Made by a program: the position numbers and the translations under genes. The notes under the pieces were generated by a model. The model was not told the origin of the DNA, did not search any database, and saw nothing but the letters and a program-made list of their open reading frames with translations. Positions 1-64,000 of a stretch of 64,000 bases of DNA are shown piece by piece. The stretch covers positions 310,001 through 374,000 of the forward strand of contig NZ_JABEKT010000002.1 in NCBI RefSeq assembly GCF_013283195.1, in the 5' to 3' direction. This stretch comes from Ensifer adhaerens (GTDB lineage: Bacteria > Pseudomonadota > Alphaproteobacteria > Rhizobiales > Rhizobiaceae). How positions within the stretch are numbered: the first letter of the stretch is position 1; each line of letters begins with the position of its first letter.

Positions 1-287
1 TCAACATTCTGGGTCTTGAGCTTGGCGACAAGATCCTTGTTGCCGTCGACCGCCTTGTGCAGGGCGGCCAGCTGGGCGGGCGTTGCCTGGTCGATCCAGG
101 TTCTGGTCTCGCTCAACTTGTCCAAGGTGTCGATATTGACCACCGTGAAGTTGTCGCCCTTGAAGCTGTGCACCGTCTGTTCGATTTCTGCCGGCCAGTT
201 CATGGTCGTGCTTGCCGCGTAGGAGATGCCGCCAAAGGTCATGGCGGAAAGCGCTGCGATAAGGGAGAGCTTTGCGATGCGGTTCAT
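1..287 (-). CDS. small exported protein, C-terminus cut off by window edge
   Basis: The reading frame starts at an ATG ending at 287 and runs off the left edge without a stop. The first ~24 residues are a clear Sec signal peptide: MNRIAK, a hydrophobic core, and a likely cut after SYA. The mature part is small, hydrophilic and helical, with no domain I recognise. A second in-frame ATG lies two codons upstream, but AAGGAG sits only one base from it and seven from the chosen one, so the downstream start is preferred. Probably a periplasmic protein of unknown role. Confidence 0.6.
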   Translation of the reverse strand, partial: MNRIAKLSLIAALSAMTFGGISYAASTTMNWPAEIEQTVHSFKGDNFTVVNIDTLDKLSETRTWIDQATPAQLAALHKAVDGNKDLVAKLKTQNV

Positions 288-862
288 GATCATTCTCCTT
301 GGTTGTGCAGCATCCCGCATGTGCGTTAGGCCGAGGTGAACCCCTGCGAGCCGTCGTCAAACGGGTCTCATTGGTCGCCACAGGTCGTTTGCGGGCGTTT
401 TCGCCCACACTGAAGATGCCGGGTTGTTTCGAATGTCGGGACAGTTAGCCCCCCAGCAATCAGTGCTGGATTGTGCCGTTCCGATGACTGAAAAATGGTA
501 GCCAATCGTGACATTTTGGTGGCGCAAGTCACTGGAATATAATTACAAATTCTTCATGCGCCGATCGTTGGCCGACAAGGCGAAGTAATGACGGATCACG
601 ACGCCCATCATCGATGGAACGCTTTGCCCATTCAGCTCGCGTGGTGGGCGCCGACGACCTGCCGTCATTCGGACCGGAGCGGCCTGAGATGCCGGCGAGT
701 TCGTCGGCGGCCGCCGGGCTCTCCGCCGCAAGACCGCTCCGCAACGGTGACACGGCCCAAGAACTGAACTTTCGTGACGTGGTGCCGTTGGCAAAGCCGG
801 TTACGATCGCCAGGCCACCCCGGGCCGGTTGGGTCTTGTGAATGCCCGCCGGAGGTGGACGG
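288..862. other. intergenic stretch without a recognisable gene
   Basis: These 575 bases separate the leftmost exported protein from the next one. Short open frames exist on both strands but none has a convincing ribosome site, family match or protein-like composition. The part around 420-560 is more AT-rich and may hold the promoter of the leftward gene. I see no RNA gene here. Confidence 0.5.
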
Positions 863-1201
863 TCACTTCGCCGTGAAGAACGTCAAGAGGACCTTTCCCT
901 TCTCGCCAAGCAGGCACACGAACCGATCTGCCTTGCCGGCCGTGCCGTTGCGCTCGATATAGGCCTCTCCGAGGATCACCGTCTTGACCGACACGTCTTC
1001 GACCTTGGTGTCGGCGGCGGTGATTGCGAGGCTTTCCGGGTCCAGGACCAGCCCCGTAATGTCGGCGGAATGTTCCTGAAGCGCGACAAGACCGGTCGAT
1101 TTGCAGGCAGTGACCGCGGGGTCCTCGGGTGTCTGGGCGCGTGCCGCAGCAGCGCATGGGAGCGACAGTATCAATGCGACGATGAAGTGTTTGGGCGCCA
1201 T
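863..1201 (-). CDS. small exported hypothetical protein (112 aa)
   Basis: A signal peptide covers about residues 1-22 (MAPKHF, then a hydrophobic stretch ending ARAQ), so the product is likely periplasmic. The mature part is ~90 residues with two cysteines (CKSTG near the start of the mature protein and VCLLG near the C-terminus) that could form a disulfide. The repeated beta-strand character (DVSVKTVILGEAYIER, KVLLTFFTAK) suggests a small beta fold. I do not recognise a family. It is transcribed away from minCDE. GGAAGGTGA lies about ten bases upstream of the ATG. Confidence 0.65.
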   Translation of the reverse strand: MAPKHFIVALILSLPCAAAARAQTPEDPAVTACKSTGLVALQEHSADITGLVLDPESLAITAADTKVEDVSVKTVILGEAYIERNGTAGKADRFVCLLGEKGKVLLTFFTAK

Positions 1202-1498
1202 CTGAGGGAATCACCTTCCGTTTGCGAGATGCGACGACCTCCGCCGCACCGCTCAACGTCATGGGGTTGCGTTCGGTTCCCGAGGATCTGGGCTGCTGTG
1301 GCGTGCACGCGGGCACTAGTGAGCCCTCGAAGCCAGAAAAAATTGCAGGCACCGACCGGCCGGCGTCGCAAGGCCCCTTCGTGTTCAAAGGGCGATCGGA
1401 ACGGGATTTCACAGCGTGCGCGAGCGGCGTCGGGCACGGCCAGAGAACGCATCGCCGAGCTTTCTCCGAGCTCGCCTGCGAGAAGCGACAGGTCGTCG

Positions 1499-1514
1499 TT
1501 AACCTTTTGTTAAC
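1499..1514 (+). promoter_or_regulatory. CtrA-type box upstream of minC
   Basis: TTAA-N7-TTAAC occurs exactly (TTAACCTTTTGTTAAC), the full CtrA consensus, 41 bases before the minC ATG. The TTAACC half is a direct repeat with 11-base spacing, and another TTAAC lies at 1546. CtrA control of minCDE is established in Sinorhizobium meliloti, so this fits a cell-cycle promoter. The rest of the 1202-1554 gap shows nothing else I can name. Confidence 0.7.
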
Positions 1515-1554
1515 CATCCGTCGCCTAGATCCCGTCAACGAAAAATTAACGAAG

Positions 1555-2298
1555 ATGATCAAAGTGCTAACAGACGCTCGTTCGATCCGTATCAAGGGCC
1601 GCTCGTTCCTGAGCCTGGCGCTGTCGCCCGAGCTGCCGCTCGATCAGTGGCTGACGCGGCTTGACGATCTGGCCGCCCGCTCGGCCGGGTTTTTTCTCGG
1701 CCGGCCTGTTGTGCTCGATATCGTCGATCTCGACATCGACCGGCCACAGCTGAAGGGCCTGCTCGACGAGCTTGCGAGCAGAAACGTCCGGGTTCTGGGC
1801 ATCGAGGGCGGGCGCCCGTCGCTGTTCGAACCGGGCATGCCACCCTCGATGAGAGGTGGCCGGCCGGCGCCGGATTTCGAAGCGGCTGCGGGCGAATTGA
1901 TTGCCGGAGAGCCTAAGGTCACTGAGGTTGTCACCGTCATCGGCCAGGAAACACCGGCCGCAAGGGCGACAGCCTCGATCATTGTCCGGGAGCCGGTTCG
2001 CTCGGGGCAGTCGGTGATCTTCCCGGAAGGCGACGTCACCGTGATCGGTTCGGTCGCATCCGGTGCGGAAATCATCGCGGGCGGTTCGATTCATATCTAC
2101 GGCGCGCTGCGCGGACGGGCGCTTGCGGGTTCGGTGGGCAACACCTCGGCACGCATCTTCTGCCGCCGTCTGGAAGCGGAGTTGCTGGCGATCGACGGCG
2201 TCTACAAGACCGCCGACGACATGGCCGCCGAGCTTCGCGGACAATCGGTGCAGCTTTGGCTCGAAGACGATTCGATCATGGCAGAGAGACTTAACTGA
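1555..2298 (+). CDS. minC: septum site-determining protein MinC
   Basis: MinC (247 aa) inhibits FtsZ polymerisation near the poles and is recruited to the membrane by MinD. The N-terminal part (about 1-110) is the FtsZ-inhibiting domain. The C-terminal part (about 140-240) shows the right-handed beta-helix with the landmarks RSGQSV, EGDVTVIG, GGSIHIYGALRG and SARIFC. An open frame extends upstream to 1222, but that part is not MinC-like. ATG 1555 gives the rhizobial N-terminus MIKVLTDARSIRIKG. It is the first gene of minC-minD-minE and follows a CtrA-type box. Confidence 0.95.
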   Translation: MIKVLTDARSIRIKGRSFLSLALSPELPLDQWLTRLDDLAARSAGFFLGRPVVLDIVDLDIDRPQLKGLLDELASRNVRVLGIEGGRPSLFEPGMPPSMRGGRPAPDFEAAAGELIAGEPKVTEVVTVIGQETPAARATASIIVREPVRSGQSVIFPEGDVTVIGSVASGAEIIAGGSIHIYGALRGRALAGSVGNTSARIFCRRLEAELLAIDGVYKTADDMAAELRGQSVQLWLEDDSIMAERLN

Positions 2299-2329
2299 GC
2301 CGGTGCCGGCCAGGAAACAGGAGCGGAAG

Positions 2330-3145
2330 ATGGCGAAAGTAGTTGTTGTTACATCGGGCAAAGGCGGCGTCGGCAAGACGACGTCGACCGCTGCTCTCGG
2401 CGCGGCGCTCGCGCAGCGCAACGAGAAGACCGTCGTCGTCGATTTCGATGTCGGCCTGCGCAATCTCGACCTCGTCATGGGTGCCGAGCGCCGGGTCGTC
2501 TACGACATGGTCAACGTCATTCAGGGCGACGCCAAGCTGCCGCAGGCGCTGATCCGCGACAAGCGCCTGGACACGCTCTTCCTGCTGCCGGCATCGCAGA
2601 CCCGTGACAAGGACAGCCTGACACCGGAGGGTGTCGAGCGGGTCATCAACGACCTGAAGAAGCACTTCGACTGGATCATTTGCGACAGCCCCGCCGGCAT
2701 CGAGCGCGGCGCGACGCTTGCCATGCGCCATGCCGACATGGCCGTCATCGTCACGAATCCGGAAGTTTCCTCGGTTCGCGACTCCGACCGGATCATCGGC
2801 CTGCTCGACGCCAAGACCGAAAAGGCTGAGCGCGGCGAACGGGTCGAGAAGCACCTGCTGCTGACCCGCTATGACGCGCTGCGCGCCGAGCGTGGCGACA
2901 TGCTGAAGGTTGAAGATGTGCTGGAGATCCTGTCGATCCCGCTTCTCGGCATCGTGCCCGAGAGCATGGACGTGCTCAGGGCTTCCAACATCGGCGCTCC
3001 GGTGACGCTTGCCGACAGCAAGTCCGCCCCGGCGCTCGCCTATCTCGACGCCGCCCGCCGGCTGGCCGGCGAAGCCGTGCCGATGACCATCCCGGGTGAA
3101 AAGCGCGGCCTGTTCGGCAAGATCTTCGGACGGAGGGCAGCATGA
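2330..3145 (+). CDS. minD: septum site-determining ATPase MinD
   Basis: MinD (271 aa) is the ParA/MinD-family ATPase that binds the membrane in its ATP form, carries MinC and oscillates with MinE. Visible are the deviant Walker A ([12 protein letters not shown], residues ~8-19), the switch I strand [12 protein letters not shown], Walker B-type IICDSPAG and the C-terminal amphipathic membrane helix ([12 protein letters not shown]). The ATG follows an AGGAGCGGA ribosome site. The stop overlaps the minE start (ATGA), indicating translational coupling. Confidence 0.97.
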
Positions 3146-3405
3146 GCATTTTCCGTTTCTTCAAAAAGCAGACCTCGGCCCCGACGGCGCGTGAACGGCT
3201 GCAGGTGCTGTTGGCCCACGAGCGCGCCTCGGTCGGCCAATCGGACCTCGTCGCGATCCTCAGGGAAGAGATCCTTGCGGTCATCTCCAAGCACGTTCAG
3301 ATCGACGACGACAAGGTCACCGTCAAGATGGACCGCGGCGAGCACGTGACGACGCTGGAAGTCGACATCGAGATCCCGCTCGCGGCAAGCGCTCGGGCGG
3401 CCTGA
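3142..3405 (+). CDS. minE: cell division topological specificity factor MinE
   Basis: MinE (87 aa) stimulates MinD ATPase and drives Min oscillation. The N-terminal membrane-targeting stretch ([10 protein letters not shown]) and anti-MinCD helix, followed by the dimerising topological domain ([27 protein letters not shown]), match the family in order and length. Its start overlaps the minD stop by four bases. It ends the min operon. Confidence 0.96.
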
Positions 3406-3484
3406 CCCTTCTGCCGGTTCCGTGCTACTGCATCGTCCTTGCGGCGCGCGTCATCCGTGATGCGCGCCGGTATCGGGGTCTGCC

Positions 3485-4585
3485 ATGTCGGTCGAGCAAG
3501 TGGAGTGCATCGTTGCGGGCGCCGGGGTCATCGGCCTCGCCGTCGCGCGTGCGCTGGCGCAAGCCGGCCGCGAGGTGATCCTCGTCGAAGCGGCCGATCG
3601 CATCGGCAGCGGGACATCGTCGCGCAACAGCGAGGTCATCCACGCCGGCATCTATTACCCGCCCGGCAGCCTGATGGCGCGACTGTGTGTCGAAGGCAGA
3701 ATTCTCCTTTATGATTATTGCCGCGAACGCGGCATTGGTCACCGGCAGTGCGGCAAGCTGATCGTCGCGACCTCGGCTGCCGAACTGCTGCATTTGCCTA
3801 CTATCGCCGCCCGGGCGACGGAAAACGGCGTGACGGATCTGCGCCAGATCTCGGCTGCGGACGCCCGCAGTCTCGAGCCTGCGCTCGCCACGACAGGCGC
3901 ATTGCTGTCGCCGTCGACAGGCATCATCGACAGCCATGCCTACATGATGGCGCTGCTTGGCGACGCCGAGAATGCCGGCGCGGTTTTGGCACTCAACAGC
4001 CCCGTCGAGCGTGGCCGGGTTACCAATGGCGGTGTTGTCGTGGATGTCGGCGGGGCCGAGCCGGTGAGCCTGGCGTGCCGCCTGTTCGTCAACGCCGCGG
4101 GTCTCGCCGCACCGAAGCTGGCGCGGTTGATCGAGGGGATGCCCCCAGCACTCGTGCCGAGGGAATATTATGCCAAGGGCGATTATTTCTCGCATGTCGG
4201 CAAGGCGCCGTTCTCGCGGTTGATCTACCCTGTGCCGGTTAAGGGCGGTCTCGGCATTCATCTGACGCTCGATATGGCCGGTCAGGTCCGCTTCGGACCC
4301 GATATCGAGTGGATCGACACGTTGAACTATGACGTCGATCCGGCGAAGGCCACGTCGTTCTATGCCGGTGTCCGCCGCTATTTCCCCGATCTGAAGGGCG
4401 GCGCACTGGTGCCGGCCTATTCCGGTATCCGGCCGAAGATCGTGCCGCCCGAAGTGGCAAGCCAGGATTTCGTCGTGCAAGGGCCAAGCGTGCACGGGGT
4501 GCCCGGTCTGATCAACCTCTTCGGCATCGAATCGCCTGGCCTCACCGCATCTCTGGCGCTCGCGAGGCTTGTGGCGGAAACCTAG
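3485..4585 (+). CDS. FAD-dependent oxidoreductase, L-2-hydroxyglutarate oxidase-like
   Basis: 366 residues of the DAO/GlpD flavoprotein superfamily. The FAD-binding Rossmann motif is at the N-terminus ([17 protein letters not shown], then [11 protein letters not shown]). The signature [19 protein letters not shown] is characteristic of the L-2-hydroxyglutarate dehydrogenase/oxidase (LhgO/L2HGDH) group, which oxidises 2-hydroxy acids to 2-oxo acids and passes electrons to oxygen or quinone. The C-terminal FAD contact region GIRPKI and [16 protein letters not shown] also fits. It stands alone, 79 bases after minE and convergent with the next gene. The exact substrate cannot be read from the sequence. 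Confidence 0.75.
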
Positions 4586-4599
4586 CGTCGTTGTTCCGT

Positions 4600-6078
4600 T
4601 CACCCCTTGTTTTCGTCGCGCGCGCGTGCCGCAAAACTGTCGATGGCCGATGCCAGTTTTTCGACTCCTTGGCGCAGTTCTTCTGGTGTCAGCGCGGCAT
4701 AGCCGAGCACCAGACCGGCGACGACGGGTTTGCGCTCGAGATAGAGCGGCGACACGGGGTAGATGCCGATCCCCGCGGCTCTGGCGATTTCGATCAGCCG
4801 CGCCTCATGCCGCGCACCGATGTTGCGGAACCAGGCCACGACATGCAGCCCTGCCGATGTGCCGACGATGTCGATCTTTTCACCGAAGCATGATGTCAGC
4901 GCCGCGATCAGGGCGGCGCGGCGTTCGGCATTGGACCGGCGCATCTTGCGGACATGTCGCTCGTATGACCCGGTGTCCAAAAGGATCGCGAGCGCCTCCT
5001 GCTCAAGGCTCGCGCTATGGCGGTCGGCAAGCTGCTTGCATCGTGTGAACACGTTGATCAGTGGCCTGGGAATGACGAGATAGCCGAGCCGGAGAGTCGG
5101 TGAGAGCGTCTTGGAGACCGTGCCGATATAGATGACCCGATCCTGATCCGATTGAAACAAGGGCGGTATCGGCTTCACGTCGTAGCGGTACTCGCCGTCG
5201 TAGTCGTCCTCGACGATATAGGCTCCAACCGAATAGGCCCATTGCAGCAGCGCATCCCGCCGGCTCTGGGGCAGGACGCCGCCCAGCGGGAACTGGTGGC
5301 TCGGCGTCACGAAGGCGAGAGCCGATTTTTCCTGATGTGGCAATTCTTCGACGAGGAGCCCGGAATTGTCGCAGGATACGGCAACGATGTCGGCACCAGC
5401 GGCGGCCATGACGTTGCGTGCCATCGCATAGCACGGGTCCTCCAGGATGACGCGATCGCCGATATTGACGAGAACGCGTGCGCAGAGGTCGAGCGCTTGC
5501 TGCGAGCCCGACACGACGATGATCTGGTCGACGTCACAGCGAATGCCGCGCCCCCGCCAGAGGTAACCCTGGAGCTGCTGTCTCAGGGCGGCGGAGCCGG
5601 CCGGATGTTCGTAGGAAAGGCTGTCGCGGCGGCGAAGCAGCGCGGCATTCATCGCCCGTCGCCACAGGAGCGTCGGAAAGTCGGCGGAGGCAATATCGCC
5701 GTAGCGAAAATCGAACTCCAGCCCCTTCTGCCGCGTCGGATAGTGGATCGGAAGTTCCATCAGACGGGCGGCATAGTCGGATAGTGGCAACGGCAAACGA
5801 TGCTCAACTTGTCTCCCACGCAACGTTCCGGGCCTGGTCATGTCGGAGACGACGGATGCAGCGCCCTGGTGGCTGGTCACGTAGCCCTCGGAGACGAGCT
5901 GGTCGAAAGCGGCCGTGACCGTTGTGCGCGATACGCCCAGTTCGTCCGCGAGCGTCCGGCTTGATGGCAGCCGGTCGCCGGGGGCGTAAACGCCAGCGCC
6001 GATCTGATCGCGCAGATCGAGGTAGATGCGGCGGGCGGCGCCCGTGCGTCTTGGTCTCCCATCATCCAACTGGCCCAA
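4600..6078 (-). CDS. MocR/PdxR-type transcriptional regulator with aminotransferase domain
   Basis: 492 residues: an N-terminal GntR winged helix (about 15-80; DRLPSSRTLADELGVSRTTV) joined to a fold-type I aminotransferase-like domain. The PLP lysine lies in GTVSKTLSPTLRLGY and the cofactor aspartate region in VEDDYDGEYRY. Such proteins sense PLP or amino compounds. The start is a TTG at 6078 with GGAG seven bases before it; no ATG fits the GntR domain. It is divergent from the PaiB-like gene, which it probably controls. Both PdxR-like and amine-responsive roles are possible. Confidence 0.85.
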   Translation of the reverse strand: MGQLDDGRPRRTGAARRIYLDLRDQIGAGVYAPGDRLPSSRTLADELGVSRTTVTAAFDQLVSEGYVTSHQGAASVVSDMTRPGTLRGRQVEHRLPLPLSDYAARLMELPIHYPTRQKGLEFDFRYGDIASADFPTLLWRRAMNAALLRRRDSLSYEHPAGSAALRQQLQGYLWRGRGIRCDVDQIIVVSGSQQALDLCARVLVNIGDRVILEDPCYAMARNVMAAAGADIVAVSCDNSGLLVEELPHQEKSALAFVTPSHQFPLGGVLPQSRRDALLQWAYSVGAYIVEDDYDGEYRYDVKPIPPLFQSDQDRVIYIGTVSKTLSPTLRLGYLVIPRPLINVFTRCKQLADRHSASLEQEALAILLDTGSYERHVRKMRRSNAERRAALIAALTSCFGEKIDIVGTSAGLHVVAWFRNIGARHEARLIEIARAAGIGIYPVSPLYLERKPVVAGLVLGYAALTPEELRQGVEKLASAIDSFAARARDENKG

Positions 6079-6117
6079 TGAAAATCTCCGAAACTGGATG
6101 TTTATCTTGTGCCAGTT
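6068..6117. promoter_or_regulatory. AACTGG/CCAGTT operator cluster between divergent genes
   Basis: AACTGG occurs at 6068-6073 and 6092-6097 (24 bases apart, same direction), and its complement CCAGTT at 6112-6117. MocR-family regulators typically bind such mixed direct and inverted repeats in the shared promoter region. This suggests binding by the adjacent regulator. Confidence 0.5.
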
Positions 6118-6152
6118 AACGCCGATGCTCTGCCGAGTTCAAGGAGAGTTCG

Positions 6153-6791
6153 ATGTATACGCCGCCAGCTTTTGTGGTCGACGACACCAGTGAAATCCAC
6201 GCGATGATGCGGGCATACCGCATCGCCACCTTCATCACCGCGACGGCTGAAGGCCCTGTGGCGACACCGTTGCCGATGTTTCTCGACGCCGGAGAGGGCG
6301 ACGGCGGCACGCTGTACGCCCATCTCGCCCGCCCGAACCCGCAATGGCAGAAACCGGTCATAGGCGACGGTCTTGCCGTCTTCATGGGCCCCGACGCCTA
6401 CATCACGCCGGCCTGGTATGCCACCAAAGCCGACCATGGAAAGGTCGTTCCGACCTGGAACTACACCGCCGTCCAGGCAAAAGGCCCGGTGGAGTTCTTT
6501 GATGATCCGGCCCGGCTGCTCGATGTCGTCACGCGGCTGACAGACCTCCATGAGGGGGGAGCAGCAAACCCATGGGCCGTCAGCGATGCCCCGCCGGCAT
6601 TCATCGCCGCGCAATTGCGTGGCATCGTCGGGATCCGAATGCCGATCACGCACCTGACCGGCAAGCGCAAGCTCAGCCAGAACCGTTCAGAAGCGGACCG
6701 GGTGGGCGTCAGGAACGGCCTTGCGGAAAGCCATCGCGATTTTGACCGCGCTATTGCGGGGATGATCCCCGTTCCACCATCCTCATCGTGA
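6153..6791 (+). CDS. PaiB-family FMN-binding protein
   Basis: 212 residues of the PaiB (negative transcriptional regulator, FMN-binding split-barrel) family. The family features are present: MYTPPAFV at the start, ATPLPMFLDAGEGDGGTLYAHLARPNPQW in the flavin-barrel region (read in parts), ITPAWYATK, VVPTWNYTAVQ, and GIRMPITHLTGKRKLSQNR near the end. Homologues were first described as regulators of Bacillus protease and sporulation genes, but many are probably flavin or heme-binding reductases. It is the first gene after the divergent PLP-type regulator, with the GNAT gene nine bases downstream, so the two probably form an operon. Confidence 0.85.
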   Translation: MYTPPAFVVDDTSEIHAMMRAYRIATFITATAEGPVATPLPMFLDAGEGDGGTLYAHLARPNPQWQKPVIGDGLAVFMGPDAYITPAWYATKADHGKVVPTWNYTAVQAKGPVEFFDDPARLLDVVTRLTDLHEGGAANPWAVSDAPPAFIAAQLRGIVGIRMPITHLTGKRKLSQNRSEADRVGVRNGLAESHRDFDRAIAGMIPVPPSSS

Positions 6792-6800
6792 GACAGATGC

Positions 6801-7364
6801 ATGTTCAGACCTGATTTCAATCCGCAGCCGACACTGCGTGGTGCGGCCATTCATCTCCGGCCGCTCGGGCCAAACGATCTCGAGGGGCTGTATTCGGCCG
6901 CAAGTGATCCTGCGGTGTGGGCAGGACATCCGGCAACGGATCGCTACAAACGGGAAAAATTCGAACCCTACTTCGCCACGTTGCTGGCAAGCGGAGCGAC
7001 GCTTGTGGCCATCGACCGGCAGTCCGGCGATATCATCGGATGCTCGCGCTACTACGTCGCCCCCGATATGCCGGACAGCATCTCGATCGGCTTCACCTTC
7101 CTCAACAACGCATTTTGGGGTGGTGGCACCAATTTCGAAATGAAACGGCTGATGCTCGGCCATGCCTTTCTCGCCTATCGCGATGTCTGGTTTCATATCG
7201 CGCCGACAAACATTCGCTCGCAAAAGGCGACGGCAAAGCTCGGTGCGGAACATGTCTACGACGCGACCTTGGACCTGTCGGGTACGCCATCGCCGTGGAT
7301 GTGTTTCCGCCTGAAACAGGATGATTGGGACCGGGTCGTTGCGGCCAAGGCCGGCGGCATCTGA
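6801..7364 (+). CDS. GNAT-family N-acetyltransferase
   Basis: 187 residues of the RimJ/RimL-like GNAT group. It begins with LRGAAIHLRPLGPNDLEGLY, has beta strand 4 SIGFTFLNNAFWGGGTNFEMK where the acetyl-CoA loop lies (read in parts), and ends in the typical HIAPTNIRSQKATAKLGAEH helix. Such enzymes acetylate amino groups of proteins or small molecules. It begins nine bases after the PaiB-like gene, an arrangement that recalls the paiA-paiB pair of Bacillus (acetyltransferase plus FMN protein). The substrate is unknown. Confidence 0.85.
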   Translation: MFRPDFNPQPTLRGAAIHLRPLGPNDLEGLYSAASDPAVWAGHPATDRYKREKFEPYFATLLASGATLVAIDRQSGDIIGCSRYYVAPDMPDSISIGFTFLNNAFWGGGTNFEMKRLMLGHAFLAYRDVWFHIAPTNIRSQKATAKLGAEHVYDATLDLSGTPSPWMCFRLKQDDWDRVVAAKAGGI

Positions 7365-7446
7365 TCCGCTTCTGACGGTGGTCTGGCTTCCTCTCGCCCC
7401 AAACATGTGAAGGCTTCTCTTCAACGGCTGTTCCGATTGACTTTAG

Positions 7447-7478
7447 TTTGATGTCGTACTATTTGGTTTGATGTCAAA
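7447..7478. promoter_or_regulatory. MarR-type operator repeats before the Acg-like gene
   Basis: A perfect inverted repeat TTTGA-TG-TCAAA lies at 7467-7478. A partial copy (TTTGATGTC) lies at 7447, exactly 20 bases upstream, which is two helical turns. The position just before the ATG at 7495, and a MarR gene in the same operon, make autoregulation through these sites likely. Confidence 0.6.
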
Positions 7479-7494
7479 CTAAATGGGGTGAGAC

Positions 7495-8637
7495 ATGAAG
7501 AGAAGACAGTTTTTGGCCGTGTTGGGTGGTGGTGTCGTCCTGGCGGCTGTCGGTGCATCCACGGCATTCCTGCTGACCCGCAGGCCCGATCGCGCGTTGG
7601 CGCCGTGGACGGTGGCTGGAATGCCCGACCAGGAGCCGCGGCGCCGGGCGCTATCCTACGCGATCCTGGCGCCCAATCCGCACAACCGGCAACCGTGGCT
7701 CGTCGATCTCGGGGTCAAGGATCAGGTGACGCTCTATGTCGACACGACCCGCCTGCTGCCCGAGACAGACCCCCACAACCGTCAGATCACCATCGGGCTC
7801 GGTTGCTTCATCGAGCAGATGGCCATTGCCGCCTCCACGCAGAATTACAGGCTGGACGTTTCCCTCTTTCCTGAAGGCAGCGACGCACAGGCGCTCGACG
7901 CCCGTCCCGTCGCCGTCATCCGCTTCGTGCGGGATCCGACGATCGGCGTTGATCCCCTCTTCGAACAGATTTTGCGGCGTCGGTCGCTGAAGGAGCCGTT
8001 CGATTTGACCAAACCCGTGCCAGGGGAGGTGCTTGGCGCCCTTGGTGCATCCGTCCGCCATGGCGCACTGGCGGGATCCAGCAACGATCCGGCCGTGGTG
8101 GCGACCCTGAGGGAAATGACCCATGCGGCCCTGGAACTGGAGATCAACACGCAGCGAACCTACAGGGAAAGCGTCGATCTCCTGAGGATCGGCAAGGCCG
8201 AAATCGAGGCCAACCCTGATGGCATCGACCTCGGCGGTCCGCTTTTCGATGGCCTCGCGGCAATCGGGCAACTGAGCCGCGAGCAGGCACTCGACACGAC
8301 GTCCACCGCCTTTGCGCAAGGACGGGCCGCACTGCTCGCCAACACCGACACAGCCATGGCGCATGTCTGGCTGACGACACCGGGCAACAGTCGCGCCGAG
8401 CAGATTGCCGCCGGCCGCGATTGGGTCCGGATCAATCTCACCGCCACCGCCCTTGGAGCAGGCCTGCAGCCGCTCAGCCAGACGCTGCAGGAATTCCCTG
8501 AGATGGGCTGGTATTACCGGCAGGCGCACAAAATGCTGTCGCCCGAAGGCGGGACCGTTCAAATGCTGGGCCGGCTCGGCTATGCTGCTCCGGTTGAGCC
8601 CAGCCCGAGATGGCCGCTGGATGCCAAGATCATCTGA
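7495..8637 (+). CDS. exported Acg-family FMN-binding oxidoreductase
   Basis: 380 residues. The N-terminus MKRRQFLAVLGGGVVLAAVGAS looks like a Tat-type or anchored signal (RRQF), so the protein probably acts outside the cytoplasmic membrane. The body fits the Acg group of degenerate nitroreductase-like FMN proteins, with NPHNRQPW near residue 60, TDPHNRQITIGLG and a C-terminal PRWPLD. The family was named from a mycobacterial hypoxia-induced gene; its physiological reaction is unknown. GGGGTGAG is the ribosome site. It is followed 20 bases later by a MarR regulator and preceded by matching operator repeats. Confidence 0.75.
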   Translation: MKRRQFLAVLGGGVVLAAVGASTAFLLTRRPDRALAPWTVAGMPDQEPRRRALSYAILAPNPHNRQPWLVDLGVKDQVTLYVDTTRLLPETDPHNRQITIGLGCFIEQMAIAASTQNYRLDVSLFPEGSDAQALDARPVAVIRFVRDPTIGVDPLFEQILRRRSLKEPFDLTKPVPGEVLGALGASVRHGALAGSSNDPAVVATLREMTHAALELEINTQRTYRESVDLLRIGKAEIEANPDGIDLGGPLFDGLAAIGQLSREQALDTTSTAFAQGRAALLANTDTAMAHVWLTTPGNSRAEQIAAGRDWVRINLTATALGAGLQPLSQTLQEFPEMGWYYRQAHKMLSPEGGTVQMLGRLGYAAPVEPSPRWPLDAKII

Positions 8638-8657
8638 ACGCGGCTGGAGCATAGGCC

Positions 8658-9116
8658 TTGGACGACGACACCCTTATCTTTACGTTCTTCAATGAAATCG
8701 GCATCGTCAGCCAGCTGTCCCAGGCATTCCTCAATCGCCACCTTCCCGATGGGCTGCACAGTTCGCACTTTGCGACGCTGAACCACCTCTACCGCGTGGG
8801 CGACGGCAGTACGCCCTTGGCGATCGCCAATGCCATGCAGGTGACGAAGGCCACGATGACGCACACCTTGTCGGTGCTGGAGAAACGTGAGCTGGTGCAG
8901 ATCAGCTCGAACCCCAGGGATGGCCGTTCAAAGAAGGTTTTTCTGACGCCAGCCGGGAGGGCGTTCCGCCTGGAAGCGATCGGCGAGGTAACAACCGCGA
9001 TGGCAACCGTCGCATCGCTTTTCGATCGCGCCGAACTGGAATCGAGCCTTCCCACATTGCAGCGGGTCCGCAAGATCCTCGACGCCGAGCGAACCAATCG
9101 CCCAAGCGGCGATTGA
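8658..9116 (+). CDS. MarR-family transcriptional regulator
   Basis: 152 residues with the MarR winged helix: TPLAIANAMQVTKATMTHTLSVLEKRELV (recognition region, about 54-83; read in parts) followed by the wing SSNPRDGRSKKVFLTPAGR. The start is TTG at 8658 behind GGAG; the first in-frame ATG would remove part of the DNA-binding domain. It probably represses the operon it shares with the Acg-like oxidoreductase through the TTTGATGTCAAA repeats. Confidence 0.88.
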   Translation: MDDDTLIFTFFNEIGIVSQLSQAFLNRHLPDGLHSSHFATLNHLYRVGDGSTPLAIANAMQVTKATMTHTLSVLEKRELVQISSNPRDGRSKKVFLTPAGRAFRLEAIGEVTTAMATVASLFDRAELESSLPTLQRVRKILDAERTNRPSGD

Positions 9117-9137
9117 CAGCGCCGGCCCGGCAGCCCG

Positions 9138-10040
9138 TCACTCCGTCGTCGCCCGCAACGCCCGCATGATTTCCTCGGCAAACATCGATGTGGCAAGGCC
9201 GTGGCTGCGCTTTTCGCGCTGGACGAGGGAAAGCACGTTCTTTCCAAAGGTACGGTCGCGGATCTGCAGATAGGTGAGCACGCCATTGCGTTGTTCCTCG
9301 GCAATGTCGAACTTGCTGAGAAAGGCGATGCCGTCGCCGGCGGCGGCAAGGCATTTCATCGCTTCGATCGAGTTGGTCAGGAACGCCGGCTCGACGGTCA
9401 GCCCGGCATTGGCGAAGGCATCGGCGACGATGCCGTGGATCAGCATCGACTTGTCGGCAAAAATCAGCGGATAGGGTTCGCAGTGGGCGAGCGGCAGCGA
9501 GTCGAGCCCGACGAGCGGATGTTCGGGCGAGACCACTGCGCCGAGCCGGGTGTCCATCTTCCACAGCGTTTCGAGTTGCGGCGTGGGTGGCAGGTTGAAG
9601 GCGAGGCCGAGGTCGGCCTCGCCGTCGACAACAGCCTGGACGATGTCATGAATGAACATCACCCGGATCGAGATTTTCAGGCGTGGATGGCGGGCGCAGA
9701 AGTTGGCGGCCGCCTTGGGCACGATGCCGCCGGCAAGGCCGTTCATGGTGGCGATGATCACCTCGCCGCTCTGGAGCGCCTTCAGGTCGCGGATCTCGGC
9801 CTCGACCTGGCTGTACTCCTTGATCGTCCGGCGCACATGCGCGACGAGAATTTCGCCGGCCGGCGTCAGCCGCAACCCTCTTGGCAGCCTTTCAAACAGC
9901 GGCTCGCCGATCATCTCCTCCAGTTGCAGCACATGTTTGTTGATTGCCGACGCGGCCACGTTCAGCCGCTCGCCGGCGGCGCGGATGGAACCCGAGCGGG
10001 CGACTTCGTCAATGTAGCGCAGCACGCGCGAGTGCAACAT
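9138..10040 (-). CDS. LysR-family transcriptional regulator
   Basis: 300 residues: N-terminal LysR helix-turn-helix (SGSIRAAGERLNVAASAINKH, read in parts) and a C-terminal periplasmic-binding-like effector domain. The open frame extends upstream to 10241, but the extra 67 residues are not LysR-like and the ATG ending at 10040 gives the standard start (MLHSRVLRYIDEVARSGS). It is divergent from the adenine-deaminase-like gene across 193 bases and is its likely activator. The inducer is unknown, perhaps a purine or related heterocycle. Confidence 0.9.
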   Translation of the reverse strand: MLHSRVLRYIDEVARSGSIRAAGERLNVAASAINKHVLQLEEMIGEPLFERLPRGLRLTPAGEILVAHVRRTIKEYSQVEAEIRDLKALQSGEVIIATMNGLAGGIVPKAAANFCARHPRLKISIRVMFIHDIVQAVVDGEADLGLAFNLPPTPQLETLWKMDTRLGAVVSPEHPLVGLDSLPLAHCEPYPLIFADKSMLIHGIVADAFANAGLTVEPAFLTNSIEAMKCLAAAGDGIAFLSKFDIAEEQRNGVLTYLQIRDRTFGKNVLSLVQREKRSHGLATSMFAEEIMRALRATTE

Positions 10041-10233
10041 GCCCGGTCTCCTCCAATTCAAGCGATCTCGAAAAGAGTACGCTGCGCGCAGAAAATACTG
10101 CTTTTCGGAAGCGGTGCAATAACTTCTTATGGCCTTCGACAACGAGGAGAGATCGGCGCGGGCGCTGCCCCAGGAGGGCTTGAACACCTGGCTCTGCCCA
10201 TGCCGACGAGACTTGCAAGTGGAGGAAAGACGC

Positions 10234-11961
10234 GTGAACAAAACCGAAGCCGTGCACTACGACAAAGTGCGCGCCATCTTTGATATCCTGAATGGAAAGA
10301 AGGAGGCAGATCTTCTTCTGAAGAACCTCAACATCCTCGATGTTCACGGCGAAACCGTCTATCAGGGATCCATCCTCGTCTATGACAAGCGCATCGTTGC
10401 GCTCAATCCCGATGAGGCCATCCTGAAGGTGAAGGATGTTTTCGACGGCAAGGGGCTCTACGCGATCCCCGGCCTGATCGACGCCCACATCCATTTCGAG
10501 TCCCAGCTGGCGCATCCGACGGCACTGGCCGAGGCGATGGTTCCCTGCGGCACGACGACGATCTATGCCGAATGCCTTGATCTCCTGAGTGCGGCGGGTG
10601 ATGAGGGCGTTAAGGCGGCCGAAAGCCTGTTCAAGGACTACGACAAGCTGCCCTATCGGCTCTATGCCTTTGCACCGGGCAAGAAGACGGCGGCGTCCGT
10701 CACCGAGGCGGTTTTGCAGATGGAGCCGGTCATCGGCCTCGGCGAATTCGAGCACTTCACGTACAGCTCCGGCGATGACGACGATTTCCGCAAGGCGGCC
10801 TGGGTGCGCGCCAAGGGCGGCTTCATGAACGGCCACTGGGGCGTGACCGCGCTTTCCGACATGGTGCTGAACTATCTGCCGGCGATCGGCGTGTCGAACA
10901 ATCACGACGTCTGGAACGAGAAGGACATCGAAAAGAGCATTCGCTACGGCTTCCCGACGCACATCAAGTTTGGCGTCGGCAGCAGCGAGGTGATCAAGAT
11001 CCTGCTGCGCGCCATCGTCGACCGCAAGTGGCCGACTGACAATTTCATGCTGTGCACGGACAACATCTCCGTCGAGCGCTTGCTGACCATGGGTCACATG
11101 GACTGGATCATTTCGCTCTGCGCCGAGATGGGATTGAACCCGATCCACGCAATCAAGATGGCGACCTACAACACCGCCCGATCGTTCCATATGGAAGACC
11201 AGATCGGCTCGCTCACGCCCGGCCGGTTTGCCGACATCGTCTTGACCGACAGCCTGTCGCAGATCAACCCGCTCTACGTCTTCAAGGATGGCGAGTTGGT
11301 CGCCAGGGATCGCAAGCTGCTGAAGAACGCCGACATCGATTATTCCGGCATGTGCAAGCAGGGTGTGCCCGGGCTTGACGACCTGACGGCGGATCAGCTC
11401 GATATCGTGCCTCTGGAAGTCTCGCAAGACGGAAGCCAGGCCAAGGTCTACCTTTTCGACGTCTACGGTCGCGGACATGCAAAGTTCTACCAGGAGGTCT
11501 GGGTGCCGCTAAGGGACGGCAAGGTCGTTGCCGAGTATGAGGGCGCGACACTGAGCCGGCTGTCGGTGGTCCAGCGTTATGCCGATGGCAAGCGCCATGT
11601 GGTCAACGGGCTGTTCAAGGGCGTTCACGTGGACCGCGGCGCGGTTGCCACCTTCTGGCCGGCGCCAAAGCCCTACTTCGTCGTCGTCGGCAAGGACAGC
11701 GCGGAAATGTGCCATTGCCTCAAGCGGGTCGACACCTATGCCGGAGCCTGCATCGTCACGGAGGACAGGGTCGAGAAGGCCGTCATGCCGCTCGAGATCT
11801 ATGGCGTGATGGCGAACATGAGCGTGTCCGAACTGACTGCTGCTGCCGGCGCCATCGATGCGGCCCTTGAGGAGATGGGCAACCGCAATGAAGGCGAGCC
11901 GGTCGTGAACAAGCTTCTGAGCCTGTTCATCTCGCTGCACAGGTTCCGATTGATGGCCTGA
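10234..11961 (+). CDS. adenine deaminase-family amidohydrolase, divergent
   Basis: 575 residues from a GTG with GGAGGAAA upstream; a longer ATG frame from 10129 adds non-conserved sequence. The architecture is that of adenine deaminase Ade: composite beta-sandwich, metal-dependent TIM barrel and the C-terminal domain. The metal site is present: HxH in GLIDAHIHFES (residues ~81-90), histidines in MNGHWG and VSNNHD, and aspartate in LCTDN. The motifs differ from classical Ade (GHWG instead of GHAPG, NNHD instead of SDHE, CTDNIS instead of CTDDR), so the substrate may be another purine or a related amidine. It is divergent from a LysR gene and followed by a YczE-type membrane protein. Confidence 0.75.
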   Translation: MNKTEAVHYDKVRAIFDILNGKKEADLLLKNLNILDVHGETVYQGSILVYDKRIVALNPDEAILKVKDVFDGKGLYAIPGLIDAHIHFESQLAHPTALAEAMVPCGTTTIYAECLDLLSAAGDEGVKAAESLFKDYDKLPYRLYAFAPGKKTAASVTEAVLQMEPVIGLGEFEHFTYSSGDDDDFRKAAWVRAKGGFMNGHWGVTALSDMVLNYLPAIGVSNNHDVWNEKDIEKSIRYGFPTHIKFGVGSSEVIKILLRAIVDRKWPTDNFMLCTDNISVERLLTMGHMDWIISLCAEMGLNPIHAIKMATYNTARSFHMEDQIGSLTPGRFADIVLTDSLSQINPLYVFKDGELVARDRKLLKNADIDYSGMCKQGVPGLDDLTADQLDIVPLEVSQDGSQAKVYLFDVYGRGHAKFYQEVWVPLRDGKVVAEYEGATLSRLSVVQRYADGKRHVVNGLFKGVHVDRGAVATFWPAPKPYFVVVGKDSAEMCHCLKRVDTYAGACIVTEDRVEKAVMPLEIYGVMANMSVSELTAAAGAIDAALEEMGNRNEGEPVVNKLLSLFISLHRFRLMA

Positions 11962-12128
11962 CGGCCGACGGAGAGAAACGAGGCAGGCGCTGCGGCGCCT
12001 GTCGACGAGGGGCGTGGATCGACCGGGAGGAGTCCGTGGCATCCACGAAATCATGACGCGACATGCCCGCAGCCGTTGAAATGGCGGTAGCGAAAAGGCA
12101 TCAGGATAATCTGGGAGGATAATGAGCA

Positions 12129-12839
12129 ATGGCACAGAAGACGGACGAGGCCGAAATCGTCGATACCGGCAGCCTGACCCGGCGATGGATCATGTATGTG
12201 GTGGGCATTTACGTGCTGACCTTTGGGGTCAGCCTGGCGATCCGGGCCGGTATCGGCGTGTCGCCGCTGAGCAGCCTGACGCGGACAATGACGCTGGTCT
12301 ATCCGCCCTTGAGCCAGGGCACCTACAATTTCATCACCGAACTGGTCATGCTGACACTGACCTATCTGGTGCTGCCGTCGGATTTCAAGCTGAAGAGCTT
12401 TGCCTCGTTGCTTCCGGCCTTTGCGCTCGCGGTATTCCTTGATTTCAACTTGAGCATGACCGAGTTCGTCAAGCTCGACATCTACTATGCGAAAGTCGCC
12501 CTTCTGGTGTTCGCGGATGCGGCGCTGGCCTATGGCCTGTTCCTGATGATCCGTGCCAATCTGGTGCTCATGCCGATGGACATGTTCGTCAACACGCTCT
12601 GCAAGCGGACGGGCTGGAAGTGGGGCAATATCAAGACCGGCTATGACTGCGCGCTGCTGGTCGTGTCGGCCGGCATCGGTCTCGCCTTCCTGGCCGACAT
12701 CCCCTTCATCCGCGAAGGCACGGTGCTGAACGCAGTCCTGGTCGGCCAGTACATCAGGCTCTATTTCTTCCTCTACAAGAAGATGCAGGCGAGAAAAGCC
12801 GCTCCTTCATCGAACAGGCTCGAGCCGGCCGCCAAGTAG
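12129..12839 (+). CDS. YczE/YitT-type integral membrane protein
   Basis: 236 residues with five or so hydrophobic segments, beginning RWIMYVVGIYVLTFGVSLAIR. The motifs GIGVSPLSSL and NLVLMPMDMFV with KWGNIKTGYD are typical of the YczE/YyaS group. The biochemical role of this family is not established; a transport function is plausible. It lies 167 bases after the adenine-deaminase-like gene, on the same strand, with GGGAGG before the ATG, and a strong terminator follows. The context suggests it moves the substrate or product of the amidohydrolase. Confidence 0.75.
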   Translation: MAQKTDEAEIVDTGSLTRRWIMYVVGIYVLTFGVSLAIRAGIGVSPLSSLTRTMTLVYPPLSQGTYNFITELVMLTLTYLVLPSDFKLKSFASLLPAFALAVFLDFNLSMTEFVKLDIYYAKVALLVFADAALAYGLFLMIRANLVLMPMDMFVNTLCKRTGWKWGNIKTGYDCALLVVSAGIGLAFLADIPFIREGTVLNAVLVGQYIRLYFFLYKKMQARKAAPSSNRLEPAAK

Positions 12840-12861
12840 GATAGGTCCGCAGGCGCAGCAG

Positions 12862-12899
12862 ACAGGGCTCTCCAAGCCGGAGAGCCCTGTCTCTTTCCG
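12862..12899 (+). terminator. strong intrinsic terminator
   Basis: A perfect 12-bp stem (ACAGGGCTCTCC, loop AAGCC, GGAGAGCCCTGT) is followed by a pyrimidine-rich CTCTTTCC tail. It lies between the convergent YczE-type and YciI genes and could serve both. Confidence 0.85.
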
Positions 12900-12910
12900 T
12901 AAGTTATAGC

Positions 12911-13297
12911 TTACGATTTTTGCCCGCTTGATCCCAGTGGCGTACCGGGAAGATACAGCGAAACCGGCCGGATTTCGTAGACCGCAGTCGGGTTGGCGCG
13001 GCGCAGCTCGCGGGCAGCTGCAACGGCTGCCTCAAGCGTTGGAAAGTCGACGACGTAAAACCCGAGCAGCTGCTCCTTGGTTTCGGCAAAGGGGCCATCG
13101 ATGACGACGCCTTCGCCTTTGCCTCTGAGCGTCACCGCGCGCTCCGTGGGGCCAAGCCGTGCTGCCGGGCCTAAGGATTTTTCGCGCACGAGACGATCGT
13201 TGACCTGGAGCAGGTCGGTCATCAACGCGGCGTCTTCTTCCTTCGACCAGGAATCAACCACTCCCTCTTCGTGATAGGCGAGGATGGCGTAGTACAT
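12911..13297 (-). CDS. YciI-family (DGPF domain) protein
   Basis: 128 residues of the YCII-related dimeric alpha/beta barrel family. The starting MYYAILAYHEE, the central VVIDGPFAETKEQLLGFYVVD with the DGPF motif (~residues 66-69) and the C-terminal YEIRPV match. Members are small proteins of uncertain activity, often cotranscribed with ECF sigma factors; none is adjacent here. GGGAGCTG is the likely ribosome site. It stands 103 bases downstream of the HD-GYP gene on the same strand. Confidence 0.88.
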   Translation of the reverse strand: MYYAILAYHEEGVVDSWSKEEDAALMTDLLQVNDRLVREKSLGPAARLGPTERAVTLRGKGEGVVIDGPFAETKEQLLGFYVVDFPTLEAAVAAARELRRANPTAVYEIRPVSLYLPGTPLGSSGQKS

Positions 13298-13400
13298 ATA
13301 GCAGCTCCCTTCTGCGCCCTTTGTCTGCTCAGCCAGACGACCGTGAGATGCTGTCCGGGATGAGCCTCGCCGCGACTATATGGTGGGATCGGCGCGCAGA

Positions 13401-14360
13401 CTATGGGCCTGCAGATTTCAGCCGAAGGAACGGTTCGAGGCTTTCGACAAATTCGCAGAGAAGTTCGCGGTCGAAATGGCCCCTCGAGCCAAACATCATC
13501 TGAACCGTCTCGGCAGGCGTCCACGCACGCTTGTAGGGCCGGAGCGTGGTCATGGCATCATAGACGTCGCAAATGGCAGCAATCCGGACGGGCATGCTGA
13601 GCTGGTCGCCGCGAAGACGGTCGGGGTAGCCGCCACCGTCGACATGTTCGTGGTGATGAAGACAGACATCCAGCACAGTCTCATGGACGTCGCCATTGGC
13701 GCTGAGCAGGTCGTAACCGCGCCGGGTGTGTGTGCGAATTTGCGCGATCTCCTGATCGTCGAGCCGTTCGGTCTTGTTCAACAGCCCCTTCGGCAGCAGC
13801 AGCTTGCCGATATCGTGAAGCAACCCGCTCAACCCCAGGATCTGGACAGCTCGTTCGTCGAGCTTCAGCCAGCGGCCAAAATGGACCATCAAACCGCTGA
13901 CGGCGATCGAGTGCAGGAAGGTGTATTCGTCCTTCTTCTTCAGGCGGCTGATGCCGATCAAGGCGATCGGGTTGTGCTCCACGGCCGAAGCGATTTTCTC
14001 GACGGCTTCTTCCGCTTGGCCGAGCGCAACCGTTCCGCCCATGCGGGCATCGGTAAACACGCCCGCGAGCAGGTGTTTCGTCTGATCGATCGTTCGCGAA
14101 ACCGCTCTGTTTTCGGCAGCGGTTATCGTGCCCAGGGCCGCATTGCCGAAAGGCGGCGCGTCCCGTGTTCGGCCGGCAATGTCGCAACCCTTCTGCACGT
14201 CGATGAGAACACTGATAACATTGCTGGCGCGGACACGATCAACCTCCTGCTCCGTGCTCAACAGGAAGCCGCGCCGCAGACCCGCTGCGGTGGTTCCACC
14301 TTCAAGCTCCTCGACGAACATCCCGAGCCGGACCTGATGTCTTCGTATTCGCTTGTGCAT
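13401..14360 (-). CDS. HD-GYP domain cyclic-di-GMP phosphodiesterase
   Basis: 319 residues. The N-terminal ~100 residues resemble the DUF3391 region found before HD-GYP domains (RIRRHQVRLGMFVEEL). The catalytic domain (about 130-300) has GLLHDIGKLLLPKGLL, HTRRGYDLL, LHHHEHVDGGGYPDRL and ICDVYDAMT, so the HD pair, the further histidines and the GYP triad are intact and hydrolysis of c-di-GMP is expected. It lies 62 bases downstream of the chemoreceptor on the same strand with AGGAGAGG before its ATG, suggesting joint expression and a role in motility or surface behaviour. Confidence 0.93.
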   Translation of the reverse strand: MHKRIRRHQVRLGMFVEELEGGTTAAGLRRGFLLSTEQEVDRVRASNVISVLIDVQKGCDIAGRTRDAPPFGNAALGTITAAENRAVSRTIDQTKHLLAGVFTDARMGGTVALGQAEEAVEKIASAVEHNPIALIGISRLKKKDEYTFLHSIAVSGLMVHFGRWLKLDERAVQILGLSGLLHDIGKLLLPKGLLNKTERLDDQEIAQIRTHTRRGYDLLSANGDVHETVLDVCLHHHEHVDGGGYPDRLRGDQLSMPVRIAAICDVYDAMTTLRPYKRAWTPAETVQMMFGSRGHFDRELLCEFVESLEPFLRLKSAGP

Positions 14361-14422
14361 ACCTCTCCTGAATTGCTCTTCAAATCATGAAACGGGGTGG
14401 CCGGTGCGAACCTCGGATATGA

Positions 14423-16213
14423 TCAGAATTCTGCCCAGTCGCTCGCAGGTGCTACGTTGCCACGGCCGGCCGCAGTCCTTCTCGCAGCCGCACTGTGCGC
14501 AGGGGGCAAGGCAGGTTTCGACAGGGTCGCTGCGCCCCCCCGGACGGCTTCCGGGGGCGCCGTGTTCGCGCCGATATTGAACTGACTGAGGAGCTGGAAA
14601 AGGGCGTCGGCTTCGCTCGACAGACGACGCGCGGCCGCGGTAGACGCCTCGACCATGGCGGCGTTCTGCTGCGTGCCCTGATCCATGACGTTGACGGCTT
14701 GATTGATCTCCTTCAATCCCGTCGCCTGCTCCTTCGATGCGTCGACGATGGCTCCGACATTGCCATTGACCGCAAGGACCTGCGTGACGATCTCTTCGAG
14801 CACGGCTCCCGTCTGCCCGACAAGCGTCGCGCCGCTTTTCACGTGCCCGTTGGATGCGGTGATCAAAGCCTTGATTTCCTTCGCGGCCTTTGCCGAGCGC
14901 TGCGCGAGTTCGCGCACCTCCTGCGCCACGACGGCAAAACCCTTGCCGGCATCGCCAGCGCGGGCGGCTTCCACGCCGGCGTTGAGCGCCAGCAGGTTGG
15001 TCTGGAATGCGATTTCGTCGATGACGCCGATAATGTTGGAGATCTCTGCCGATGAGTTCTCTATCCGTCCCATCGCCTCGACGGCGCTGCGCATCACCGA
15101 GCCGGACTGTTCAGCGTTCTCGCGGGTCTTGCGCACCAGCTCTCCAGCGTCTTCCGCGCGCCGGCTGGAATCGCTAACCGTGGTGGTGATCTCTTCGAGT
15201 GCCGCGGCCGTTTCTTCGACCGATGCCGCCTGTTGTTCCGTGCGTTTCGACAGATCATCGCAGGCAGTGCGAACCTGCTGCGCGCCAGCTGCAATCGCGC
15301 TCGCATTGTCGGCGACGGTCTGCATGGCGTTCTTCAGCTTGGCAGCGGCTGTGTTGAAATCCACCCGCAGCTTATCGAGTGTCGGGATGAACGCCGTATC
15401 CAGGGTTTGCGTCAGGTCGCCATCGGAGAGGGATTGCAGCGCACGGGCAAGTACTTCCACGTTGCTGACACGACCGGTGACGTCGGTTGCGAACTTCACC
15501 ACCTTGAACACCTTGCCGTTCACGTCGAAAATCGGATTGTAGGACGCCTGGATGAACACCTTGCGGCCGCCCTTGCCGAGCCGCATGAATTCGTCGGTCA
15601 CGAACTCGCCGCTGGCCAGCCTCTGCCAGAAGCGGCGATAAGCCTCGCTGGTGGTGTGGGCCGGGTCGCAGAACATCGAATGGTGTCTGCCTTGGATTTC
15701 GCATAGCGTGTAGCCGAGTGTCGCCAGGAAGTTCTCGTTGGCGGTCAGGATTTCACCTGATGTCGTGAATTCGATAACAGCCTGCGCTCGCGACAGTGCG
15801 GCAAGCTTGCCGGCATCTTCCACGCTCCTGCGCTTGTATTCGGTGATATCGGTTGCAAGCTTGATAACCTTGTAGGGCTTGCCCCCTCTGAAGACCGGAT
15901 TGTACGACGCTTCGATCCAGATCTCCTTGCCGCCCTTGCCGAAGCGCTTGTACTGCCGGCGGTCGAATTCGCCGCGGGCAAGCTTTGCCCAGAAGGCGCT
16001 ATAGTCGGCCGATGCCGCTTCGACTGGGTCGACAAAGAGCCGATGATGCTGCCCCACGATCTCCCCAAGCTCGTAGCCCAAGACGGCGCAGAAGTTGGCG
16101 TTCGCATCCAGGATCCGGCCGGTGAGGTCGAACTCGATAATCGCCTGGGAGCGAGACATAGCATCGCGCACGGCCTTGGCCTCGGAGCCGAAGGCAACCG
16201 AAAAACGTTTCAT
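14423..16213 (-). CDS. cytoplasmic methyl-accepting chemotaxis protein with two PAS domains
   Basis: 596 residues with no membrane segment. Two tandem PAS domains (about 10-125 and 130-245) share the pattern AIIEFDLTGRILDANANF / AVIEFTTSGEILTANENF and the GKGGKEIWIEASYNP / GKGGRKVFIQASYNP blocks. The signalling domain follows (about 330-560), with the hairpin tip IDEIAFQTNLLALNAGVEAA. The last residues, DWAEF, fit the xWxxF CheR/CheB-tether pentapeptide. The PAS pair may bind heme or flavin and sense oxygen or redox state. The ATG ending at 16213 is preferred to the extended frame from 16300, whose extra residues are not PAS-like. A CtrA-type box lies upstream and an HD-GYP gene downstream. 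Confidence 0.93.
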   Translation of the reverse strand: MKRFSVAFGSEAKAVRDAMSRSQAIIEFDLTGRILDANANFCAVLGYELGEIVGQHHRLFVDPVEAASADYSAFWAKLARGEFDRRQYKRFGKGGKEIWIEASYNPVFRGGKPYKVIKLATDITEYKRRSVEDAGKLAALSRAQAVIEFTTSGEILTANENFLATLGYTLCEIQGRHHSMFCDPAHTTSEAYRRFWQRLASGEFVTDEFMRLGKGGRKVFIQASYNPIFDVNGKVFKVVKFATDVTGRVSNVEVLARALQSLSDGDLTQTLDTAFIPTLDKLRVDFNTAAAKLKNAMQTVADNASAIAAGAQQVRTACDDLSKRTEQQAASVEETAAALEEITTTVSDSSRRAEDAGELVRKTRENAEQSGSVMRSAVEAMGRIENSSAEISNIIGVIDEIAFQTNLLALNAGVEAARAGDAGKGFAVVAQEVRELAQRSAKAAKEIKALITASNGHVKSGATLVGQTGAVLEEIVTQVLAVNGNVGAIVDASKEQATGLKEINQAVNVMDQGTQQNAAMVEASTAAARRLSSEADALFQLLSQFNIGANTAPPEAVRGGAATLSKPALPPAHSAAARRTAAGRGNVAPASDWAEF

Positions 16214-16384
16214 CTTGAATGTCCTTTGTAGAGTACGACCTGCAGCCGTGACGACGCCAGCTCTCATTCGAAGAGAGAGCTGCCGCACAGCTAAACGCAC
16301 ATCATCGCAACCGGGATTGCCATCGGCGCATCATGCGCATGTGTAACCCCCAGATTTTGCCTGGCTATATTTTGCATTCACAAA

Positions 16385-16399
16385 TTAACGCTGCGTTAA
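16385..16399 (-). promoter_or_regulatory. CtrA-type box in the chemoreceptor promoter region
   Basis: TTAA-CGCTGCG-TTAA matches the CtrA consensus and is the core of a perfect 17-base palindrome (ATTAACGC-T-GCGTTAAT). Read toward the chemoreceptor, a TATAGC -10-like hexamer follows about 16 bases later, so the box would sit at -35. The rest of the 16214-16644 gap shows nothing else I recognise. Confidence 0.5.
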
Positions 16400-16644
16400 T
16401 CCAGAAACGACGATCGAAAGATCGCTCCGATTCTTTATCGGTCGAAAATCTTGGGTTGCGATCGACTTTCCATGCACGCAAACGCGTGCAAAGTCAGGCT
16501 TGAACGGGCGCGCGAAGGCTGCTTTCGTTGCAGTTGATTTCGGCGGGCGAAAGCTGAACTCAAAGCAATGGCGAGCGCGCGGCGGCCAACGGCCATCCCG
16601 CGACCATCGATCCAGCGTCTCACGCGTGTTCCAGGTAGGCCCTC

Positions 16645-17571
16645 ATGGAAATATACCAGCTCAGAACGTTCCTTGCCGTTGCGCGCTGCCAGCATCTGAC
16701 CCGCGCCTCCGAGCAGCTTCATGTCAGTCAGCCGGCCGTTTCCAAGCATATCAAGGCGCTCGAAGAGGAACTGGGGCTGTCGCTCTTCGAGCGGACACCG
16801 GCAGGCGTGTTCCTGACGAAAAGCGGCAAGGAGATCTTTCACCTTGCCGAAGTCACCCTCAGCTCGGCCATGGCGCTGACCAACAAGGCGGCACAGCTCA
16901 GAGGCGAGGTCGCCGGAACGGTGAAGCTGGGGACCATCGTCGATCCGGAATCGCTGCGGCTCGGAGAGTTTCTTGCCCGCATGCTGCAATGGCACCCGAT
17001 GATCGAGGTGAAGCTCAAGCACGGGATCTCCGGTGAAATTGCGCAGCAGGTGACCGCAGGCGATCTGGATGCCGGCTACTATCTTGGACGGGTCGAGGCG
17101 CCCGGCATGGGCGCGCTCGAGCTTCGCAAGGTGGTCTATGTTGTCATCGCTCCGCCGAGTTGGGTGCCGCAGCTGAACGGTGCGACGCTTCAGGATCTGG
17201 CAGGGCTTCCCTGGGTGGGACCCAACACGCAGAGTTCGCAGCATCGTATCCTGCACGACCTGTTTGCGGATGCCGGGGTTGCGCCGCCCGCGGCCGCGAT
17301 CGAGGTCGATCAGGAATCCTCCATGATCAGCCTCGTCAAGAGCGGTGTGGGACTGTGTCTCATGCGGGAAGAGGTGTCGCGAGGCGATGTCGACAATGGA
17401 GAACTGGTGATGTGGGACGGTGCAATTCCGCTCTGCCCCCTGTCGTTCATCTACCTCGAAAACCGCAAGACAGATGCGCCGATTGCCACCATGCTCCACG
17501 TACTCGAGAGCATGGTTGAAGAAAGTGTTAACCTGTCAGTAAGCCTTGGCGCTGAAAAACAGGAAATATAA
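16645..17571 (+). CDS. LysR-family transcriptional regulator, TtuA-like position
   Basis: 308 residues: N-terminal LysR domain (EIYQLRTFLAVARCQHLTRA then SEQLHVSQPAVSKHIKALEEELG) and an effector-binding domain with ENGxG-like NKAAQLRGEVAGTVKLGT. It is followed on the same strand by an MFS permease and a glycerate 2-kinase, the arrangement of ttuA-ttuB-ttuD in Agrobacterium vitis tartrate utilisation, although the tartrate dehydrogenase ttuC is absent. It probably activates those genes in response to a hydroxy acid such as tartrate or glycerate. Confidence 0.88.
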   Translation: MEIYQLRTFLAVARCQHLTRASEQLHVSQPAVSKHIKALEEELGLSLFERTPAGVFLTKSGKEIFHLAEVTLSSAMALTNKAAQLRGEVAGTVKLGTIVDPESLRLGEFLARMLQWHPMIEVKLKHGISGEIAQQVTAGDLDAGYYLGRVEAPGMGALELRKVVYVVIAPPSWVPQLNGATLQDLAGLPWVGPNTQSSQHRILHDLFADAGVAPPAAAIEVDQESSMISLVKSGVGLCLMREEVSRGDVDNGELVMWDGAIPLCPLSFIYLENRKTDAPIATMLHVLESMVEESVNLSVSLGAEKQEI

Positions 17572-17606
17572 TCAGATAGATAGATGAGGAATTCCGGTTC
17601 ATTCCG

Positions 17607-17631
17607 TTTCGGAATTGCCGCAATTCCGAAA
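17607..17631 (+). promoter_or_regulatory. 25-base palindrome, probable operator of the MFS gene
   Basis: A perfect inverted repeat, TTTCGGAATTG-CCG-CAATTCCGAAA, lies between the LysR stop and the MFS start. Another AATTCCGG is found just upstream (17590s), so CGGAATT half-sites recur. No T-run follows, which argues for an operator over a terminator. Confidence 0.5.
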
Positions 17632-17718
17632 TGCGATTGGAACTGCCGAAGGGCCGCTGTTAGTCCTCGCTCATTGACATCCACGGTGGGAGCCGTGGCC
17701 TATATCTGGGAGGATAGC

Positions 17719-19041
17719 ATGCAAGAAGGAACTGCCTACGCAGCGGACGCGCGTTCGTTGCAGCCCGACCGCGCCGCCAAGGCCAATGCCGTATACAGCA
17801 AGGTGTTCTGGCGCCTCGTACCTCTGCTTTTCATCTGCTACGTCGCCTCGTACCTTGATCGCGTCAATGTCGGTTTTGCAAAGCTGCAGATGATGTCCGA
17901 CCTCTCGCTCAGCGACACGGTCTGCGGCATCGGCGCGGGCATCTTCTTCATCGGCTACTTCGTCTTCGAAGTGCCGAGCAACATCATTCTTTCTCGCGTT
18001 GGCGCCAAGGCCTGGATCGCCCGGATCATGGTGACCTGGGGTATTATCTCGGCCGCGATGATGTTCGTCACGTCGGCGGAGATGTTCTACGTGCTGCGCT
18101 TCCTGCTCGGCGTTGCCGAAGCGGGCTTTTTCCCGGGCGTCATCCTCTATCTGACCTACTGGTTCCCTGCCGAGCGTCGGGCACGCATCGTTGCAACCTT
18201 CATGACCGGCATCGCCTTCGCCGGCGTGATCGGCGGACCGCTGTCGGGCTGGATCATGCAGGAATTCGCCGGCGTCAACGGTTGGGCGGGCTGGCAATGG
18301 ATGTTCCTGCTAGAAGGCATTCCGAGTGTCCTGCTCGGCGTCTTCGTGCTGTTTTATCTCGACAACAGCGTGCGTGGCGCAAAGTGGCTCTCAGATGAGG
18401 AAAAGGCCCTGATCGAGGCCGACCTTGCAAATGACAATCGCAAGAAGCAGGCGATGACGCTTGGCTCGGTCTTCCGCAACGGCAAGGTCTGGCTGCTGTC
18501 CGGCATCTATTTCTGCTGCATCATGGGCCTTTACGGCATCAGCTTCTGGCTACCGCAGCTGATCAAGAATGCCGGCGCCAAGGATGTGATGGAAGTCGGC
18601 TTCCTGACCGCTATTCCCTATGCGGTCGCTGCCGTCGGCATGGTTCTGATCAGCCGCAATTCCGATCTGGCCGGTGAGCGCCGCTGGCATATCGCCGTCT
18701 GCGCAGTGATCGGCGCGATCGGACTGCTGCTTTCGACGCTGGTCATCAGCAGCATTCCGCTGTCGCTTGCAGCCCTGTCGCTGGCAACGCTCGGCATTCT
18801 GACCACGCTGCCATTGTTCTGGACGCTGCCGACCGGCTATCTCGGGGGAGTGGCCGCCGCGGCCGGCATTGCGATCATCAACTCCATCGGCAACCTCGCT
18901 GGCTTCGCAAGTCCCTACCTGATCGGTGCCGTGCGCGACGCCACGGGCAGCACCGATGCCGGAATGTACGCCCTGGCGGCGAGCCTCTGCATCGGCGCGG
19001 TCTGCGTCATCGCCTTCATTCCGAAGACCATGCAACGCTGA
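17719..19041 (+). CDS. MFS transporter, anion:cation symporter family (tartrate/hydroxy-acid type)
   Basis: 440 residues with about twelve membrane segments. The N-terminal pattern FICYVASYLDRVNVGFAKLQM is diagnostic of the ACS family (phthalate, tartrate and hexuronate permeases) and FFIGYFVFEVPSNIIL continues it. The ATG at 17719 follows GGGAGGATAGC; the longer frame from 17584 runs through the operator palindrome and is rejected. The genomic order with LysR and glycerate kinase suggests a tartrate or glycerate-type carboxylate as substrate; the sequence alone does not decide. Confidence 0.9.
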   Translation: MQEGTAYAADARSLQPDRAAKANAVYSKVFWRLVPLLFICYVASYLDRVNVGFAKLQMMSDLSLSDTVCGIGAGIFFIGYFVFEVPSNIILSRVGAKAWIARIMVTWGIISAAMMFVTSAEMFYVLRFLLGVAEAGFFPGVILYLTYWFPAERRARIVATFMTGIAFAGVIGGPLSGWIMQEFAGVNGWAGWQWMFLLEGIPSVLLGVFVLFYLDNSVRGAKWLSDEEKALIEADLANDNRKKQAMTLGSVFRNGKVWLLSGIYFCCIMGLYGISFWLPQLIKNAGAKDVMEVGFLTAIPYAVAAVGMVLISRNSDLAGERRWHIAVCAVIGAIGLLLSTLVISSIPLSLAALSLATLGILTTLPLFWTLPTGYLGGVAAAAGIAIINSIGNLAGFASPYLIGAVRDATGSTDAGMYALAASLCIGAVCVIAFIPKTMQR

Positions 19042-19052
19042 TGCGGTCCTAA

Positions 19053-19082
19053 CCCGGTCGCGCCGGACGACGGCCGACCGGG
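19053..19082 (+). other. intercistronic hairpin
   Basis: An 8-bp perfect stem (CCCGGTCG ... CGACCGGG) lies 12 bases after the MFS stop and about 90 bases before the glycerate kinase. There is no T-tract, so it may be a weak attenuator or an mRNA-stabilising structure instead of a full terminator. Confidence 0.4.
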
Positions 19083-19175
19083 AGTATGGTCCGACAGTCC
19101 CAACCCTAAATCCGGCGCTCGTGAAACACGCCGCCGGTATTCCATCAACGTCTGCAAAACCGTGGGAGACGCCAG

Positions 19176-20501
19176 ATGAGCACAGCCGCACCGCATATCC
19201 AGTTCGCAAGAAGCCGGGCGGCATTGGTGCCGCGCATGGCACCCGACAATTGCCTGAACGCAGTTTTCGCGGCCGCCTTGGCGGCGGTCGATCCCCTGCT
19301 TGTCGTGCCGCCGTTTCTTCCAGCCCCGCCGCGCAACGGACGCACCGTGGTCGTGGGCGCCGGCAAGGCGGCGGCACGGATGGCCCAGGCGGTGGAAGCC
19401 AATTGGCACGGCGATCTCGAAGGCCTCGTGGTTACGCGCTACGGCCATGGCGCTGACTGTCGGCACATCGAGGTCGTGGAAGCAGGGCATCCGGTTCCCG
19501 ACGAGGCGGGCGCCGATGCGGCGCGGCGCATCCTGGAGAGTGTCGGCGGGCTCGGGCCGGACGACCTGGTCCTGTGTCTCATATCCGGCGGCGGCTCTTC
19601 CCTGCTTTCCATGCCACGGCCAGGCGTGACGCTTGCCGAAAAACGAGCGATCAACCGCGCCCTCCTGCTGAACGGTGTGCCGATCGCCGAGATGAACTGT
19701 GTCCGCCGGCATCTGTCGGCGATCAAGGGCGGACGGCTGGCGGAGGCGTGCGGGCCTGCGCGGATCGTGACGCTGGTGCTGTCCGATGTGCCGGGCGATG
19801 ATCCGGCGGTGGTTGCGTCGGGTCCGACGATCCCCGATGCCAGCACGTCCGCCGACGCTCTGACCATTCTGGACAGATATGGAATTGACGTGCCGCCGTC
19901 TGTGCGGACCGCGCTGACTGCACCGAGTGTACGTTCGCTGACAGCACCGAATGCCGCGAACCGGGTTACGGTGGTGGCGACAGCCCAGCACGCTCTGGAG
20001 GCGGCGGCGGAAAAGGCGCGGGAACTTGGGCTCGCGCCGCTCATTCTCAGCAACCGCATCGAAGGCGAGGCGCGCGATGTCGGCGCCGTCCATGCCGCGA
20101 TTGCCCGGCAGGTCCGCGATTTCGGTCAGCCGATTGCCGGCCCCGCTTTGCTGCTGTCGGGCGGAGAAACGACGGTCAGCGTGCGCGGCAAGGGCAGGGG
20201 CGGCCGCAACGTCGAGTTCCTGCTGGCGCTGGCGGTGGGCCTGGAAGGTTGCCCGGGTATCCATGCGCTGGCTTGCGACACCGATGGTATTGACGGGTCG
20301 GAGGACAATGCCGGTGCAATCCTGCGGCCGGATACACTGACGCGCGCAAAGGCGCTTGGTCTCGACGCTGCCGAACATCTCGCCAACAATGATGCCTACA
20401 GCTTCTTCGAACGGCTCGGCGATCTGATCGTCACCGGCCCGACCAGGACGAACGTCAACGATTTCCGTGCCGTGCTTATTCAGGCAGAGGACTTCGCGTG
20501 A
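19176..20501 (+). CDS. glycerate 2-kinase (MOFRL family, TtuD-like)
   Basis: 441 residues. The N-terminal domain has VVGAGKAAARMAQAVE and CLISGGGSSLLSMP, and the C-terminal MOFRL domain has LLSGGETTVSVRGKGRGGRN and DTDGIDGSEDNAGA; all are signatures of D-glycerate 2-kinase (also annotated hydroxypyruvate reductase TtuD). The reaction gives 2-phosphoglycerate for glycolysis. It completes the LysR-MFS-kinase set, suggesting that the imported hydroxy acid is routed through glycerate. The N-terminus is about 20 residues longer than usual and an inner start is possible. Confidence 0.9.
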   Translation: MSTAAPHIQFARSRAALVPRMAPDNCLNAVFAAALAAVDPLLVVPPFLPAPPRNGRTVVVGAGKAAARMAQAVEANWHGDLEGLVVTRYGHGADCRHIEVVEAGHPVPDEAGADAARRILESVGGLGPDDLVLCLISGGGSSLLSMPRPGVTLAEKRAINRALLLNGVPIAEMNCVRRHLSAIKGGRLAEACGPARIVTLVLSDVPGDDPAVVASGPTIPDASTSADALTILDRYGIDVPPSVRTALTAPSVRSLTAPNAANRVTVVATAQHALEAAAEKARELGLAPLILSNRIEGEARDVGAVHAAIARQVRDFGQPIAGPALLLSGGETTVSVRGKGRGGRNVEFLLALAVGLEGCPGIHALACDTDGIDGSEDNAGAILRPDTLTRAKALGLDAAEHLANNDAYSFFERLGDLIVTGPTRTNVNDFRAVLIQAEDFA

Positions 20502-20610
20502 AAGGCCTGACGTTTCAACAAACTGTCGCACAGGAACGGTATCGCAGACTGCGAAGCAATCCTGACGTCCGCGCTCGCCCGCGGCGGCGTCGACGTTTGA
20601 TGGGTATGAC

Positions 20611-20790
20611 ATGCGCATGTCTCGAATTTTGGCCGGACTGATCGAACGGCACGATGAGCTGGAGCTCAAGCTCGATCTTCTCGAGTGCACCAGCACTGCC
20701 ATGAGCGATGATGGCACCCTCACAGAGTTGCGGCACACGCTGAAGGAAATCCGACGCGACATTGCCCGCAACAGGACCCGTTGCCGCTGA
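20611..20790 (+). CDS. possible small helical protein (59 aa)
   Basis: An open frame in the 20502-20918 gap encodes a charged helical peptide (LIERHDELELKLDLLE, then LRHTLKEIRRDIARN). This coiled-coil-like pattern recalls YdcH/DUF465-type small proteins, but the match is only by pattern. No strong ribosome site is visible. The rest of the gap shows nothing I can name. Confidence 0.35.
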   Translation: MRMSRILAGLIERHDELELKLDLLECTSTAMSDDGTLTELRHTLKEIRRDIARNRTRCR

Positions 20791-20918
20791 AGGCTGCCGG
20801 CGGCAACAGCATTGCTCGCTTCCTGCCCTTGGCTACGCAGAACGAGCGCGAGGGAGAGCAGCACACGAACCGTTCGACCCTGCGTGCTGCCAAGAAAATG
20901 ACGACAGGCATGCCTCTC

Positions 20919-21869
20919 TTACGTCGTGTGCCGTGTGATGGCAGCAAGGATGATACCCCAATCGTCGCCATGAAGTTCGTGGCCGCCGCCGGTGATCGGG
21001 AGAAATTCGGAGCCGGCCACCGCGTCGGCAATCGCCATCCCGTGCTCGACCGAAAAGATCGGGTCGGTGGTGCCGTGAATGACCAGGAGCGGCACTTTGA
21101 GCGATTTGAGTTTGCCTTTGATGCTGTCTCCGCCTTGAAGCATGAAATGGTTGGTGGCGGAGAGCAGCCCGCCCGAACGGTCGTAGTCCCGCCCGATGAA
21201 GGCACGGATCCGGTCCGCATCATGGGGGTGTGCGGTGCTCGCGATTATACGGGCATCCCTGGCCATGAAATCGATCACCTGGGCCCGATCCGACCAGTCG
21301 AGGCTTTCGGCTGAGGCGGCGTGTTCCATGTAGGCCGCACTTATCGGCGGGAGCTCGAGTCCGAGGCCAATCGGCGTCGTGCTGACAAGCGTCAGCGATG
21401 ACACGCGCGCCGGGTTCGACAATGCCACGATCTGGGCAATCATGCCGCCAAGCGACATGCCGACGATGTTGGCGGCTGCGATGCCGTACGCGTCGAGCAC
21501 GGCAACCGCGTCGCCCGCCATGTCGTCCATCGAATACGGCGGATTGCCCGGGGCATACTTTGTCGAAAGCCCGGTGTCACGGTTGTCGTAGCGGATCACG
21601 TAGCGACCGCTTGCCGCCAGCTTGCGGCAGAATGCATCCGGCCACCACAACATCGAAGCCATCGCGCCCATGATCAAAAGCACCGGCGGCGCCGCCGGAT
21701 CGCCAAAGGCCTCCGTGGCGATCGTGACGCCATTGGCGCTGACGATCTTCTCTGATTTTACTTCGGCCATGGCGTTACTCCTCGAAATTGTGCCCGTCGC
21801 GGCCAAGGCTGTTGCCACAAGCAGGAACTGGCGTCTGCAGATCCTATGGATCTCCAACGTGCTTTCCAT
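20919..21869 (-). CDS. alpha/beta hydrolase with twin-arginine-like leader
   Basis: 316 residues from the ATG ending at 21869, which follows AGGGAGACGAAG. The N-terminus has CRRQFLLVATALAATGT, a Tat-like export signal. The hydrolase domain shows the oxyanion strand VLLIMGAMASM, the nucleophile elbow GMSLGGM (serine), the acid region HGTTDPIFS and the histidine GGGHELHG, so the triad is complete. A shorter start at 21770 behind GAGGAG would give a cytoplasmic form; which one is used is open. It resembles aclacinomycin methylesterase/3-oxoadipate enol-lactonase-like enzymes, but the substrate is unknown. It is alone and convergent with the region before it. Confidence 0.8.
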   Translation of the reverse strand: MESTLEIHRICRRQFLLVATALAATGTISRSNAMAEVKSEKIVSANGVTIATEAFGDPAAPPVLLIMGAMASMLWWPDAFCRKLAASGRYVIRYDNRDTGLSTKYAPGNPPYSMDDMAGDAVAVLDAYGIAAANIVGMSLGGMIAQIVALSNPARVSSLTLVSTTPIGLGLELPPISAAYMEHAASAESLDWSDRAQVIDFMARDARIIASTAHPHDADRIRAFIGRDYDRSGGLLSATNHFMLQGGDSIKGKLKSLKVPLLVIHGTTDPIFSVEHGMAIADAVAGSEFLPITGGGHELHGDDWGIILAAITRHTT

Positions 21870-22045
21870 CTTCGTCTCCCTTGCGACACCGACCGTCGGC
21901 ATGGGCAGACACTAAGGCGTCCGAATTTTCTTCACGAGAGACAGATTGGATAAAAACGGGGCATTCGTGCCATCACCTCGGCCCGCGGTGCATGGATTGA
22001 CGCGACAGAAATGATGCGGCTTGCGCTGACACCTGCGCAAAACAT

Positions 22046-22087
22046 TTGACAAAACGTCCGACCTGATAATAAGTTCGGTAACAGAAC
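22046..22087 (+). promoter_or_regulatory. promoter and ROK-type operator
   Basis: A consensus -35 hexamer TTGACA lies at 22046-22051, followed by an AT-rich TGATAATAAG. At 22073-22087 the inverted repeat GTTCGGTAACAGAAC (GTTC-n-GT-n-AC-n-GAAC) sits just before the ROK start. It is the natural binding site for this regulator and would overlap the promoter, suggesting repression. Confidence 0.55.
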
Positions 22088-22104
22088 GAATTAAAGAGGA
22101 TGCC

Positions 22105-23319
22105 GTGAGCGACAGTCTTCGTATTTCCAGAAAGTTCTCTCAGCGCTCCGTCATGGAGGCCATTGTTCAGGGTGGGCCGATATCCCGCGCCTCGATCGCC
22201 AAGCAGACGGGTCTGTCCAAGCAGACGATCTCGGAAATCGTGCGCGCGCTCGAGCTGGAGGGGTGGGTCAAGGAGACCGGCCGAACCAGTGGCCATGTCG
22301 GGCGCACGGCCGTGACGTACGAGCTGGTCTACGATGCCGCCTACATTGTCGCGGTCGATCTCGGCGGTACGAAGGTGAGGGTGGCGATCACCGACCTGGC
22401 TTGCCAGATTTTTGCCGAAGATACCGAGCCGACAGATCCGCGCGGTGGCCAGTTCATCGTCGACCAGATCGCACAGCTCGCCTTTCAGGCGGCCTCACGC
22501 CAGCGAATTGCTCGCAACAAGATCCGTCTTGCGGTCGTCGGCGTGCCGGGTGCGCCGGATGCCCAGACCGGGCGGGTTCTGCTTGCCCCCAATATTGCCG
22601 GCTTCGACAAGATGGATGTGGTCGCGGCCTTCGAGCGTGCGTTCGGTTTCGACGCCATGCTCGAGAATGACGTCAATCTGGCGGTGCTGGGCGAGAACTG
22701 GCTCGGCCAGGGCCAGGGCATCGACAACCTGGCCTATGTCGCGCTCGGCACCGGCGTCGGCAGCGGCCTGATGGTCGGCGGGCAACTCGTTCGCGGTGCC
22801 ATCAACGCGGCAGGCGAGCTTGGGTTTCTTCCGCTTGGCGCCGATCCGTTCGAGGCGGAGTCGCTGCGAACGGGCGCATTCGAGCGCGCCGTCGCATCGC
22901 ATGGCATGGCGGATCGCTACGCCGCGCTCTCGGGCAGGCTCATCAGCGTGCCGGCGATATTCGAGAATGCGCAGAATGGCGACGAAGCGGCGCTCGCCGT
23001 TCTGGATGAAACGGCCCGTTACCTCGTTCGAGGCATCGGCGCGATCGCCGCAATTGCCAACCCGGAAAAAGTCATTCTTGGCGGCTCGATCGGCCTCAGG
23101 CCGGAGATACTCGAACGGGTCAAGGCGTTTCTGCCGCAATGCTTCCCCTATCCCGTCAACGTCGAGACGGGGGAGCTCGGATCGCGCGCGGCCATCATTG
23201 GGGCTGCTGCCATCGGCCTTGGTCAATTGCACAACACCTTGTTCGGCGTCGATGCGCCGGACGGCCGGATTTCATTGCCGCGGGCCAGCATGACCGCGCT
23301 GCAGGAGGCTGTACGATGA
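22105..23319 (+). CDS. ROK-family transcriptional regulator
   Basis: 404 residues: N-terminal winged helix (ISRASIAKQTGLSKQTISEIVRALE, read in parts) and a ROK domain with the ATP/sugar motif VAVDLGGTKVRVAITDL. The region where the ROK cysteine cluster would be expected has no obvious CxCGxxGC, so zinc binding may be lost. GTG start behind AAAGAGGA. It opens the operon ROK-M20-two binding proteins-permease-YhfX-ATPase and overlaps the next gene (ATGA). It probably represses the operon until the imported compound or its product binds. Confidence 0.88.
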   Translation: MSDSLRISRKFSQRSVMEAIVQGGPISRASIAKQTGLSKQTISEIVRALELEGWVKETGRTSGHVGRTAVTYELVYDAAYIVAVDLGGTKVRVAITDLACQIFAEDTEPTDPRGGQFIVDQIAQLAFQAASRQRIARNKIRLAVVGVPGAPDAQTGRVLLAPNIAGFDKMDVVAAFERAFGFDAMLENDVNLAVLGENWLGQGQGIDNLAYVALGTGVGSGLMVGGQLVRGAINAAGELGFLPLGADPFEAESLRTGAFERAVASHGMADRYAALSGRLISVPAIFENAQNGDEAALAVLDETARYLVRGIGAIAAIANPEKVILGGSIGLRPEILERVKAFLPQCFPYPVNVETGELGSRAAIIGAAAIGLGQLHNTLFGVDAPDGRISLPRASMTALQEAVR

Positions 23320-24575
23320 CGGTGCCGAACGACTTGGTCACCCGCTTGACGGAGGCTCTGGATCGCGATGCGGCGATCGCGCTTTTCCGCGGCGCCATCG
23401 GGCGCCAGAGCATCACCGGCAACGAGGCCAACTTCGTTGCCTATCTGCGCGAAAAAATGTCGGCCCTTGGCCTTAACAACCTTGAGACGGCGGAATTCCT
23501 GCCGGGTCGGCCGAACATATGGGGCGAACGGAAGGGGGCGGGCGATGGTCCTCGGCTGCTGTTTGTCGGCCATACCGATACGGTGCATGTCGACGGATGG
23601 CGCGAGCACTGGGCTGGCACGGAACGCGAAGACCCTTTCGCTGCGCCGATCATCGACGGCGCGGTCTGGGGGCGTGGCTCGGGTGACCTGAAGGCCGGCA
23701 TCTCCGCCTCGCTTGCGGCGCTTTCGTTGCTGGACAAGGCATCGATAAACCTCCGCGGTGATGTCGCCTTCGCCTTCATCGGCGATGAAGAGAGTGGTCA
23801 GCCCGATACCGGCGTCTCGGCGGGCATCAAGGATCTCGTTTCGCGCATCGAGGCGGGCGCAATCGCCCGGCCCGATTTCGTCGTCTATGTCGAGCCGACA
23901 CGGCTCTCGGTCTATCCGGCCCAGATCGGCTTTTTCATCGCCGACATTACCATCACCGGCAAATCTGCCTATTTCGGCGTGCCCGAACTCGGCAAGGATG
24001 CGCTGCGCGCCAGCCACGCGGCGATGAGCGCCTTGTGGAAACATTCCGACGAGGTCGCCGCCCGCGCCGAACACAAGCTTGTCGGGCGCAGTTTCCTGCT
24101 GATCACCGGTTTGGCCGGCGGCGGATATATCGCCGTGCCCGAGCGCTGCACGCTGTCGCTGATCCGCAAGCTTCTGCCGGGCGAATCCCTGGATACGGCC
24201 GCAGCCGAAATCGAAGCGGCCGTCCGTTCCGCAATCACCGATCCGGAAATCAAGGTCGAGTTCGCCTATCCGGCGGGCCGCGACCACGCGCTCGGCGGGA
24301 CGGCGGCCGAGATCGATGAAGGCCGTGCCGAGGTCGGTTTGCTGTCGGCGTCGATGGCCGAGGCACTGAGTGGGCGAGGTGTGATCGAGGGCGCGCCGTT
24401 CTGGTCGGAGTCCCCGTTCTTCGTCAATCGTCTCGGGGTGCCGGCGGTCTATTGCGCGCCGGGCGATATCCGCAATTGCCATACGTACGAGGAGCGGGTC
24501 GAGGTGGAGGAATACCTCGCCGGCGTCGTCGGGTTTGCCGCGTTCATCGCCCGCTACTGCGGCGTGACCGTTTGA
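23316..24575 (+). CDS. M20-family metallo-amidohydrolase
   Basis: 419 residues of the ArgE/DapE/carboxypeptidase G2 family. The two-zinc site is recognisable in order: histidine in LLFVGHTDTVH, bridging aspartate in GRGSGDLKAG, the catalytic glutamate pair in FIGDEESGQ, a glutamate in YVEPTRLS and a C-terminal histidine in NCHTYEERV. A lid domain lies between (about 200-310). Such enzymes hydrolyse N-acyl amino acids or peptides. The start overlaps the ROK stop by ATGA; the longer frame is rejected. Its place in a sugar-type ABC operon with a racemase-like enzyme suggests that the imported compound carries an amide bond. Confidence 0.88.
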   Translation: MTVPNDLVTRLTEALDRDAAIALFRGAIGRQSITGNEANFVAYLREKMSALGLNNLETAEFLPGRPNIWGERKGAGDGPRLLFVGHTDTVHVDGWREHWAGTEREDPFAAPIIDGAVWGRGSGDLKAGISASLAALSLLDKASINLRGDVAFAFIGDEESGQPDTGVSAGIKDLVSRIEAGAIARPDFVVYVEPTRLSVYPAQIGFFIADITITGKSAYFGVPELGKDALRASHAAMSALWKHSDEVAARAEHKLVGRSFLLITGLAGGGYIAVPERCTLSLIRKLLPGESLDTAAAEIEAAVRSAITDPEIKVEFAYPAGRDHALGGTAAEIDEGRAEVGLLSASMAEALSGRGVIEGAPFWSESPFFVNRLGVPAVYCAPGDIRNCHTYEERVEVEEYLAGVVGFAAFIARYCGVTV

Positions 24576-24610
24576 ACTGCCACCCCTAGAGGAGAAAAGG
24601 GAGAAAGAGC

Positions 24611-25669
24611 ATGCTGAAAAAGATCATTGCGGCGGCGATTGCCGGAGGGCTGATGTTCGCCGCCAGCCCGTCCAATGCCCAGACGGTCGGGCCATCCGGT
24701 GAAGCCGCGACGCCGAGCGCGGACGTGACGCTGTCGGACGCCGACATCGCCGCATTGACCGGCAAAGGCTACAAGGCAGCGCTCCTGTGGCACACATCGT
24801 CCGATTTCACCAATGCCGTCTCAGCCGGCGCAAAAGACGAGTTCACGCGCGCGGGTGTCGAGGTGGCTGTAACCACCGACGCCGGCTTTGACGCAGCCCG
24901 TCAGCGCAGCGATATCGAAACGGCGCTGGCTGCCAAGCCGAATGTCATCCTCGCCCTGCCGCTCGATCCGGTCACGTCAGCCGAAGCGTTCCGCCAGGCC
25001 GTCAAGGATGGCACCAAGCTGGTCTTCCTGTCCAACGTGCCAAGCGGTTACAGCCACGGAACCGATTATGCCTCGATCGTCACGGACGACCTTTTCCAGA
25101 TGGGCAAACAGGCGGCCGATGCGCTCGCCAAGGGGATCGGCGGCAAGGGCAAGGTCGGCTACATCTTTCATGACGCGAGCTATTATGTGACGAACCAGCG
25201 GGATCAGGCTTTCAAGTCGACGATCGAGAAGGACTATCCCGATATCAAGATCGTCGCCGAGCAAGGCATATCCGATCCGGCGCGGGCTGAGGAACTCGCA
25301 AGCGCGATGCTGCTGCAGAACCCGGATCTCGACGGTATCTACGTCACCTGGGCAGAGCCTGCCGACGGTGTCCTGTCGGCGCTGCGTGCCAACGGCAATA
25401 CCAAGACCAAGATCGTTACGCTTGACCTGGCCGAACCGGTTGCGCTCGACATGGTCAAGGGCGGCAGCGTAACCGCGCTCGTGGCCGACAAGGCCTATGA
25501 ACTCGGCCGCGCCATGGCTGCCGCAGGGTTGAAGTCGCTGCTCGGTCAGCCGACGCCTGCCTTTGTCGTCGCTCCCGCTCTCACCGTCACCAAGGACAAC
25601 GTCTCGGACGGCTGGAAGCAGTCGCTCAATCGCGATGCGCCGCAGTCCGTGCTCGACGCTGCAAAATAA
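24611..25669 (+). CDS. periplasmic substrate-binding protein, CUT2-type ABC transporter (first paralogue)
   Basis: 352 residues with a signal peptide (MLKKIIAAAIAGGLMFAASP, cut near SNAQ) and a type I periplasmic-binding fold of the ribose-binding group. Ligand-site segments can be seen around TTDAGFDAARQRSD, GYIFHDASYYVTNQRD, YVTWAEPA and TLDLAEPVAL. It is clearly a tandem paralogue of the next gene, with long identical stretches such as QNPDLDGIYVTWAEPA. A hairpin follows. The substrate is unknown. Confidence 0.9.
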   Translation: MLKKIIAAAIAGGLMFAASPSNAQTVGPSGEAATPSADVTLSDADIAALTGKGYKAALLWHTSSDFTNAVSAGAKDEFTRAGVEVAVTTDAGFDAARQRSDIETALAAKPNVILALPLDPVTSAEAFRQAVKDGTKLVFLSNVPSGYSHGTDYASIVTDDLFQMGKQAADALAKGIGGKGKVGYIFHDASYYVTNQRDQAFKSTIEKDYPDIKIVAEQGISDPARAEELASAMLLQNPDLDGIYVTWAEPADGVLSALRANGNTKTKIVTLDLAEPVALDMVKGGSVTALVADKAYELGRAMAAAGLKSLLGQPTPAFVVAPALTVTKDNVSDGWKQSLNRDAPQSVLDAAK

Positions 25670-25674
25670 CTCTC

Positions 25675-25705
25675 GACCCCGGCGTCGCTTGCCGCCGCCG
25701 GGGTC
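25675..25705 (+). other. intercistronic hairpin after first binding protein
   Basis: A perfect 10-bp GC-rich stem (GACCCCGGCG ... CGCCGGGGTC, 11-base loop) follows the stop at once, without a T-run. Such structures after binding-protein genes stabilise the upstream mRNA and limit read-through, giving excess binding protein over permease. Confidence 0.5.
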
Positions 25706-25734
25706 GCTGGATCTGTCTTAAGGGAGGAAGATCG

Positions 25735-26799
25735 ATGCGTAAGGAAGTTACAAGGCTGGCCCTGCTAGCGACGATGTGGGCGACGACGAGTGCCTACGCC
25801 GCGGATGGCGTCACCACGGGTCCGCACGGTGAAAAGCCGACACCGGCTGCAAGCGTGTCACTGACCGCGGCGGAAGAAGCCCAGATCAAGGATGGAAAAT
25901 TTACCGCCGCGCTCGTCTGGCACGAGATGAGCGAATACACCAACGCCGTCAACAACGGTGCGCAGGACGAGTTCAAGCGTCTTGGCATCGAGGTCGTTGC
26001 GCAGACCGACGCGGGCTTCGATGCCGCCCGACAGAAGGCTGATGTCGAGACGGTTCTTGCAAAAAGACCTTCGATTATCGTCTCATTGCCCGTGGATCCG
26101 GCAACCGCAGCCGTCGTCTACGACCCTGCGCGCACAGCCGGCACCAAACTCGCCTTTGTCGACAACTCTCCGGCCGGTTACGTGCATGGCAAGGACTATG
26201 TGACGATCGTCTCGGACGACCTGTTCCAGATGGGCAACAAGGCTGCAATTGCCATGGCCCAGGCGCTCGGCAACAAGGGCAAGATCGGCTACATCTATCA
26301 CGACGCAGATTTCTACGTCACCAATCAGCGCGATGGCGCGTTCAAGGCGACGATCGGGCAGGACTATCCCGAGATGAAGATCGTCGCCGAAGCCGGCATG
26401 GCTGACCCGGCCCGCAGCGAGGAGATCGCGCAGGGCATGATCACGCAGAACCCGGATCTCGACGGCATCTACGTCACTTGGGCGGAGCCCGCGCTCAGTG
26501 TTCTGTCGAGCCTGCGGGGTGCCGGGAACACACATACGAAAATCGTCACCCTGGATCTCAATGAACCCGCGGCTCTCGACATGGTCAAGGGCGGCAATGT
26601 CGCCGCGCTCGTCGCCGACGAGGCCTACACAATTGGCGTGACAGTCGCCCGCGCCGCTGCCGGTTCTCTGGTCGGCAAGCCGTCGCAACCGTTCCTGGTG
26701 GTCGATTCGCTGGCCGTGACCAAGGACACCGTTGCCGACGGTTGGAAGAGGTCCCTCAACAAGGACGTACCCGCGACCATCGCCGATGCGTTGAAGTGA
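25735..26799 (+). CDS. periplasmic substrate-binding protein, CUT2-type ABC transporter (second paralogue)
   Basis: 354 residues with a signal peptide ending near AYA-ADG. It has the same fold and ligand-site layout as the preceding gene (TDAGFDAARQKAD, GYIYHDADFYVTNQRD, YVTWAEPA, TLDLNEPAAL). The differences near the ligand (WHTSSDFTN against WHEMSEYTN, LPLDPVT against LPVDPAT) suggest related but not identical ligands, for example two stereoisomers or conjugates. GGGAGGAAG precedes the ATG. Only one permease follows, so the two proteins probably share it. Confidence 0.9.
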   Translation: MRKEVTRLALLATMWATTSAYAADGVTTGPHGEKPTPAASVSLTAAEEAQIKDGKFTAALVWHEMSEYTNAVNNGAQDEFKRLGIEVVAQTDAGFDAARQKADVETVLAKRPSIIVSLPVDPATAAVVYDPARTAGTKLAFVDNSPAGYVHGKDYVTIVSDDLFQMGNKAAIAMAQALGNKGKIGYIYHDADFYVTNQRDGAFKATIGQDYPEMKIVAEAGMADPARSEEIAQGMITQNPDLDGIYVTWAEPALSVLSSLRGAGNTHTKIVTLDLNEPAALDMVKGGNVAALVADEAYTIGVTVARAAAGSLVGKPSQPFLVVDSLAVTKDTVADGWKRSLNKDVPATIADALK

Positions 26800-26807
26800 T
26801 GCCTGCC

Positions 26808-26830
26808 GCAGGGAGCGCCTGTCTCCCTGC
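26808..26830 (+). other. intercistronic hairpin after second binding protein
   Basis: An 8-bp stem (GCAGGGAG, loop CGCCTGT, CTCCCTGC) lies eight bases after the stop. It is the second such structure in this operon and fits differential expression of binding protein and permease. Confidence 0.45.
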
Positions 26831-26850
26831 TGCCTTCTGGAGGAAATAGG

Positions 26851-27828
26851 ATGCCCAGTGCCAATACCGCTGCGTCAGGCAGGCCGAATGGCTTTGCCAA
26901 CCGCATAAACCTGCAACAATACGTCGTCTATTTCGGCTTTCTGGCGATTTTCCTGTTCTTCGCCATCGTCTTGAAAGACAGCGGCTTTCTGACCGTCCGC
27001 AACCTGTCGAACATCGTGCTGCAGACCGCACCGGCGACAATCATGGCGATTGGCCTGGTTTTCGTCATGTCTGCTGGAGAAATCGACCTGTCGATCGGTT
27101 CGACCGTCGCGGTCTCGGCGCTTGCCGCGGCCGTGACGATGAACGACTACGGGCTGGTCGCCGGCGTGCTCGCTGGGCTCGGCGCCGGTTTGCTGGTCGG
27201 GTTATTGAATGGCGCGCTGGTCGCCTACGTGAAGCTGCCCTCGTTTCTTGTCACCCTGGCGACGCTTGGTCTTTTCGCCGGCGTCTCGAGGTCGATGACC
27301 GATCTTCGGTCGATTCCGGTCACGAATGGCACCTTCACCGGCTTTTTCGGCTCGGGTGCATTCCTCGGCATTCCCTCGCTGATCTGGTGGACGGCGATCG
27401 CCGTCGCTGTCGGTCATCTGATCTACCGTGAAACCCGTTTCGGTGCGCATGTGCTTGCCGTCGGCGACAACAGCCGCGCAGCGGGTGTGTCCGGCATCAG
27501 CGTGCCGCGCATCCGGCTCACCGTGTTGATGATCAGCGGCGGCCTCGCCGGCCTTGCCGGTCTGCTCTACGCCGGCCGTCTGCAGGCGGCGAAATACACG
27601 CTCGGCGAGACCGATCTCATGACGGTCATCGCAGCCGTCATCGTCGGCGGCACGCTGCTCAATGGCGGCAAGGGCTCGATCATCGGGGCATTGGTCGGCT
27701 CGCTGATGATGGGCATGTTGAACAATGGACTGATCCTGATGGGCCTGTCCGTCTCCGACCAGATGATCGTTCGTGGTCTCATCATTCTTGCGGCGGTCGC
27801 GGTATCGCTGCGCGAAAAATCCCGCTGA
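26851..27828 (+). CDS. ABC transporter permease, RbsC family
   Basis: 325 residues with eight to ten membrane segments. Family marks are GLVFVMSAGEIDLSIGSTVA (first conserved loop), NGALVAYVKLPSFLVTLATL, RETRFGAHVLAVGDNSRAA (the coupling region toward the ATPase) and VIAAVIVGGTLLNGGKGSI. It forms the homodimeric channel for the two upstream binding proteins and the ATPase at 29052-29813. GGAGGAAATAGG is the ribosome site. Confidence 0.93.
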   Translation: MPSANTAASGRPNGFANRINLQQYVVYFGFLAIFLFFAIVLKDSGFLTVRNLSNIVLQTAPATIMAIGLVFVMSAGEIDLSIGSTVAVSALAAAVTMNDYGLVAGVLAGLGAGLLVGLLNGALVAYVKLPSFLVTLATLGLFAGVSRSMTDLRSIPVTNGTFTGFFGSGAFLGIPSLIWWTAIAVAVGHLIYRETRFGAHVLAVGDNSRAAGVSGISVPRIRLTVLMISGGLAGLAGLLYAGRLQAAKYTLGETDLMTVIAAVIVGGTLLNGGKGSIIGALVGSLMMGMLNNGLILMGLSVSDQMIVRGLIILAAVAVSLREKSR

Positions 27829-27841
27829 AGGAAGATCCACC

Positions 27842-29041
27842 ATGTTTCTCGACGTTTTGCGCCGCCGCAACCCTGCCTTCATCGAGGCTGCAATGGCCCT
27901 GCATCAGCAGGGTAAGATCCCTGCCAACGCCTACGTGCTCGACCTGGACGCGGTCGAACGCAATGCCCGCGTTCTCAGTGACGAAGCGGCTCGATTGGGC
28001 CTCAAGACCTTCGCGATGACGAAGCAGGTCGGACGCTCCAGCTCCTTCTGCCGTGCGGTCAAGCGTGGCGGTATCGAACGGGCCGTGGCGGTGGATATGG
28101 CTTGCGCGCGGGCAACCCACAATGCCGGCCTGAAGCTTGCCCACCTCGGCCATCTGCAGCAGGTCGCGCGCCATGAAGCGGCAGCGGCGGCCAAGCGCTT
28201 CGAACCTGAATACTGGACGGTTTTCAACGACACCAAGGCCGAAGAAGCGTCGGCGGGCGCGAAGGCGGCAGGGCGAACGCAGGGCCTGCTCGCGCGCATT
28301 CGCGCCGAGGGCGATACGTTCTATCGCGGCCACGAAGGCGGATACGATGCCAGCGAGGTCGCGGCCGTTGCCGACCGGCTGGATGCGCTTGATGGCGGAC
28401 GGTTTGCAGGCATCACCACATTTCCGGCCCTTCTGTTTGATCTCGCCACCCGCAAGGTTCTGCCGACGCACAACCTTGCCACCCTGTCGAGGGCGGCGGA
28501 GGCGCTTGCGAGAGCCGGACGCAAGGACATCGAAGTCAATGCCCCTGGAACCACGTCGAGTGTCATGTTGGCCGCGCTTGCCGAGGCCGGCGCGACGCAA
28601 TGCGAGCCAGGCAACGGCCTGCACGGCACGACTGCACTGCACGCAATGGAGGACCTGCCGGAAGTCCCGGCGGTGCTCTACCTGACCGAGGTGTCGCACC
28701 TGTCGGGTGGCAAGGCCTATTGTTTTGGCGGCGGCTTCTACATCGACCCGGTGTTCCCGCCCTATGACGTCAAGGCGATTGTTGGTGCCGAGCCCACCGC
28801 CGCTGCCGCTGCGCTGCGCAGCGTGGAGGTGCCGCCGCCTTCCGCCATCGACTACTACGCGATGATCGACGCGACCGGTGCTGCAGCACCCAAGCCCGGT
28901 GACACGGCGGTGTTCGGCTTCCGCGGCCAGGCATTCGTTACCCGTGCCTATGTCGTGGGCGTGTCCGGCATCGCAAAGGGAGAGCCGGTGGTCGAAACAA
29001 TCGAAAACGGGTTCGGCGAAGCCGCCGCCTGGCCGGTTTAG
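27842..29041 (+). CDS. YhfX-family PLP-dependent alanine racemase-like enzyme
   Basis: 399 residues. The N-terminus (MFLDVLRRRNPAFIEAAMAL, then ALHQQGKIPANAYVLDLDAVERN read in parts) closely follows the YhfX family, a fold-type III PLP group related to alanine racemase and D-threonine aldolase. The PLP lysine is in FAMTKQVGRS (~residue 60), with the barrel phosphate-binding region EVNAPGTTSSVM. No reaction is firmly assigned to YhfX; racemisation or retro-aldol chemistry on an amino acid is expected. It lies inside an ABC operon, ten bases before the ATPase, so it should act on the imported compound after the M20 enzyme frees an amino acid. Confidence 0.82.
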   Translation: MFLDVLRRRNPAFIEAAMALHQQGKIPANAYVLDLDAVERNARVLSDEAARLGLKTFAMTKQVGRSSSFCRAVKRGGIERAVAVDMACARATHNAGLKLAHLGHLQQVARHEAAAAAKRFEPEYWTVFNDTKAEEASAGAKAAGRTQGLLARIRAEGDTFYRGHEGGYDASEVAAVADRLDALDGGRFAGITTFPALLFDLATRKVLPTHNLATLSRAAEALARAGRKDIEVNAPGTTSSVMLAALAEAGATQCEPGNGLHGTTALHAMEDLPEVPAVLYLTEVSHLSGGKAYCFGGGFYIDPVFPPYDVKAIVGAEPTAAAAALRSVEVPPPSAIDYYAMIDATGAAAPKPGDTAVFGFRGQAFVTRAYVVGVSGIAKGEPVVETIENGFGEAAAWPV

Positions 29042-29051
29042 GAGGACGAGC

Positions 29052-29813
29052 ATGACTGTGAATGCAGAAGCCACACAGAATGCGCCGGTTCTTCGGCTGC
29101 AGGACATCCGCAAATCGTTCGGTGGCATCGTTGCCATCGAGAACTTTTCGCTCGAGGTCTATCCCGGCGAGATCGTGGCGCTTGTCGGTGACAACGGTGC
29201 CGGCAAGTCGACGCTGATCAAGATCATCTCCGGCGTTCATCCCCCGACATCCGGAACGATGACGATCGAGGGCGAAACGGTGACCATGTCGAACGCCACG
29301 ATGGCGCGGGCGCACGGCATCGAGGTCGTCTATCAGGATCTCGCGCTCGCCGATCAGCAGAGCGTCTACATGAATATGTTCCTTGGGCGCGAACCGACAA
29401 ACCGCTTCGGCCTGCTGGATCGTCGCCGGATGATCGATGAGACTGACAAGCTCGTGAAGGAACTGGATGTTCGCATCCCGTCAGCCCATGCGACGATCCG
29501 GGATCTCTCCGGCGGACAGCGCCAGGGCGTGGCGATTGCGCGCGCCACGCATTGGGCAAGCAAGCTCATTCTGCTCGATGAGCCGACGGCGGCGCTCGGG
29601 GTTGCCGAAACGGCCAAGGTCGAGGAAATCGTGCAGTCGCTGAAGAGCCGCAACATCGGCGTCCTGATCATCAGCCATAGTCTCGACCAGGTGTTCAAAT
29701 TGTCGGACCGCATTTGTGTTCTGCGACGCGGCAAGCAGATCGGTGTGCGCGAAACCGCAAAGACCGACAAGAATGAGATCATCGCGATGATAACAGGTCT
29801 GCAGCACAGCTAG
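29052..29813 (+). CDS. ABC transporter ATPase, single-domain CUT2 type
   Basis: 253 residues with one nucleotide-binding domain: Walker A LVGDNGAGKST (~38-48), Q-loop VVYQD, signature LSGGQRQ, Walker B KLILLDEP and the H-loop histidine in LIISHSLDQ. Most sugar ATPases of this class carry two domains; this one is like FrcA of fructose transport and must work as a homodimer. GGAGGACGAG precedes the ATG. It is the last gene of the operon. Confidence 0.93.
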   Translation: MTVNAEATQNAPVLRLQDIRKSFGGIVAIENFSLEVYPGEIVALVGDNGAGKSTLIKIISGVHPPTSGTMTIEGETVTMSNATMARAHGIEVVYQDLALADQQSVYMNMFLGREPTNRFGLLDRRRMIDETDKLVKELDVRIPSAHATIRDLSGGQRQGVAIARATHWASKLILLDEPTAALGVAETAKVEEIVQSLKSRNIGVLIISHSLDQVFKLSDRICVLRRGKQIGVRETAKTDKNEIIAMITGLQHS

Positions 29814-29966
29814 CCAAGAAGCCGGCGGCGATAAACAGGGCTGCGCGGATCTCAACGACGGGTCAGCCAGAATGAGTGCCGGTTGATGACGGGCGCCGTG
29901 GTTCGGGCCGCAAGCCGTTCCACGCTGTGAACGTTGACGGCGCGCGCGGCCAAGCCGCACATGCAA

Positions 29967-30011
29967 ACAGGGCCCGGCTCGGCGGGCCCTGTCGATCTTG
30001 TGCTTGTTTTC
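29967..30011 (+). terminator. probable intrinsic terminator of the ROK/M20/YhfX operon
   Basis: A 9-bp perfect stem ACAGGGCCC ... GGGCCCTGT with an 8-base loop is followed by a T-rich tail (CTTGTGCTTGTTTTC). It lies about 150 bases after the ATPase stop. Bases 29814-29966 show no gene. Confidence 0.65.
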
Positions 30012-30030
30012 GAAAGATCACGAATGCTTA

Positions 30031-30130
30031 AAGCATTTCCAGGAAAAGTGCGGAGCGGTTTTCCGTCAGGAAATGCGTAAAAACAGAGACATAGAGCGTT
30101 TCTGTGTTCCGTCTAAATCGGAAACGCTCT
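30031..30130. repeat. RIME-like rhizobial palindromic repeat, copy 1
   Basis: Two nested inverted repeats: GCATTTCC (30033) with GGAAATGC (30069), and AGAGCGTTTC (30093) with GAAACGCTCT (30121). The same pair in reverse order and orientation occurs at 39679-39772. Such mosaic palindromes are scattered in rhizobial intergenic regions. The right arm overlaps the stop codon of the leftward binding-protein gene. Confidence 0.75.
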
Positions 30131-31082
30131 AGGGCTGGTAGTCGGCCGGTGCGATGATCTTGCTGAAGTCGTAGGAGGCGACCTTCTCCCGGGTGACCAA
30201 CAGCGCCGGCGCTTCGATCCGGCCGAGCACCTTGCCTCCCTCGATCGCGGCCGTGGCTTCGCGCATCGCGTCGCGTCCCATGGACACCGCCGGCTGCAGC
30301 GACGCGCAGGTCAGCGTGCCATTGTCGAGTGCTGCGCGTGCCTCGTCGTTCAGGTTCGAGGTGGATACCTTGAACTTGTCCATGGCCTTGGCTTCATCGA
30401 GCGACTTGATCGATTCCACCGCCATCGTGTCGGCCGCGGTGAAGATGCCGTGCATGCCGGGATAGGCCTTGGCCCATTCGGCGACAGCAGCGCCGGCATC
30501 CTTTGTGCCGCCGGCCTTTTCCGCGACAATCTTGATGTCGGGGAAATCGGCCTCGATCGTGTTCTTGAAGCCGGTGACGCGAAGCTTCGCCCAGATCTCG
30601 TCCGGGCCGGCGAAGAGCCCGACTTCGCCCTTGCCGCCAATTGCTCGGCCGAGGCAGATGCCCTGCAGCCGGCCCATGCCGATATTGTCGGCACCGACGA
30701 AGGACGTCAGCCGGTCGGACTTCGGCGGAACCGAAAGCGCGATAACAGGGATGCCCTTGTCGATGGCTTCCTCGACGGCCGGTGCAACGGCCACGGCGTC
30801 GGCAGCGCCGATGATGATGGCTGCAACCTTCTTGTCGATGAAGCCGCGGATCTGCTCGATCTGCAGTTCGGCCTTATCTTTGGCGTCTCCCTTGATGACG
30901 GCGTAGCCCCTCTCCTTGCCCGCCGTTTCGACGCCGTACAACCCGGCCTTCCAGAACGGCGAGGCGAAATAGGGCACCGTCACCCCGATCGTCTTCTGCG
31001 TTTCGGCTGAAGTGGGAGTGGCCAGCGCGCCCATGGCGGCGACCGCCAGAACCAACGTCATATATCGTGCATTCCTGCCCAT
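30129..31082 (-). CDS. orphan sugar-type ABC substrate-binding protein
   Basis: 317 residues: signal peptide (MGRNARYMTLVLAVAAMGALA, cut near TSAE; read in parts) and a ribose-binding-type fold beginning TIGVTVPYFASPFWKAGLYG, with IIIGAADAVA and FVGADNIGMGRLQG as ligand-site loops. The ATG ending at 31082 follows GGAGGAGAAA. No cognate permease or ATPase lies next to it. It may serve the ABC system at 26.8-29.8 kb or a distant one. TGTATGCA operators in its promoter place it under the GntR gene at 31486-32136. The stop codon lies within a palindromic repeat. Confidence 0.88.
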   Translation of the reverse strand: MGRNARYMTLVLAVAAMGALATPTSAETQKTIGVTVPYFASPFWKAGLYGVETAGKERGYAVIKGDAKDKAELQIEQIRGFIDKKVAAIIIGAADAVAVAPAVEEAIDKGIPVIALSVPPKSDRLTSFVGADNIGMGRLQGICLGRAIGGKGEVGLFAGPDEIWAKLRVTGFKNTIEADFPDIKIVAEKAGGTKDAGAAVAEWAKAYPGMHGIFTAADTMAVESIKSLDEAKAMDKFKVSTSNLNDEARAALDNGTLTCASLQPAVSMGRDAMREATAAIEGGKVLGRIEAPALLVTREKVASYDFSKIIAPADYQP

Positions 31083-31140
31083 GATTTCTCCTCCAGAACT
31101 CGGGTCATGAATTTTGTCGGGCGTTGTGGTGCGCCGACCT

Positions 31141-31196
31141 TTGTGCATTCAATACGGCTATAATGTATGCACAGATGATTACAGGAATGCAAACAC
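31141..31196 (-). promoter_or_regulatory. GntR-type operator region of the orphan binding protein
   Basis: TGTATGCACA at 31164-31173 is flanked by the related half-sites TTGTGCATTCAATA (31141) and GAATGCAAACAC (31185). The same TGTATGCA core recurs before the genes at 33663/33858 and 37126. In the 31083-31485 gap I otherwise see only a weak hairpin (AACCCGC ... GCGGGTT, 31415-31442) after the GntR gene. Confidence 0.55.
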
Positions 31197-31485
31197 ATAA
31201 ATTTGAACATCTGTAAGTTGGCGCAGGATGGCCGAAAGCCACCTCGAGTCATGCCCTCGACATGCCCCGGCAATCGGCCGCGCCGTCAGGAATTCAGGAT
31301 GACGGGATGAAGACGAGCGAAGGCAGCACCGGAACAGGCGCCGTTCGTCGATGAAGGCAGGCTGAGGCTGCGTTGTCACTCAGCCAGGCAACGCCATGCG
31401 TTGACGGGGCAGCCAACCCGCGAAAGACAGCGCAGGCGGGTTCGCCCCGCGACCGGTTCAGGTCTGAAAATGCCTGCGGGCAAGA

Positions 31486-32136
31486 TTATTTGCTGGCTGC
31501 TGCCGTAAACCGCCGCATGACGCCGGCGCTCAGGCGGGCATTGTGCTCGGAAAGGGCGGCATACGCGCCCGCGGCGTCGTTGGCGCGGATGGCGTCGACG
31601 ATCTTCTGGTGCTCGTCGAGCGACTGTTGCAGCCGGACGTCGGCAGGACCTGCCTGATGCTGGCGGAACGGTGCCAGCCTGACCCTGAGCTCGACCGCCA
31701 TGGCGGCGATCGTGGTGTTGTGGGCGCCGCGGCAGATCGCGTCGTGGAACTTGCGGTTGATGTCGCGGCAGCCGTCGAGATCCTGATTGCCGACGCACTC
31801 GGCATAGAGCCGATGCAGTTCGTAGAGCTGTTCGCGTTCCATGCCCGTCATGCGCTGGGCGGCCAGCCGGGCGCAGGACGCCTCGATCTCGCATTCGGCC
31901 TCGAGCATGTCGGCCATCTGCTCGACATCGATGCGCGCGACGATGCCGCCGCGGCGAGGATTCATCTCGATCAGTCCGCGCGCGCCCAGTTCGCGCATCG
32001 CTTCGCGCACGGGCGTTCTTGAGACGCCGAATTTCTCGGCGATCATCTTTTCCTCAAGCTTCTGCCCAGGGGTCATCACACCCTTGGCGATTTCTTCCGC
32101 CAGAGCCTGATAGATCTGAGAGGCGATAGTTGTCAT
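31486..32136 (-). CDS. GntR-family regulator, FadR/FCD subgroup
   Basis: 216 residues: N-terminal winged helix (SQIYQALAEEIAKGVMTPGQ, then EKFGVSRTPVREAMRELGARGLIE) and an all-helical FCD ligand domain with the metal-binding positions DINRKFHDAI, DEHQKIVDAI and SEHNARL. FCD regulators usually sense carboxylic acids. It is the only GntR gene in the island and is the likely reader of the TGTATGCA sites at 31164, 33735, 33755 and 37084. Confidence 0.92.
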   Translation of the reverse strand: MTTIASQIYQALAEEIAKGVMTPGQKLEEKMIAEKFGVSRTPVREAMRELGARGLIEMNPRRGGIVARIDVEQMADMLEAECEIEASCARLAAQRMTGMEREQLYELHRLYAECVGNQDLDGCRDINRKFHDAICRGAHNTTIAAMAVELRVRLAPFRQHQAGPADVRLQQSLDEHQKIVDAIRANDAAGAYAALSEHNARLSAGVMRRFTAAASK

Positions 32137-32217
32137 GCGCGCAGCTTTCCTGTCTTCACGACATTGAGCGACCTTCAGCCGAAGGTGCTTGGAATCGATT
32201 TAATGACAGCCGGGGAT

Positions 32218-33153
32218 TTATGCAAGTTGAGCTGTCAGCGGCCGGCCTTCACGAGCCGCGTCAAGGTTGTGCAAAAGCACGGATATCTGGGCCTCTTCCG
32301 CTGCCGGCGAGCGTCCGGCCATGTGCGGCGTGAGGACGACATTGTCGAGGCCGGAAAGTGCCGCCGGCAGGTCCGGTTCGCCTTCGAAGACGTCGAGACC
32401 GGCACCGGCGATGTCGCCCCGTTGCAGAGCTGAGACCAGCGCGTCGGTATCTACGACCATCCCGCGGGAAATATTGACCAGAAAGCCACTCTGACCAAGC
32501 GCATCCAGCACCTGACGGTTGACCAGGTGCCGTGTCGCCGGTCCACCCGGGCAGGCGACGACCAGAAAGTCGCTGACGGCTGCAAGCGCCACAGCGTCGG
32601 GCACACGGGGCCAGACGACACCGGGCATGTCTTCCGGCGCCGTGTAAGTGACCGTCATGCCGAAGGCTTCGCCGCGCCGGGCAATGGCCTGGCCGATATT
32701 GCCAAGTCCGATCATGCCGAGCCTTGACCCCGACAGCGTCGGGCGGGGCGAACGGATCGCGGCCCAGGCGCCGGCCCGCAGTGCCCGGTCGCGGGCGCAG
32801 ATGTCGCGCGAGACAGCAAGCATCAAGGCAAGCGCGTGATCGGCAACCGTCTGCATATTGGTGTTCGGCGCATGGGTGACGGACACGCCCTGCTGCCTTG
32901 CTGCTTCGAGATCGATGTTTTCGTAGCCGGCACCATAGGAGCAGACGAGGTTGAGGCCTGGCAGCCGTGCCATATCGGCCTGCGACAGACCGGTGCTGCC
33001 ATTGGTCACCACCGCCCAGATGGCGCTGCGCTCCAGTTCCGGCGATCCGCTGCCCAAGCCGTTGGGCAGCGTGATCACATCGTAGCCGCTGGAGAGGCGT
33101 GACAGGCACTTTTCGGAAACCGGTATCGAAACCACAATCGTCTTTCTTGCCAT
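32218..33153 (-). CDS. D-2-hydroxyacid dehydrogenase
   Basis: 311 residues from the ATG ending at 33153 (GGAGAGACTGAC upstream). The NAD(P)-binding motif is LGMIGLGNIGQAIARRGEAFG (read in parts), and the catalytic arginine, glutamate and histidine are in NISRGMVV, DVFEGEPD and LTPHMAG, the full set of the family. It interconverts a 2-hydroxy acid and a 2-oxo acid, resembling glyoxylate/hydroxypyruvate reductases. It lies between the GntR gene and a VOC protein, all leftward, and would reduce or oxidise an intermediate of the island's pathway. Confidence 0.88.
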   Translation of the reverse strand: MARKTIVVSIPVSEKCLSRLSSGYDVITLPNGLGSGSPELERSAIWAVVTNGSTGLSQADMARLPGLNLVCSYGAGYENIDLEAARQQGVSVTHAPNTNMQTVADHALALMLAVSRDICARDRALRAGAWAAIRSPRPTLSGSRLGMIGLGNIGQAIARRGEAFGMTVTYTAPEDMPGVVWPRVPDAVALAAVSDFLVVACPGGPATRHLVNRQVLDALGQSGFLVNISRGMVVDTDALVSALQRGDIAGAGLDVFEGEPDLPAALSGLDNVVLTPHMAGRSPAAEEAQISVLLHNLDAAREGRPLTAQLA

Positions 33154-33258
33154 GTCAGTCTCTCCAATGCGTTTGTCGTGTCGTTCGGTCATGCGCGCCG
33201 GACGATTGTTTCAGCTGTGTGGCGTGCCGCGCCTGAGGCGCGGCCGCGACGGGCCTGA

Positions 33259-33663
33259 TCAGGCGGCGTTGACGTTCTTGACCGCACCCTTCCAGCCATT
33301 CTCCGTGACGTCGAAGACGATGCCTTCGGGCGTCTTGTACTTGACCTCGTAGAACACGTTCGGGTTGGTTTCCTTGCGGCCGGCCATGTAGGAGCCGCCG
33401 GCTGCGCGCACGAGCTGGTCGGTTTCCTCAACGGAGTCGACCCAGACGCCGAAGTGGATGAGGCCGTTATAGTCTTTCTCGGTCTCGAAGCCCGGAACCG
33501 GCTCTTCGCCGAAGTTGAGCAGGGCCACGTTCATGATGCCGTCGGTCATGTAGACGCCGCGCATGGCCTGGCCGGCGCGGGTCATGCCGAATGCCTTTTC
33601 AAAGAACTGGGCTGCAGCTTCCGGATCCGAAACCGCGATAGCGAGATGGCGCAATTTTGCCAT
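33259..33663 (-). CDS. VOC-superfamily (glyoxalase-like) protein
   Basis: 134 residues with paired beta-alpha-beta-beta-beta units. Likely metal ligands are the histidine in KLRHLAIAVSD, the histidine in GLIHFGVWVDS and a glutamate in the C-terminal half (EGIVFDVTE), as in glyoxalase I, methylmalonyl-CoA epimerase or type I dioxygenases. It starts divergently from the alpha/beta hydrolase at 33858, with two TGTATGCA operators between them. Activity is not determinable from sequence. Confidence 0.82.
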   Translation of the reverse strand: MAKLRHLAIAVSDPEAAAQFFEKAFGMTRAGQAMRGVYMTDGIMNVALLNFGEEPVPGFETEKDYNGLIHFGVWVDSVEETDQLVRAAGGSYMAGRKETNPNVFYEVKYKTPEGIVFDVTENGWKGAVKNVNAA

Positions 33664-33734
33664 TGGTCAATTTCCTTCTGTCGATGACTGGCGCGACGCG
33701 ACATGCGGAGCGCAACACGAGATCAAATCGTTTC

Positions 33735-33766
33735 GTGTATGCAAATACTAATCTGTGTATGCAAAA
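33735..33766. promoter_or_regulatory. tandem GntR-type operators in divergent promoter
   Basis: GTGTATGCAAA occurs twice, at 33735-33745 and 33755-33765, exactly 20 bases apart, between the leftward VOC gene and the rightward hydrolase gene. Two sites on the same helical face suggest cooperative binding and joint control of both directions. Confidence 0.6.
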
Positions 33767-33857
33767 TGGTTGTCAAGTGTGTTTTTGGATGTTATCAAAA
33801 TGCACATAGACGACGGTGCACGGAAAGCCGTCGCTCACAGCAGCTTGGAGGCGCGGG

Positions 33858-34814
33858 ATGAGGTTTGCGGGATTGACGGTCACGGATCAGGCACGGCTGG
33901 ACGCCGTCGGCGCCATCTGGAACGACGACCTGGCGGCAAGCCGCAAGGTCGTGCTCGACGTCTACCGCCTGCATGTCGAGGCAAGCGTTGTCCGCCAGCC
34001 GCTCGTCGAGCATCGCGACATTCCCTATGGCAAAGACGGTGCCCAACGCCTTGATGTGTTCGAAAGCGCTTACGCCTGCGCCGGCGGACGTGCGCGCAAC
34101 GTCGTCGCCTTCGTCCACGGCGGCGCATTTACGCGCGGTTCAAAGAGCGCCGATGGGCTGATCTACGACAACGTGCTGCGCTGGTTCGCCCGACAGGGCT
34201 TCGTCGGCGTCAACATCGAGTACCGGCTGGCGCCGGGGTCGCAGTATCCTGAGGGCGCGCGCGACGTCGCCGCGGCAATCGACTGGATTACCGGATCGAT
34301 CGCCGATTACGGCGGCGACCCGCAATCGATCCTGCTGATCGGCCATTCCGCTGGCGGCTGCCATGTCGCGGGCTATCTCTATGATCCGGCTGTCGGCCGA
34401 TTGGCGAGCCCCGCAGTCAAGGGGGCCGTGTTCATCAGTGCGCGGCTCCGGGCCGATCAGTTGCCCGACAACCCCAATGCCGCCAACGTCCGCCAATATT
34501 TCGGGGATGATCTCGCCGCCTACGAGCTGCGCTCCCCCGTAACCCATGCGGGCGCGAGCGACCTGCCGGTGCTGGTCGCCGTTGCCGAGCACGAGAACCG
34601 CTACATCGATGCCTATGGTGCCGAGTTCGTCCAGCGCCATGCGCTCCGCAAGGGCAAGGCGCCGCGTTTCCTGCAGCTGAACCGCCACAATCACACGTCC
34701 ATCGTCGCGCATTTCGATACGCGCGAGGAGGAGCTCGGACGCGAGATCGTCCGGTTCGCCCAGCAGGAATGCGGCTTCTTTTCCTGCGGTCTCACCTGTC
34801 AAAATCGAAAGTGA
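33858..34814 (+). CDS. alpha/beta hydrolase of the hormone-sensitive lipase/carboxylesterase group
   Basis: 318 residues from the ATG at 33858 behind TTGGAGG. The oxyanion motif is VVAFVHGGAFTRG (~residue 88), the nucleophile elbow LLIGHSAGGCH (serine), and a C-terminal histidine lies in NRHNHTSIV; an acid residue follows LPVLVAVAEHENR. The fold is close to esterases and kynurenine formamidase-like enzymes, so ester, lactone or formamide hydrolysis are all possible. It begins the rightward operon with the DapA-family lyase (six bases later) and RidA. Confidence 0.85.
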   Translation: MRFAGLTVTDQARLDAVGAIWNDDLAASRKVVLDVYRLHVEASVVRQPLVEHRDIPYGKDGAQRLDVFESAYACAGGRARNVVAFVHGGAFTRGSKSADGLIYDNVLRWFARQGFVGVNIEYRLAPGSQYPEGARDVAAAIDWITGSIADYGGDPQSILLIGHSAGGCHVAGYLYDPAVGRLASPAVKGAVFISARLRADQLPDNPNAANVRQYFGDDLAAYELRSPVTHAGASDLPVLVAVAEHENRYIDAYGAEFVQRHALRKGKAPRFLQLNRHNHTSIVAHFDTREEELGREIVRFAQQECGFFSCGLTCQNRK

Positions 34815-34820
34815 AAAGCC

Positions 34821-35741
34821 ATGAAACCAGACCTCTTTTCCGTCTACGCTCCCGTCCTGACACCTTTCAAGGCGGACCTGAGCTGCAACACGCCCCGCTT
34901 CATCGAGCATTGCCGTTGGATCGTCGAACAGGGCGCGGGGCTCGCGGTCTTCGGGACCAACAGTGAAGCGGCGTCGATTGCGTTGCGCAAGAAGCGCGAC
35001 CTGCTCGATGCGGTCGTCCTGGCCGGCATCCCGACGAAGTCCTTGATGCCGGGCGTCGGCGCCTGCAGCCTGGAGGAAACGATCGAGCTTACCCGCGCGG
35101 CCGTCGACGCCGGCGCGCCTTGCGTGCTCGTGCTGCCGCCGTTCTTCTACAAGCCGCTGACGACGGACGGTCTCGCGCGCTACTATGGGCGGCTGATCGA
35201 AGCTGTTGGATCCGACCGTCTTTCGATCGTGCTCTATCACATCCCGCAATTCACCGGCGTGCCGATCACCCTCGAGCTGATCGAGACGCTCAGGCGGCGC
35301 TACCCCGCCAACATTCTCGGCGTGAAGGACAGCTCCGGCGATCGCGAGACGCTGAACGGCTTTCTCTCGGTTGGTAACGGGTTCCGCGTCTTTCCGGCGT
35401 CGGAGGTTCTGCTTGGCGAGACCATCGAGCGCGGCGCGGTCGGCTGCATCTCGGCGACGGCCAACGTCAATGCCAAGGCCATGGTCGATGCGGTTTCGGC
35501 CGTCGGCGCGGTGGGCGCCGTAGAGGCATTTGCGCCGGTCGCGCCGGTCCGCGCGCTGTTCCAGCAGTTCCCGATGATCCAGGCGATGAAGGTGACGATG
35601 GCCCGCCACACCGGCGACGAGACCTGGCGCGCGGTACGTCCGCCACTGGTGGAGCTCGATCGCCAGGCTGAACAGAAGTTCGTGTCCGCCTGCACCGAGA
35701 TCGGTTTCAGACCCTGGGCTGCGACGATGGAGCCCGCATGA
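34821..35741 (+). CDS. DapA/NAL-family aldolase or lyase
   Basis: 306 residues of the class I aldolase family of dihydrodipicolinate synthase. The Schiff-base lysine is K169 in GVKDSSGD and the catalytic tyrosine Y139 in LYHIP. The usual GTTGE loop reads FGTNSEA, so the substrate differs from that of DapA. Members cleave or form 2-oxo acid aldols (for example hydratase-aldolases of aromatic pathways). Biosynthetic DapA is unlikely, since the gene sits in a GntR-controlled catabolic operon. The stop overlaps the RidA start (ATGA). Confidence 0.88.
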   Translation: MKPDLFSVYAPVLTPFKADLSCNTPRFIEHCRWIVEQGAGLAVFGTNSEAASIALRKKRDLLDAVVLAGIPTKSLMPGVGACSLEETIELTRAAVDAGAPCVLVLPPFFYKPLTTDGLARYYGRLIEAVGSDRLSIVLYHIPQFTGVPITLELIETLRRRYPANILGVKDSSGDRETLNGFLSVGNGFRVFPASEVLLGETIERGAVGCISATANVNAKAMVDAVSAVGAVGAVEAFAPVAPVRALFQQFPMIQAMKVTMARHTGDETWRAVRPPLVELDRQAEQKFVSACTEIGFRPWAATMEPA

Positions 35742-36145
35742 GCGCGGCGGTTTCCGGGGCTGTGAAGCCGCTTGCCAACTATCCCGATCTCAGGCGGGAA
35801 GGCGGGTTGCTTTTCCTGTCCGGCATGAGCGCCCGGCAGGCGGATGGAACCATCGCCGGCACCGCAAGGGCCGCTGATGGTGCCGAGACCTACGATGTCG
35901 CCGAGCAGTTGCGGGTGATCCTGCGCAAGGTCGGCGAAACGCTCGCCCGCAATGGCGGAAGCTTCGGCGATATCGTCGATGTCACGGTGTTCCTGACCGA
36001 CATGCGCCACTACCGGGCGATGAACGACGAATACAATATGTGGTTTGCCGCCGATGGGCCGGCCCGCACCACGGTCGGGGTCAACGAACTGCCGCATCCC
36101 GATATGGTCGTGGAACTGAAGGTGGTTGCACGCGCACCGGCCTGA
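35738..36145 (+). CDS. RidA/YjgF-family enamine deaminase
   Basis: 135 residues with the Rid family features: GLLFLSGMSARQADGT, the long helix with VGETLARNGGSFGDIVDVTVFLTDM (read in parts), the arginine in GPARTTVGV that binds carboxylates and the final glutamate in VVELKVVA. Rid proteins hydrolyse enamine/imine intermediates, releasing ammonia. Coupling to the lyase gene by ATGA suggests that one pathway intermediate is a 2-iminoacid or aminoacrylate-type compound, so the substrate of the island probably contains nitrogen. Confidence 0.92.
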   Translation: MSAAVSGAVKPLANYPDLRREGGLLFLSGMSARQADGTIAGTARAADGAETYDVAEQLRVILRKVGETLARNGGSFGDIVDVTVFLTDMRHYRAMNDEYNMWFAADGPARTTVGVNELPHPDMVVELKVVARAPA

Positions 36146-36164
36146 CGCTTTGCGACGGTCCAAA

Positions 36165-36198
36165 AAGCAGCCCCCGGCGGTGCCGTCGGGGGCTGCTT
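36165..36198. terminator. bidirectional terminator
   Basis: A perfect 12-bp stem (AAGCAGCCCCCG with CGGGGGCTGCTT) whose loop can pair further (CGG/CCG), flanked by an A-run on the left and TTGCGTT on the right. It separates the convergent RidA and nitroreductase genes. Confidence 0.8.
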
Positions 36199-36202
36199 GC
36201 GT

Positions 36203-36811
36203 TCAAAGGATCTGGCAGGCGTCTTCGAACGACAGGCGTGGGTGCCGGGCAAACAGCTTTGCCGGATCGCCATGACCGAGGCCGCAGATGAAGTTCGACT
36301 TCAGCCAGCTCTCGCTGAAGAAGGTCGCATCGACCACCTTGGCATCGAAACCCGAAATCGGCCCACAATCGAGCCCGAGCGCGCGGGCTGCCAGCATGTA
36401 GTATCCCGCCTGCAGTGTGGCGTTGCGCAAGGCCGTGTCCTCGACGAGGTGCGGATTGCGCTCGAAGAACCCTTTGCCATCCGTATGCGGAAACAGAAAC
36501 GGCAGGCGCTCGGCAAAGGCGAAATCGGTCGCGAAGATGGCGACAACAGGGCAGGTCATCATCTTGTCGACGTTGCCGGCAGCCAGCGCCGGGCGCAGCC
36601 TTTCCTTTGCCTCTGCCGTCACAAGGTAGGTGATCCTTAGCGGCGAGCAGTTCATGCTCGTCGGCGCCAGGCATGCGAGTTCGTGGATCTGCTCCAGCAG
36701 CCTGTGCGGCACCGGACGATCGAGCCAGCCGTTTTGGCTCCTCGCCTCCGTGAAGATTTTCCCGAGCAGGGCGGTGTCGGCCGGTGTGGTTTGAAGGCTT
36801 TGATGGTCCAT
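36203..36811 (-). CDS. RutE-like nitroreductase-family reductase
   Basis: 202 residues. The pattern IFTEARSQNGWLDRPV, CLAPTSMNCSPLRITYL, RPALAAGNVDKM, NATLQAGYYMLAARALGLD, CGPISGFD and KLFARHPRLSFEDAC matches RutE, the FMN enzyme that reduces malonic semialdehyde to 3-hydroxypropionate in pyrimidine breakdown. Other aldehydes or nitro compounds are possible for a homologue. Together with the RidA (RutC family) and alpha/beta hydrolase (RutD family) of this island it recalls the Rut pathway, but the RutA oxygenase and RutB amidohydrolase are absent. It diverges from the fumarylacetoacetase-family gene across a GntR-type operator. Confidence 0.8.
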   Translation of the reverse strand: MDHQSLQTTPADTALLGKIFTEARSQNGWLDRPVPHRLLEQIHELACLAPTSMNCSPLRITYLVTAEAKERLRPALAAGNVDKMMTCPVVAIFATDFAFAERLPFLFPHTDGKGFFERNPHLVEDTALRNATLQAGYYMLAARALGLDCGPISGFDAKVVDATFFSESWLKSNFICGLGHGDPAKLFARHPRLSFEDACQIL

Positions 36812-37059
36812 GGGGTCCCCTTCGGACGTTGGTTATCTCTGACGTTGATCGTGTGGTCGCTGCGGTCGGCCTGTCGGCCGGTGAGCAGCCGGTGCCCGCT
36901 CGGGCTCGGCTAGGCCTTGAGGCCGGAGCGCCGGAAAAATTCCCCGAAAATTGCGTTCCCGGCAGCCAAGACGAACCCGGTCAGACCCGTCGGTGGACCG
37001 CTCGCCGTTTCCTTTGCGCATTTCTTTGCAACTTTCGCTTCTGTGTGCACCGATGCACT

Positions 37060-37095
37060 TGACAAGAATACATAATGACGAAATTGTATGCAATA
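37060..37095 (+). promoter_or_regulatory. promoter with palindromic GntR operator
   Basis: TTGACA at 37060-37065 is a -35 candidate, and the near-palindrome ATTGTATGCAAT at 37084-37095 would cover the -10 region. The TGTATGCA core equals that at 31164, 33735 and 33755. The rest of the 36812-37125 gap is without a gene. Confidence 0.6.
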
Positions 37096-37125
37096 AGATA
37101 CCGACAGCATGGAAGGAGACAGCCG

Positions 37126-38064
37126 GTGGTTTGGCATGCGCTTGGGCAAAGGCTCATCAGGGAAGAAATACGGCCGGTCATCGTGACCGAGCAGGGGGTC
37201 TACGATCTGGATCTGGTGTCGCGGGTCCTGGGGCCGCCGGGCGAGGACTGGAGCCGGTGGCGTGCCGGCGGCATTGCCGCGATGCTGGACGCCTGGATCG
37301 ACGTCGAACCGGCATTGGCAGCGCTTGCCGACAATCTCGCCGCCAGCGGTCCGAAGTTCGAGCCGCTTGGAACGGGGACGAAGCTTTGCGCGCCCTATCG
37401 TCCGAACAGGATCTTTGCTACCGCTTCGAATTATGTCGAGCATGCGCAGGAGATGGGGACGGTGCTAGCGGCGAAGTCCGAGAGTCAGCCCTTCGTCTTC
37501 ATGAAGGCCGATTCGAGCGTCATCGGCCCTGATGAGGCGATCATCCTTCCGCAGAGGGCAGAGAAGGTCGACTGGGAAGTCGAGCTTGCCGCGGTGATCG
37601 GCATCGGCGGTCGCGACATTCCGGTCGACAAGGCGCTCGACCACGTCGCCGCCTATACCGTCATCAACGACATCACCTCGCGCGACCTGACGCGTCGCAC
37701 CGACTTTCCCTTCAAGCATGACTGGTTCCGCGGCAAGAGCTTCGACACCTTCGCGCCGCTCGGCCCCTGGCTGGTTCCGGCCGATTGCGTCGGCAACCCG
37801 CAGGACCTGCGCCTGACGCTCGACGTCAACGGAACTCGCAAGCAGGACGACAGCACCGGCTCGATGATCTTCTCGGTGGCCGAGCAGATTTCCTATCTGT
37901 CGTCGATCCTGACCTTGCGTCCCGGCGATCTCGTCGCCACCGGCACCCCCGACGGGGTCGGAATGGGCACAGGAGAATTCCTGAATGCCGGCGACATCGT
38001 GACGGCCGCCGTGGAGAAGGTCGGCACCATCACCAATCCGATCAGAGGAGCTCGGATCGATTAA
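37126..38064 (+). CDS. fumarylacetoacetate hydrolase-family enzyme
   Basis: 312 residues. GTG at 37126 has AAGGAG six bases upstream; the earlier ATG (37075) would put the GntR operator inside the gene and adds unconserved residues. The C-terminal FAH domain (~80-310) has FATASNYVEHAQEMG, the metal-binding pair in VDWEVELAAVIG and aspartates in NDITSRDLTRR, and ends with LVATGTPDGVGMG. Family reactions include hydrolysis of acylpyruvates, oxaloacetate decarboxylation and ureidoglycolate cleavage. It starts the rightward run with the NMT1-type transporter and a VOC dioxygenase-like protein and probably handles a 2,4-dioxo-acid ring-cleavage product. Confidence 0.87.
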   Translation: MVWHALGQRLIREEIRPVIVTEQGVYDLDLVSRVLGPPGEDWSRWRAGGIAAMLDAWIDVEPALAALADNLAASGPKFEPLGTGTKLCAPYRPNRIFATASNYVEHAQEMGTVLAAKSESQPFVFMKADSSVIGPDEAIILPQRAEKVDWEVELAAVIGIGGRDIPVDKALDHVAAYTVINDITSRDLTRRTDFPFKHDWFRGKSFDTFAPLGPWLVPADCVGNPQDLRLTLDVNGTRKQDDSTGSMIFSVAEQISYLSSILTLRPGDLVATGTPDGVGMGTGEFLNAGDIVTAAVEKVGTITNPIRGARID

Positions 38065-38104
38065 CACCCAAACCGCCAGCAATGGCTAAACTGAGGAGGA
38101 CAGT

Positions 38105-39103
38105 ATGGCTAAAAAGTTTGGAAATTCGCTTCGCCTGGCAGCGCTCGCCGGAGCGCTCGCATCGATGATGACGGCGGCTTCGGCGGCCGAGGAAATCTCG
38201 TTCAACATGTCGTGGTTGCCGCAAGGGAGCGTGGGAGGCGTTCTCGTTGCCAAGGCCAAGGGCTTCTTCGACGAAGCAGGTCTCAACGTCTCGGTCTATC
38301 AGGGCTATGGCGGCCAGCGCACCGTCAACGAGATCGACCAGGGCCTGTTCGATATCGGCTATGGCGACCCGGTGAGCGTCATTCTCAACCGCGTCAACGG
38401 CGGCAAGGCCGTCTTCGTCGGCTCGATCAACACGGTCTGGCCGGGCGCGCTCTGCTACATCCAGAAGGACGGCGAGAAGACGCCGGTGCTTGCAGACTTC
38501 AGCGGCAAGTCCGTCGGTGGCGGCGCCACGTCGCCGGTCCAGAACATCGTGCCGGCCTGGCTTGAGCAGAACGGGCTGCCGAAGGATCATCTGAAGCTGC
38601 TCCGGATGAACCCGGCGGTCATCACCTCGTCCTTCCTCGAAGGCCAGGTCGACCTTGCCGAATGCTGGGAAGGTGCCAGTTTGCCCATTCTCCATGAGAA
38701 TGCGCAGGAGAGCGGCAAGAAGATCGGCATGATCAAGTATCGCGATTTCGGTCTCGACATGTACGGAAGCGGCTTCGTCACCACCGAAGCGATGCTGGCC
38801 GAGAAGCCCGAGGTCGTCGACAAGTTCCTCGACGCCTCCTACCGCGGCTACGAATACATGGCCGCGCATCCGGAAGAATCCGCCGACCTGATCGTCAAGC
38901 AGTATCCGACGCTGAAAAAGACCGTCGTGCTCAACCAGATCAAGCAGATCAATGCGCTCGTGCGGGATCCACACGCTGAAAACAAGGATCTCGGCTTCGT
39001 TCGCGCCGATCGCATGGAAAAGACGATGGGCTTCGTGCGTGAGGCATTCGTCGTCGACGACAGCATCAAGACCGTCGACCTCTACCGCAACATCAGTCGC
39101 TGA
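38105..39103 (+). CDS. NMT1/THI5-type ABC substrate-binding protein
   Basis: 332 residues: signal peptide (about 1-27, ending ASAAEE) and a type II binding fold of the SsuA/THI5 group, seen in FNMSWLPQGSVGGVLVAKAKGFF, YQGYGGQRTVNEIDQGLFDIGYGDP and SVGGGATSPVQ (read in parts). This class binds pyrimidines, sulfonates, nitrate or aromatic acids. With the permease (39838) and ATPase (40626) it makes a complete importer, with the VOC gene inserted between. Its ligand is probably the substrate of the enzymes in this island. Confidence 0.88.
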   Translation: MAKKFGNSLRLAALAGALASMMTAASAAEEISFNMSWLPQGSVGGVLVAKAKGFFDEAGLNVSVYQGYGGQRTVNEIDQGLFDIGYGDPVSVILNRVNGGKAVFVGSINTVWPGALCYIQKDGEKTPVLADFSGKSVGGGATSPVQNIVPAWLEQNGLPKDHLKLLRMNPAVITSSFLEGQVDLAECWEGASLPILHENAQESGKKIGMIKYRDFGLDMYGSGFVTTEAMLAEKPEVVDKFLDASYRGYEYMAAHPEESADLIVKQYPTLKKTVVLNQIKQINALVRDPHAENKDLGFVRADRMEKTMGFVREAFVVDDSIKTVDLYRNISR

Positions 39104-39121
39104 GGTCGGCCCAAACCTGGG

Positions 39122-39673
39122 ATGAGGAACATGAAGAAGAAGATCAACGTGCGGAAGCTTGGCCACATGGTGCTGATGGTCCGCGACATCCACAAATCCG
39201 TCGACTTCTATACCAATGTCGTCGGCCTTGAGGTCTCGGACTGGATCGAGGACAAGATGGTATTCCTGCGTGCAGGCAGCGACCATCACGATCTCGCTCT
39301 GTCGCAACTGCCGGCGGATTCGCCGGATCGTGACGACCTGCCGAAGTACACGAGGCCCGGCCTCGAGCACTTCTCCTATCTCGTCGACAGCCTCGAAGAC
39401 ATGGAAGCTGCCGCCGAGATGTTGCAGGAGCGGGGCGTCGAGATCGTCCGCGGTATCGGCAAGCACGGTCCGGGCGCCAACTGCTTCCTCGTGTTCAAGG
39501 ATCCCGACGGCAACAACTGCGAGATCTACTGCGACATGATCCAGGTCACGGAGGAGAACCCGCATACGCCGCAGGTCTGGGAACGAAACATCGACGCGTT
39601 CGACCAATGGCGCTTCAAGCGCTTCGTCGTGCCGCCACCACACCAGGTGGTCAAGGACAAGCAGGGTCAGTGA
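39122..39673 (+). CDS. VOC-superfamily protein, type I extradiol dioxygenase-like
   Basis: 183 residues. It shows the 2-His-1-carboxylate pattern of iron(II) extradiol dioxygenases: histidine in KLGHMVLMVRD, histidine in GLEHFSYLVDS and glutamate in NNCEIYCDM, with FKDPDGNN before the last ligand. It may therefore cleave a catechol-like or heterocyclic ring, though glyoxalase activity is not excluded. ATG 39122 and ATG 39131 are both possible starts; neither has a well-spaced ribosome site. It lies between binding protein and permease of the ABC importer, arguing for a role in the same pathway. Confidence 0.83.
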   Translation: MRNMKKKINVRKLGHMVLMVRDIHKSVDFYTNVVGLEVSDWIEDKMVFLRAGSDHHDLALSQLPADSPDRDDLPKYTRPGLEHFSYLVDSLEDMEAAAEMLQERGVEIVRGIGKHGPGANCFLVFKDPDGNNCEIYCDMIQVTEENPHTPQVWERNIDAFDQWRFKRFVVPPPHQVVKDKQGQ

Positions 39674-39678
39674 TCCCG

Positions 39679-39772
39679 GGAGCGTTTCGGCCTCGAACGC
39701 AGTGATCGAAACGCTCCGCTTTGTTCGCAAGCATTTCTCTCCGGAAAGCCGTTACGCTTTTCCTGGAAATGC
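39679..39772. repeat. RIME-like rhizobial palindromic repeat, copy 2
   Basis: GGAGCGTTTCG (39679) pairs with CGAAACGCTCC (39707), and GCATTTC (39731) with GGAAATGC (39765). Compared with copy 1 at 30031-30130 the two palindromes are in the opposite order, and the spacer (CTTTTCCTGGAAATGC) matches the reverse complement of copy 1, so the element is inverted. Confidence 0.7.
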
Positions 39773-39837
39773 TCTTGCGCGCCGGCATCGACCGGCGCGC
39801 CTCACCACGGATGCCAACTCGCTCTTCGGAGGCTCTC

Positions 39838-40602
39838 ATGCCAGGCGTTAGTTCGCGACTTGCCGCCTATAGCCAAGTCGTCTTGTTTTTCGGTGCTTTT
39901 CTACTCTTCTGGGAATATGGCGTCCGATATTTTGAAGTGAAAAGCTACATTCTTCCGCCGATCTCGGCGATCGCCGTCGCGGTCTGGGAGGCGCGAAGCG
40001 AAATTTTTGAGAACTCGATGTACACGCTTGCCGAGGTGCTGATCGGTTTTGGCGCTGCCGTCGTCGTCGGCGTCATGCTCGGCATGGTCGTCTATGTCTC
40101 GCCCTTTGCCCAGCGCACCATCTATCCGCTTGTCACCGCCCTGCAGACGACGCCGAAAAGCGCGCTCGCGCCGCTGATGATCGTCTGGTTCGGCTACGGC
40201 TTCATTTCCAAGGTGGCGATGGCGTTTCTCTTTGCCTTCTTCCCTATCGTGGTCGCGACGCTCGGCGGCTTTGCCGGCACGGCGAAGAACCTCGAGGAAC
40301 ATTTTCGCGCGCTGAATGCGGGCCCCTGGCGCACCTTTACGACGCTCCGGCTGCCAAGCGCCCTGCCGAGCTTCATCGATGGATGTCGTGTGGCGATGCC
40401 GCTAGCGATGATCGGCGCGATCATCGGCGAACTCGTCGGCTCCGAGCGTGGCCTCGGCAACCTGATCATGCTGGGAACCGCATCGACGCGCACCGACCTC
40501 GTCTTCGGCTGCATCATCGTGATCACGCTGATCTCGCTGGCTCTCTACGCGCTGATCGAATTTGCGGCCAAGTCCGTCTGGTGGCGGGGAATTCAGGTAT
40601 GA
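39838..40602 (+). CDS. ABC transporter permease, SsuC/TauC/ThiX type
   Basis: 254 residues with about six membrane segments, starting at ATG 39838 behind GGAGG; the upstream extension runs through the repeat and is rejected. The cytoplasmic EAA loop is RALNAGPWRTFTTLRLPSALPSFIDG (read in parts), and TTPKSALAPLMIVWFGYG is typical of nitrate/sulfonate/pyrimidine permeases. It partners the NMT1-type binding protein and the next ATPase, whose frame opens at its stop codon. Confidence 0.92.
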   Translation: MPGVSSRLAAYSQVVLFFGAFLLFWEYGVRYFEVKSYILPPISAIAVAVWEARSEIFENSMYTLAEVLIGFGAAVVVGVMLGMVVYVSPFAQRTIYPLVTALQTTPKSALAPLMIVWFGYGFISKVAMAFLFAFFPIVVATLGGFAGTAKNLEEHFRALNAGPWRTFTTLRLPSALPSFIDGCRVAMPLAMIGAIIGELVGSERGLGNLIMLGTASTRTDLVFGCIIVITLISLALYALIEFAAKSVWWRGIQV

Positions 40603-40625
40603 ACATTTCAGTTCGGGAGGAAAAG

Positions 40626-41444
40626 ATGGTGTCGACAGCCACGGCCGAAGCGCCGCAATCAGGCAGGGCCTTGAACCCGGCGGCGGAAGCTGCCGCCAAC
40701 CACATCGAGGCACGCGGCCTCAACAAGACCTTCGGCTCGTTCAAGGCGCTGGAAGACATCGATTTTACCATCAAGAACCAGGAGTTCGTGTCGGTGCTCG
40801 GACCGAGCGGCTGCGGCAAGAGCACGCTCCTGCGCATCGTCGCCGGCCTGATCCCCTATGAGAGCGGCTCGGCAACGATCAAGGGTGAGGCAGTGCGGGC
40901 ACCGCGCCCTGACGTCGGCGTGGTCTTCCAGACCAACAACATGCTGCCCTGGCTGACCGTGCGCCGCAACGTCGAGCTTGGAGCGCGCATCCGCAACATG
41001 CCGGCCGATGCGCGTGACGCGGCGGTCGACAAGATCCTCGATGTGCTGTCGCTGACCAAATTTGCCGATGCCCACCCGCATCAGTTGTCGGGCGGCATGC
41101 GCCAGCGCGCATCGATCGGCCAGGCGCTGGTCCTCGATCCGCAGATCCTGCTGATGGACGAACCCTTCGGTGCGCTCGACGCGCTGACGCGCGACAAGCT
41201 CAATGTCGAATTGCTGCGTATCTGGCAGGAATCGCGCAAGACGGTGATGCTGATCACCCACAGCATTGCCGAAGCCGTTTTCCTCTCCGACCGGGTCCTC
41301 GTCATGGCCGATCGACCGGGCAAGATCGTCGAGGAAGTGACGATCGATCTGCCGCGTCCGCGCAACGCCGCCACCACGCGTGCCATGCCAAAGTTCGGCG
41401 AATACGTCGCCTATCTCGGCAAGGTCATGGGCGTTGCAAGCTAG
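40626..41444 (+). CDS. ABC transporter ATPase, SsuB/TauB/ThiZ type
   Basis: 272 residues. The domain has Walker A GPSGCGKST, Q-loop VVFQTNNMLPWLTV, signature LSGGMRQR, Walker B QILLMDEPFGALDALTRD and the H-loop LITHSIAEA. ATG 40626 follows a strong GGGAGGAAAAG; a start at 40599 overlapping the permease stop (ATGA) is possible and would add nine residues. It is the last gene of the importer operon. Confidence 0.93.
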   Translation: MVSTATAEAPQSGRALNPAAEAAANHIEARGLNKTFGSFKALEDIDFTIKNQEFVSVLGPSGCGKSTLLRIVAGLIPYESGSATIKGEAVRAPRPDVGVVFQTNNMLPWLTVRRNVELGARIRNMPADARDAAVDKILDVLSLTKFADAHPHQLSGGMRQRASIGQALVLDPQILLMDEPFGALDALTRDKLNVELLRIWQESRKTVMLITHSIAEAVFLSDRVLVMADRPGKIVEEVTIDLPRPRNAATTRAMPKFGEYVAYLGKVMGVAS

Positions 41445-41817
41445 AGAACCGTGCGTTCGGAAGTACCCACAAAGGACGCGCTGGCACTTCGATTTTGTCG
41501 CATGTTATCCGTCTTCGGTGATTGCACCGGAAAGCGGGACACTGCTGACCTTTGCAGGTCGATGCGAAGCGCATCTGCGTAGGCGACGCGTGAATAAGAG
41601 ATAGGGCACTTTTGCGGTTTCGCCTAAACGGAAGCGCAGCAGCGGCTCGATCTTACCCGCCTCCCTGAACGATATTTTTTTCCAAGGAGGCGGGTGAGTT
41701 GCGTTCGTGATGGTTTACGAAGCGGGCGGATGGCATTCAGGATTCCAACCTGCCTCCCGGCCATCGATTGAAATCTTCCTGCCGGCATGCGCCGGCAAAA
41801 ATGCGATTGGAACTCTT
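41445..41817. other. intergenic region with inverted repeats
   Basis: No gene is visible. It contains GATGCG-AAG-CGCATC (around 41560-41580) and a longer inverted repeat ACCCGCCTCC (41655-41664) with GGAGGCGGGT (41686-41695) around an AT-rich 21-base loop. The latter could end the ABC operon or regulate the GlcG gene that follows. Confidence 0.4.
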
Positions 41818-42249
41818 ATGCCCCAACTCACTCTCGATCTCGCCAACGGGATCATCGAAGCCGCCTTCGGCGCTGCGGCAAAAGCCCGGATGAAACCGCT
41901 TTCGGTGGCTGTCCTCGATGCCGGTGGCCATCTCATCGCGTTTCAGAAGCAGGACGGCTCGTCGATGCTTCGCTTCGAGATCGCTTCGGGCAAAGCCTAT
42001 GGCGCGCTTGCCGTCGGCATGGGGTCGCGCTGGCTGAGCAACACGGCGATCGAGCGGCCGCATTTCGTGCAAGGGCTTTCGGCCGTCTCGGGCGGCCGCA
42101 TCGTGCCGGTGCCCGGCGGCGTTCTGGTGCGCACGGCGGCCGGCGACCTGATCGGTGCGGTCGGTATCACCGGTGATACGTCTGACAATGACGAAGCCTG
42201 CGCCGTCGCCGGCATCGAGGCTGTCGGCTTCGTGGCGGATGCCGGATAG
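41818..42249 (+). CDS. GlcG/HbpS-family heme-binding protein
   Basis: 143 residues of the DUF336 family: LSVAVLDAGGHLIAFQKQDGS, SGKAYGALAVGMGSR and the glycine-rich GGRIVPVPGGVLVR ... GAVGITG (read in parts). HbpS binds heme and senses redox stress; GlcG homologues occur near glycolate or diol catabolic genes, where the role is unclear. There is no signal peptide from this start. The open frame extends to 41707 but that part is not conserved. It converges with the CitE-like gene. Confidence 0.85.
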   Translation: MPQLTLDLANGIIEAAFGAAAKARMKPLSVAVLDAGGHLIAFQKQDGSSMLRFEIASGKAYGALAVGMGSRWLSNTAIERPHFVQGLSAVSGGRIVPVPGGVLVRTAAGDLIGAVGITGDTSDNDEACAVAGIEAVGFVADAG

Positions 42250-42305
42250 GCGCGCCACCGATCTGAACCTGGCGACCTGATCGCATCGACACCGCCATCG
42301 GCTGA

Positions 42306-42325
42306 CCCGTCGCCTTGGTGACGGG
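42306..42325. terminator. weak hairpin between convergent genes
   Basis: CCCGTC ... GACGGG with inner CC/GG pairs and a TT loop lies just before the end of the leftward CitE-like gene. No T-tract is present. Confidence 0.3.
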
Positions 42326-42326
42326 A

Positions 42327-43175
42327 TCAACCCGCGGCGCGTGCGAGAAGGGCGCGGGCGCGGGTGACGATCGGCCGGTCGACGAATTTTCCCTCGAAGG
42401 TAAAGGCGCCGATCCCGGCCTGATCGGCCTGGTCGGCGGCGTCGATCAGGCGCCTCGCACGCTCGATTTCTTCTGGCGAAGGCGAAAAGCCTTCGTTGAG
42501 GAGGGGCACGACACTCGGGTGAATGCAGGTGGCGCCATCGAAGCCGAAGTCTTTGGCTTCCGCAATGGCTGCGGCCAGTGCCTGCCGGTCGGCATAGTCA
42601 GCGGTGCTGCGCAACAGCCCGAAGGAAAGAACGCCGGCGGCCTTCGCGGCATAATGGATCATCAGCTTCGGCACCCGCAGAACCTCGGGCGTCGGCTGGG
42701 CGCCCATCGACGTGGCCAGATCCTCGCTGCCGGCAGAAAGCGCGAAGACCCGCGGCCCCGCGGCGATCGACGCGGCGTTCAGCAGGCCCGCGGGGTCCTC
42801 GATCAGCGGAGCAAACCGCATCGCCTGTCGGTTTGCAGCCTCTTCCAGCGGCCGCAGATGCGCGTCGAGCCGATGGAGAACATCGGGCGAAGACACCTTG
42901 GGAATGTAAAGCGCTTGCGCGCCTGCCTCGCAGGCCGCAGCGGCATCGGCCAACATGGCGGGTACGTCGTGGGTGTTGATCCGGACGATGATCTGGGCGC
43001 CGCCCCGACCAACCATGGCTACGGATCGACCGAGTGCAGCCCGCGCGGCGTCCTTCTCGTTCGCCGCCACCGCATCTTCGAGATCGACGATGATCGCGTC
43101 GGCCCCACGCTCGTGGGCTCTTTCGAGAAAGCGGGGCGAACTGCCGGGAACATAAAGCAGCGAACGCATCCTCAT
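42327..43175 (-). CDS. HpcH/CitE-family CoA-ester lyase or aldolase
   Basis: 282 residues with a TIM-barrel of the citrate lyase beta/malyl-CoA lyase family: RSLLYVPGSSPRFLERA, IIVDLEDAVA (metal aspartate region), IIVRINT, LYIPKV, APLIEDPAGLLNA (glutamate) and GATCIHPSVVPLLNE. It cleaves or forms 3-hydroxyacyl-CoA or citramalyl-CoA type bonds. ATG ending 43175 overlaps the stop of a 59-codon frame upstream (ATGA). It is in the IclR-led leftward operon and probably finishes a catabolic route at glyoxylate/acetyl-CoA level. Confidence 0.9.
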   Translation of the reverse strand: MRMRSLLYVPGSSPRFLERAHERGADAIIVDLEDAVAANEKDAARAALGRSVAMVGRGGAQIIVRINTHDVPAMLADAAAACEAGAQALYIPKVSSPDVLHRLDAHLRPLEEAANRQAMRFAPLIEDPAGLLNAASIAAGPRVFALSAGSEDLATSMGAQPTPEVLRVPKLMIHYAAKAAGVLSFGLLRSTADYADRQALAAAIAEAKDFGFDGATCIHPSVVPLLNEGFSPSPEEIERARRLIDAADQADQAGIGAFTFEGKFVDRPIVTRARALLARAAG

Positions 43176-43351
43176 TTGGACCGGCCTCCCATAGCCACGG
43201 TACCTTCGTCGGCCGACAGATTGGCGGCGCGGAGCATGCCACGGGTGCTCTGTCCAAGCGAAAGCGATGGTCCCGTCTGGGGTTCGGCGAGACCGACATT
43301 CACGCCTATGCGGCAGGCAAAGGCGACGCAAGCTTTTGTCGAATAGAACAT
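43172..43351 (-). CDS. possible small protein coupled between iclR and citE-like genes
   Basis: 59 codons starting MFYSTKACVAFACRIG. The start overlaps the IclR stop (TGATG) and the stop overlaps the CitE-like start (ATGA), with GAGGAATTG as ribosome site. Such double coupling is unlikely by chance, but the composition is not clearly protein-like and I recognise no family. It may instead be a relic of a longer gene. Confidence 0.35.
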   Translation of the reverse strand: MFYSTKACVAFACRIGVNVGLAEPQTGPSLSLGQSTRGMLRAANLSADEGTVAMGGRSK

Positions 43352-44124
43352 CAATTCCTCGCTGGCGATTTCTCGCTCTTGAACATCCGCCGCGAGAGCG
43401 CCTCGCTTGCGCGGCGTGCAGCCTCGACCGTCACCTCGGTGACGCGACTGAGGTTGTTGGCGATCCGTTCGCGCGGGCCGGACATGTTGACGACGGCGAC
43501 GATACGCCCCTCGGGGTCGCGAATTGGCGCTGCGACCCCCGCCGCTCCCTCGACCCGGCCATGGAGATTGGCGACATAGCCTTGCCGGCGCGCGGCGCTC
43601 ACGCGCGCGGCGATGGCTCCCGGGTCGTCCTCGTCGGGGACGGAGAGGCGGAGATAGGCTTCGAGATCCTCGTCCGCGAGGCCGGACAGCAGCATCAGCC
43701 CGCTTGCCACGTAATGGGCGACACGCTGGGTTGCAATGTCGCGGTCATAGCGGATCTCCCGCATCGGGAGGACCTTGTTGAGATAGCGAACCTGCCGGTC
43801 ACCTGTCAGCACGGCGATGAAGCCGGTTTCCTCGATTGCAGCCACCGTTTCGCGCAGGATCGGTTCCGCGACCCTCAGGATCGTGCCCCAGCCGCTGTTT
43901 GTTTCCGACGGCTCGCCGGGCAACCGGATCAGCAGATAGCGCCCGTCGGCCTGGCGGGTGACATAACCGGCGTCGACCAACGTGCGCAGCAGCAGCAGCG
44001 TGCTGCTTTTCGGCAGGGCGAGCGCTTGCACGGTCTCGACGAGCGAGACAGCATCGCTGCGCGATGCCAACCACTCGATCAGGTCCAAAATTCTCTCCGC
44101 ACCTCGGCCGCTCATCGCATTCAT
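43351..44124 (-). CDS. IclR-family transcriptional regulator
   Basis: 257 residues: N-terminal winged helix (AERILDLIEWLA, then LALPKSSTLLLLRTLVDAGYV) and the IclR effector domain (~80-245) with GYVANLHGRVEGAAGVAAPI and VNMSGPRERI. A perfect 16-base palindrome lies five bases upstream of the start codon, implying autorepression. It is the first gene of an operon with the CitE-like lyase and probably senses its substrate acid. Confidence 0.92.
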   Translation of the reverse strand: MNAMSGRGAERILDLIEWLASRSDAVSLVETVQALALPKSSTLLLLRTLVDAGYVTRQADGRYLLIRLPGEPSETNSGWGTILRVAEPILRETVAAIEETGFIAVLTGDRQVRYLNKVLPMREIRYDRDIATQRVAHYVASGLMLLSGLADEDLEAYLRLSVPDEDDPGAIAARVSAARRQGYVANLHGRVEGAAGVAAPIRDPEGRIVAVVNMSGPRERIANNLSRVTEVTVEAARRASEALSRRMFKSEKSPARN

Positions 44125-44128
44125 TCTC

Positions 44129-44144
44129 GTTCAATATATTGAAC
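44129..44144. promoter_or_regulatory. IclR-type palindromic operator
   Basis: GTTCAATATATTGAAC is a perfect 16-base palindrome directly before the IclR gene. IclR proteins bind sites of this size and AT-rich centre. The remaining part of the 44125-44443 gap shows no gene. Confidence 0.65.
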
Positions 44145-44443
44145 ATGTACTAAATGATGAATTTATGAGGCGTGCCCGCCCTTGTCAACACGCGTTCGGC
44201 TTGGGCATTCCCTTCCGCAAGGCCGCCGAAAGTCACGCTTTGGCTGCTCCGTCCCGACGGAAGACTTTCGGGGGCGGGCGGTGCAATCGAGCCGTGCCGT
44301 GATTTCAGTCCGCAACAAATCTTGAAACGGCCAATCAAACACTCGCCTCCATTGGCAGGCACGCTCCCTTCCTGCCCGGTCCTCGACCATTCCTGTCGAG
44401 CCGCGACGATGACCTGGCCAGTGTTCGAATGAGGAGTGAACAG

Positions 44444-44629
44444 ATGCGTAAGCCTAAACTGACTGAAGCAGCACGCCCGATCCCCGTTCCCGGTTACAAG
44501 CCGGTGGCCCTTCCGGCTGTGCGTGCCGCCCACCTGATGCTGAAAAGCAAGCGCGATGCCGACGTGCGCCACGCCCAGAGGACGGCGAACATGCGCATCG
44601 TCAACCAGTTCGATCGTGACACCGACTAA
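44444..44629 (+). CDS. small basic hypothetical protein (61 aa)
   Basis: ATG at 44444 is preceded by a good GAGGAG at eight bases. The peptide is basic and proline-rich at the start (MRKPKLTEAARPIPVPGYKP) and helical later (AAHLMLKSKRDADVRHAQRT). No family is recognised. A longer start at 44429 lacks a ribosome site. It stands alone. Confidence 0.45.
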   Translation: MRKPKLTEAARPIPVPGYKPVALPAVRAAHLMLKSKRDADVRHAQRTANMRIVNQFDRDTD

Positions 44630-45070
44630 CGATCGGGCATCTGCCGATTTGCGCTGGCGCAGGCGTCAGCGCCGCCATGGTCCGACAGCCGACGGCTTCC
44701 AGCACTATCATTCGGTCCTCGTCGCTCAAATCGGGGTTCACCGAGATAACAGAGCCGTCATAGCGGGCGGGCACATCTCCGCCTCGGAAAGGCCTCCGCA
44801 GAAGATCGGTCATGTCTTGTGCAAAGACAGACAGAAGTCACGTCAATTTGGCCCCTGAGCCCACGCGAACCGCATTGTTCGTGTGAGGTCAGGGTCCTGC
44901 TTGACGGCAGAAGCAACACGTGTAAATAATAGATCAAGTAGTCGATTAATTAATAAAGCCGGCCGATCCCTAGGCAGCGCGCACGCTCATCCACCCTCCA
45001 ACACCAACTGCGATCCGATGCTCAACTCCATCTGCCACGCCCATTGCCGTTTGCGCTCGATGGCATCCGC
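44630..45070. other. intergenic stretch, no supported gene
   Basis: The part near 44915-44960 is unusually AT-rich (TAAATAATAGATCAAG, TTAATTAATAAAG) and could hold the promoter of the broken MFS gene. I see no RNA gene or repeat. Confidence 0.4.
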
Positions 45071-46354
45071 ATGAGCCGCCACTCCATTCGCATCCGACGG
45101 CGGTTGCCGGTCTTGGGAAGCGTCATGGCTGGCGCGTTCTCGACGCTCGGAAATGCCGTCGCCATGGTGGCCTTGCCTTGGTTCGTGCTGACGTTGACCG
45201 GAAGCCCTCTGTGGACCGGCATTGCCGCCGCCGCAGGCGTCTTGCCGGTGATTGCCGGCTCGCTGTTCGGCGGCGGTCTTGTCGATCGCTTCGGCCCGCG
45301 CTGGATCGCATTTACAGGTGATTTGACGAGCGCGCTTGCGGTCGCAGCGGTGCCGCTTCTCTATCATCTCGATATGCTCGGGATCGGAACGCTCGTCGCT
45401 CTGATCGCCATCGGCGCTGCAATGGACGGCCCGGCATCGATCGCCGCCGAAAGCCGCCACCCCGAACTGGCGCGTCTTGCGGGGTTCCGGCTGGAGCGGG
45501 TCAAGGCCGTGGATGAGCTGATCTAGAATGCCGGCGTGCTCGTCGGGCCGGCGCTTGCCGGCGTGATGATCGCGCTTGTTGGCGTCGAAGACACCTTGTG
45601 GCTGACCGCTGGATGTTCACTCGCCGCGGCGATCCTCGACGTTATCTCCCTGCCGACGCGGCGCAAATCGGTTGGCGCCGAACAGGTCGCCATCGGCCTG
45701 GCTGGCGCATGGGAAGCCGTTCGCTTCCTGTTGCGCGATCCGCTGCTGCGCAGCCTGATCATGCTGGGCACGTTGTTCGGCATCATCTTCGGCGCGATGG
45801 AGGCCGTCGTCATGCCGGCCTTTTTCAAGGCGACCGGGCAAAGCGCCATGAGCCTCGGCCTGTTCCTGTCGGCAAGCGGCGGCGGCGCCATTTTGGGCAC
45901 GCTTGCCTATGCGGCCTGGGGCCATCGGCTCTCCGGGCGTGGCATCCTTATCTTCGGCTGCGCCGTCGAGGCGCTCGCCATTCTCGTGCTGGCCTTGGCG
46001 CCTCCGGTTTCGCTGCTGATCGCCGCCGGCGCTGTGGCCGGTTTCGCGACGGGACCGATCGGGCCGATCGTCGCGACCGCAGCACTTCGCCGTGTGCCGG
46101 TCAAGCTGCGCGGGCGGGCGCTGGGTGCTGCGGATGCGCTGGAGCTCTCGGCGATCCCGCTGGCCATCATTCTGGCCGGTGGAGCGGTCGAGGTTTTTGG
46201 CGCTCAGCCATTGCTCCTGGGTTGCGCCGCAGCGCTCGCCGGCACGACGGTGATCGCCGTCTTTCTGCCGGGTCTGAAGCAGCTTGACCGCAGGCGGATC
46301 GGCAATGCGGCAAGGCTCCCCGTCGGCGATGACGTCGCCAGGGCGGGTGAGTAG
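45071..46354 (+). pseudogene. MFS transporter broken by an in-frame amber codon
   Basis: The frame encodes a 12-helix MFS exporter-like protein (LGSVMAGAFSTLGNAVAMVA ... GGGLVDRFGPRW), then stops at TAG 45524-45526 after KAVDELI. It continues in the same frame with NAGVLVGPALAGVMIALVG to 46354. MFS proteins of this group have Q-N-x-x-x-x-x-GP-x-LAG here, so TAG stands where CAG (Gln) is expected: a single C-to-T change. All other reading is intact, so the mutation is recent, or the stop is suppressed, or it is a sequencing error. The N-terminal piece alone (151 aa) would not transport. Confidence 0.85.
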
Positions 46355-46423
46355 CCATGCGGAAAGCGCCGTGCCCGTTGCGGTGAATAGGCTGTCAGCG
46401 TTGCGGCCGCGACGGTGGTCAAG

Positions 46424-46453
46424 GCTGCCGAGCGCACCATCGCGCTCGGCAGC
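46424..46453. terminator. hairpin between convergent transcripts
   Basis: A perfect 12-bp stem GCTGCCGAGCGC / GCGCTCGGCAGC with a 6-base loop lies between the end of the MFS remnant and the end of the RuBisCO-like operon. There is no U-tract in either direction, so it may act with Rho or as an RNA-stabilising end. Confidence 0.5.
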
Positions 46454-46491
46454 ACCCGGGGAGGTTATCTTATTGCCGGACCGCTGGACGC

Positions 46492-47610
46492 CTAGCGCGC
46501 GACCGCTTCGACGATCCTGCGGCTGGCCGAAACGATGTCCGTATCCTGCAGCAATGCGCCGCCGATCAGATACATCACATCGTTTCCGTAAGCGTCGCGC
46601 ATCTCCGGCACGCGGCCGAGGTTCATGCCGCCGCCGGGGGCAGGCACGATCGCCTTCGGGCCACCCATGTCGGTGGCGCAGGCCTTGGCGATCGACTGGC
46701 ATTCCTCGCGGGTGAAGCCAAAGCGCCCGCCGAAATTCGGATAGATCGCTGCGTCGGCCCCCATCAGGCGCTGCAAGGCGCCGTAGAAGCATCTGTGCGA
46801 AAAGCCAGTATCGGGCGAAACGACGTTGGCACCTGAGAACGCAGGATGCGAAACGATCGGCAGAGTGAAGGCCGGATCGGAGGCTAGCGTGTGGATCACA
46901 TCGTAGCCGGCAAGGGCCGGGGAAATCATCACCCCACCGGCGCCGGCCTCCTGCGCCATCATCGCGCGCTCGAACAGGTCTTTTGCCGACGCGGTGATGT
47001 TCGGCACGAAACTCGCCCGCCCGCCGCTCTTGGCATTGGCTTCGCCGACGGCATTGACGCAGGCGGCCAGCCGTTCGGCGAAGGGCGACGTCCGCTGGTC
47101 CACCAGCCCGTGGTCGTCCTTGACGAAATGCATGCCGCCGAGCGCGAAATCATGCGCGCGGCGGGCAAGCTCGGCCGAAGACAGGCCGACCGGCTTGATC
47201 GCCGACATCAACAGCGGCTGCGCGCCGATGCCGGCCCTTTGCCGCAAGCCGGCAATTCCATGCTTCGGGCCGGGGCAAAGCGCAAGGATGCCCGCGGACA
47301 GGCCGATGTTCTCGACCTTCAGGCCCGGCTTGATCGAGCTGTTGCCGAAGACAATGTTGAGGAACTGCAGGAAGTCGCCGCCGACATCGTCCTCGCTGTA
47401 GGAGATCTCGGCGAGATAGCCGGGCCGACCGTCCGGATCTTTTGCCAGCGCCTCGAGCTTGCCGAGGATTTCGTCCTCGACATAGCCTTTGGGCACGACA
47501 TCCCGAGGGATTTCGACCGTTTGTTCCAGGGCGATATCAAGCGCCCGCGTTCGCGCCTCCGCCTCGTCGGCCGCCCTGATGTAGTAGCTGACGGTGAACC
47601 GCGGAGCCAT
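46492..47610 (-). CDS. RuBisCO-like protein (form IV)
   Basis: 372 residues of the RuBisCO large-chain superfamily, shorter than true RuBisCO. K139 in SAIKPVGLS corresponds to the first active-site lysine. K164-D165-D166 in HFVKDDHG corresponds to the carbamylated lysine and aspartate, but the following metal glutamate is H167. H255 (SHPAFSGA) keeps the histidine and loses the arginine, and the C-terminal phosphate loop is APGGGMNLG. CO2 fixation is therefore not expected. RLPs enolise or isomerise sugar phosphates such as methylthioribulose-1-phosphate. It is last in mtnK-mtnA-tkt-tkt-RLP, starting on the stop of the preceding gene (TGATG), so its substrate should derive from 5-methylthioribose or a 5-deoxypentose. 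Confidence 0.9.
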   Translation of the reverse strand: MAPRFTVSYYIRAADEAEARTRALDIALEQTVEIPRDVVPKGYVEDEILGKLEALAKDPDGRPGYLAEISYSEDDVGGDFLQFLNIVFGNSSIKPGLKVENIGLSAGILALCPGPKHGIAGLRQRAGIGAQPLLMSAIKPVGLSSAELARRAHDFALGGMHFVKDDHGLVDQRTSPFAERLAACVNAVGEANAKSGGRASFVPNITASAKDLFERAMMAQEAGAGGVMISPALAGYDVIHTLASDPAFTLPIVSHPAFSGANVVSPDTGFSHRCFYGALQRLMGADAAIYPNFGGRFGFTREECQSIAKACATDMGGPKAIVPAPGGGMNLGRVPEMRDAYGNDVMYLIGGALLQDTDIVSASRRIVEAVAR

Positions 47611-48611
47611 CAGAGCGCCTCCGCCTTCTGCGCAGAGTGGACGTGATCGAGGCGAACCTCGGTCAGTTCATCTTCGCCGATTTCGAGCGACCTGCCGGTC
47701 AGCTCCTCGATCGCGGCCACCAGCGCGCCGGCGTCGAGGCCATACTTCTTCATGAGGTAAGGCTTCGAGGCGCCATGCGCAAACGTGTCCTTCAGGCCGA
47801 GACGCTTGAGGCGAACGCCAAGGCCCTCTTCGGCCACGATCTCGGCAACAATCGACCCGAGGCCGCCGACGATCGTGTGGTTTTCGAGCGTGACGATGCC
47901 CTTCTTGCCGCGCGCGGCCTTGAGCAGCCCTTCGCGGTCAAACGGCTTTAGCGTCGAGGCGTGCAGGTGATGAAGCCCGATGCCGCGCGCCTCGATCGGT
48001 TTTGTGGCGCGCAAGGCTTCCTCGGTGCAGACGCCGGAGCTGACGACGAGGATGTCGTCGCCTTCCGACAGGGTACGCAGCGTGTTGAACGCAAACGGCG
48101 TTGAGAAAAGCCGAGGGACTTCGCCGCGAAGGATGCGCACATAAACCGGTCCGTCGATCGCATCGGCAACCTCGAGTACCGTTTCGACCTCGGTCGCATC
48201 GCCGGTTTCCAGGATCGTCATGTTCGGCACGGCGCGCAGCACGGCGATGTCCTCGATCGCCTGGTGGGTGATGCCGCCGGGCGTGGTGATGCCAGGCAGG
48301 AAGCCCATCAGCCGCACCTTGCGGTTGGAATAGGCGATCGAATTGATCAGCTGGTCATAGGGGCGCCGGTAGAGGAACACCGAGAAGGTGTGGATGAAGG
48401 GCCGATAGCCCTGCATGGCAAGCCCGCCGGCAAAGGAGAGCATGTTCTGCTCGGCCATGCCCAACGACAGGAACTGCTCCGGGTGCCGGTCGCGGAAACC
48501 ATCGACCTCACAAGAAGAAGTGAGGTCGGCGGAGAGGCAAAGCACATCCGGGCGTGCTGTCGCGAAAGCCTCGAATGCCTTCGCGTAAGGGCGATTGACG
48601 ATTTCGACCAT
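47610..48611 (-). CDS. transketolase-like protein, C-terminal subunit
   Basis: 333 residues covering the pyrimidine-binding and C-terminal domains of a ThDP enzyme. The cofactor-activating glutamate is in SLGMAEQNMLSFAGGLAMQG (read in parts), followed by the GGITHQAIEDIAVLRAVPN loop and a C-terminal domain with VTLENHTIVGGLG. It must pair with the next gene upstream, as in other split transketolases (for example the apulose-4-phosphate type). The start is two bases after that gene's stop. Context points to a 2-carbon transfer or cleavage on a sugar phosphate made by MtnK, MtnA and the RLP. Confidence 0.9.
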   Translation of the reverse strand: MVEIVNRPYAKAFEAFATARPDVLCLSADLTSSCEVDGFRDRHPEQFLSLGMAEQNMLSFAGGLAMQGYRPFIHTFSVFLYRRPYDQLINSIAYSNRKVRLMGFLPGITTPGGITHQAIEDIAVLRAVPNMTILETGDATEVETVLEVADAIDGPVYVRILRGEVPRLFSTPFAFNTLRTLSEGDDILVVSSGVCTEEALRATKPIEARGIGLHHLHASTLKPFDREGLLKAARGKKGIVTLENHTIVGGLGSIVAEIVAEEGLGVRLKRLGLKDTFAHGASKPYLMKKYGLDAGALVAAIEELTGRSLEIGEDELTEVRLDHVHSAQKAEAL

Positions 48612-48613
48612 GG

Positions 48614-49549
48614 TCAGGCCCCTTCCATTTCGTTCGGGCTGACGCCCAGTTCGGCGGCGAGTGCCGCCTGCATCTCGAGCCGCTCTTCGGCGCTCTTGAA
48701 GCGCACGTAGTGAAGGCGCGGGAAGCGCTTCTTGAGGAAGTTCATTCCCTGGAACGGCGACGTGTTGGCGAGAATGACCAGCGGCTTGCCCGGCTCGGCG
48801 CTGTCCGCAGCGTTGCGCATGGCCTGAAGGTCGTGGCCGTCGATCGAGCGGCAGGTGGCGCCGAAGGCTGCAACGCGGCTGGCAAGATCGCCGAGATCGA
48901 GAACCGACGACATGGCACCATCGCATTGCTGACGGTTGACGTCGACGATGACGCGGATGTTGTCGATGCCATGGTGGGCCATTGCCGCCAGGCACTCCCA
49001 GGTCTGGCCCTCCTGAAATTCCCCGTCGGACATGTAGACCCAGACCTTGCCCGGCTCGTTGCGCCTCTTGCGAGCAAAGGCAACGCCCGCAGCCATGGAA
49101 AGGCCCTGCGCCAGCGAGCCTGTCGTGACTTCCATGCCCGGGCTGTGCTCGGCGCCGATCATCTCGACGGAGCTTCCGTCCTTGTTGAAATGGTCGAGCG
49201 CATGCTCATCCATGCGCCCGACCTCGATCAGCGCGCAGTAGATCACCAGCGCATAATGCGCCGGCGAGATGATGAAGCGATCATATTCCGGGGCCGACGG
49301 GCCGTGGTAGCCGGCGCCGGTAAAGGCGTCGGGGTTATCGGCGGAGGGCACGCCGCGAAACGGCAGCGGCACCTTCGGCAGGGTCGGTTCGCCGAGCTTG
49401 AGGAACTCGTTATAGAGCAGAGCGAGGCTTTCGGCGGCCGAGCAGGCCTGGCTCAGATAGCCGCCATTGTTCTTCATCGTGTGGAAGAAGACGCGGCGGC
49501 GAATGCCGAGTGCGATCTCCTCGGTGGTCTTCTGGTTTGTCAGGCTCAC
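48614..49549 (-). CDS. transketolase-like protein, N-terminal (ThDP-binding) subunit
   Basis: 311 residues. The diphosphate-binding motif reads VYMSDGEFQEGQTWE ... VDVNRQQCDG, so GDG is SDG with the Mg-binding asparagine kept. SPAHYALVIYCALIEVG and the EHSPGMEVTTGSLAQGLSMA loop are typical of transketolase. GTG start behind AAGGAG, three bases after the mtnA stop. It forms the holoenzyme with the C-terminal subunit. Confidence 0.92.
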   Translation of the reverse strand: MSLTNQKTTEEIALGIRRRVFFHTMKNNGGYLSQACSAAESLALLYNEFLKLGEPTLPKVPLPFRGVPSADNPDAFTGAGYHGPSAPEYDRFIISPAHYALVIYCALIEVGRMDEHALDHFNKDGSSVEMIGAEHSPGMEVTTGSLAQGLSMAAGVAFARKRRNEPGKVWVYMSDGEFQEGQTWECLAAMAHHGIDNIRVIVDVNRQQCDGAMSSVLDLGDLASRVAAFGATCRSIDGHDLQAMRNAADSAEPGKPLVILANTSPFQGMNFLKKRFPRLHYVRFKSAEERLEMQAALAAELGVSPNEMEGA

Positions 49550-49552
49550 CGG

Positions 49553-50647
49553 TCAGCTCCTTTCCGGAAACAGCGCTTTGAGGCCCTGCGGCGACGCCGT
49601 GGCGACGCCGCGTTCGGTGATGAGGCCGGTGATGAGGCGCGCAGGCGTCACGTCGAAGGCCGGGTTTGCCGAGGGGCTGCCTTCGGGTGAGACGCGCACC
49701 GAGATGATCGCGCCATCGGGGCCACGCCCTTGCACGAAGCTTACCTCGTCGCCGGTGCGTTCCTCGATCGGGATCTCCTTGACGCCGTCCTTGACCGTCC
49801 AGTCGATGGTTGGCGACGGGAGCGCGACATAGAAGGGAACATCGTTGTCGCTGGCGGCGAGCGCCTTCAGGTAGGTGCCGATCTTGTTGCAGACATCGCC
49901 GTTGGCCGTCGTGCGGTCGGTGCCGACGATCACCATGTCGACGGCGCCGTGCTGCATCAGGTGGCCGCCGGCATTGTCGACGATCAGCGTGTGCGGCACG
50001 CCATGGCCGTTGAGCTCCCAGGCGGTCAGCTGAGCGCCCTGGTTGCGCGGCCGGGTTTCGTCCACATAGACATGCACGGGAATACCCGCTTCGGTCGCCA
50101 TATAGATCGGTGCCGTCGCCGTTCCATAGTCGACGGTCGCAAGCCACCCGGCGTTGCAATGGGTCAGGATGTTGACCGGCTCGCCGGGCTTCTTCGTCGC
50201 CGCGATCTCGCGGATGATCTTGAGGCCGTTCGCCCCGATCGCCCGGTTGAGCTGCACGTCCTCCTCGGCGATTTCGCCGGCGCGCCGGTAGGCGGCCTCG
50301 GCGCGGTCGTCGACCGACAGCGGCCGCAGGAACTGGCGCATGGCCTCGAGCGCCCAGCGAAGGTTGATCGCGGTCGGTCGGGTCTCGTTGAGCTCCTCCC
50401 AGACCGCATCGAGATGCCGGTCGGACGGGTCGTGCGCCATGGCAATCGCGACTCCGTAGGCGGCGGTGACGCCGATCAGCGGCGCGCCGCGCACCCACAT
50501 GTCGCGGATGGCGACCGCCACGTCTGCGACTGTCTTCAGCGTGACGATCCGGAATTCGTGCGGCAGCCAGCGCTGGTCGATGATGTCGACCGAGCGGCCG
50601 TCGGCGTTGAGCCAGATCGTATGGTAGTGCTTTTCTCCGACTTTCAC
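49553..50647 (-). CDS. mtnA: S-methyl-5-thioribose-1-phosphate isomerase
   Basis: 364 residues of the IF-2B-related MtnA family. The catalytic cysteine is in [13 protein letters not shown] and the aspartate in [39 protein letters not shown] is the substrate loop. It converts methylthioribose-1-phosphate to methylthioribulose-1-phosphate (5-deoxyribose-1-phosphate is also accepted by some). GTG start overlapping the mtnK stop, with AGGAGA upstream; the longer frame is only the antisense of mtnK's end. Confidence 0.95.
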
Positions 50648-51915
50648 GAAAGTGTCTCCTGCTGAAGCCGTTGCGCGGTGGCGCGAATGTCCCTGAGGCT
50701 CGCAATGCGATCCCGGTTGACGGCGAGATGACGACCGAGCTTCAGTGCCTTGCTTTCGCATTCGGCGCGGCGGTTGAGGTCGTCGATGGTTTCGAAATCG
50801 GCATTGTGGGCAAGGCCGAGGATGCGTCTGAGGATCTCGACGCCGGCAAAGCCGAGCATCTCGCGGTAGATCTCATCGAGAACGATGGTCAGCGCCTGTT
50901 CCGAGCCGAACGGATCGTCGCGGTCTTCGAAAAGGCTTGCCTGGTAGAGGATGCCCTTGCGCTCGCTCCGCCACAGAGCCGAAAACTCGTCGCAGAAGGT
51001 TTCCCAGATCGTCTCCGTGGTATCCAGCAGGTAGGTGCGCATCCGGTCGCGTTCGCCGGCGACGGTCTCGTGGCCTTCCTGCGAGAAGTAGCTCATCCAG
51101 AAATTCGCAAGCAGCATACCGACATCGAAGCTGATCGGGCCGTAGAAGGCGAATTCCGGGTCGATGACACGCGTCTCGTCGTCGGTGACCATGACCGAAC
51201 CGGTGTGCAGGTCGCCGTGGCATAGGGTTTCGGCCTTGGCGGAGAAGATGTGTTTCAGCCGCTGGGCTTCCACCTTCAGGTCACGGTCGCGGCGCAGTTC
51301 CTCGACCAGGCTGTCGAGGTGCGGGCTCGTGTGCCGGTTCATCTCCGCTTCGAAGTAAGGATCGGAGAAAACAAGGTTTTCGGTGATGTCGCAGAGTTCG
51401 ACATTATCGGCGAAGAGGGCGAGATCGGCCTTCTTGTCGCGTGTCGGCATCGAAAGATCCGAGCCGCGGAAAAGCGTGCGGGCCGCGAAAAGCCCGAGAT
51501 CGCGGCCGATCTTCGGCAACATGCGCCCCGCAATCAGAGCGCGCCGCAGGATCACGTGCGGTGTCAGGTATTCCATGATGATCATCGCCTGCTCGGCGTC
51601 GAAGAACAGGATTTCCGGCACCATGCCCGGATCGCGGGCAGCCTGGCGAATGAGGGCGTGGTATTCGAAGAACGAGCGCTTCAAGGGCAGGGGCCAGCGT
51701 TCGCCGACAAGCCGGACATAGGGGAGCGCCTGCTTGACGATCGCAGCCCCCTTCTCGCCCGTGACGATGAAGACGAGGTTGAGGTTGCCATCGCCGACCT
51801 CCTTGACCTGCCAGCGAAGATGGTCCGCGCCGATCCTGTCGCAAAGGGCCGTGTTATCGCTCAGTCTCAATGGCAGCGTTTCGGCGCTGAGCGCCTCGAA
51901 CACGTGCTTGTCCAT
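50644..51915 (-). CDS. mtnK: S-methyl-5-thioribose kinase
   Basis: 423 residues of the aminoglycoside-phosphotransferase-like MtnK family: [14 protein letters not shown] (nucleotide loop), [37 protein letters not shown], the catalytic loop [12 protein letters not shown] and metal site [17 protein letters not shown]. It phosphorylates 5-methylthioribose at C1. ATG ending 51915 follows GGGAGGACCAT. It is the first gene of the leftward operon, divergent from the ABC transporter across a perfect inverted repeat. Confidence 0.95.
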
Positions 51916-51994
51916 ATGGTCCTCCCTATCGACATGACCGGCCTTCACCGCTCCTCGTCATGCTGTCTTGGGTCATAGGTAAGTCGCCATTCTG

Positions 51995-52021
51995 TCAAAT
52001 GTCAACAGCCTTGACATTTGA
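51995..52021. promoter_or_regulatory. SorC operator: perfect 11-bp inverted repeat
   Basis: TCAAATGTCAA - CAGCC - TTGACATTTGA lies in the 145-base gap between divergent mtnK and the ABC ATPase. Similar TGACAT and GTCAAAT elements occur before the SorC gene at 56840-56873. One regulator thus can control uptake and catabolism together. Confidence 0.7.
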
Positions 52022-52060
52022 TGGATAGCCATCCTAACCTGCCTTCATTGGGAGGAGAGC

Positions 52061-53584
52061 ATGAGCGAACAAGCAGTGTTTCGCATCGAGGGCGTGCGCA
52101 AATCCTTCGGGCCGATACCGGTCCTGAAGGGCGTCGATCTCGAATTGCGCAAGGGTGCCGTCACGGTGCTGATGGGCGCCAACGGCGCTGGAAAGTCGAC
52201 ACTGGTGCGCATCCTCAGTGGCGTCTACGTCAGCGATGCCGGGGATATGCGGCTCAGCGATATTCCATTTGCCCCGGCAACGCCGGCCGAGGCGATCCGG
52301 GCCGGCGTGGTGACGGTTCACCAGAACATCAATGACGGCGTCGTCGCCGATCTCGATGTGGCGACCAATCTCACGCTCGACCGGCTGAACGGTCGCGGTG
52401 CACGCCTGTTTTTCAACCCGCGCCGTGTCCGGCGTGAGGCAGCCGTCGTTGCGGCCCGCATGGGCCTCGCGATCGATCTTTCCGCCGATATCAACGACCT
52501 GACGCTTGCCGACCGACAGATGGTGGCGATTGCCCGCGCCATGGCGCATGAACCGCAGGTGCTGATCCTCGACGAGCCGACCTCGTCGCTGTCGAGTGCC
52601 GAGGCCGATCGGCTGTTCGAGCTTCTCGACCGGCTAAAAGCCCGCGGCGTCGCCATCCTCTATATTTCCCACCGGATGTCCGACATCCGCAGGCTCGCCG
52701 ACAGCATCGTCACGCTGCGCGACGGGCGCATAACCGGCCGTTTCGAAGGGGCGGATCTGGATTACGAAGGCGCTGTCAACGCAATGCTCGGGCAAAAGGT
52801 TTCGGCAGGTGCCGTGACCGTGCGCGACGGTTCCGGTGCAGTCTTTTCGGTGAAGAGCCTGCGGCTGACGCAGACGTCCCGTCCGTTCGACCTGGCGCTT
52901 GGCGATGGCGAAATCGTCGCCGTGACCGGGCTTGTCGGTGTCGGCAAGACGGCGCTGGCCGAGACGCTTTTCGGCGCGCGTTCGCCCGTGGCAGGGCTGA
53001 TGACGCTTGACGGCGCGGCCTACCATCCACAATCGACCGGTCAGGCGATTGCCAAGGGCGTGTTTCTGGTCGCCAAGGATCGGGCCGACAGCGGCATCGT
53101 TCCGGACTTCAATATCTACGAGAACATCAGCCTGCCGTTCCTTAAGCGGCTGTCGCGTTTCGGCATATCGAGCAGGTCGGCCGAACGGGCGAAATCGCGG
53201 GCGCAGATCGCGGCACTTGGCGTCGTCTGCCGCAGCGAGCGCGACGAGATGCAGACCCTTTCCGGCGGCAATCAGCAGAAGGTGATGGTCGGGCGCTGGC
53301 TCTCCGAGCCTTCGCGCCTGCTGATCCTCGACGAGCCCTTCCAGGGCGTCGACATTGCCGCGCGCCGCGACATCGGCGCCAAGCTGCGCGCCTCGGCCTC
53401 GGGCCGCGCCACCATCGTTTTCCTGACCGAACTCGACGAAGCCTTCGAGATCGCCGACCGCATTCTCGTGATGTCGGAACACACTGTAGTCGGCGAGCAT
53501 CGCAACGCCTCGGTCGACGTCGAGCGGCTCCTCCAGGAGATCGCCGGTCAACATCATCAGCAGGGACAGCCTCATGAGCAGTGA
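52061..53584 (+). CDS. sugar ABC transporter ATPase, two-domain CUT2 type
   Basis: 507 residues with two nucleotide-binding domains. The first has Walker A LMGANGAGKST, signature-like LTLADRQMVAIARAM in place of LSGGQ, and Walker B VLILDEPTSSL. The second has the usual degenerate Walker A (GLVGVGKTALAE), signature LSGGNQQK and LLILDEPFQGVD. Unlike the ATPase at 29 kb it needs no homodimer. It overlaps the permease by 11 bases. It belongs to the importer for the mtn operon's substrate. Confidence 0.93.
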   Translation: MSEQAVFRIEGVRKSFGPIPVLKGVDLELRKGAVTVLMGANGAGKSTLVRILSGVYVSDAGDMRLSDIPFAPATPAEAIRAGVVTVHQNINDGVVADLDVATNLTLDRLNGRGARLFFNPRRVRREAAVVAARMGLAIDLSADINDLTLADRQMVAIARAMAHEPQVLILDEPTSSLSSAEADRLFELLDRLKARGVAILYISHRMSDIRRLADSIVTLRDGRITGRFEGADLDYEGAVNAMLGQKVSAGAVTVRDGSGAVFSVKSLRLTQTSRPFDLALGDGEIVAVTGLVGVGKTALAETLFGARSPVAGLMTLDGAAYHPQSTGQAIAKGVFLVAKDRADSGIVPDFNIYENISLPFLKRLSRFGISSRSAERAKSRAQIAALGVVCRSERDEMQTLSGGNQQKVMVGRWLSEPSRLLILDEPFQGVDIAARRDIGAKLRASASGRATIVFLTELDEAFEIADRILVMSEHTVVGEHRNASVDVERLLQEIAGQHHQQGQPHEQ

Positions 53585-54641
53585 ACAGATAAAACCCACG
53601 GCGCCTGCCGCTTCAGTGCTACCGGCTTCGCCGGCAAGTGCCGCGTTCAGCCTGCGCGACCTCGCGATCAAGTACGGCTTCCTTGTTCTGCTGGCGGGGC
53701 TGGTCATCTATTTCTCGCTGGTGACCAACGGCTTTTCCTCGCCGCAGAGCGCGGTCTTCATCCTGCAATCCGTATCGATCACCGGTATCCTGGCGCTCGG
53801 CGTCACGGCCACGCTCGTCGTCGGCGGTTTCGACCTGTCGATCGGCTCGGTCGCGACCACGTCGATGATGGCGTCATCCTATGTGATGGTGGTGATGGGC
53901 GGCGACGCGCTGACGGCGACACTCGTCTGCCTGGCGATCGGCGTTCTCGTCGGCCTGATCAACGGCATCATCATCGTCTATATGCGCGTGCCGGATCTTC
54001 TGGCGACGCTCGGCATGATGTTCCTGCTGCTCGGCCTGCAGCGCATCCCGACCGAGGGGCGCTCGATCGCCGCCGGCATGACGCTTCCCGACGGCTCTGT
54101 TGCGACAGGCACGTTCAGCCCGGCCTTCCTGGCGCTCGGGCGCCATCGCTTCGATCTGATCCTGCCGAACCTCGTGCCGGTCTCGGTGGTGGTGCTGATC
54201 GTGCTGGCCGTCGTGATCTGGTTCTTCCTCGAATACACCCGCTTCGGGCGGATGATGTATGCGGTCGGCTCCAACGAGCGCGCCGCCGGGCTGGCGGGCG
54301 CCCCGGTCAATGCCTACAAGATCTCGGCCTATGTCATTTCGGGAGTCTTCGCCTCGATCGGCGGCATTCTGCTCGCCGCCCGTCTCGGCCGCGGCGACAT
54401 CGCCTCGGGCAACAACCTGTTGCTCGACGCGGTCGCAGCCGCCCTGATCGGCTTTGCCGTGCTCGGAGCTGCCAAGCCGAATGCGTTCGGTACGGCGATC
54501 GGCGCGCTCTTTGTCGGCATCCTGCTCCAGGGCCTGACGATGATGAATGCGCCTTACTACACCCAGGACTTCATCAAGGGCGCCGTTCTCGTCATCGCCC
54601 TGATCTTCACCTTTGCGCTCTCGAAAAGAGGCAAACGCTGA
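53574..54641 (+). CDS. sugar ABC transporter permease, RbsC family
   Basis: 355 residues with about ten membrane segments. Family segments are GVTATLVVGGFDLSIGSVAT, NGIIIVYMRVPDLLATLGMM, YTRFGRMMYAVGSNERAAG (ATPase contact) and LLLDAVAAALIGFAVLGAAKPN (read in parts). It overlaps the ATPase end and is followed 52 bases later by the binding protein. It is part of the predicted methylthioribose/5-deoxypentose importer. Confidence 0.93.
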   Translation: MSSEQIKPTAPAASVLPASPASAAFSLRDLAIKYGFLVLLAGLVIYFSLVTNGFSSPQSAVFILQSVSITGILALGVTATLVVGGFDLSIGSVATTSMMASSYVMVVMGGDALTATLVCLAIGVLVGLINGIIIVYMRVPDLLATLGMMFLLLGLQRIPTEGRSIAAGMTLPDGSVATGTFSPAFLALGRHRFDLILPNLVPVSVVVLIVLAVVIWFFLEYTRFGRMMYAVGSNERAAGLAGAPVNAYKISAYVISGVFASIGGILLAARLGRGDIASGNNLLLDAVAAALIGFAVLGAAKPNAFGTAIGALFVGILLQGLTMMNAPYYTQDFIKGAVLVIALIFTFALSKRGKR

Positions 54642-54693
54642 CGGGAAAGCCCCGGAGGCGGAAAACAAACGTTCACCAGTGGAGGAGACTGAA

Positions 54694-55737
54694 ATGAACT
54701 TTACACGCAGAGCAATGGGCAAGCTGGCGCTTGGCCTTGCAGGAACCGTGGCCTTCGCCACCGCTTCCTTTGCCGCCGACATGCCGAAGCCCTTCGACAA
54801 GCCAGGCGACGTCAAGATCGCGCTCGTGCGCTATCTGTCGACCGGCGACTTCTTCCAGTCCTACCTTGCCGGCGTGGAGGCGCAGGCAAAGGCACTCGGC
54901 GTCCAGCTTCAGGTTCTCGACAGCCGCCAGGACGCAGCGCTTCAGGCCGACATGGTCGACCAGGCGATCGCGCTCGGCGTGCAGGGGATCATCATCCAGC
55001 ACGGCCTGACGGAATCGATGAAGGAAGCCGCCCAGCGCGCCGTCGATGCCGGCATCAAGGTCGTCGCTTTCGACGTCAACGTCGAGAACGAGAAGATCCC
55101 GCAGGTCGAACAGTCCGACCGAGACCTTGCCCGCCTTGCCCTAGAGCAGGCGATCAAGGACAACGGCGACAGCTTCAAGGCCGGCTACGTCTATGTCGCT
55201 GGCATCGCGCCGCTCGACCGCCGCGACGAGACCTGGAAGGAATTCAAGGCGAAGTATTCGGGTATCAACGAGATCTCGCAGTTCGGCACGATGGACAACC
55301 CGATCGCCAACTCGGTTGCCAACCAGGCGCGCTCGGTCATCTCCGCCAACCCTGATATCACCGTGATGTTTGCGCCCTATGACGAGTTCGCCAAGGGCGT
55401 GAAGATCGCGGTCGACGAAGCCGGTCTGTCGCAGAGCGTGAAGATCTATTCCGCCGACATCTCGACCTCGGATATCGCCGCGATGCGCGAGCCGGATTCC
55501 GCCTGGGCGGCAACGGCCGCCACCAACCCGGCCGTGGTCGGACAGGTTTCGGTCAGAACGCTTGCCATGCTGCTTGCCGGCGAGGATCCGGGCCGTAGCG
55601 TCATTGTGCCTCCGACGCTGATCACCCAGAAGGACCTGAACGATCAGGACATCAAGAACATGGAAGAACTCGGCACCAAGCTGCCGCAGTTCGCTCATGC
55701 GGATGTTGCCATGCCGGCATGGATGCCGAAGCCCTGA
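54694..55737 (+). CDS. sugar ABC transporter substrate-binding protein
   Basis: 347 residues: signal peptide (MNFTRRAMGKLALGLAGTVA, cut near SFAAD; RRA at the start resembles a Tat motif) and a ribose-binding-type fold with LVRYLSTGDFFQSYLAG, QGIIIQHGLTESM, VVAFDVNVEN and YSADISTSD around the ligand. GGAGGAG precedes ATG 54694. It should bind the compound fed to MtnK, probably 5-methylthioribose; the ligand pocket is aromatic and could accommodate the methylthio group, but this is inference. Confidence 0.9.
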   Translation: MNFTRRAMGKLALGLAGTVAFATASFAADMPKPFDKPGDVKIALVRYLSTGDFFQSYLAGVEAQAKALGVQLQVLDSRQDAALQADMVDQAIALGVQGIIIQHGLTESMKEAAQRAVDAGIKVVAFDVNVENEKIPQVEQSDRDLARLALEQAIKDNGDSFKAGYVYVAGIAPLDRRDETWKEFKAKYSGINEISQFGTMDNPIANSVANQARSVISANPDITVMFAPYDEFAKGVKIAVDEAGLSQSVKIYSADISTSDIAAMREPDSAWAATAATNPAVVGQVSVRTLAMLLAGEDPGRSVIVPPTLITQKDLNDQDIKNMEELGTKLPQFAHADVAMPAWMPKP

Positions 55738-55758
55738 TCCGTACTGTCAATTTGAAAG

Positions 55759-55790
55759 AAAGCGGGGCGGTCGAAAGGCTGCCCCGTTTG
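55759..55790 (+). terminator. intrinsic terminator of the ABC operon
   Basis: CGGGGC (55763) pairs with GCCCCG (55781), preceded by an A-rich stretch and followed by TTTGC. It lies 25 bases after the binding-protein stop and before the convergent SorC gene. Confidence 0.6.
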
Positions 55791-55833
55791 CATGTTGCCG
55801 ACCTTGCGCGTCGGGCCGTGTTCCAAGAGCGAC

Positions 55834-56814
55834 CTAGGCGGTTGCTGCTTGGACCCGGCCGAGGCCGTCGCGCCGCCAGCGGTCGATCACTCGGCGCGCC
55901 ATCGATGTGGTAACGACGAGATGCGAGGCGAAGCCGCCCTTCAGCGCGGCCATCAACGGCTCGAACTTGCTGTCTTCCTGGACGACCAGCATGCGCTTCT
56001 CGATGGCGCGGATCGATCCGAGATCGGCGGAGATGCAGCGTCGATTGTGGGCGCAGTTCACCCATTGGCCGTCACCGTCGATCAGCTGCCCGGCGATGAC
56101 GCCGACGGCCCCTTCTTCGCCCATGCGGTGCATTTCATCGGCGCTGAGCGCGCCGCATTTGACGAGATGGCTGTCGTCTTCGATGCCGCCGACGGAATAG
56201 AGCGCCAGATGGCAGTCGGCGATCGTCGACAGCTGCTCGCGGATCACCGGTTCGCCGCGAAGCTCCTCGGCCAGCCGTTCGGATGACAGGACCAGCGGCG
56301 CGTAGAAATTGATGCCTTCGGCATTGAGCCGGCGCGCGATCTCCGTCGTGCACTGATCAGGCCGATAGGAATAGGGCGCTCCGAGGTTGCCGCAGAGCTG
56401 CACCACCGTGACGCCGCGCAGATCGGCGAAAGGCATCACGTCGGCGATGTGGTAAACCGTGCGTCCCCAGGCGACGCCGACGCGGTCGCCCTTGTTGATC
56501 AGCTCGAGGAAGACGGATGCGGCCAGCACCGGCATCTCCGCCGTCGGGTCCATGGCCTGTCGATCCTCCGGCACGATCCAGGCGGTCGTCACGCCGGTTG
56601 CGTCCTCCAGTTCGCGCGCCAGCACATCGTCGGTAAAAAGCTCCGTCGATGTGCTGATATTGACGATACCGGTCTCGCGTGCCCGCCTGAGATAGGTGGC
56701 AACAGAGGCACGTGATATGCCCAGTTTCTGCGCGACTTCATCCTGCCGTAGCCCATGGCTGTAGTAGAGCCATGCGGCCTTGTGCATGATCTGGTCGGTG
56801 TTGCGGATAGGCAT
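55834..56814 (-). CDS. SorC/DeoR-type sugar-binding transcriptional regulator
   Basis: 326 residues: N-terminal helix-turn-helix (RQDEVAQKLGISRASVATYL, about 23-42) and the SorC sugar-phosphate-binding domain with GDRVGVAWGRTVYHIAD, VVQLCGNLG, LYSVGGIEDDS and GVIAGQLIDGDG. Such regulators respond to phosphorylated sugars, here perhaps methylthioribose-1-phosphate or methylthioribulose-1-phosphate. It is convergent with the ABC operon and is the likely reader of the TCAAATGTCAA repeat. Confidence 0.9.
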   Translation of the reverse strand: MPIRNTDQIMHKAAWLYYSHGLRQDEVAQKLGISRASVATYLRRARETGIVNISTSTELFTDDVLARELEDATGVTTAWIVPEDRQAMDPTAEMPVLAASVFLELINKGDRVGVAWGRTVYHIADVMPFADLRGVTVVQLCGNLGAPYSYRPDQCTTEIARRLNAEGINFYAPLVLSSERLAEELRGEPVIREQLSTIADCHLALYSVGGIEDDSHLVKCGALSADEMHRMGEEGAVGVIAGQLIDGDGQWVNCAHNRRCISADLGSIRAIEKRMLVVQEDSKFEPLMAALKGGFASHLVVTTSMARRVIDRWRRDGLGRVQAATA

Positions 56815-57254
56815 GGGGATCCTTCATGCTGTCATTCCCTGACATTATTCACCGCTCATGACATAAGTCAAATCGTTGCTCGGCCCCGGCCGAAACGGGC
56901 AATGTTTGCCCAACCGCAGGGCCAACCGATTTCGCCTGATCTGTGTGCCACGGCGCCCGACGGAAGTCCGTGGCGCGCTGTCGGTTGCTGCCATGCAGGC
57001 ACCGGTCGGCGCGGATCGAGCCGCTGCAGGTGAATGGCCCCCGGGCCATCGGTATCATCGGTGATTCCTGCGCCCGGTGCACATGAATTGCAAGCAGGCA
57101 GCGCCGTGCCGGATCATGGCTCGAAAATCGAGGAACGCTGCCGTCTGTTTGTCGCCTGACAAGGATATGCCGCCGAACGCGCGCTAATCCTGTGTTGCAG
57201 CCGGCGAGCAGTCGCCGCCCGGCCGCATCGGAAAAGTTTCAAGGAAGTACAGAC
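56815..57254. other. intergenic region with SorC-type half-sites
   Basis: TGACATTATTCA and TGACATAAGTCAAAT (about 56840-56873) resemble the SorC operator at 51995-52021 and suggest autoregulation. The remainder, up to the TatA start, holds no gene or RNA I recognise. Confidence 0.45.
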
Positions 57255-57443
57255 ATGGGGTCTTTGAGTATCTGGCATTGGTTGATCGTGCTTGCGGTGG
57301 TGTTGGTCCTGTTCGGACGGGGCAAGATTCCGGAGCTGATGGGGGATGTCGCCAAGGGCATTCGCAATTTCAAGCACGGCCTCAAGGATGATGCCGCCGC
57401 GCCGCCGGAAGGAGAGATCGACAGTAGCCAGCGTGAGGCGTGA
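57255..57443 (+). CDS. TatA-family twin-arginine translocase component (orphan)
   Basis: 62 residues: one N-terminal membrane helix ([22 protein letters not shown]), the FGxGKIPEL hinge and an amphipathic helix ([16 protein letters not shown]), then a short acidic tail. This is the full TatA pattern. No tatB or tatC follows, so it is an extra copy that would work with a chromosomal TatBC. It stands beside the ubiquinone/anaerobic cluster, whose neighbours in denitrifiers include Tat-exported enzymes. AAGGAAG is the ribosome site. Confidence 0.9.
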
Positions 57444-57503
57444 TCGACCCGCACCGGGTGGATCACGGCGAGCCGCCCGGTGCCGTCGGCCGTCAGCTGA
57501 CGC

Positions 57504-57704
57504 TCAAGTTCCGGCGAGGCGCGAACGAACCGGCCCGTTACCAGGTGAAGAAAGGGTGTGCTCGGCACGTTGCCAAGAAAGGTGCCGGCGATGGCGAAGC
57601 CGGCCATCCGTCAGCAAGGAAAGGGACGTAGCATTTTCGACGCCGGGATCGTTCGCCAATTCCAGCTCGGGCAGGTTGCCCTTGGTGCCTCGCTCAGTCG
57701 TCAT
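57504..57704 (-). CDS. possible small protein coupled to the upstream 130-aa gene
   Basis: 66 codons whose ATG overlaps the stop of the 130-aa gene (ATGA), starting MTTERGTKGNLPELELANDP. The first part looks protein-like, the later part is arginine-rich and unlike it. A second frame from 57607 (MAGFAIAGTFLGNVPSTPF) also reads well. A frameshifted remnant of one gene is possible. No family recognised. Confidence 0.3.
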   Translation of the reverse strand: MTTERGTKGNLPELELANDPGVENATSLSLLTDGRLRHRRHLSWQRAEHTLSSPGNGPVRSRLAGT

Positions 57705-58093
57705 GCGCTGGCCTCGGTATTGCGGTCCACCTGTTGTGCGCCTGCGAGGATGACAGCGCCGGTGCGTGCGGCTTCGGCAATGTCTTCGAACAGCAATTGC
57801 GCTTCGGCCAGCAGGCTGCCATCCACCTCCTCATCGTCAACTTCATCGAGTTCGCAAAGCAGTTCCGCGATGGCGGCAATGCGCCGGCGTTGATACCTGG
57901 CGCGGTCCAGCCGGCGGCGCCGGTACCGGCCGGCGGCCAACCGCTCGAACTGGAGGAGCAACTGATCGATTTCCGCCCGGCAGGCGCAATCGAGAGTCGC
58001 GCCTGCAATCAGACGACGGATACCGGCGACGATGTCAGCGGGATCGGCATCGTCAGTCGGCTCGCGAACTGGAAGGGTCAACGCATCTGCCAT
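57701..58093 (-). CDS. hypothetical protein downstream of ubiV (130 aa)
   Basis: 130 residues, all-helical and acidic, with an arginine cluster (RYRRRRLDRARYQRRR, ~57-72) and two cysteines near CACR. It starts 16 bases inside the ubiV end, so it is in the same transcript. I recognise no family. Its place suggests an accessory of anaerobic ubiquinone formation or denitrification. Confidence 0.6.
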   Translation of the reverse strand: MADALTLPVREPTDDADPADIVAGIRRLIAGATLDCACRAEIDQLLLQFERLAAGRYRRRRLDRARYQRRRIAAIAELLCELDEVDDEEVDGSLLAEAQLLFEDIAEAARTGAVILAGAQQVDRNTEASA

Positions 58094-59028
58094 CTTTCAC
58101 CTCCATGGCGCGCGCCGGCAGGTGCTTCGATCCACGATGCGCCGGTCTGGCCATAGTGAAACCCGTTTGACAACGGCACGCCGGGATAGGCGGCCACCAG
58201 ACGCGCAAGGCCTTCGGCCGCAGACATCAGCCCGGCGGCGACGGATTCATAGATGCGGGCGACCGTCACCATGTCGCAGTCCTGCGGCGATAGCCGGATC
58301 CGGCTGATGCCGGCGGCAGTCAGTGCCGGAAGTTCCTGCAACAGGCTTTGGCATGTGTGGGACATGGTCTGGACCCCGTTGAGGACGAGGAACGGCTGGC
58401 GATCAAGCGTCTCGACAATGAGCCCATCGCTGTCGTCGCCGCAGATGAACTGGCAATTGTCCTTCACCAGGCCCTTGGAACGGGCGTGAGCGCAACGCGC
58501 CGAGATTGCCAACGGCACGCGGCCAAAGCCGAAGATTTCGAACGCGACGTCAGGCGCATCACGAACGATCTCGCTGACCGACGCCATCGGCAACTCCGGT
58601 GGCAGGCAAATGCTGGTCGCGCCGCGCGACGCCAGCAAGCGGGCGGTGGCTCCATTATAGACATTGATCAGAGGGCCGATCGAATGCGGTTTGCCGGCAA
58701 GCAACCCGAGCGCAGACAGATCATTGGCCTCGATCGGGTGGATGCTGTCGCGCACCAGGCCGCGCACGAGTTGGCTCTCGCGCTCCAGGGTGACGAGTGC
58801 CAGCGAAGCAAGGCTGACTTTCTTGCCGGCGGCCTCCAGGCGTTCGATGACTTCGGCGACATGCGGCTCGATGAAATGCAGGCGCTTGGAGCAGACCGCT
58901 TCACCGAGGGTGACGTGGTCGACCGGGGCTTCGTCGGCAATGCGGAAATAGAAGTCACGCCACTTGGGTCCGTCCCAAAGGTAAAGCAAGGGTCCGAGAC
59001 TGAGCGAGAGGTGGGGTGTAGCAGGCAT
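58078..59028 (-). CDS. ubiV: UbiV, oxygen-independent ubiquinone hydroxylation protein
   Basis: 316 residues of the U32 (collagenase-like) family. With UbiU it carries [4Fe-4S] clusters and hydroxylates the ubiquinone ring without O2. The four cluster cysteines match E. coli UbiV in spacing: one in LGEAVCSKRL, then SARC-x12-C-x3-C (RSKGLVKDNCQFIC region). ATG ending 59028 follows GGAGATAACGAC; the longer frame is antisense to ubiU's end. It follows ubiU by four bases. Confidence 0.92.
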   Translation of the reverse strand: MPATPHLSLSLGPLLYLWDGPKWRDFYFRIADEAPVDHVTLGEAVCSKRLHFIEPHVAEVIERLEAAGKKVSLASLALVTLERESQLVRGLVRDSIHPIEANDLSALGLLAGKPHSIGPLINVYNGATARLLASRGATSICLPPELPMASVSEIVRDAPDVAFEIFGFGRVPLAISARCAHARSKGLVKDNCQFICGDDSDGLIVETLDRQPFLVLNGVQTMSHTCQSLLQELPALTAAGISRIRLSPQDCDMVTVARIYESVAAGLMSAAEGLARLVAAYPGVPLSNGFHYGQTGASWIEAPAGARHGGERWQMR

Positions 59029-59032
59029 GTCG

Positions 59033-60010
59033 TTATCTCCACCGCTTTTCATAGGCGCCCGACGTCGTCTTCTGTCCTTCGCTGAGCCGCCTGAGGCGCG
59101 ACAGCAAGGCGGGTCTCTCAGTTGCATCGGCAGCGACAGCGCGGCGCATGACGGAAACGACCTCGGCGACATAGGCCTTGCCGCGCTGGCGCCCCTCGAT
59201 CTTCAGTGCTCCGACGCCGGCATCGCGCAAGGCATCGATATGGTCCATGACGTCGAGCGAAACCGGATCCTCGAAGGCATATCCCCGCTCCTCGGCTATG
59301 TCGAAACGGCCCTTGCAGAGCGTGGGGTAACCGGCGGCCTCGCCGGCGGGAAACCGATTGATCGTGTAGTCACCGAGTTCCGACACGAGTTCGCTACCGT
59401 CCTCGCGGTAGCGCACATGGCTTGCCGGCGAGCAGACGCCGTTCATGTTGGGCGATTTGCCGGTGGCGTAGGATGACAGCGAGCAGCGTCCCTCCGCCAT
59501 CACGCAAAGCCCGCCGAAAACGAAGACCTCGATTTCGCAGCTGATCTGGCGCGCAAGGCGGGCGATATCGGGAATGGTGAGGATGCGCGGAAGCACGACA
59601 CGCTTCGCACCGAAGGTTTCGACCAGGAATTTGACCGCATCGGCATTGGAGGCGGACGCCTGCACCGAGACGTGCAGCCGTTGCTGCGGATGGCGCTCGG
59701 CGGTGTAGGCCATCAGGCCGAAGTCGGCGAGGATCAGGGCATCGGCGCCAAGGCGCACGGCATCATCGACGGCGTCATGCCAGAGCTTTTCCTGTCCAGC
59801 GCGCATGAAGGTGTTGATGGCGACGAAGGTCATCACCTTGTGTCGGCGGGCATAGGCAATCGCCGTCTTCAGCTCGTCGCGGGAAAAATTCAGGCCGGGA
59901 AAGTTGCGGGCATTGGTCTCGTCGCGAAAGCCGCAATAGACGGCATCGGCGCCGGCATCCACGGCCTCGCGAAAGGCGGCCGGCGTGCCTGCCGGACAGA
60001 TCAGTTCCAT
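59033..60010 (-). CDS. ubiU: UbiU, oxygen-independent ubiquinone hydroxylation protein
   Basis: 325 residues of the U32 family, beginning MELICPAGTPAAFREAVDAG. Cysteines in FGGLCVMAEGRCSLSSY, GVCSPASH and TLCKGRF reproduce the C-x6-C-x16-C...C spacing of the E. coli iron-sulfur site. It forms a heterodimer with UbiV. The start overlaps the ubiT end by ten bases, so the three genes are coupled. Confidence 0.94.
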   Translation of the reverse strand: MELICPAGTPAAFREAVDAGADAVYCGFRDETNARNFPGLNFSRDELKTAIAYARRHKVMTFVAINTFMRAGQEKLWHDAVDDAVRLGADALILADFGLMAYTAERHPQQRLHVSVQASASNADAVKFLVETFGAKRVVLPRILTIPDIARLARQISCEIEVFVFGGLCVMAEGRCSLSSYATGKSPNMNGVCSPASHVRYREDGSELVSELGDYTINRFPAGEAAGYPTLCKGRFDIAEERGYAFEDPVSLDVMDHIDALRDAGVGALKIEGRQRGKAYVAEVVSVMRRAVAADATERPALLSRLRRLSEGQKTTSGAYEKRWR

Positions 60011-60507
60011 CTCGCGGCCTCCCCCGACAATGCGCGTGTCCTGATTTCGCTGGCCGCGCGCCGAACCAGGGGCGCGAACGGGCCGCTCATGCGGGCGATA
60101 TCCGCCGGCAGGTCGATATTGCAGTCGTCGAGCGCGTTGCGCAGCGCCAACATGGCCTCCATGTCGCCCGTTATCGTCAGGCTTCTGGAGAAGAATACGG
60201 CATCGCCATCGAGCTGACCCTCGAGCAGCGCCAGGAGCAGTACGAAGGTGCCGCCCATGCAGGCGTCGGCGGCCGGCAGGTGCGGCTTGCGGTGAACGGA
60301 AATGCGTCGAGCCGCCGGCTCTATCAGAAAGCCCAGTGGAAGGTCCGTGGGGACGAAGGCATAGCGTTTGTCGGCGTGCTCCCCGAGCCGGTCGAAAAGA
60401 TCAGGGTGCTGCCGAACGACCTGGGCAAAGACGAGCCGCGTGGCGTGTTCGATGAGAGGAAGCGGCGCGAACCGCAACGGTGCGGTCATCGCAAAGGGTA
60501 GGGTCAT
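60001..60507 (-). CDS. ubiT: UbiT, SCP2-domain ubiquinone accessory protein
   Basis: 168 residues from the ATG ending 60507; starts at 60546 or 60489 are possible and no ribosome site decides. The SCP2 lipid-binding domain (about 50-140) shows YAFVPTDLPLGFLIEP and ADACMGGTFVLLLALLEGQLDGDAVFFSRSLTITGD (read in parts). UbiT binds lipid intermediates for the anaerobic pathway. It is first in ubiT-ubiU-ubiV, divergent from ubiD. Confidence 0.9.
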   Translation of the reverse strand: MTLPFAMTAPLRFAPLPLIEHATRLVFAQVVRQHPDLFDRLGEHADKRYAFVPTDLPLGFLIEPAARRISVHRKPHLPAADACMGGTFVLLLALLEGQLDGDAVFFSRSLTITGDMEAMLALRNALDDCNIDLPADIARMSGPFAPLVRRAASEIRTRALSGEAARWN

Positions 60508-60572
60508 GGGCTGCCTGCATGAAAACGGAGCAAAGAATGGCGGCATGCTAGTCGCCGTGTCGCCGCCGCTGT

Positions 60573-60586
60573 TTGTCCCACGTCAA
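60573..60586. promoter_or_regulatory. FNR/NnrR-type box between divergent ubi operons
   Basis: TTGTC-CCAC-GTCAA is a near-perfect Crp/Fnr-family site. It lies 66 bases upstream of the ubiT start and 35 before ubiD, so one factor could switch on both operons when oxygen falls or NO appears. Confidence 0.6.
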
Positions 60587-60620
60587 AGACATCGGGCATT
60601 AGCCGCCCCTAAGAGGCGGA

Positions 60621-62132
60621 ATGAACAAGAGCTTCCGTCCAGCCAGGGGATTTGCATCGCTTCAGGATTTTGCCTGTGCGCTGGAGCGTGAGGGAGAGCT
60701 GAAACGCATCTCTCGCCCCGTATCCCTGGTCCATGAGATCACCGAAATCCATCGGCGCATTCTGGCCGATCACGGCCCTGCGCTTCTCTTCGAGCGACCC
60801 GTCGATGCCTCCGGGCGGGTCCACGACATCCCGCTGCTCGCCAATATCTTCGGCACCGAACGCCGGATCGAGCGCGGATTCGGTCTGGGCGACGGCGGAC
60901 TGGCCAGCCTTGCGCGCGATCTCGCGGACCTGCGCGATCCCCGCGCACCAGCGTCTCTGCGCGATGCCTGGGATCGGCTGCCGCTACTGCGCTCGGCTCT
61001 GTTCCTGCGTCCGAAGCATGTGACAGCCGCACCGTGCCAGGACGTCGTCTGGCGCGGCGCGGATATCGACCTCGGCCGCCTGCCGATCCAATGGTGCTGG
61101 CCGGGCGAGCCGGCGCCGTTGATCACCTGGCCGCTCGTCATCACCCGCGCGCCGGACGACCCGCTCGATGTCAATGTCGGCATCTATCGCATGCAGGTGC
61201 TCGGCCGTAACAGGGTGATCCTGCGCTGGCTTGCCCATCGCGGCGGTGCGCGGCACCACCGTCTGTGGCAGCGCCAGGGGCGCGATATGCCGGTCGCGGT
61301 GGCGATCGGTGCCGATCCGGCAACGATCCTTGCCTCGGTCATGCCGCTGCCGGAGGGGATGAGCGAGCTCAACTTCGCGGGCCTCTTGCGCCGGAGCCGA
61401 ACGCAGCTCGTGGCCGCAACCTCGGTGCCGCTGGCCGTTCCGGCACAGGCCGAGATCGTGCTGGAAGGAACGGTGTCGGCAACCGAGACCGCCGACGAAG
61501 GGCCCTATGGCGACCACACCGGCTACTACAATTCGGTCGAGCCGTTTCCGGTCATGACGCTTTCCGCCATCACCACCCGCCACAAACCCTATTATCTCTC
61601 CACCTATACCGGTCGGCCGCCGGACGAGCCTTCGCGGCTGGGAGAGGCGATGAACACGCTGTTTGTTCCGCTTGCCAAGAAGCAGTTCCCGGAGATCACC
61701 GATCTCTGGTTGCCGCCGGAAGCGTGTTCCTATCGCGCCATGGTGGTCGCGATCGACAAGCGTTACCCCGGACAGGCGAAGCGCCTGATGATGGGGCTCT
61801 GGTCGATGCTGCCGCAGTTCAGCTACACCAAGCTGATCATCGCCGTCGACCCGGATATCAATGTCCGCCACTGGCCAGATGTGATGTGGGCATTGGCGAC
61901 GCGCTTTGATGCCAGCCGCGATGTCACCGTCGTTGCCGACACGCCGATCGACTATCTCGACTTTGCGTCGCCACGCACCGGCCTCGGCGGCAAACTCGGG
62001 CTCGATGCAACGACGAAGATCGGTTCGGAGACCGATCGCGAATGGGGGCGTGTCCTCGATATGACGCCCGACGTCGTGCGCCAGGTCGATGCTATCTGGG
62101 CCGAACTCGGGCTTGAAAGGAAAACATCATGA
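60621..62132 (+). CDS. ubiD: UbiD-family prenylated-FMN decarboxylase
   Basis: 503 residues, close to E. coli UbiD length. Visible are FASLQDFACALEREGELKRI, the prFMN/metal region NVGIYRMQVLGRNRVILRW, EIVLEGTVSATETADEGPYG with the catalytic acid residues, and GDHTGYY, which is conserved in the 3-octaprenyl-4-hydroxybenzoate decarboxylase group. It removes the carboxyl group of the ubiquinone precursor with prenylated FMN from UbiX. It overlaps ubiX (ATGA) and diverges from ubiTUV. Confidence 0.92.
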   Translation: MNKSFRPARGFASLQDFACALEREGELKRISRPVSLVHEITEIHRRILADHGPALLFERPVDASGRVHDIPLLANIFGTERRIERGFGLGDGGLASLARDLADLRDPRAPASLRDAWDRLPLLRSALFLRPKHVTAAPCQDVVWRGADIDLGRLPIQWCWPGEPAPLITWPLVITRAPDDPLDVNVGIYRMQVLGRNRVILRWLAHRGGARHHRLWQRQGRDMPVAVAIGADPATILASVMPLPEGMSELNFAGLLRRSRTQLVAATSVPLAVPAQAEIVLEGTVSATETADEGPYGDHTGYYNSVEPFPVMTLSAITTRHKPYYLSTYTGRPPDEPSRLGEAMNTLFVPLAKKQFPEITDLWLPPEACSYRAMVVAIDKRYPGQAKRLMMGLWSMLPQFSYTKLIIAVDPDINVRHWPDVMWALATRFDASRDVTVVADTPIDYLDFASPRTGLGGKLGLDATTKIGSETDREWGRVLDMTPDVVRQVDAIWAELGLERKTS

Positions 62133-62755
62133 GCCGGCACCGTATTGTCTTGGGGATCACCGGTGCATCGGGTGCCGCCATTCCGTTGCGCATTGCCGAG
62201 CGGCTTGCGCGGATCGAAGAAGTGGAACTGCATCTGGTGCTGTCGCCATCGGCGCATCGAACGCTCGCCCATGAGGTTGGCGGACATGCACTGTTGCGGC
62301 TCTTGGAGAAGGCGGACCGGACCTATGACCACGGCGATATCGGCGCTGCGATCGCCAGCGGATCGTTTCCGACCGCCGGCATGATCGTCGCGCCGTGTTC
62401 GATGCGCACGCTTGCGGCGATCACCAATGGGCTTGCCGACAATCTCATCGTGCGCGCCGCCGACGTGCACCTCAAGGAGCGTCGCCGTCTCGTGCTGATG
62501 GCGCGCGAAACGCCGCTTCATCTCGGGCACCTGCGCAACATGTGCGCGGTGACGGAGATGGGCGCGATCGTCATGCCGCCGGTCCCGGCCTTCTATCATC
62601 GGCCTGATAGCGTCGAGGCGATCGTCGATCATCTCGCCGCAAGGGCGATCGATCTTCTCGCATTGCCGATCGCGCCTCTTGCCGTCGCCTGGCAGGGGGA
62701 AGTTCAGCCGAAAGGCAATGCCTGCAACAACGGATCTGCGCCGAACATCGCGTAG
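62129..62755 (+). CDS. ubiX: UbiX flavin prenyltransferase
   Basis: 208 residues of the flavoprotein fold: IVLGITGASGAAIPLRIAERL (FMN loop), APCSMRTLAAITNGLADNLIVRAADVHLKERRRLVLMARETPLH (substrate region, read in parts) and NMCAVTEMGAIVMPPVPAFY. It attaches a dimethylallyl unit to FMN for UbiD. It starts on the ubiD stop. Its 3' end overlaps the convergent NnrU-like gene by 52 bases. Confidence 0.94.
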   Translation: MSRHRIVLGITGASGAAIPLRIAERLARIEEVELHLVLSPSAHRTLAHEVGGHALLRLLEKADRTYDHGDIGAAIASGSFPTAGMIVAPCSMRTLAAITNGLADNLIVRAADVHLKERRRLVLMARETPLHLGHLRNMCAVTEMGAIVMPPVPAFYHRPDSVEAIVDHLAARAIDLLALPIAPLAVAWQGEVQPKGNACNNGSAPNIA

Positions 62756-63396
62756 TGGCCGCCCGCCAGCAGCCAGAAGGTAACCGCAGCGGTCGCGAAG
62801 GCCGACAGGATCATCACCGAATCGGCTCGCAGGCGCGCTTGGCCTTTCAGGATCGCGGCGAAGGGAAAAACCGAGGTACCTTGCCGGGCCGCCGGCCAGG
62901 TATCCCCGAGGCGCCGCCGCACACGCTTTTCCACCATGAAGAACCCACCGAGCGCAAACAGCGCGAAGCCACCGAAGAGCACCAGGGAGCGCAGGTCGCC
63001 ATTGGCGATGACATGGCCGACGGCCCAAAGCAGGAAGCCCCAGAGGACCGGATGGCGCGTCACGCTGACGATTGCGCCTTTCCGTTCGTTGCCCTGAAAA
63101 ATGGAGATCGACAGCGGGTTTTCGCTGAACAGGCCGGCGAGGACGAGGAAGACGCCGCATGGCGCGAGAATGAATGTCGTCCAGGCCTGCCACTGGGCCG
63201 GCTCCCAGAGCGGGATGAAATCAAGCGCGAGCGCTGCCTGAAAAACCCAGATCAGCGCGACGATCGACAGTAGCGAATAGAGGCTGAAATAGGTTCGCCG
63301 CCCCAGCAACGTGATGAGCCGCTGACGCAACCTCGGCAATGCCGGCACCATGTGAAGGGCAAGGAAAACTGTGAATGCCAGAAGGAAATTGTACAT
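62704..63396 (-). CDS. NnrU-family integral membrane protein
   Basis: 230 residues with about six membrane segments, starting MYNFLLAFTVFLALHMVPALP. The motif SVTRHPVLWGFLLWAVGHVIANGD is typical of NnrU/isoprenylcysteine methyltransferase-like proteins, and FMVEKRVRRRLGDTW follows. NnrU is found with nitrite/nitric oxide reduction genes, role unclear. ATG ending 63396; the longer frame is not conserved. It lies ten bases after the hemerythrin-like gene on the same strand. Confidence 0.85.
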   Translation of the reverse strand: MYNFLLAFTVFLALHMVPALPRLRQRLITLLGRRTYFSLYSLLSIVALIWVFQAALALDFIPLWEPAQWQAWTTFILAPCGVFLVLAGLFSENPLSISIFQGNERKGAIVSVTRHPVLWGFLLWAVGHVIANGDLRSLVLFGGFALFALGGFFMVEKRVRRRLGDTWPAARQGTSVFPFAAILKGQARLRADSVMILSAFATAAVTFWLLAGGHYAMFGADPLLQALPFG

Positions 63397-63406
63397 CGAC
63401 CGGACC

Positions 63407-63823
63407 TCAAACCCTCTGCGCGAGAAGCAACCGTTCGGTCGCGACATGGCGCCGGACGGTTTCGAAAAAGGCGCGCAGCATGTAGCCGATCGCCTCCCAG
63501 CTGTGCGGACTGCGGCCATGAAGCAGTTCATTGAGGACGCGGGCAACTTGCTCGGCCGATTGCCCATCATGCCGGTGCTCGTCGCGCAGGCGTTCGATCA
63601 GCCTTTGTCCGTCGTCCTGGCATCGCACAGCCGCGATCGCTGGAAACAGGATTTCTTCCTCCAGCCTGTGTACGATCAGCAGTGTCGAGGGTAGCTTGTC
63701 CGCAACCTCGCGGCAGCTCGCCGTATCGATGCGGCGCGGCAGGGAGTCGGCAACGGCCTCAAGGCGATCGCACAATTCGAGGAGGCTTTGATAGCCTTCC
63801 TCCAGGGCATCTTGTCCAGGCAT
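63407..63823 (-). CDS. hemerythrin-like (HHE) domain protein
   Basis: 138 residues, four-helix bundle. Diiron ligand candidates are histidine/glutamate in LLIVHRLEEEILFPAI, LRDEHRHDGQSAEQ and RRHVATERLLL. Such proteins bind oxygen or NO, or help repair iron centres under nitrosative stress. GGAG precedes the ATG, and an FNR/NnrR-type box lies 65 bases upstream. It is cotranscribed with the NnrU-like gene. Confidence 0.85.
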   Translation of the reverse strand: MPGQDALEEGYQSLLELCDRLEAVADSLPRRIDTASCREVADKLPSTLLIVHRLEEEILFPAIAAVRCQDDGQRLIERLRDEHRHDGQSAEQVARVLNELLHGRSPHSWEAIGYMLRAFFETVRRHVATERLLLAQRV

Positions 63824-63887
63824 CGGCCGCTCCGTGATCGAGATTTGTCATCCCCCAATCCTCTAGGCGCAATCGATAGGGCGATCT

Positions 63888-63901
63888 TTGACATTTCGCA
63901 A
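63888..63901 (-). promoter_or_regulatory. FNR/NnrR-type box before the hemerythrin-like gene
   Basis: On the gene's strand it reads TTGCG-AAAT-GTCAA, a Crp/Fnr-family half-site pair close to NnrR/DNR sites. It resembles the box at 60573-60586, so both operons may answer the same regulator. Confidence 0.5.
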
Positions 63902-63943
63902 AGTGGATGACGTCCCGCGGAAGAACGCCGCGGCGTGATGCAG

Positions 63944-64000
63944 TTACTGCGAAGGGTCGAGAAACAGCACGACGGCGATCGCGATGGAGAACAGCACGGC
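63944..64000 (-). CDS. C-terminal end of a membrane protein, cut by window edge
   Basis: The last 18 codons before TAA at 63944 encode AVLFSIAIAVVLFLDPSQ, a membrane helix and a short tail. The gene continues beyond 64000. It is on the strand of the hemerythrin-like and NnrU-like genes and may belong to the same denitrification-related region. Too little remains to name it. Confidence 0.5.
   Translation of the reverse strand, partial: AVLFSIAIAVVLFLDPSQ

Follow-up and report, generated by a model that had tools for sequence, protein, structure and literature searches.

A predicted 5-methylthioribose catabolic island combining a RuBisCO-like protein and a split transketolase in Ensifer adhaerens

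What would a RuBisCO-like protein (RLP) and a split transketolase do in one operon with the genes for a 5-methylthioribose kinase and isomerase, next to a sugar importer? This question is raised by a locus of Ensifer adhaerens (GCF_013283195.1), found in a window, meaning the whole stretch of DNA analysed, of 64,000 nt (contig NZ_JABEKT010000002.1, positions 310,001-374,000). The assembly to which it belongs has 7.07 Mb and is 99.95% complete. In our view the island is probably a self-contained catabolic route for external 5-methylthioribose (MTR), passing through the RLP and the split transketolase. In the open PMC literature, our search returned no paper that brings RLP, methylthioribose and transketolase together. 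Judging from the sequences, we read the combination as a new variant of methylthioribose catabolism, whose parts appear to be swapped in other alphaproteobacteria.

Proposed pathway

By homology, the ABC importer would take up MTR, MtnK would convert it to MTR-1-phosphate and MtnA would convert this to 5-methylthioribulose-1-phosphate. A 1,3-isomerisation by the RLP, also assigned by homology, would then move the carbonyl, yielding 1-methylthio-D-xylulose-5-phosphate, a D-xylulose-5-phosphate that bears SCH3 in place of the C1 hydroxyl. Finally, the split transketolase would replace the cupin methylsulfurylase of the Rhodospirillum rubrum isoprenoid shunt, cutting the C2-C3 bond to give glyceraldehyde-3-phosphate and a ThDP-bound 2-methylthio-hydroxyethylidene.

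The original prediction had already put these enzymes in this pathway, and that placement is upheld by a 4ry8-like binding protein, an RLP of isomerase type and a transketolase that travels with mtnA and RLP. From the same context, we infer the RLP product to be the substrate of the transketolase, and we likewise infer the chemistry of this enzyme and what becomes of the methylthio-C2 unit. This unit might lose methanethiol to give acetyl-ThDP and then acetyl phosphate or acetate, be transferred to an aldose phosphate, or be released as methylthioacetaldehyde.

Organisation of the island

The five genes mtnK-mtnA-tktN-tktC-RLP form the tight operon that had been predicted, all intact and at that place, and the divergent RbsABC-type importer and the SorC regulator are also present (Table 1). 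Overlaps of 4 nt (mtnK/mtnA) and 1 nt (tktC/RLP) were found, with 3 and 2 nt in the remaining two gaps. Family scans used frames with upstream starts, longer by 11 codons for mtnK, 38 for mtnA and 8 for tktC. The best solved relatives of mtnK are 2pyw and the methylthioribose kinase 2olc.

Table 1. Features of the island, in window coordinates
Feature	Position	Strand	Details
RLP, 5-methylthioribulose-1-P 1,3-isomerase type (by homology)	46492..47610	-	372 aa; PF00016 81.6 bits, cut-off 30.1
tktC, C-terminal subunit of split transketolase	47610..48611	-	333 aa; PF02779 + PF02780
tktN, N-terminal ThDP-binding subunit of split transketolase	48614..49549	-	311 aa; PF00456
mtnA, 5-methylthioribose-1-phosphate isomerase	49553..50647	-	364 aa, GTG start; TIGR00512 442 bits, cut-off 279
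mtnK, 5-methylthioribose kinase	50644..51915	-	423 aa; TIGR01767 484 bits, cut-off 275
Candidate operator, perfect 11-bp inverted repeat	51995..52021	.	5-nt spacer; between mtnK and importer
Sugar ABC importer ATPase, RbsA/AraG type	52061..53584	+	PF00005, two stretches
Sugar ABC importer permease, RbsC type	53574..54641	+	PF02653
Periplasmic binding protein, predicted methylthioribose-binding	54694..55737	+	nearest structure 4ry8
SorC/DeoR-type sugar-responsive regulator	55834..56814	-	PF04198 167.5 bits

The inverted repeat is a candidate operator of the SorC-type regulator. All 11 close relatives (L033-L037, L041-L045, L189) have it at the same place, with 0-1 mismatches in the arms and variable spacer letters.

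As for the binding protein, its nearest solved structure, both by sequence (phmmer, 222 bits, E 1.1e-64, 36% identity) and by fold (Foldseek, E 2.5e-33, TM 0.83/0.90), is 4ry8. This entry is titled as a 5-methylthioribose transporter solute binding protein, the ligand being known from the title alone, and a literature search for “4RY8” found no paper. The protein is thus predicted to bind methylthioribose. An alternative TTG start lies upstream of its gene, at 54613.

Recurrence of the gene set

The tktC scan confirmed at least 443 relatives, of which the best 80 were taken as loci; all counts in this section refer to these. Presence was counted by tblastn; automatic ORF picking misses RLPs in GC-rich loci, and two annotated loci served to check a codon-usage gene caller. 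The co-occurrence search proposed with the original prediction returned the full set of nine genes (mtnK, mtnA, tktN, tktC, RLP, three importer genes and SorC) in 31 of the 80 loci. Gene order varies among these 31, and recurrence in varying order rejects a chance assembly of neighbours.

Three loci with less than 900 nt after tktC (L113, L114, L135) were left out of the mtnA and RLP counts. Among the 77 counted, an adjacent RLP is present in 37/37 loci with mtnA and in 6/40 without it. On the supported branches of the transketolase tree there are 9 independent mtnA contrasts, with RLP changing in the same direction in a mean of 6.8 of them, in the opposite direction in 0 and not differing in 2.1 (median p 0.016, sign test). 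This is a fairer measure than Fisher's test (p 8e-16), which ignores relatedness. The six RLP-bearing loci where no mtnA was seen (L125, L126, L138, L142, L159 and L162), three of them with the S/N-oxide reductase described next, count against the preferred pathway.

In 30 loci of sufficient length with neither mtnA nor an adjacent RLP, the same transketolase is found beside a BisC-family S/N-oxide reductase, and 28 of these also have a putative FGGY sugar kinase. L170, which is annotated, offers an example: its kinase comes closest to xylulokinase (XylB, 290 bits, short of the cut-off of 380), and an AraD-like 4-epimerase and an oxidoreductase are also present. This gene set suggests another possible route to a xylulose-5-phosphate analogue. 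The reductase family points to a thioether; against this, BisC-family members also reduce N-oxides.

A purine nucleoside phosphorylase accompanies mtnA, tktN, tktC and RLP in 6/80 loci, five of them with an amidohydrolase. The Ponticoccus amidohydrolase resembles MTA/5'-deoxyadenosine deaminases, scoring below their cut-offs. Two clusters, called aldolase (in 6 loci) and mutarotase (in 14), owe their names to blast clustering, 3 members of the former and 2 of the latter having been family-scanned.

Class II aldolases and the choice of sugar

A class II aldolase of the DHAP-shunt type is present in 24 of the 32 sister islands drawn from the best 80 of at least 443 relatives. In the other 8 none was found within the available sequence, and RLP is present in all 32. 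No aldolase lies between or beside the genes of our island or of its E. canadensis relative. The predicted absence of an Ald2-type aldolase thus holds for this island, but it is not general.

These aldolases bear on what the island degrades. It might serve mainly 5-deoxyribose, or both sugars, with MtnK and MtnA giving 5-deoxyribulose-1-phosphate, the RLP giving 1-deoxyxylulose-5-phosphate and the transketolase giving glyceraldehyde-3-phosphate and an acetaldehyde unit. To our knowledge, RLP activity on a deoxy substrate is not known, the closest binding protein is titled as an MTR protein, and S/N-oxide reductases recur beside the same transketolase, all of which make this option rather unlikely. 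What speaks for it is that the E. coli DHAP-shunt MtnK and MtnA accept both 5-deoxyribose and MTR (PMC12632272), and that the aldolase of the 24 sister islands is as in 5-deoxyribose salvage (PMC6079011).

The sister-island aldolase could itself drain methylthioribulose-1-phosphate, which counts against the preferred pathway. An outlet of this kind, through a class II aldolase encoded outside the island and with RLP and transketolase as accessories, could be imagined here too: the genome has other class II aldolases, the best with 51% to the sister islands' aldolase/SDR and on another contig, while the contig of the island itself has one aldolase-only match of 45%. We hold it to be unlikely, given that our island, the E. 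canadensis relative and, within the available sequence, 8 of the 32 sister islands show no aldolase and all 32 have the RLP.

Cupin or transketolase

Considering the RLPs of two genome censuses, among the matches listed and with the window's own included, 43 reach at least 190 bits. A cupin is next door in 24 of them, a split transketolase in 16, neither in 3 and both in none. The phylum census, among the matches listed, adds 3 RLPs with transketolase and 1 with cupin. Census loci are best matches only (30, then 16 new, then 4 new from the phylum census). Cupin-linked RLPs answer the same search, and RLP alone was therefore rejected as an island marker. We read cupin and split transketolase as alternative partners for one RLP product. 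The transketolase takes the position that a cupin occupies in other RLP loci, which supports the pathway placement.

The split transketolase

The two subunits follow the split domain plan, with a ThDP-binding N subunit and a second chain carrying the pyrimidine-binding and C-terminal domains. The tktN family has the signature GGYLSQAC / VEMIGAEHSPG. The closest solved structures to both subunits belong to the Carboxydothermus split transketolase: the N chain of 6yak for tktN and 6yaj for tktC. That enzyme keeps the SGHPG and GHP histidines, whereas the RLP-linked family lacks them in the alignment.

The canonical donor-site histidines are, in human transketolase numbering, presumably H37, H77, H110 and H258. 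The H37 place is Y in 91/91 readable tktN rows, and the H110 place is I in 92/92, with an invariant His four residues on that might replace it. The H77 place is kept in 92/92 rows (89 distinct), as is the His taken as H258, which aligns with a His in both outgroups. A Variovorax split transketolase (L172), with no RLP annotated within 10 kb, also lacks both histidines, and this weakens the case for reading their absence as specific to C1-thioether donors. A transketolase naturally wants a C1 hydroxyl, which also counts against the preferred pathway.

Alternatively, the acceptor of the enzyme might be a 5-substituted pentose, or its substrates might be ordinary pentose phosphates formed by other routes, with the RLP product not serving as donor. 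Transfer of C2 to 5-deoxyribose by a promiscuous transketolase, giving 7-deoxysedoheptulose, has been described (PMC8102628), and the closest split enzyme of solved structure bears simply the name transketolase. This explanation is improbable, as it leaves unexplained why a cupin or a transketolase, never both among the matches listed, stands beside the RLP, and why RLP presence tracks mtnA on the transketolase tree.

Returning to the RLP product as donor, we consider it possible, if somewhat doubtful, that the transketolase is a methylthio-phosphoketolase: having cleaved 1-methylthioxylulose-5-phosphate, it would release methanethiol from the ThDP-bound C2 unit, comparable to the release of water by phosphoketolase and of sulfite by sulfoacetaldehyde acetyltransferase. 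The products of MTR would then be glyceraldehyde-3-phosphate, either acetyl phosphate or acetate, and free methanethiol available for methionine. In this view the RLP would be a plug-in for 1-phosphate routes, and the FGGY-kinase loci would feed the enzyme directly.

The RuBisCO-like protein

The best sequence and fold match of the RLP is 3qfw, from R. palustris. RLP1 of R. palustris, whose gene neighbours that of a cupin, has been proven to be a 5-methylthioribulose-1-phosphate 1,3-isomerase (PMC5893883). The island RLP resembles such isomerases. H167 is kept in 64/65 and R296 in 65/65 transketolase-linked rows, and both in 25/25 cupin-linked rows; they are missing from the unrelated RLPs of the set (L001, L032, L065). 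K139, K164 and D166 are kept in all 65 and all 25 rows, and also in the unrelated RLPs. Before the tree, 28 RLP rows were dropped as duplicates of longer loci, truncated or broken, including L037.

An apionate-type (OiaX/OiaC) RLP, which the original prediction had named as speaking against it, was checked and ruled out: the OiaX model gives 65 bits against a cut-off of 700, and isomerase-type RLPs are nearest. Another reaction altogether, as universal-salvage enolase or branched-sugar decarboxylase/oxygenase, is very unlikely: RLPs are functionally diverse and the MtnW models give 198 and 155 bits, but these scores (cut-offs 409 and 514) and that of OiaX are far too low, the genome lacks MtnD and any MtnB above cut-off, and in motif positions and fold the protein comes closest to isomerase-type RLPs.

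Comparison with known systems

The MTA-isoprenoid shunt of Rhodospirillum rubrum and Rhodopseudomonas palustris has in common with the island MtnA, a DeepYkr-type RLP and the predicted intermediate 1-methylthioxylulose-5-phosphate. It differs in its DXP-making cupin methylsulfurylase, where the island has the split transketolase, and in its entry through MTA phosphorylase, where the island has importer and MtnK. Unlike the shunt, the island is organised as a regulated sugar-type catabolic unit. The DHAP shunt and 5-deoxyribose salvage (MtnK, MtnA, Ald2 or DrdA; E. coli, B. thuringiensis) share the MtnK and MtnA trunk, external 5-substituted riboses and a DeoR-family regulator; the shunt has an aldolase, and our island RLP and transketolase instead. 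Universal methionine salvage (MtnB, C/W, D) shares the first two enzymes, but its RLP is MtnW.

Two-subunit transketolases for non-standard sugar phosphates, as predicted here, are AptAB (apulose-4-phosphate transketolase) and SqwGH of sulfoquinovose. In contrast to these, the predicted donor of the island enzyme carries a C1 substituent and not a hydroxyl, and its partner is an RLP.

If the preferred pathway is true, the SAM-derived sulphur sugar would have a further outlet, into central carbon and beyond methionine recycling alone. RLP would gain a new metabolic partner, a ThDP enzyme with a C1-thioether ketose as its substrate would be suggested, and methanethiol release would be predicted for alphaproteobacteria of soil and sea. 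With parts exchanged as modules (either cupin or transketolase following the RLP; either MtnK/MtnA/RLP or an FGGY kinase preceding the transketolase), the substrate assignments become directly testable.

Other salvage genes in the genome

The absence of MtnB, MtnD and the cupin, as predicted, was borne out when the whole genome was searched. MtnD/ARD (PF03079) gave zero matches, and MtnB gave 8 weak ones, all below cut-off (best 60.5 bits against 137), and universal salvage was rejected for this genome on these grounds. No shunt cupin is present in the island, and the genome yields one unconvincing match of 56 residues (E 3e-4); an isoprenoid shunt via a distant cupin was thus rejected. The island mtnA is the only one found in the genome, which also has three PF01048 genes. 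Lastly, in terms of methanethiol sinks, we found two OAH sulfhydrylases above cut-off and one methanethiol-oxidase family gene.

Gene content and genomic setting

The island is a real, conserved and coherent gene set, located on contig C12 (1.46 Mb) of an assembly that totals 7.07 Mb in 20 contigs. As originally predicted, in both coordinates and content, the five operon genes mtnK, mtnA, tktN, tktC and RLP (RuBisCO-like protein) are present and intact, with neighbours overlapping or at most 3 nt apart. A complete RbsABC-type importer starts in the opposite direction from a 145-nt intergenic region, and a SorC-type regulator ends the block, with ubiV and ubiU (anaerobic ubiquinone synthesis) just past it. 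The closely related RLP of Ensifer canadensis plasmid pT173e shares 93% identity with that of the window, which makes an Ensifer or near relative the probable host. The window's contig also carries a second, unrelated RLP (24% identity to the island RLP), with E at the H167 position and K at the R296 position. In Rhizobium sp. RCAM05350 (L037), five island genes are each matched as two pieces in different frames, reflecting decay or sequencing error.

Features of the island and its contig
Feature	Coordinates	Location
Island	46492-56814	window
Perfect 11-bp inverted repeat	51995-52021	window, between mtnK and importer
ubiV and ubiU	58078-60010	window
Second RLP (L001)	35307-36143	G000:C12

The inverted repeat occurs at the same place in 11 of 11 close relatives, with 0-1 arm mismatches. 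Less exact versions precede mtnK or tktN in several other islands, and tktN in several RLP-less loci; weak matches also occur elsewhere, and none was found in some islands (L048, L169). The outer half-site, CAAAT/ATTTG, resembles the semi-palindrome put forward for MtnR in the promoter of the E. coli DHAP shunt, but the spacing differs (PMC12632272).

RLP type and its adjacent partner

The island RLP scores far under the cut-offs of the MtnW and OiaX NCBIfam models, the latter placing it outside the apionate (OiaC/OiaX) kind. Its nearest solved chain by sequence and fold is 3qfw, an R. palustris RLP that is not necessarily RLP1. R. palustris RLP1 converts 5-methylthioribulose-1-P to 1-methylthioxylulose-5-P and 1-methylthioribulose-5-P (3:1), and its gene adjoins that of the isoprenoid-shunt cupin, which consumes the RLP1 product (PMC5893883).

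Using the window RLP as query, matches were obtained in 51/297 genomes of the order (E<=1e-20) and 17/385 of the class (E<=1e-40), the window's genome being counted in each. The 46 best-matching loci were examined, and 43, the window's own among them, have an RLP of at least 190 bits. Adjoining these are the cupin in 24, the split transketolase in 16, neither in 3 (L016, L028, L078) and both in 0. A phylum census (6/398 genomes) contributed three more RLPs next to the transketolase and one, belonging to a different class, next to the cupin. A tree built from 97 RLPs has a supported branch (100/97) with all 25 cupin-linked rows and two others on one side, and the 65 transketolase-linked rows fall outside that group; with its midpoint root and some long branches, this tree is no test of single origin.

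The motif columns examined are alike in both kinds. H167 is kept in 64/65 transketolase-linked and 25/25 cupin-linked rows and R296 in all of both, each missing in three unrelated RLPs; K139, K164 and D166 are also kept, but are general. One examined column differs consistently, with G326 in 65/65 transketolase-linked rows vs A in 25/25 cupin-linked rows. Because of this adjacency pattern and the alike motifs, the cupin and the split transketolase, which are unrelated enzymes, appear to act as alternatives downstream of what looks like a single isomerase.

Some RLPs have other settings. On a Vibrio nigripulchritudo plasmid (L039), tktN-tktC-RLP accompany an FGGY kinase, with no mtnA within 21 kb; this RLP is the most divergent transketolase-linked one found (33% identity). 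In L057, an island-type RLP has an Rbs-type importer and an enolase-superfamily enzyme as neighbours but neither transketolase nor cupin, possibly another RLP use. L064, likewise lacking both, has an RLP with a kinase resembling MtnK (40%) and a protein weakly similar to glycerol-1-phosphate dehydrogenase.

Genomic contexts of the transketolase

Scanning genome contigs with a tktC alignment gave at least 443 confirmed relatives, of which the best 80 loci were analysed (four of them, L134, L137, L153 and L168, repeat loci already covered). mtnA is present in 37 of the 80, with RLP directly behind tktC in all 37 (tblastn); 31 of these also have mtnK, three importer genes and the SorC gene. The five families, proposed for a co-occurrence search in the original prediction, are therefore found together in 31/80 best loci. 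A further locus, L142, begins within mtnK.

Purine nucleoside phosphorylase replaces mtnK in the other six mtnA loci, five of them with an amidohydrolase. Islands of this nucleoside type (L038, L090, L119, L143, L147, L158, L161), all with the amidohydrolase except L143, are perhaps devoted to MTA catabolism; the amidohydrolase of Ponticoccus L038 resembles MTA/5'-deoxyadenosine deaminases, under their cut-offs. L090, on a contig labelled Enemella (Actinomycetota), encodes phosphorylase, amidohydrolase, mtnA and reductase proteins that share 95-97% identity with their counterparts in the alphaproteobacterium Ponticoccus, and is likely contamination or misbinning.

A second context, seen in 31/80 loci and mostly in Rhodobacterales, has a BisC-family S/N-oxide reductase with no mtnA and no adjacent RLP (L113 ends too early to judge RLP; in L156 it is 3.7 kb off). 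An FGGY kinase is found in 28/30 of these with enough sequence, and an epimerase-like gene in 18/31. In two annotated plasmids of this type, from Paracoccus seriniphilus (L170) and Marinovum algicola (L171), these genes are joined by an AraD-like 4-epimerase, a zinc dehydrogenase and a SorC gene; xylulokinase is the closest family to the kinase of L170 (290 bits vs a cut-off of 380). These clusters perhaps encode a pathway for a methylsulfinyl sugar or polyol. Among the remaining loci, six have neither set, L125 and L126 have RLP only, and L138, L159 and L162 have RLP and reductase.

The mtnA/RLP and reductase contexts are interleaved on the tktC tree. Among the 77 loci whose sequence extends far enough, mtnA gives 9 independent contrasts on supported branches; RLP changes in the same direction in 6.8 on average, in the opposite in 0 and stays unchanged in 2.1 (sign test, median p 0.016). 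Because of this interleaving and of RLP changing with mtnA, the same transketolase appears to be fed either by MtnA and RLP or by an FGGY-kinase route. Both feeds would meet at a xylulose-5-phosphate analogue altered at C1, and the sulfoxide-type reductase in loci lacking RLP suggests that the alteration is a thioether.

The best-supported reading places the transketolase after RLP, as originally predicted; the alternation with the cupin and the association of RLP with mtnA on the tktC tree make this quite probable. Since the isoprenoid and DHAP shunts each lack a defining enzyme here, we file the island as a new variation on methylthioribose/MTA catabolism outside both. Its interest centres on the chemistry of the predicted transketolase step.

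Transketolase active site

Nearest to both subunits is the Carboxydothermus split transketolase (6yaj/6yak). In the tktN alignment (92 rows, 89 distinct), all 91 readable rows have Y at the position of the first active-site histidine of human transketolase. All 92 have I aligned with the GHP histidine, with an invariant His four residues on, and keep two other histidines. One of the replaced histidines is probably the one that contacts the donor C1 hydroxyl; His103 of yeast transketolase is, by its title, the subject of one study. The replacements are compatible with a C1-modified donor but no proof, because both also occur in a split transketolase of Variovorax that has no RLP close by.

Aldolases and mutarotase

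A bifunctional aldolase/short-chain dehydrogenase is encoded in 18 of the 32 mtnK-bearing loci among the best 80 (sister islands), and a separate FucA-like class II aldolase in 6; the sequence covered at the other 8 has neither. The absence of an Ald2-type aldolase, part of the original prediction, thus stands for the window and E. canadensis islands, where the RLP-transketolase outlet was the only one found, but does not extend to 24/32 sister islands. Relatives have the aldolase/dehydrogenase gene between the binding protein and SorC genes, where the window has 96 nt. The window genome's best homologue (51% identity) is on a different contig, and an aldolase-only match (45%) is on C12 outside the window. 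With aldolase in 24/32 beside RLP and transketolase, most sister islands would have two outlets, one DHAP-shunt-like and one through RLP and transketolase; the presence of the second in 32/32 suggests that it can suffice alone. In 14 loci, of which 12 bear mtnK, an RbsD/FucU-type mutarotase is encoded next to the importer.

Importer and predicted substrate

The top solved-chain match of the binding protein is 4ry8 (222 bits, E 1.1e-64), entitled '5-methylthioribose transporter solute binding protein TLET_1677'. A structure predicted by AlphaFold2 from 19 sequences (pLDDT 86.9) also ranks it first in Foldseek (E 2.5e-33, TM 0.83/0.90, 36% identity), followed by a Yersinia sugar-binding protein without assigned sugar (E 1.7e-27) and ribose-binding proteins (E about 1e-19). 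Judged by homology, the protein thus agrees with the predicted recognition of methylthioribose.

Related functions in the rest of the genome

Genome-wide searches for three other salvage enzymes gave no match for MtnD, nothing above cut-off for MtnB and no convincing match for the shunt cupin. MtnA is single copy. One purine nucleoside phosphorylase is above cut-off, with an MTAP score far under cut-off; two further genes match PF01048, and an MTA phosphorylase or nucleosidase may be among them. Methanethiol could be handled by two OAH sulfhydrylases and by the product of one gene of the methanethiol-oxidase family, all encoded in the genome.
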